A stretch of DNA of 13,492 nucleotides from assembly GCA_947459855.1 (NCBI GenBank), contig CANHFL010000006.1, positions 1 to 13,492 on the forward strand. Reading direction: 5' to 3'. The translations under genes were made by a program, and so were the position numbers. Below, piece by piece: positions 1-13,492 of the stretch. Source of the stretch: Planctomycetaceae bacterium (lineage in GTDB: Bacteria > Planctomycetota > Phycisphaerae > Phycisphaerales > SM1A02). Under the pieces are notes generated by a model. It did not search any database. It saw only the letters and a program-made list of their open reading frames with translations, and had not been told where the DNA came from. Position 1 is the first letter of the stretch. Each line of letters begins with the position of its first letter.

Positions 1-80
1 AAGGCACCACCCCGGGAAGCTTCGCCCATCGCGCCGATGTCGGCGGACCGCGTGCGTTCAGCTCGCCCGACACCCCCGGC

Positions 81-1823
<1,743 letters not shown>

Positions 1824-1845
1824 CGGCCGGCACGGCGCCCCGCGC

Positions 1846-1851
1846 TACGCT
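1846..1851 (+). promoter_or_regulatory. Predicted -10 box (TACGCT) of a leaderless promoter
   Basis: TACGCT lies in the 34-bp gap between thiC and the next gene. Exactly 6 nt (GGGGCC) separate it from the GTG at 1858, so transcription would begin at or next to the start codon. No SD is present. No convincing -35 element was seen. Inferred from spacing and from the same arrangement at other starts in the window. Confidence 0.55.
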
Positions 1852-1857
1852 GGGGCC

Positions 1858-2253
1858 GTGCAGCCGAACGCGCCGCCACCCGCCGGCACGACGCCGCGCT
1901 TCCTCGAGGCGCCGCCGATGCTCTACCAGCAGGCGTACGTGTGGACGGTCTTCCTGGCGGCGATGGACGTGATGCTGACGTGGCTGATCCTCTCGCGCTC
2001 GGGCGACGAGGTGAACCCGCTGGCGCGCCTGGTGATCGCCGAATGGGGAATGGCCGGCGCAAGCGCCTTCAAGTTCGCGCTGGTGATGTTCGCGATCGTC
2101 GCATGCGAACTGGTGGGGCGCCGGCGCCACGCCACCGGGAGGCGCCTGGCGACGGCGTGCGTCGCCATCAACGCGTTGCCCGTCACGTGGTCGCTGGTGC
2201 TGCTGGCCACCCACTGGGGCCACCTGCAGCAGCAGGGCGTGCAGCTGCAGTAG
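1858..2253 (+). CDS. DUF5658-like small integral membrane protein
   Basis: This is a 131-aa protein of unknown function. After a proline-rich N-terminal stretch of about 20 residues it shows three hydrophobic segments, at roughly residues 24-46, 62-83 and 96-117. The first contains D37 and T41 and is followed by D50-E51-V-N53-P54; this D..T...ExNP arrangement is what I associate with DUF5658. The GTG start is preferred because a -10-like TACGCT sits 6 nt upstream. An in-frame ATG at 1918 is an alternative that would remove the proline-rich leader but keep every membrane segment. It follows thiC on the same strand after 34 bp, but no role in thiamine metabolism is implied. Its last 71 bp overlap the 3' end of the convergent glycosyltransferase gene. 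Confidence 0.75.
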   Translation: MQPNAPPPAGTTPRFLEAPPMLYQQAYVWTVFLAAMDVMLTWLILSRSGDEVNPLARLVIAEWGMAGASAFKFALVMFAIVACELVGRRRHATGRRLATACVAINALPVTWSLVLLATHWGHLQQQGVQLQ

Positions 2254-3415
2254 GCGGGCGGTTGCGCGCGATCGTCTCGACGCGGGTGGCGACGTCGAAC
2301 GCGGCGCGCGGGCGGCCGAGCGCGGCGGCTGACGTGCGCATGGCGCGCAGGCGACGGGGGTCGGCCAGGATCGCGGCCACCGCCGTGCCGACGTCCTGCG
2401 GCCGGGGCACGCGGACCGCCGCGCCCGCACCGACCAGCGCACGCGCGTTCCGTTCCTCCTGGCCCGGGATCGGTCGCATCAGCACCATCGGCAGTCCCAG
2501 CGCGCGCGCCTCGGAGGTGGTGAGCCCGCCCGGCTTGCCGACCATCAGGTCCGACTCGGCCATCAGTTCGTGCATGCGGCCGGTCAGGCCGATCACGCGC
2601 AGCGAAGGTCGGCCGGGCCGGGCGGGCTGCGCGCCGGCCAGCGCGCGGAGCGCGCGCTCCAGGCCTTCGTTCTTGCCGCAGACGACCGTGATCGCCGCAT
2701 CGGCCGGCATCGCCAGCAGCGACGCGACCGCGCGGTCCATCCCGCCCAGGCCGTAGCCGCCGCCGCAGACCAGCACCTTCGGCCGGCCGTCCGGCGCGCA
2801 GGTCGGCTGCACCATGCAGAAGCGCGGGTCGATCGGGATGCCCGTCGCATGCACTCGCTCGGGGCGCAGGCCGGCGGCGATCGCGGTCTCGCGCGCCGCG
2901 CTCGACGCGACGCAGGTGGCGTCCGACCCGGGATGGATCCACGCCGAGTGCGGGTGCTCGTCGGTGACGACCGTGACGAGCGGCGCGTGCAGCTCGCCGC
3001 GCAGGCGCATTCGGCCGAGGACCGCGGTGGTCAGGAAGTGCGTCGAGAGCACCACGTCGGCGGCGTGCAGGTCTGCACGGGTGCGGAAGCGGCGCGTGAC
3101 GGCGTCCTCGACGCGGTCCAGGATGCCGGCAAGCATGCGGCGGTCGCGGGCGGGAACGTCGGCGGCGTCGTACATCGCCCCCACCAGCCACGGCATGTGG
3201 CGCACGGCGCGGAGGTAGCCGTCGTGATAGAGCACGCGGAACCAGGCCGGTGCGTCGTCAAGCACCTCCAGCAGCGTCGATTCGACCGGGCGGCCGCGCG
3301 ACGCGAGCGTCTCGGACACCGCCAGCGCGGCGCGCTTGTGGCCGCAGCCGACCGATGCCGCCGCCAGCACCACCCGCAGCGGGCGCCTCTCGGCGTGGAT
3401 GCGTTCGTCAGCCAT
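2183..3415 (-). CDS. GT28 family glycosyltransferase, MGDG synthase/UgtP-like
   Basis: This is a 410-aa GT-B glycosyltransferase of the family containing MurG, plant MGDG synthase and UgtP. The likely reaction moves a hexose from a UDP-sugar to diacylglycerol at the membrane. Visible motifs are the N-terminal acceptor-side loop SVGCGHKRAA (residues 21-30), TDEHPHSAWIHPGSD (151-165), the glycine-rich VCGGGYGLGG (216-225), VVCGKNEGLERAL (244-256) and the donor site KPGG (294-297) followed by PIPGQEERN (315-323). No signal peptide is seen. The ATG has AGGAGG 9 nt upstream and overlaps the stop of the preceding phosphoesterase gene by 8 bp, which implies coupled translation. The final ~25 residues are Ala/Pro/Gly-rich, are probably outside the fold, and are encoded opposite the 3' end of the DUF5658-like gene. 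Sugar and acceptor specificity cannot be read from sequence. Confidence 0.87.
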   Translation of the reverse strand: MADERIHAERRPLRVVLAAASVGCGHKRAALAVSETLASRGRPVESTLLEVLDDAPAWFRVLYHDGYLRAVRHMPWLVGAMYDAADVPARDRRMLAGILDRVEDAVTRRFRTRADLHAADVVLSTHFLTTAVLGRMRLRGELHAPLVTVVTDEHPHSAWIHPGSDATCVASSAARETAIAAGLRPERVHATGIPIDPRFCMVQPTCAPDGRPKVLVCGGGYGLGGMDRAVASLLAMPADAAITVVCGKNEGLERALRALAGAQPARPGRPSLRVIGLTGRMHELMAESDLMVGKPGGLTTSEARALGLPMVLMRPIPGQEERNARALVGAGAAVRVPRPQDVGTAVAAILADPRRLRAMRTSAAALGRPRAAFDVATRVETIARNRPPTAAARPAAAGGPSGWPAAPATT

Positions 3416-4226
3416 GGGCGGCGGCCTCCTGCAGGTCGATCGCCTCCTGCGGCTCCGCGGGGTCGGCTTCCCAGCCGATGGACGCGAGCAGCGCCGCGAC
3501 GTCGACGATCTCGAGCGTCCCGTTGGCGTGCTCGACCAGCGCCGTGGCCCGCTCGATCCAGTCGCCGCAGTTGGCGTAGGTCGTGCCGGTGGCCTCGTGC
3601 CGCGCGATGCGCGGGTCGTGGATGTGGCCGCACACCACGCCGTCGAGGCCGCGCCGCCGCGCTTCGGCGGCCAGTGCGTCCTCGAAGCGCGAGATGAACG
3701 TGCACGCGCCCTTGACGCGCTTCTTGATGGCGGCGCTGAAGCTCCAGCGCGGCAGGCCGACGATCCCGCGGGCGCCGTCGACCAGGCTGTTGAGCCCGAC
3801 CAGGCGGTCGTACGCCCACGTGCCGATCAGCGAGAGCAGGCGCGAGTTCTGCACCACCAGGTCGTACTCGTCGCCGTGCGAGACCAGGAACTGCCGCCCG
3901 TCCGCCATGGCATGCACGGCCTGGCGCGCGACGCGGATGCCCGCCAGGTCGATGCCGGCGTAGGGGCGGAGCGACTCGTCGTGGTTGCCCGGCACGTAGG
4001 TGATGACCGTGCCGCGCTTCGCGAGCTTCAGCAGCCGGCGCACCACCTGGTTGTGCGTGGCGGGCCACGTCCAGCGCTGCCGCAGCGCCCACATGTCCAC
4101 GATGTCGCCCACCAGGTACAGCCGCTCGCACTGCAGGCGCTTCAGGAACGCCGCGAATTCCTCGGCGCGCGCGCCGCGGAAGCCCAGGTGCACGTCGCTG
4201 ACGAAGACGGTCCGGTAGTGGAACAC
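3408..4226 (-). CDS. plcP: Calcineurin-like phosphoesterase, PlcP-type (COG2908)
   Basis: This is a 272-aa metallophosphoesterase. Metal-binding motifs appear in order: SDVHLG (D11, H13), VGDIVD (D41), PGNHDE (N81, H82), SHGDEYD (H117) and CGHIH (H201, H203). COG2908 includes LpxH (UDP-2,3-diacylglucosamine hydrolase of lipid A synthesis) and PlcP (phospholipase C of phosphate-starvation lipid remodelling in rhizobia). Features that recall PlcP are WTWPATHNQVVRRLL, KRGTVITYVPGNHDE, GTWAYDRL and YANCGDWIERATALVEH. The neighbour, a diacylglycerol glycosyltransferase-like gene overlapping by 8 bp, also favours PlcP. I start at the GTG because a strong GGAGGG lies 8 nt upstream and the first beta strand begins at once; an ATG 12 codons earlier lacks such a site. 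LpxH activity is the main alternative. I saw no Pho-box-like sequence upstream. Confidence 0.82.
   Translation of the reverse strand: MFHYRTVFVSDVHLGFRGARAEEFAAFLKRLQCERLYLVGDIVDMWALRQRWTWPATHNQVVRRLLKLAKRGTVITYVPGNHDESLRPYAGIDLAGIRVARQAVHAMADGRQFLVSHGDEYDLVVQNSRLLSLIGTWAYDRLVGLNSLVDGARGIVGLPRWSFSAAIKKRVKGACTFISRFEDALAAEARRRGLDGVVCGHIHDPRIARHEATGTTYANCGDWIERATALVEHANGTLEIVDVAALLASIGWEADPAEPQEAIDLQEAAAHG
3425..3430 (-). promoter_or_regulatory. Ribosome binding site of the GT28 gene
   Basis: AGGAGG on the minus strand, 9 nt before the ATG at 3415. It lies inside the end of the upstream phosphoesterase coding sequence and supports independent or coupled re-initiation at the overlapping start. 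Confidence 0.75.
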
Positions 4227-4234
4227 GGTCGATG

Positions 4235-4240
4235 CCCTCC
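4235..4240 (-). promoter_or_regulatory. Ribosome binding site deciding the GTG start of the phosphoesterase
   Basis: GGAGGG on the minus strand with an 8-nt spacer to the GTG at 4226. It is one of the strongest SD matches in the window and is the reason for choosing this start over upstream in-frame ATG codons, including the one at 4262. Confidence 0.72.
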
Positions 4241-4285
4241 GGGACCGCTGGCCGGGCCCCATGGCAGGCGCCGCATCCATGCATC

Positions 4286-4308
4286 GCCTGCGCGGATGAT
4301 GCGCAGGC
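4286..4308. repeat. Perfect 8-bp inverted repeat, possible hairpin
   Basis: GCCTGCGC, a 7-nt loop and GCGCAGGC, in the 185-bp gap between pepP and the phosphoesterase gene. A competing stem is possible between GCATC (4281-4285) and GATGC (4298-4302). There is no T-tract on either strand, so it is not a canonical intrinsic terminator. It could be a Rho-independent-like attenuator, an RNA processing or stability element, or a protein-binding palindrome. Confidence 0.5.
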
Positions 4309-4319
4309 AGGCCGCGTCC

Positions 4320-4337
4320 GGGCTGCAGGGGCAGCCC
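4320..4337. repeat. Perfect 7-bp inverted repeat with 4-nt loop
   Basis: GGGCTGC, loop AGGG, GCAGCCC, only 11 bp from the neighbouring hairpin in the same pepP-phosphoesterase gap. The two stems could form in tandem on the minus-strand transcript. No T-tract follows. The 185-bp gap (4227-4411) also contains no TA dinucleotide that I can find between 4262 and 4411, hence no TAnnnT box there, so the origin of the phosphoesterase transcript is unclear. Confidence 0.45.
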
Positions 4338-4411
4338 CCGCACGCGCGTGAGCGAACGGAACCCTCACCGAACCTTCATGAAGCGGGATTCCGGGCCCGT
4401 GCGGGCCGCCG

Positions 4412-5641
4412 TCAGCGCGCCGCCATCGCGCGCTCGACCTCGTCGGCGGTGCGCGGGATGCCGGGCGTCAGGATGCGCGGGCCGCTCGGGGTGACCTCGA
4501 CGTCGTCCTCGATGCGGATGCCGATGCGCTCCGCGGCGATGTAGATGCCGGGCTCCACCGTGACCACGGCGCCGGCCTCGAGCGGCGCGTCGGGCGATGC
4601 GTCGTGCGTGTCCAGGCCCAGGTGGTGGCCCAGGCCGTGGACCAGGTAGTCGCCGTAGCCCGCATCCGCGATGACCTTCCGGCCGGCGGCGTCCATGTCC
4701 GCCAGCGTCGCGCCGGGGCGCAGCGCGGCGATCGCCGCGGCCTGCGACGCCAGCACGATGTCGTAGAGCTCGCGCTGGCGCTTGCCGAACTTCCCGCCCA
4801 CGGGCAGCGTGCGCGTGACGTCGGCCGAGTAGCCGTTGAACTTCGCGCCGCTGTCCAGGACCACGAGCTCGCCCTCGCGCAGCGGCTGGTCGTTGGCGTG
4901 GTAGTGCAGGACGGTGGCGTTCAGGCCGCCGCCCGCGATGGTGCGGAACGCCAGCTCGCGCGCGCCGCCGGTGCGGTACGCGTGCTCGACGCACTCCTGC
5001 AGGTCGAACTCGTTCATGCCCGCCCTCAGGTGGCGCATGGCGGCGGCGAAGCCCAGCGCGGTGATGCGCCCTGCCTCGGCGATGCAGGCGACCTCGGCGG
5101 GGCTCTTGGCCGCGCGCATGCGGGGCAGCAGCTCCGAGCGGTCGGTGATGACGGTGCCCGGCACGCGCTCGGCCTGCTGGCGAAGGACCTGCAGGTCGCC
5201 CGAGACCGGCGAGCTGTAGCCCGAGAGCGGCATCAGGCACGCCAGGCTGCGTGAGCGCTTGGTGGCCTCCAGGAGCAGGCGCGGCAGCATGCCGGTGCGC
5301 AGCACGGTGTCGACGCCGGTGCGCTTCCGCAGCGCGCTGCCGATCTCGTCGCGCAGGCCGTCCCACTTCTCGACCTCGGGGTTCAGCGGCCGCAGGAGGA
5401 GCGTCGCGCGCTTGGCCGGCACGGGATTCCGCGGGTCCAGCAGCAGCATCGCGCCGGGCTCGTCGACGACGCCCGTCAGGTACGAGAAGTGCGCGTGCGG
5501 GTGCCAGGGGTGGTGCAGCGAGGGATCCGCCTCGCCGGCCAGCACCAGGCCGACGCTGCCCTCGAGCGCCGCCAGCAGGCGCTCGCGGCGGGCGCGGTAC
5601 TCGTCGTGCGTGATGGTCGGAAGGGCGGCGGGCGTCGTCAT
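4412..5641 (-). CDS. pepP: Xaa-Pro aminopeptidase (M24 family)
   Basis: This 409-aa cytoplasmic metallopeptidase removes an N-terminal residue preceding proline. The N-terminal AMP_N domain (about residues 10-145) is followed by the pita-bread catalytic domain (about 180-395). All five di-metal ligands of E. coli AMPP have counterparts: D263 and D274 (VLDSGAKFNGYSADVTRT), H339 (HGLGHHLGLDTHD), E363 (VTVEPGIYI) and E378 (GIRIEDD). Length and architecture are normal. The ATG overlaps the stop of the upstream RND permease as ATGA, suggesting translational coupling, yet a TACGAT box sits 6 nt before the same ATG, suggesting an additional leaderless transcript. No functional tie to efflux is evident, so this looks like a housekeeping gene sharing an operon. 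Confidence 0.95.
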   Translation of the reverse strand: MTTPAALPTITHDEYRARRERLLAALEGSVGLVLAGEADPSLHHPWHPHAHFSYLTGVVDEPGAMLLLDPRNPVPAKRATLLLRPLNPEVEKWDGLRDEIGSALRKRTGVDTVLRTGMLPRLLLEATKRSRSLACLMPLSGYSSPVSGDLQVLRQQAERVPGTVITDRSELLPRMRAAKSPAEVACIAEAGRITALGFAAAMRHLRAGMNEFDLQECVEHAYRTGGARELAFRTIAGGGLNATVLHYHANDQPLREGELVVLDSGAKFNGYSADVTRTLPVGGKFGKRQRELYDIVLASQAAAIAALRPGATLADMDAAGRKVIADAGYGDYLVHGLGHHLGLDTHDASPDAPLEAGAVVTVEPGIYIAAERIGIRIEDDVEVTPSGPRILTPGIPRTADEVERAMAAR

Positions 5642-8600
5642 GCGCCCATCGTATGCGCGCCCGCGTCGCCGGCGGGCGTGCCGGGTGCGCCGTCGCCGCC
5701 CGCATCCCCGCCGCCGGGACCAGGCTCGACGCCCCACATGCGCTCGCGGACGGTCTCCAGCAGCGCGTAGAAGACGGGCACGATCACCAGCGTCAGCAGC
5801 GTGGCCACGCTCAGGCCCACGAACACCGTGATGCCGATCGAGCGCCGCGCGTTGGCGCCCGCGCCGCCGGCCACCACCAGCGGCACGACGCCCAGCACGA
5901 AGCTGAACGCCGTCATCAGGATGGGGCGCAGGCGCAGCCGGGCCGCGTCCATCGCGGCCTGCAGCGGCGGCTTGCCTTCCTCGCTTCCCTGCTTGGCGAA
6001 CTCGACGATGAGGATGGCGTTCTTCGCCGCCAGGCCGATCAGCATCACCAGGCCGATCTGCGCGTAGACGTCGAGCGGCATGCCCATGACGTTCAGCCCC
6101 GCCAGCGCGCCGAGCGCCGCGAACGGCACGCAGATCACCACCAGGATCGGCAGCGTCCAGCTCTCGTACTGCGCGGCCAGGAACAGGAACACGGCGACGA
6201 TCGCCAGCGTGAAGACGATCGGCGCGGCGTTGGCGGACTTCAGCTCCTGGTACACGATGCCCGTCCAGTCGTAGCTGGTGCCGGCGGGCAGCACGCGGTC
6301 GCAGATCTCCTCCATCGCCGCGGTCGCGTCGCCCGAGCTGACGCCGGGCGCGCCGGCGCCGTTGATCGCGATGGTGTCGGTGACGTTGTAGTGCGTGATG
6401 TTGTCGGGGCCGACCGTGGTGCGCACCGTGCTGAACGCGTCGAACGGCACCTGGCCGCCGCGGTTGTTCATCACGTAGATGCGGCCGATGTCCTCGGGCT
6501 TCATGCGTGCGGGCGCGTCGGCCTGCACGTACACCTGGTAGACCTGGTTGAAGCGGTTGAACTGGTTGACGTACGCGCTGCCGAAGTTCAGCTGCAGCGC
6601 CGCGAACGCGTCGGCCACCGTCACGCCCAGCGACTGCAGCTTCACCCGGTCGATGTCCAGCCAGAGCTGGGGCACCGAGCGCTGGAAGAACGTGCTGACG
6701 CCCATCACCTTGTCGGGGTGCTGCGCGGCCTCCTGGACCACGCGGTCCACGGCCTTGGCCAGCGCGTCCACGCCCAGGCCGGCGCGATCGTTCACCTGCA
6801 GCTGGAAGCCGCCGACGTTGCCCAGGCCGGGGATCGCCGGCGGGTTGAACGCGAAGCAGTTGGCGCCCGCGACCGACCACAGCAGGGGCTGCAGGCGCTG
6901 CACGATCGCCGACGTGGTGTGGTCGCGGCCCGGGCGCGCCTTCCACTCCTTCAGCACGGGGATGAGCACTCCCGCGTTCGACTGCGGCGCGTTGGCCAGG
7001 AAGTTCAGCCCGTTGATCTCGATGATCGTCTCGACCTCGGGCTGCGCCTGCAGGATCGCGCGCGCCTCGGCGGCGATGCGGTCGGTGCGCTCGAGCGTGG
7101 CGCCCGCGGGCAGCTGGTAGGCCACGAAGAAGTAGCCGTTGTCCTCGTCGGGGATGAACGCGGTGGGCGTGCCGACCACCAGGAACATCGCCGCGGCGAT
7201 CGCGCCCGAGAAGATGCCGAGCGCCACCCACCAGCGCCGCACCAGCCACCCGACCATCGACTCGTAGGCGCGCTCGGTGCGCCCGAAGCCGCGGTTGAAC
7301 GCGCCGAACGGGCCCTTCTGCGCGATGTGCCGCGGGCGCAGGAAGATGGCCGCCAGCGCCGGGCTCAGCGTCAGCGAGTTCACGCCCGAGAGCACCACCG
7401 AGATGGCGATCGTCATGGCGAACTGGTTGTACAGCTGGCCGGTGATGCCTGGCATCAGCGCGGCCGGCACGAACACGGCCGCCAGCGAGAGCGTGGTGGC
7501 GATGATCGGTCCCGCGACCTCCTTCATCGCCTTGCTGGCCGCGGCGACGGGGTCCTTCTCGCCCTCCTCGAACTTGCGCTCGACGTTCTCGACCACGACG
7601 ATCGCGTCGTCGACGACCAGGCCGATCGCCAGCACCAGGCCGAGCAGCGTCAGCGTGTTGATGCTGAAGCCCATCGCCAGCATGACGGCGAACGTGCCGA
7701 TGATCGACACCGGGATCGCGATCATCGGGATCAGCGTGGTGCGGACGCTCTGCAGGAACACGAAGATGATCAGCAGCACCAGCACCGCGGCTTCCCAGAA
7801 GGTGCTGACGACCTCCTCGATCGAGGCGCTCACGAAGCGCGTGGTGTCGTAGTTGATGACGTAGGTGACGTCCTCGGGGAACGACTTCGAGAGGCGGTCC
7901 ATCGCCACCCGGATGCCCTCGGCCACCTGGAACGCGTTGGAGCCGGGCAGCTGGAAGATGCCCAGCAGCGCCGCTTCCTTGCCGTCCTGGCGGCCGTTGG
8001 TCGAGTACGTGGCCGAGCCAAGCTCGACGCGGGCGACGTCCTTCAGGAAGACGGTGCCGGTGTCCGGCCCCGAGCGCACGACGATCTGCTGGAACTGCTC
8101 CACCTGCTCAAGGCGGCCCAGCGCGTTGACCTGCATGGTGAAGGCGGGCTGCCCCGAGTACGGCGCCGCGCCGGCCTGTCCGCCGACCGCCTGGCGGTTC
8201 TGCTCGGCGATCGCCTTGTAGACCTCCTGCGGCTGGATGCGCAGCGCGGCCAGCTTGGCCGTGTCCATCCAGATGCGCATCGAGTACTGGTGCAGGCCGA
8301 AGTTCTGCACCTGCGACACGCCCGGGATGCGCTGCAGCGTCTGCACGACGTTGATGTCGGCATAGTTGCTCAGGAAGTCCGCGCTGTACGTGCCCTTCGG
8401 CGAGCGCAGGCCGACGACCTGCACGAAGTCGGTGCTCTGCTTGCGGACCGCGATGCCCTGCTGCTGCACCTCGGCGGGCAGCTGCGGGATGGCGGTCTGC
8501 GCGTAGTTCAGCACGTCGACCGCGCCGATCGACTGGTCGTAGCCGACGTCGAACGTGACGGTGATGACGCTGCTGCCGCCGTTCACCGAGTTGCTCGACA

Positions 8601-8832
8601 TGTAGATCATGCCGGGCACCCCGTTGATCTGCTTCTCGAGCGGCCGGGTGACGACGTTGCTGGTGACCTCGGCACTGGCGCCGGGGTAGTTCGCGGTCAG
8701 CTGCACCGTCGGCGGCGTGATCGACGGGAACTGCGCGACCGGCAGGATGGCCATCGACAGGCCGCCCGCGATCACCATCAGCAGCGCGATGACGGTCGCG
8801 AAGATCGGGCGCTTGATGAAGAAGTCGATCAT
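5638..8832 (-). CDS. RND efflux pump inner-membrane permease, HAE1 family (AcrB/MexB-like)
   Basis: This 1064-aa proton-driven exporter is the size expected for AcrB/MexB. The N-terminus MIDFFIKRPIFATVIAL is the classic first transmembrane start. Proton-relay residues are present: D408 and D409 in GLVVDDAIVVVENVER of TM4, and K937 in GLAAKNAILIVEFAK of TM10. Two large periplasmic loops (about residues 30-340 and 560-870) hold the porter and docking domains, and IPDEDNGYFF marks the second loop. Hydrophobic segments cluster at about 343-500, 535-556 and 870-1025. A Gly/Asp/Pro-rich tail of about 30 residues closes the protein. The start overlaps the fusion-protein stop by 4 bp (ATGA), with GAGGG 9 nt upstream at 8842-8846. 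The HAE1 type predicts hydrophobic or amphiphilic drug substrates rather than metals, but the substrate is unknown. Confidence 0.96.
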   Translation of the reverse strand: MIDFFIKRPIFATVIALLMVIAGGLSMAILPVAQFPSITPPTVQLTANYPGASAEVTSNVVTRPLEKQINGVPGMIYMSSNSVNGGSSVITVTFDVGYDQSIGAVDVLNYAQTAIPQLPAEVQQQGIAVRKQSTDFVQVVGLRSPKGTYSADFLSNYADINVVQTLQRIPGVSQVQNFGLHQYSMRIWMDTAKLAALRIQPQEVYKAIAEQNRQAVGGQAGAAPYSGQPAFTMQVNALGRLEQVEQFQQIVVRSGPDTGTVFLKDVARVELGSATYSTNGRQDGKEAALLGIFQLPGSNAFQVAEGIRVAMDRLSKSFPEDVTYVINYDTTRFVSASIEEVVSTFWEAAVLVLLIIFVFLQSVRTTLIPMIAIPVSIIGTFAVMLAMGFSINTLTLLGLVLAIGLVVDDAIVVVENVERKFEEGEKDPVAAASKAMKEVAGPIIATTLSLAAVFVPAALMPGITGQLYNQFAMTIAISVVLSGVNSLTLSPALAAIFLRPRHIAQKGPFGAFNRGFGRTERAYESMVGWLVRRWWVALGIFSGAIAAAMFLVVGTPTAFIPDEDNGYFFVAYQLPAGATLERTDRIAAEARAILQAQPEVETIIEINGLNFLANAPQSNAGVLIPVLKEWKARPGRDHTTSAIVQRLQPLLWSVAGANCFAFNPPAIPGLGNVGGFQLQVNDRAGLGVDALAKAVDRVVQEAAQHPDKVMGVSTFFQRSVPQLWLDIDRVKLQSLGVTVADAFAALQLNFGSAYVNQFNRFNQVYQVYVQADAPARMKPEDIGRIYVMNNRGGQVPFDAFSTVRTTVGPDNITHYNVTDTIAINGAGAPGVSSGDATAAMEEICDRVLPAGTSYDWTGIVYQELKSANAAPIVFTLAIVAVFLFLAAQYESWTLPILVVICVPFAALGALAGLNVMGMPLDVYAQIGLVMLIGLAAKNAILIVEFAKQGSEEGKPPLQAAMDAARLRLRPILMTAFSFVLGVVPLVVAGGAGANARRSIGITVFVGLSVATLLTLVIVPVFYALLETVRERMWGVEPGPGGGDAGGDGAPGTPAGDAGAHTMGA
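5648..5653 (-). promoter_or_regulatory. Predicted -10 box (TACGAT) inside the RND gene end
   Basis: TACGAT on the minus strand, 6 nt (GGGCGC) before the pepP ATG. It is embedded in the last codons of the RND permease gene, which read His-Thr-Met-Gly-Ala-stop. The spacing would give a leaderless pepP mRNA. It is predicted from geometry shared with other starts in the window. Confidence 0.5.
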
Positions 8833-9998
8833 CGGGCTGCGCCCTCGCCGGGGGCCTTCGCCTCGCCCTTGCCGGCGTCGTCGCCCGCCGGTGCCTTGCC
8901 CTGCATCATCTGCCGCATCTGGTCGGCGTCGACGGTCTTGGAGCCGTCGCGGAGCTTCTGCATGCCCTCGATGACCACGCGGTCATCGGGCTTGATGCCC
9001 TCGACGACCACGATGCCCGCGCCGCCGCGCGGGCCCGTGCGCAGCACGCGCTGGCGCGCGGTGCCGTCGGCCTCGAGCACCCACGCGGTCGCGGCGGCCG
9101 TCTCGTAGACGATCGCGGACTCGGGGATGGAGACGGCGCCCTTCAGCTCCTCGCTCGGGAAGCGCACGCTGACGTACGCGCCGGGGGCGATCGAGCGGTC
9201 GGGGTTCGGCACCTCGAGCCGCGCGCGGATGGTCGACGTGCCGGGCTCGACGGCGTTGTCGATGAACGCGACCTTGCCGGCGCGCTTCCAGTCGGCGCCC
9301 GGCATCGACGCCTCGGTGGCGGCGGCGCCGGACTCGGCCAGCCGGCGCAGCACGGGGATCTCGGCGGCCACGGGGCGGAACTCCACCCAGATCGGGTCCA
9401 GCTGCATGATGTTCGTCAGCCGCACCTGGCTGGTGACGTAGGTGCCGGGATCGACGTTGCTGTTGCTGATCTGGCCCTTGGCGGGCGAGGTGATGCGCGT
9501 GAAGGAGAGGTCGAGCTTCGCCTGGTCCAGCGTGGCCATCTTCGCCAGGCGGGCGGCGTCCAGCGCGCGCTCGTTCGCCACCAGCTGGTCGAAGTCCTGC
9601 TGCGAGATGGCCTGCACCGGCACCAGCGGCCGGTTGCGTTCCACCTTGACGTGGGCGTTCGCCAGGTCGGCCTCGACCTGCGCCAGGTCCGCCTTGGCGC
9701 GCTCGACCGCGATCGCGAACGGCCGCGGGTCGATCTCGTACAGGAACGCGCCCTCGTCCACCAGCTGGCCGTCGTCGAAGCCCTGCGAGTTCACCCAGCC
9801 CGCGACGCGCGAGAACACCTGGACCGTGCGCACGCTCAGCGTGTTGCCGGGGTAGTCGCGCCACACCGTCACGTCGGCGACGGTCGGCTTGACGGTGCGG
9901 ACCGGCGCGGGCGGCGGCCCGGCGGGCGCGGCAGGGGGCTTGGCGCAGCCGGCGGAAAGCGCGGCGGCGATGACGATCGTGGCGGTGGTCGTGCGCAT
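8829..9998 (-). CDS. RND periplasmic membrane fusion protein (AcrA/MexA-like lipoprotein)
   Basis: This 389-aa adaptor links the inner-membrane permease to the outer-membrane channel. The signal sequence ends in a lipobox L-S-A-G-C18, so the mature protein should be lipid-anchored in the periplasm. The order is typical: a first lipoyl half (VFSRVAGWVNSQGFDDGQLVDEG, about residues 61-85), an alpha-helical coiled-coil hairpin (about 95-155), a second lipoyl half (ITSPAKGQISNSNVDPGTYV, about 167-187), then beta-barrel and membrane-proximal domains. The last ~25 residues are charged and Ala/Gly-rich. It begins 25 bp after the outer-membrane factor gene with no obvious SD, and its stop overlaps the permease start. 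The clear context fixes its role. Confidence 0.94.
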   Translation of the reverse strand: MRTTTATIVIAAALSAGCAKPPAAPAGPPPAPVRTVKPTVADVTVWRDYPGNTLSVRTVQVFSRVAGWVNSQGFDDGQLVDEGAFLYEIDPRPFAIAVERAKADLAQVEADLANAHVKVERNRPLVPVQAISQQDFDQLVANERALDAARLAKMATLDQAKLDLSFTRITSPAKGQISNSNVDPGTYVTSQVRLTNIMQLDPIWVEFRPVAAEIPVLRRLAESGAAATEASMPGADWKRAGKVAFIDNAVEPGTSTIRARLEVPNPDRSIAPGAYVSVRFPSEELKGAVSIPESAIVYETAAATAWVLEADGTARQRVLRTGPRGGAGIVVVEGIKPDDRVVIEGMQKLRDGSKTVDADQMRQMMQGKAPAGDDAGKGEAKAPGEGAAR

Positions 9999-10023
9999 GG
10001 GGTGGGTGCGGCGGCTGCCGCGG

Positions 10024-11559
10024 TCAGCCGCCGGCGGGCGGCTGCGGCGCGTTGCCGTCGTGCGAGAGGAAGTCGTTGGCCGTGGGGGCGGGGTTGAACA
10101 TCCGCAGCTCCTCGATCGCCCTCGGCGCGGGCGTGGCGTCCCAGCCGCCGCCCAGCGAACGGTAGAGCTCGACGTAGTTCTGCGCGACGAGGCCCTCGGC
10201 CTGCGCCAGGCCGTCGCGGGCGCGGATCACCGTCTCCAGGTACTGCACCATGCGCGTGATGTCGATGGTGCCGGCCTCGAACTGGCGCGTCGCCAGGTCG
10301 TAGGCCTTTCCGACCGACACGCTCGCGCTGCGGTAGTTCGAGCGCACCTTGCCGGCCGAGGCCAGCACCGCGATCGCGGCGTCGACCTCGTTGACCGCAC
10401 GGACCGAGACCTGCTGGTAGCCGAGCAGCGCATCCAGCGCGGCGGCCTTCGCCTGCTTCTCGGCCGCCTGCGTGGCGCCCGTCAGGATGCTCATGAAGTT
10501 CCAGACGATGGCCGGGTTGGCCACGTAGGTCTGGTTGCGGCTGACGTCGCCCAGGTTGTCGAAGCTGGGCGTCTGCACGTTGAAGTAGCCCGTCAGGATG
10601 AACTTCGGCAGGTACGCGGACTGCGCGATGCCGATCCGCGCGTTGGCGGACTGCGCGCGTCGTTCGGCCGCGCGCACGTCCGGACGCCGCTGCAGCAGCG
10701 ACGCCGGCACGCCGACGGCCACCGGGACGTCGACCGTCGGCACGGGCTTCGGCTCCGCCAGCATGGCGCGCACCCGCGTCGGCGGCTCGGCCAGCAGGAT
10801 CGCGATGCCGGCTTCCTGGTTGGCGACCATCGCGTCGTAGCGCACGGCGTCGCCCTCGGCTGCGGAGCGGCGCGCGCGGATCTCGCCCAGCTCGACGTCG
10901 CTGGCCATGCCGTGCTTGACCTTCGCCTCGACGGCGGCCAGGAGCTTCGCGTAGCCGTCGGCCAGCTCTCGGTACGCGGCGCGCTGCGCCTGAAGCTGGC
11001 GGATGACGACGTAGGCGTTGGCGATCTCGGCGCGGATGCTCACCTGCGCGGCCGCATAGTCCTCGGCGCTGGCCTGCAGCGCGCTGACGCCGGCCTCGAT
11101 CTGGCGGCGCACGGAGCCCCAGACGTCCAGTTCCCACGTTGCCGATGCCATCGACCAGGTCCAGGTGTCGAAGCCGCTCCGCAGCGCGTCCACGTTGAGG
11201 ACGCCCAGCTGGTTGGCGTCGACGCGCCGGCGGGCATAGCCGATGCCGGTCGTGATGTCGGGGAACATCTTCGAGAAGTCGATCGTGTACTGCGCGCGGT
11301 ACGTCTCGACGCCCAGCAGCGCGCGGCGCAGGTCCAGGTTCTGCAGGTCCGCGCGGGCGATCAGCTCGTCCAGGACCGGGTCGTGGAACTGCGTCCACCA
11401 GGCCTCGGTGACCGGCTCGGCGGGGACGACGCCCTCGGGCAGCGGCGTGGCGAACTGCGAGGGCTGCGGCTGCTCGGCGGCGCGGTATTCGGGACCGATC
11501 GCGCAGCCGCCCGCGGCGGCGGCCACGGCGGCGAGCAGGGCCTTGGAAAGCGGGCGCAT
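10024..11559 (-). CDS. Outer-membrane efflux factor, NodT/OprM-type lipoprotein
   Basis: This 511-aa TolC-family channel forms the outer-membrane exit of the RND pump. The signal peptide ends at A-G-G-C19, followed by A-I-G-P-E-Y, the usual mature N-terminus of OprM/NodT lipoproteins. Family signatures include EAWWTQFHDPVLDELI, the first repeat (NLDLRRALLGVETYRAQY), QRRPDVRAAERRAQSANARIG, and a second repeat ending in YVELYRSLGGGWD. Length is slightly above the usual 460-490 owing to a Pro/Ala-rich C-terminal tail. It is the first gene of the pump operon, ahead of the fusion protein and permease; MFP-RND-OMF is the commoner order. The ATG has no SD but has a -10 box 6 nt upstream, so a leaderless mRNA starting with this gene is likely. 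Confidence 0.94.
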   Translation of the reverse strand: MRPLSKALLAAVAAAAGGCAIGPEYRAAEQPQPSQFATPLPEGVVPAEPVTEAWWTQFHDPVLDELIARADLQNLDLRRALLGVETYRAQYTIDFSKMFPDITTGIGYARRRVDANQLGVLNVDALRSGFDTWTWSMASATWELDVWGSVRRQIEAGVSALQASAEDYAAAQVSIRAEIANAYVVIRQLQAQRAAYRELADGYAKLLAAVEAKVKHGMASDVELGEIRARRSAAEGDAVRYDAMVANQEAGIAILLAEPPTRVRAMLAEPKPVPTVDVPVAVGVPASLLQRRPDVRAAERRAQSANARIGIAQSAYLPKFILTGYFNVQTPSFDNLGDVSRNQTYVANPAIVWNFMSILTGATQAAEKQAKAAALDALLGYQQVSVRAVNEVDAAIAVLASAGKVRSNYRSASVSVGKAYDLATRQFEAGTIDITRMVQYLETVIRARDGLAQAEGLVAQNYVELYRSLGGGWDATPAPRAIEELRMFNPAPTANDFLSHDGNAPQPPAGG

Positions 11560-11565
11560 CCCCGC

Positions 11566-11571
11566 AGTCTA
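11566..11571 (-). promoter_or_regulatory. Predicted -10 box (TAGACT), leaderless promoter of the pump operon
   Basis: TAGACT on the minus strand, 6 nt (GCGGGG) before the outer-membrane factor ATG, in the 36-bp gap after phhA. It is preceded by GTTCCCC, giving GTTCCCCTA, the same 9 bases found before the -10 box of the 203-aa gene. No SD is present. This would transcribe the pump genes independently of phhA. Confidence 0.6.
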
Positions 11572-11595
11572 GGGGAACCGCGTTTGGGTGAGCGG

Positions 11596-12450
11596 TCAGG
11601 CGCGGACGGCCGGGCGCTCGTCCAGCAGGCGGTTCGCGTACGTCTCCATCGCGTCGCGCAGCTGCTGGAAGCTGTCCAGCACGTAGAGGATCGGCTGGTA
11701 GTCGTCGATCTCGAAGCTGGTGGCGCAGACGGTCTCGAGGTCGAACGGGCGGCGGTCCACCTTGGGCGAGGTGAGCGCGTGCTTGCTCTCGCCGGGGCTC
11801 GAGATCAGGCCGCTGCCGTACAGCTTCAGGCGGCCCTCCTCGCGGATCAGCCCGAACTCGACGGTGAACCAGAACAGGCGCGCCAGGCGCTCGGTGTGCG
11901 CGGGGTCGTCCGTGGTCAGCGCGGCCTTGCCGTAGGTCTGCAGGAAGTCGGCGAAGGTGGGGTCGGCGTGCAGCGGCACGTGGCCGAAGACGTCGTGGAA
12001 GATGTCGGGCTCGGGCAGGTAGTCGATCGATTCCTTCGGGCGGATCACGATCGTCGTCGGGAACTCTCGCCGTGCCAGGCAGCCGAAGAACGTCTTGGGC
12101 TTCAGGTAGCCGGGCACCGCCTTGCTCTGCCAGCCGGTCAGCCGGCTCAGGTAGGTGTTGATCGACTTCGGGCCCTCGAGGTACGGGATGTGGTCGCGCA
12201 CCAGCTTGATGCTGCGCGCGCCGGACAGATAGACGCCGCTGGCGTTGTCGGCCAGGAACTCCATCTGGCGGTCGTACAGCGTGCGCCAGGTCTCCTGGTT
12301 CTCCTCGGTGTAGCCCGCGTAGCTCTGGTCGATGTAGCAGTGCGAGACGTCGCCGTAGCCGGGCTCGCCGAAGTGGTCGGCATAGGCCTGCGCGGCCTTC
12401 GCCTGGGCGCCGTCGATCATCGCGTGGTTGAGGCTGCCGGACATCTTCAT
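11596..12450 (-). CDS. phhA: Phenylalanine 4-monooxygenase (phenylalanine hydroxylase)
   Basis: This 284-aa cytoplasmic enzyme converts phenylalanine to tyrosine using O2 and a tetrahydropterin. It has the catalytic domain only, as in bacterial homologues such as the Chromobacterium enzyme. The iron triad is visible: H152 and H157 in PDIFHDVFGH and E198 in FWFTVEFG, with the same spacings (5 and 46 residues) as H138/H143/E184 of the Chromobacterium protein. TGWQSKAVPGYL and FFGCLARREFP are also typical. I start at 12450 because GGAG lies 10 nt upstream and a TAGAAT box lies 44 nt upstream; the longer reading frame from 12495 would begin inside that box. Neighbours are the 203-aa gene upstream (90-bp gap) and the pump operon downstream (36-bp gap). 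No pterin carbinolamine dehydratase gene (phhB) is in the window. Confidence 0.95.
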   Translation of the reverse strand: MKMSGSLNHAMIDGAQAKAAQAYADHFGEPGYGDVSHCYIDQSYAGYTEENQETWRTLYDRQMEFLADNASGVYLSGARSIKLVRDHIPYLEGPKSINTYLSRLTGWQSKAVPGYLKPKTFFGCLARREFPTTIVIRPKESIDYLPEPDIFHDVFGHVPLHADPTFADFLQTYGKAALTTDDPAHTERLARLFWFTVEFGLIREEGRLKLYGSGLISSPGESKHALTSPKVDRRPFDLETVCATSFEIDDYQPILYVLDSFQQLRDAMETYANRLLDERPAVRA

Positions 12451-12460
12451 GGGCTGGGGT

Positions 12461-12464
12461 CTCC
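12461..12464 (-). promoter_or_regulatory. Ribosome binding site supporting the phhA start
   Basis: GGAG on the minus strand with a 10-nt spacer to the ATG at 12450. With the -10 box at 12494-12499 it gives a leader of roughly 35-40 nt, so phhA would be a normally leadered gene, unlike several neighbours. Confidence 0.55.
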
Positions 12465-12493
12465 GAGTTGCCGCGCACGTGGGCGGCCGGGGC

Positions 12494-12499
12494 ATTCTA
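12494..12499 (-). promoter_or_regulatory. Predicted -10 box (TAGAAT) of phhA
   Basis: TAGAAT on the minus strand in the 90-bp gap upstream of phhA, preceded by GATCCCCC. It is the closest match to the TATAAT consensus among the boxes seen here. Immediately upstream, GGGATC occurs twice on the plus strand (12502-12507 and 12513-12518), 11 bp apart, a possible operator. A -35 element is not evident. Confidence 0.5.
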
Positions 12500-12540
12500 G
12501 GGGGATCGTGCCGGGATCCGTCCGGCCGGGGGGCAGGTCG

Positions 12541-13152
12541 TCAGCCGCGTGCCAGCGTTTCCAGCCGCGGAAGGACGTCGCCCGCCGTCGCGATCGGCGG
12601 GCTGGCCGGGACGCGCGCGATGCCCAGGCGCGTGCGCAGGTCGAAGCCCCAGGGGTCCACGCCGACGAGCAGCGGCTTCTCCAGGCGGTGCCCGCCGTGG
12701 CGCAGGGCCGCGGCCTCCAGCAGGTCGGTGCGGCCGGCATTCACCTGCTTGCAGAGCGTGGGCTCCTCCTCGGCGAACGCGTTCGCCCGCGTCAGCGCGA
12801 TGCCGTCGATGAAGCTGCCCCTGTAGCGCGCCGCGTCGATCGCGAACTTCGCCCAGCGGACGTCTGGCGGTTCGCCGTGGTAGATGCACCAGCGGTCGCA
12901 GAGCGCGCCCTCGGGGCCGTTCTCCTTGATCTCGGTGAGCGTCACCTGGAGCTCCAGCGAGTCCTCGCCGTCGTCGGGGAGCTCCAGCACGACGTCGATC
13001 GAGCGCAGCATGGAAACCATCACCGGCGCAACAAGCGCGCCGTCCGGGGCGGGCGCGACGCGGATCTCCACGCGGTCGCCGTCGAAGCGGATGCGGCCGG
13101 CCAGGTGCGCGCGCAGGAAGTCGTAGGCCTCGTCGATGATCGCTTCGGTCAT
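12541..13152 (-). CDS. Uncharacterised 203-aa protein
   Basis: I do not recognise this family. The protein is soluble in appearance, with no signal peptide or membrane segment and an acidic N-terminal half. It has an alternating strand-like pattern from residue 21 to about 76 (IRFDGDRVEIRVAP, VVLELPD, SLELQVTLTEI), a Cys pair C85-x3-C89 followed by YHGEP, a WAKFAIDAARYRG stretch (100-112), a third Cys at 134, and a C-terminal region containing LLVGVDPWGFDLRTRLG (161-177). Codon bias and length support a real gene. The ATG has no SD but has TACGAT 8 nt upstream, so a leaderless or nearly leaderless mRNA is likely. It lies between phhA (same strand, 90 bp downstream) and the divergent aroD. The location alone does not show a role in aromatic metabolism. 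Confidence 0.82.
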   Translation of the reverse strand: MTEAIIDEAYDFLRAHLAGRIRFDGDRVEIRVAPAPDGALVAPVMVSMLRSIDVVLELPDDGEDSLELQVTLTEIKENGPEGALCDRWCIYHGEPPDVRWAKFAIDAARYRGSFIDGIALTRANAFAEEEPTLCKQVNAGRTDLLEAAALRHGGHRLEKPLLVGVDPWGFDLRTRLGIARVPASPPIATAGDVLPRLETLARG

Positions 13153-13160
13153 GGCGCGTG

Positions 13161-13166
13161 ATCGTA
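13161..13166 (-). promoter_or_regulatory. Predicted -10 box (TACGAT), leaderless promoter of the 203-aa gene
   Basis: TACGAT on the minus strand, 8 nt (CACGCGCC) before the ATG at 13152, preceded by GTTCCCC. A start site 6-8 nt after the box would leave 0-2 nt of leader. Eleven bp separate it from the oppositely directed aroD box. Confidence 0.55.
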
Positions 13167-13177
13167 GGGGAACGCCG

Positions 13178-13183
13178 TAGGAT
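13178..13183 (+). promoter_or_regulatory. Predicted -10 box (TAGGAT), leaderless promoter of aroD
   Basis: TAGGAT on the plus strand, 7 nt (TGCGCGC) before the GTG at 13191. No SD precedes the GTG. Together with the box at 13161-13166 it forms a compact divergent promoter pair. Confidence 0.55.
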
Positions 13184-13190
13184 TGCGCGC

Positions 13191-13492
13191 GTGACCCACC
13201 TCTGCGTCGCGATCCCCGTCGACCACGCCGCCGACATCCCCGGAGCGCTGGCGAGCGCCGTCCGTGCCGCCGAGCAGGGCGCGACCATGGTCGAGTGGCG
13301 CGTGGACGCGCTGGCCGAGGAGCCGGGCGCGCTCGCCGCGATCCGCTCGCTGCTGCGCGGGAGCCCGCTGCCGGCGATCGTGACGATCCGCTCGGCCGAC
13401 GAGGGCGGCGAGTGGCGCGGCAGCGACACCGACCGCGTGAGCCTGCTGGAGGCGCTCTGCGCGGGCGCCGAGAGCGGCGAGCCCGTGCCGGC
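13191..13492 (+). CDS. aroD: Type I 3-dehydroquinate dehydratase (partial, 3' end beyond window)
   Basis: Only the first 100 codons are present. The enzyme dehydrates 3-dehydroquinate to 3-dehydroshikimate in the shikimate pathway, through a lysine Schiff base in type I enzymes. The start MTHLCVAIPV is the first barrel strand. The diagnostic GATMVEWRVDAL carries E35, R37 and D39, matching the E-W-R-x-D site of type I enzymes, and IVTIRSADEGGEWRGSDTDR carries the second Arg (R67) and EGG. The catalytic His and Lys would lie beyond the edge. The protein may continue into a shikimate dehydrogenase domain (AroDE fusion), which cannot be judged here. The GTG start follows a -10-like box by 7 nt with no SD. 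It is divergent from the 203-aa gene, with 38 bp between the two start codons. Confidence 0.9.
   Translation, partial: MTHLCVAIPVDHAADIPGALASAVRAAEQGATMVEWRVDALAEEPGALAAIRSLLRGSPLPAIVTIRSADEGGEWRGSDTDRVSLLEALCAGAESGEPVP

Follow-up and report, generated by a model that had tools for sequence, protein, structure and literature searches.

A PlcP-type phosphoesterase gene overlapping a GT28 glycosyltransferase gene in planctomycetes: a candidate module for phospholipid-to-glycolipid remodelling

Could two overlapping genes of a planctomycete, one coding for a COG2908 phosphoesterase and the other for a GT28 glycosyltransferase, together turn phospholipids into glycolipids? In the PlcP-Agt pathway, phospholipid is converted into diacylglycerol, which is then converted into glycolipid (accessible parts of PMC4796936, PMC8231724 and PMC8528852). 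The original prediction saw in the two genes an analogous module, in which a GT28 enzyme replaces the GT4-type Agt. The window, meaning the whole stretch of DNA analyzed here, is 13,492 bp long and comprises the entire contig 6 of a MAG of 1.63 Mb (309 contigs, 69.7% complete). Judging by many, though not all, of the named homologues, the MAG probably belongs to Phycisphaerales in the phylum Planctomycetota. The features of the locus are collected in Table 1.

Table 1. Features of the phosphoesterase/GT28 locus in the window.
Feature	Position	Strand	Description
GT28 glycosyltransferase gene	2183..3415	minus	410 aa, ATG start, MGDG_synth + Glyco_tran_28_C; predicted UDP-sugar:diacylglycerol glycosyltransferase
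Overlap of the GT28 frame with that of the phosphoesterase, stop codon of the latter included	3408..3415	minus	8 bp, from ORF coordinates
plcP-like gene	3408..4226	minus	272-aa COG2908 metallophosphoesterase, LpxH2/PlcP group, GTG start; predicted phospholipase C-type, DAG-releasing
Shine-Dalgarno AGGAGG	3425..3430	minus	9 nt 5' of GT28 ATG at 3415; within the phosphoesterase frame
Gap between pepP-like gene and phosphoesterase	4227..4411	minus	probable promoter/leader, without a convincing Pho box
Shine-Dalgarno GGAGG	4236..4240	minus	9 nt 5' of phosphoesterase GTG at 4226
pepP-like gene	4412..5641	minus	upstream neighbour of the phosphoesterase gene

The gene coordinates, the overlap and the strong Shine-Dalgarno sequence ahead of each start codon are all as predicted. 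The overlap makes translational coupling of the two genes likely, and the junctions between them are tight in relatives too. Each protein has a single match in its own genome, which is the window copy itself. At E values up to 1e-3, the two proteins have at least 2805 and at least 5622 homologues, and the gene order is kept in relatives, so the pair is more than a chance association. The DUF5658 gene (1858-2253) was considered as a third component and rejected, as it adjoins thiC in four genomes without the pair there (G045, G108, G023, and G041); it is found in 20 of the 25 genomes searched, with one clear copy each.

The phosphoesterase contains the Pfam domains Metallophos/Metallophos_2, and the full metal site read from it at the outset (D11, H13, D41, N81, H82, H117, H201, and H203) is invariant in an alignment of the window protein with 51 listed homologues (52 sequences). 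It fails both NCBIfam LpxH equivalog models (TIGR01854, 39.4 bits vs a cut-off of 190.35; NF003743, 49.9 vs 134). On the same two models, the proteins from S. meliloti, P. aeruginosa and Roseomonas score 33-55 bits, and the control LpxH proteins score 389 and 364 bits (E. coli) and 286 and 293 bits (Luteibacter). Its identity is 46% to the S. meliloti and 51% to the P. aeruginosa PlcP/LpxH2-type protein; with E. coli LpxH it is 24%, over 127 residues. The S. meliloti reference is a protein of 281 aa whose gene lies next to those for an AHL synthase and a regulator of the LuxR type. The P. aeruginosa reference is a plasmid protein of 270 aa, encoded beside glycosyltransferase and tRNA-binding protein genes. 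By neighbours and lengths, the two are taken as orthologues of SMc00171/PlcP and PA3219/PlcP, respectively. Both lengths agree with those of the LpxH2 proteins in the accessible part of PMC3087551.

The third block of the window protein reads GNHD, while that of E. coli LpxH reads GNRD. GNHD is found in 119 of 120 homologues among the matches listed (window record included), and in 43 of 43 locus homologues. According to the accessible parts of PMC5016852 and PMC3087551, LpxH has an Arg at this point where its relatives have a His, and the latter source also reports that E. coli lpxH is not rescued by P. aeruginosa lpxH2. In a maximum-likelihood tree of 58 rows, the two LpxH rows split off at 100/100 on a very long branch, leaving the two PlcPs with the rest. 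The expected placement with PlcP rather than LpxH holds to this extent, but the window clade is not nested inside the PlcPs: in the rooted drawing it lies beside the clade that contains them, under an uncertain root formed by the two very distant LpxH rows. No functionally characterized PlcP came out as an inner neighbour of that clade. Ten phosphoesterase homologues out of the 120 listed entered the trees, and the window's own protein was the only one taken from the GT28 list; L027 was omitted from both because, judged by its length of 12482 bp, it comes from the same contig as L106, and the incomplete L121 was omitted from the GT28 tree. The nearest solved structures of the phosphoesterase, by sequence and by fold, are LpxH, which says little because there is no solved PlcP among its PDB sequence matches. 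Judged by its sequence, with the failed cut-offs, the GNHD block, the LpxH split and the identity to PlcP-type proteins all pointing the same way, the phosphoesterase is of PlcP type and is not LpxH. An automatic LpxH label would indeed hide its probable role, as the names that homologues carry in the sources are LpxH or UDP-2,3-diacylglucosamine diphosphatase.

How, then, is lipid A supplied? LpxC and LpxI are each encoded in 119 of the 121 genomes of the order, own genome included, where LpxI_C matches at G000:C1:12741-13130 (E 2.2e-44). The phosphoesterase is found in 45 of the 121 genomes and not in the other 76. Because it is missing from most lipid-A genomes, it is ruled out as the order's general lipid A hydrolase. 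The separate enzyme that the original prediction proposed to look for is thus present, and the lipid A step is presumably served by LpxI.

The glycosyltransferase has the Pfam domains MGDG_synth (1.5e-22, 80.9 bits against a cut-off of 25) and Glyco_tran_28_C (2.1e-5), together with a GT-B fold like that of MGD1, which bears out its assignment to the UgtP/MGDG-synthase type. Its nearest sequence is a processive diacylglycerol glucosyltransferase, and diacylglycerol glycosyltransferases are its best matches by sequence and fold, above MurG; its scores on TIGR01133 (murG) and Glyco_tran_28_C are weak. The protein fails both diglucosyl diacylglycerol synthase equivalogs (NF010135, 166.1 vs 500 bits; NF010134, 114.8 vs 557), so it is not filed as a Bacillus-type UgtP orthologue. 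In a GT28 tree of 94 rows, the pair-linked planctomycete genes fall into one clade of 20 rows (100/99), 18 of them linked; those from Elusimicrobia, Betaproteobacteria and Methylobacter lie outside it. The fewest linkage changes on this tree are seven, two of which depend on L030 and L085, whose contigs stop near the gene.

Within the order, GT28 matches occur in 18 of 121 genomes. Sixteen of these are strong, excluding G074 (E 1.4e-4) and G076 (7.9e-5). Surveying the relatives for the same gene order reveals clear linkage, as phosphoesterase and GT28 lie on one contig within 3.5 kb of each other in 14 of the 16 strong-GT28 genomes. In eight, the phosphoesterase comes first and GT28 follows it directly on the same strand (G000, G090, G051, G119, G059, G095, G105, and G102), and two have the order phosphoesterase-GT4(Agt)-GT28 (G072 and G096). 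In four more the genes are convergent, with a GT4 beside the phosphoesterase in G048, G002 and G081, though not in G060. In G103 the two genes are on two contigs, and a GT4 adjoins the phosphoesterase. G008, from the same genus as the window, shows no match to the phosphoesterase, and its GT28 is reduced to the C-terminal half, located between pepP and thiC; it has lost the phosphoesterase and half of the GT28. Fisher p values for co-occurrence are 6.5e-6 in the family (11 genomes with both, 1 with GT28 only, 3 with phosphoesterase only, and 21 with neither) and 7.5e-7 in the order (15, 1, 30, and 75 in the same categories), and are descriptive since relatives are not independent.

The GT4 partner alternates with GT28 in these genomes. 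No strong GT28 match occurs in 30 of the order's 45 phosphoesterase-bearing genomes. Among 20 phosphoesterase loci from 19 of those 30, a GT4 is adjacent in eight (L122, L123, L128, L129, L131, L135, L136, and L137), and the other 12 have neither GT4 nor GT28. A strong Agt orthologue is found only in G072 and G096 among 14 genomes searched, and not in the other 12, a group that includes each of the eight genomes with the direct pair; after those two, the best match is that of G059 (34% identity, E 2.5e-28). In the window's own genome, which is 70% complete, there is no Agt match, and the plcP partner is GT28, with no GT4 Agt directly downstream. Because the direct-pair genomes have no strong Agt and their relatives hold it, in the order plcP-GT4-GT28 or plcP-GT4, GT28 stands in Agt's place there, in line with the original prediction. 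In the branch that unites G105, G072 and G096, the pair and the three-gene arrangement are closely related, which suggests a loss of Agt. In the window clade, every located member has the direct GT28 pair, and the tree is silent on which partner came first.

The surroundings of the pair vary. A compact backbone, unk203-PheH-pepP-DUF5658-thiC, is found in G045, G108 and G023, none of which has a match to either protein. The pair sits between pepP and DUF5658 in the window, and between DUF5658 and thiC in G051, a congener of G045 and G108. No backbone neighbours are found within 9-11.5 kb around the pair in G090, G119, G059 and G095. Given these differing sites, the order of the pair is kept while its surroundings change, and the two genes therefore appear to move as one unit.

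To look beyond the order, named genomes were scanned once for GT28, which gave at least 569 loci, and we examined the best 80 of them. A phosphoesterase of the PlcP/LpxH2-type family is present in the surrounding DNA of nine of these 80 and absent from that of the other 71, some linkages being missed because of short contigs. The nine are three Phycisphaerales-type MAG contigs (one of which, L027, is by its length the G090 contig), two other Planctomycetota, one Elusimicrobia, two of Betaproteobacteria type, and Methylobacter tundripaludum SV96. In a phylum sample of 294 genomes, 152 match GT28 and 183 match the phosphoesterase, weak matches counted. Among the matches listed, inspection by eye finds linked pairs in G174 (at a distance of 74 bp) and G244 (at about 1 kb, with GT28 leading) besides those of G000 and G002, and the genes are about 9 kb apart in G277 and G313. 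Tight linkage is thus mainly a trait of the order.

Phosphate control was approached by scanning the 300 bp upstream of 34 phosphoesterase genes for Pho boxes, with 300 single-base shuffles each. The scan used an E. coli-type consensus. With this consensus, no convincing box precedes the window phosphoesterase: the highest-scoring candidate (10 of 14, shuffle fraction 0.08) lies at about 4409-4426, where the pepP-like gene has its 3' end, and on the opposite strand. The S. meliloti and P. aeruginosa references reach 11 of 14 (0.04 and 0.02), and L108 (0.02), L070 (0.03) and L120 (0.04) also score well, with no general signal across the 34 genes. The scan itself is weak, because the Roseomonas gene fails too (9 of 14, 0.77). 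No conserved upstream block is found in an alignment of the window with seven relatives, and PhoU genes occur in all 13 genomes searched, among them the window's own. Phosphate-starvation control appears to be the weaker part of the model.

On balance, it is probable that the pair is a translationally coupled module for phospholipid-to-glycolipid remodelling, with GT28 holding the place of the GT4 Agt. From its family, the dimetal PlcP/LpxH2-type enzyme would hydrolyse membrane phospholipids, PE or PG for example, into diacylglycerol and a phospho-head group. From its family and fold, the UgtP/MGDG-synthase-type GT28 would then move at least one hexose from a UDP-sugar onto diacylglycerol, yielding a phosphorus-free glycolipid. 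The proposed analogy with plcP-agt is supported by the non-LpxH phosphoesterase, by LpxI elsewhere in the genome and by the linkage in relatives, and the activity is predicted from sequence. Against it stand the loss in G008, the 30 of 45 genomes without strong GT28, the 71 of 80 named loci (best 80 of at least 569) without the phosphoesterase, the few further pairs in the phylum sample of 294 genomes, the missing Pho box and the position in the tree.

Three other readings have to be weighed against this. The same enzymes might act in the housekeeping synthesis of glycolipids or in a constitutive turnover of membrane lipids, with no phosphate-starvation response. This is unlikely, even though the upstream region has no Pho box of the E. 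coli type and the pair is patchy in the order (the MAG being incomplete), since a different phosphate-response site would escape that consensus, PhoU genes are present in every genome searched, and the described PlcPs act in phosphate limitation (accessible parts of PMC4796936, PMC8528852 and PMC9239053). A PlcP-like phosphoesterase might also be linked for another reason to a GT28 that acts on another lipid acceptor, such as a polyprenol or hopanoid. The GT28 family includes MurG, the Glyco_tran_28_C and TIGR01133 models do score weakly, and most of the best 80 of at least 569 named loci have no such phosphoesterase nearby; but the MGDG_synth N-terminal domain scores far above its cut-off, the best matches are diacylglycerol glycosyltransferases, and several distinct GT28 branches contain genes paired with plcP, all of which makes another acceptor decidedly improbable.

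That the phosphoesterase is instead the organism's LpxH, acting in lipid A synthesis beside an unrelated GT28, is scarcely credible. Its COG is the same, LpxH provides the nearest structures, the named listed homologues are called LpxH or UDP-2,3-diacylglucosamine diphosphatase, and the genome encodes LpxC. However, both equivalog cut-offs fail, the LpxH Arg is missing, LpxI is present, 76 of the order's 121 genomes show no match to it whereas LpxC is found in 119, and the structural argument carries little weight. Beyond the module reading itself, we tentatively put forward a broader possibility: UgtP-type GT28 enzymes may have come into use in place of Agt in the PlcP pathway several times independently (in Phycisphaerales, Elusimicrobia, Betaproteobacteria and methanotrophs), and the pair may relocate in the genome as a unit. 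The planctomycete product might then be a processively glycosylated, neutral, phosphorus-free membrane lipid, unlike the mono-Glc/glucuronosyl lipids of plcP-agt bacteria.

In the literature searched, with many subscription journals outside its scope, we found no description of PlcP paired with MGDG synthase, ugtP or a diacylglycerol glucosyltransferase. The accessible parts of PMC8231724, PMC11837527 and PMC12981677 do not describe the phosphoesterase/GT28 pair, and PMC6461901, on freshwater planctomycetes, contains no lipid term. As far as these searches show, the direct overlapping pair in planctomycetes, the alternation of GT28 and Agt as partner and the recurrence in several lineages are new. 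If the module reading is true, phospholipid-to-glycolipid remodelling extends to a mostly uncultured group of planctomycetes, and there is another case of LpxH-labelled genes outside lipid A synthesis, with GNHD in nearly all listed homologues. Unrelated glycosyltransferase families could then serve the second step of the pathway, so that surveys restricted to plcP-agt would miss it, and the gene pair would be a concrete target for lipidomics of P-poor waters.

Among known systems, LpxH shares the COG2908 fold and the dimetal site with the window phosphoesterase, which differs in its third-block His, its scores far below the family cut-offs and the LpxI of its genome. Compared with UgtP/YpfP, the processive diacylglycerol beta-glucosyltransferase, and plant MGD1, the window GT28 lies below the diglucosyl diacylglycerol synthase cut-offs. 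About six types of neighbourhood with plcP and a lipid glycosyltransferase are known (accessible part of PMC4796936), and a putative diacylglycerol glycosyltransferase of the Bacillus subtilis kind lies near plcP in Methylobacter tundripaludum and Crenothrix (accessible part of PMC9239053), which in our own reading is a UgtP-type GT28. M. tundripaludum SV96 (L053) resembles the window in having PlcP with a GT28 partner, but its genes are separated by 1.7 kb that include a gene for a 408-aa MFS-family protein, and its GT28 is in another branch, whereas the window genes overlap. The plcP-agt operon (SAR11, Phaeobacter, P. aeruginosa PA3219-PA3218, and Methylosinus, with PlcP described from S. 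meliloti and Agt from A. tumefaciens) differs in having a GT4 Agt instead of a GT28 of UgtP/MGD1 type, the window being that of a planctomycete and showing no Pho box of E. coli-type consensus; in both, a COG2908 PlcP-type gene directly precedes a lipid glycosyltransferase gene on the same strand.

The genes thiC and DUF5658, which lie to one side of the plcP-GT28 pair, are preserved as neighbours in four other genomes (G045, G108, G023 and G041), where the pair does not adjoin them. On the other side, the RND efflux genes are not present in the interval between the pepP-like gene and the phenylalanine hydroxylase gene of the first three of these. In G008, a genome of the same genus as the window, the GT28 is reduced to its C-terminal half between pepP and thiC (locus L121, about 5650-6345), and no phosphoesterase gene was found in that interval. 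The half-length GT28 and missing phosphoesterase reflect either decay of the genes or a break in the assembly.

Toward the far end of the contig, the 203-aa protein has no match among NCBIfam models; its gene is also found beside the phenylalanine hydroxylase gene in relatives, with proteins 43-56% identical. Judged by eye, the sequence of the ORF cut by the contig end reads like a putative type I 3-dehydroquinate dehydratase.

Features flanking the pair
Feature	Position	Strand	Location
DUF5658 gene	1858-2253	+	same strand as thiC, immediately 3' of it
RND efflux system of three genes, coding for permease, adaptor and outer-membrane factor	5638-11559	-	between pepP and phenylalanine hydroxylase gene
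Gene for 203-aa protein	12541-13152	-	adjoins phenylalanine hydroxylase gene
Incomplete ORF	13158-13492	+	cut by contig end

Elsewhere in the order, one genome (G118) carries the PlcP-like phosphoesterase in duplicate (L140 and L141), and neither a GT4 Agt nor a GT28 match adjoins either copy. The 3.72-Mb S. meliloti record CP090106.1, titled plasmid pSymB, holds PlcP-like, LuxR-type regulator and AHL synthase genes, all of them chromosomal genes; the record is probably a chromosome under a wrong label. A PlcP-like gene also occurs on three P. aeruginosa plasmid records. In the one inspected, a glycosyltransferase gene lies directly 3' of it, the same order as in the chromosomal plcP-agt segment.
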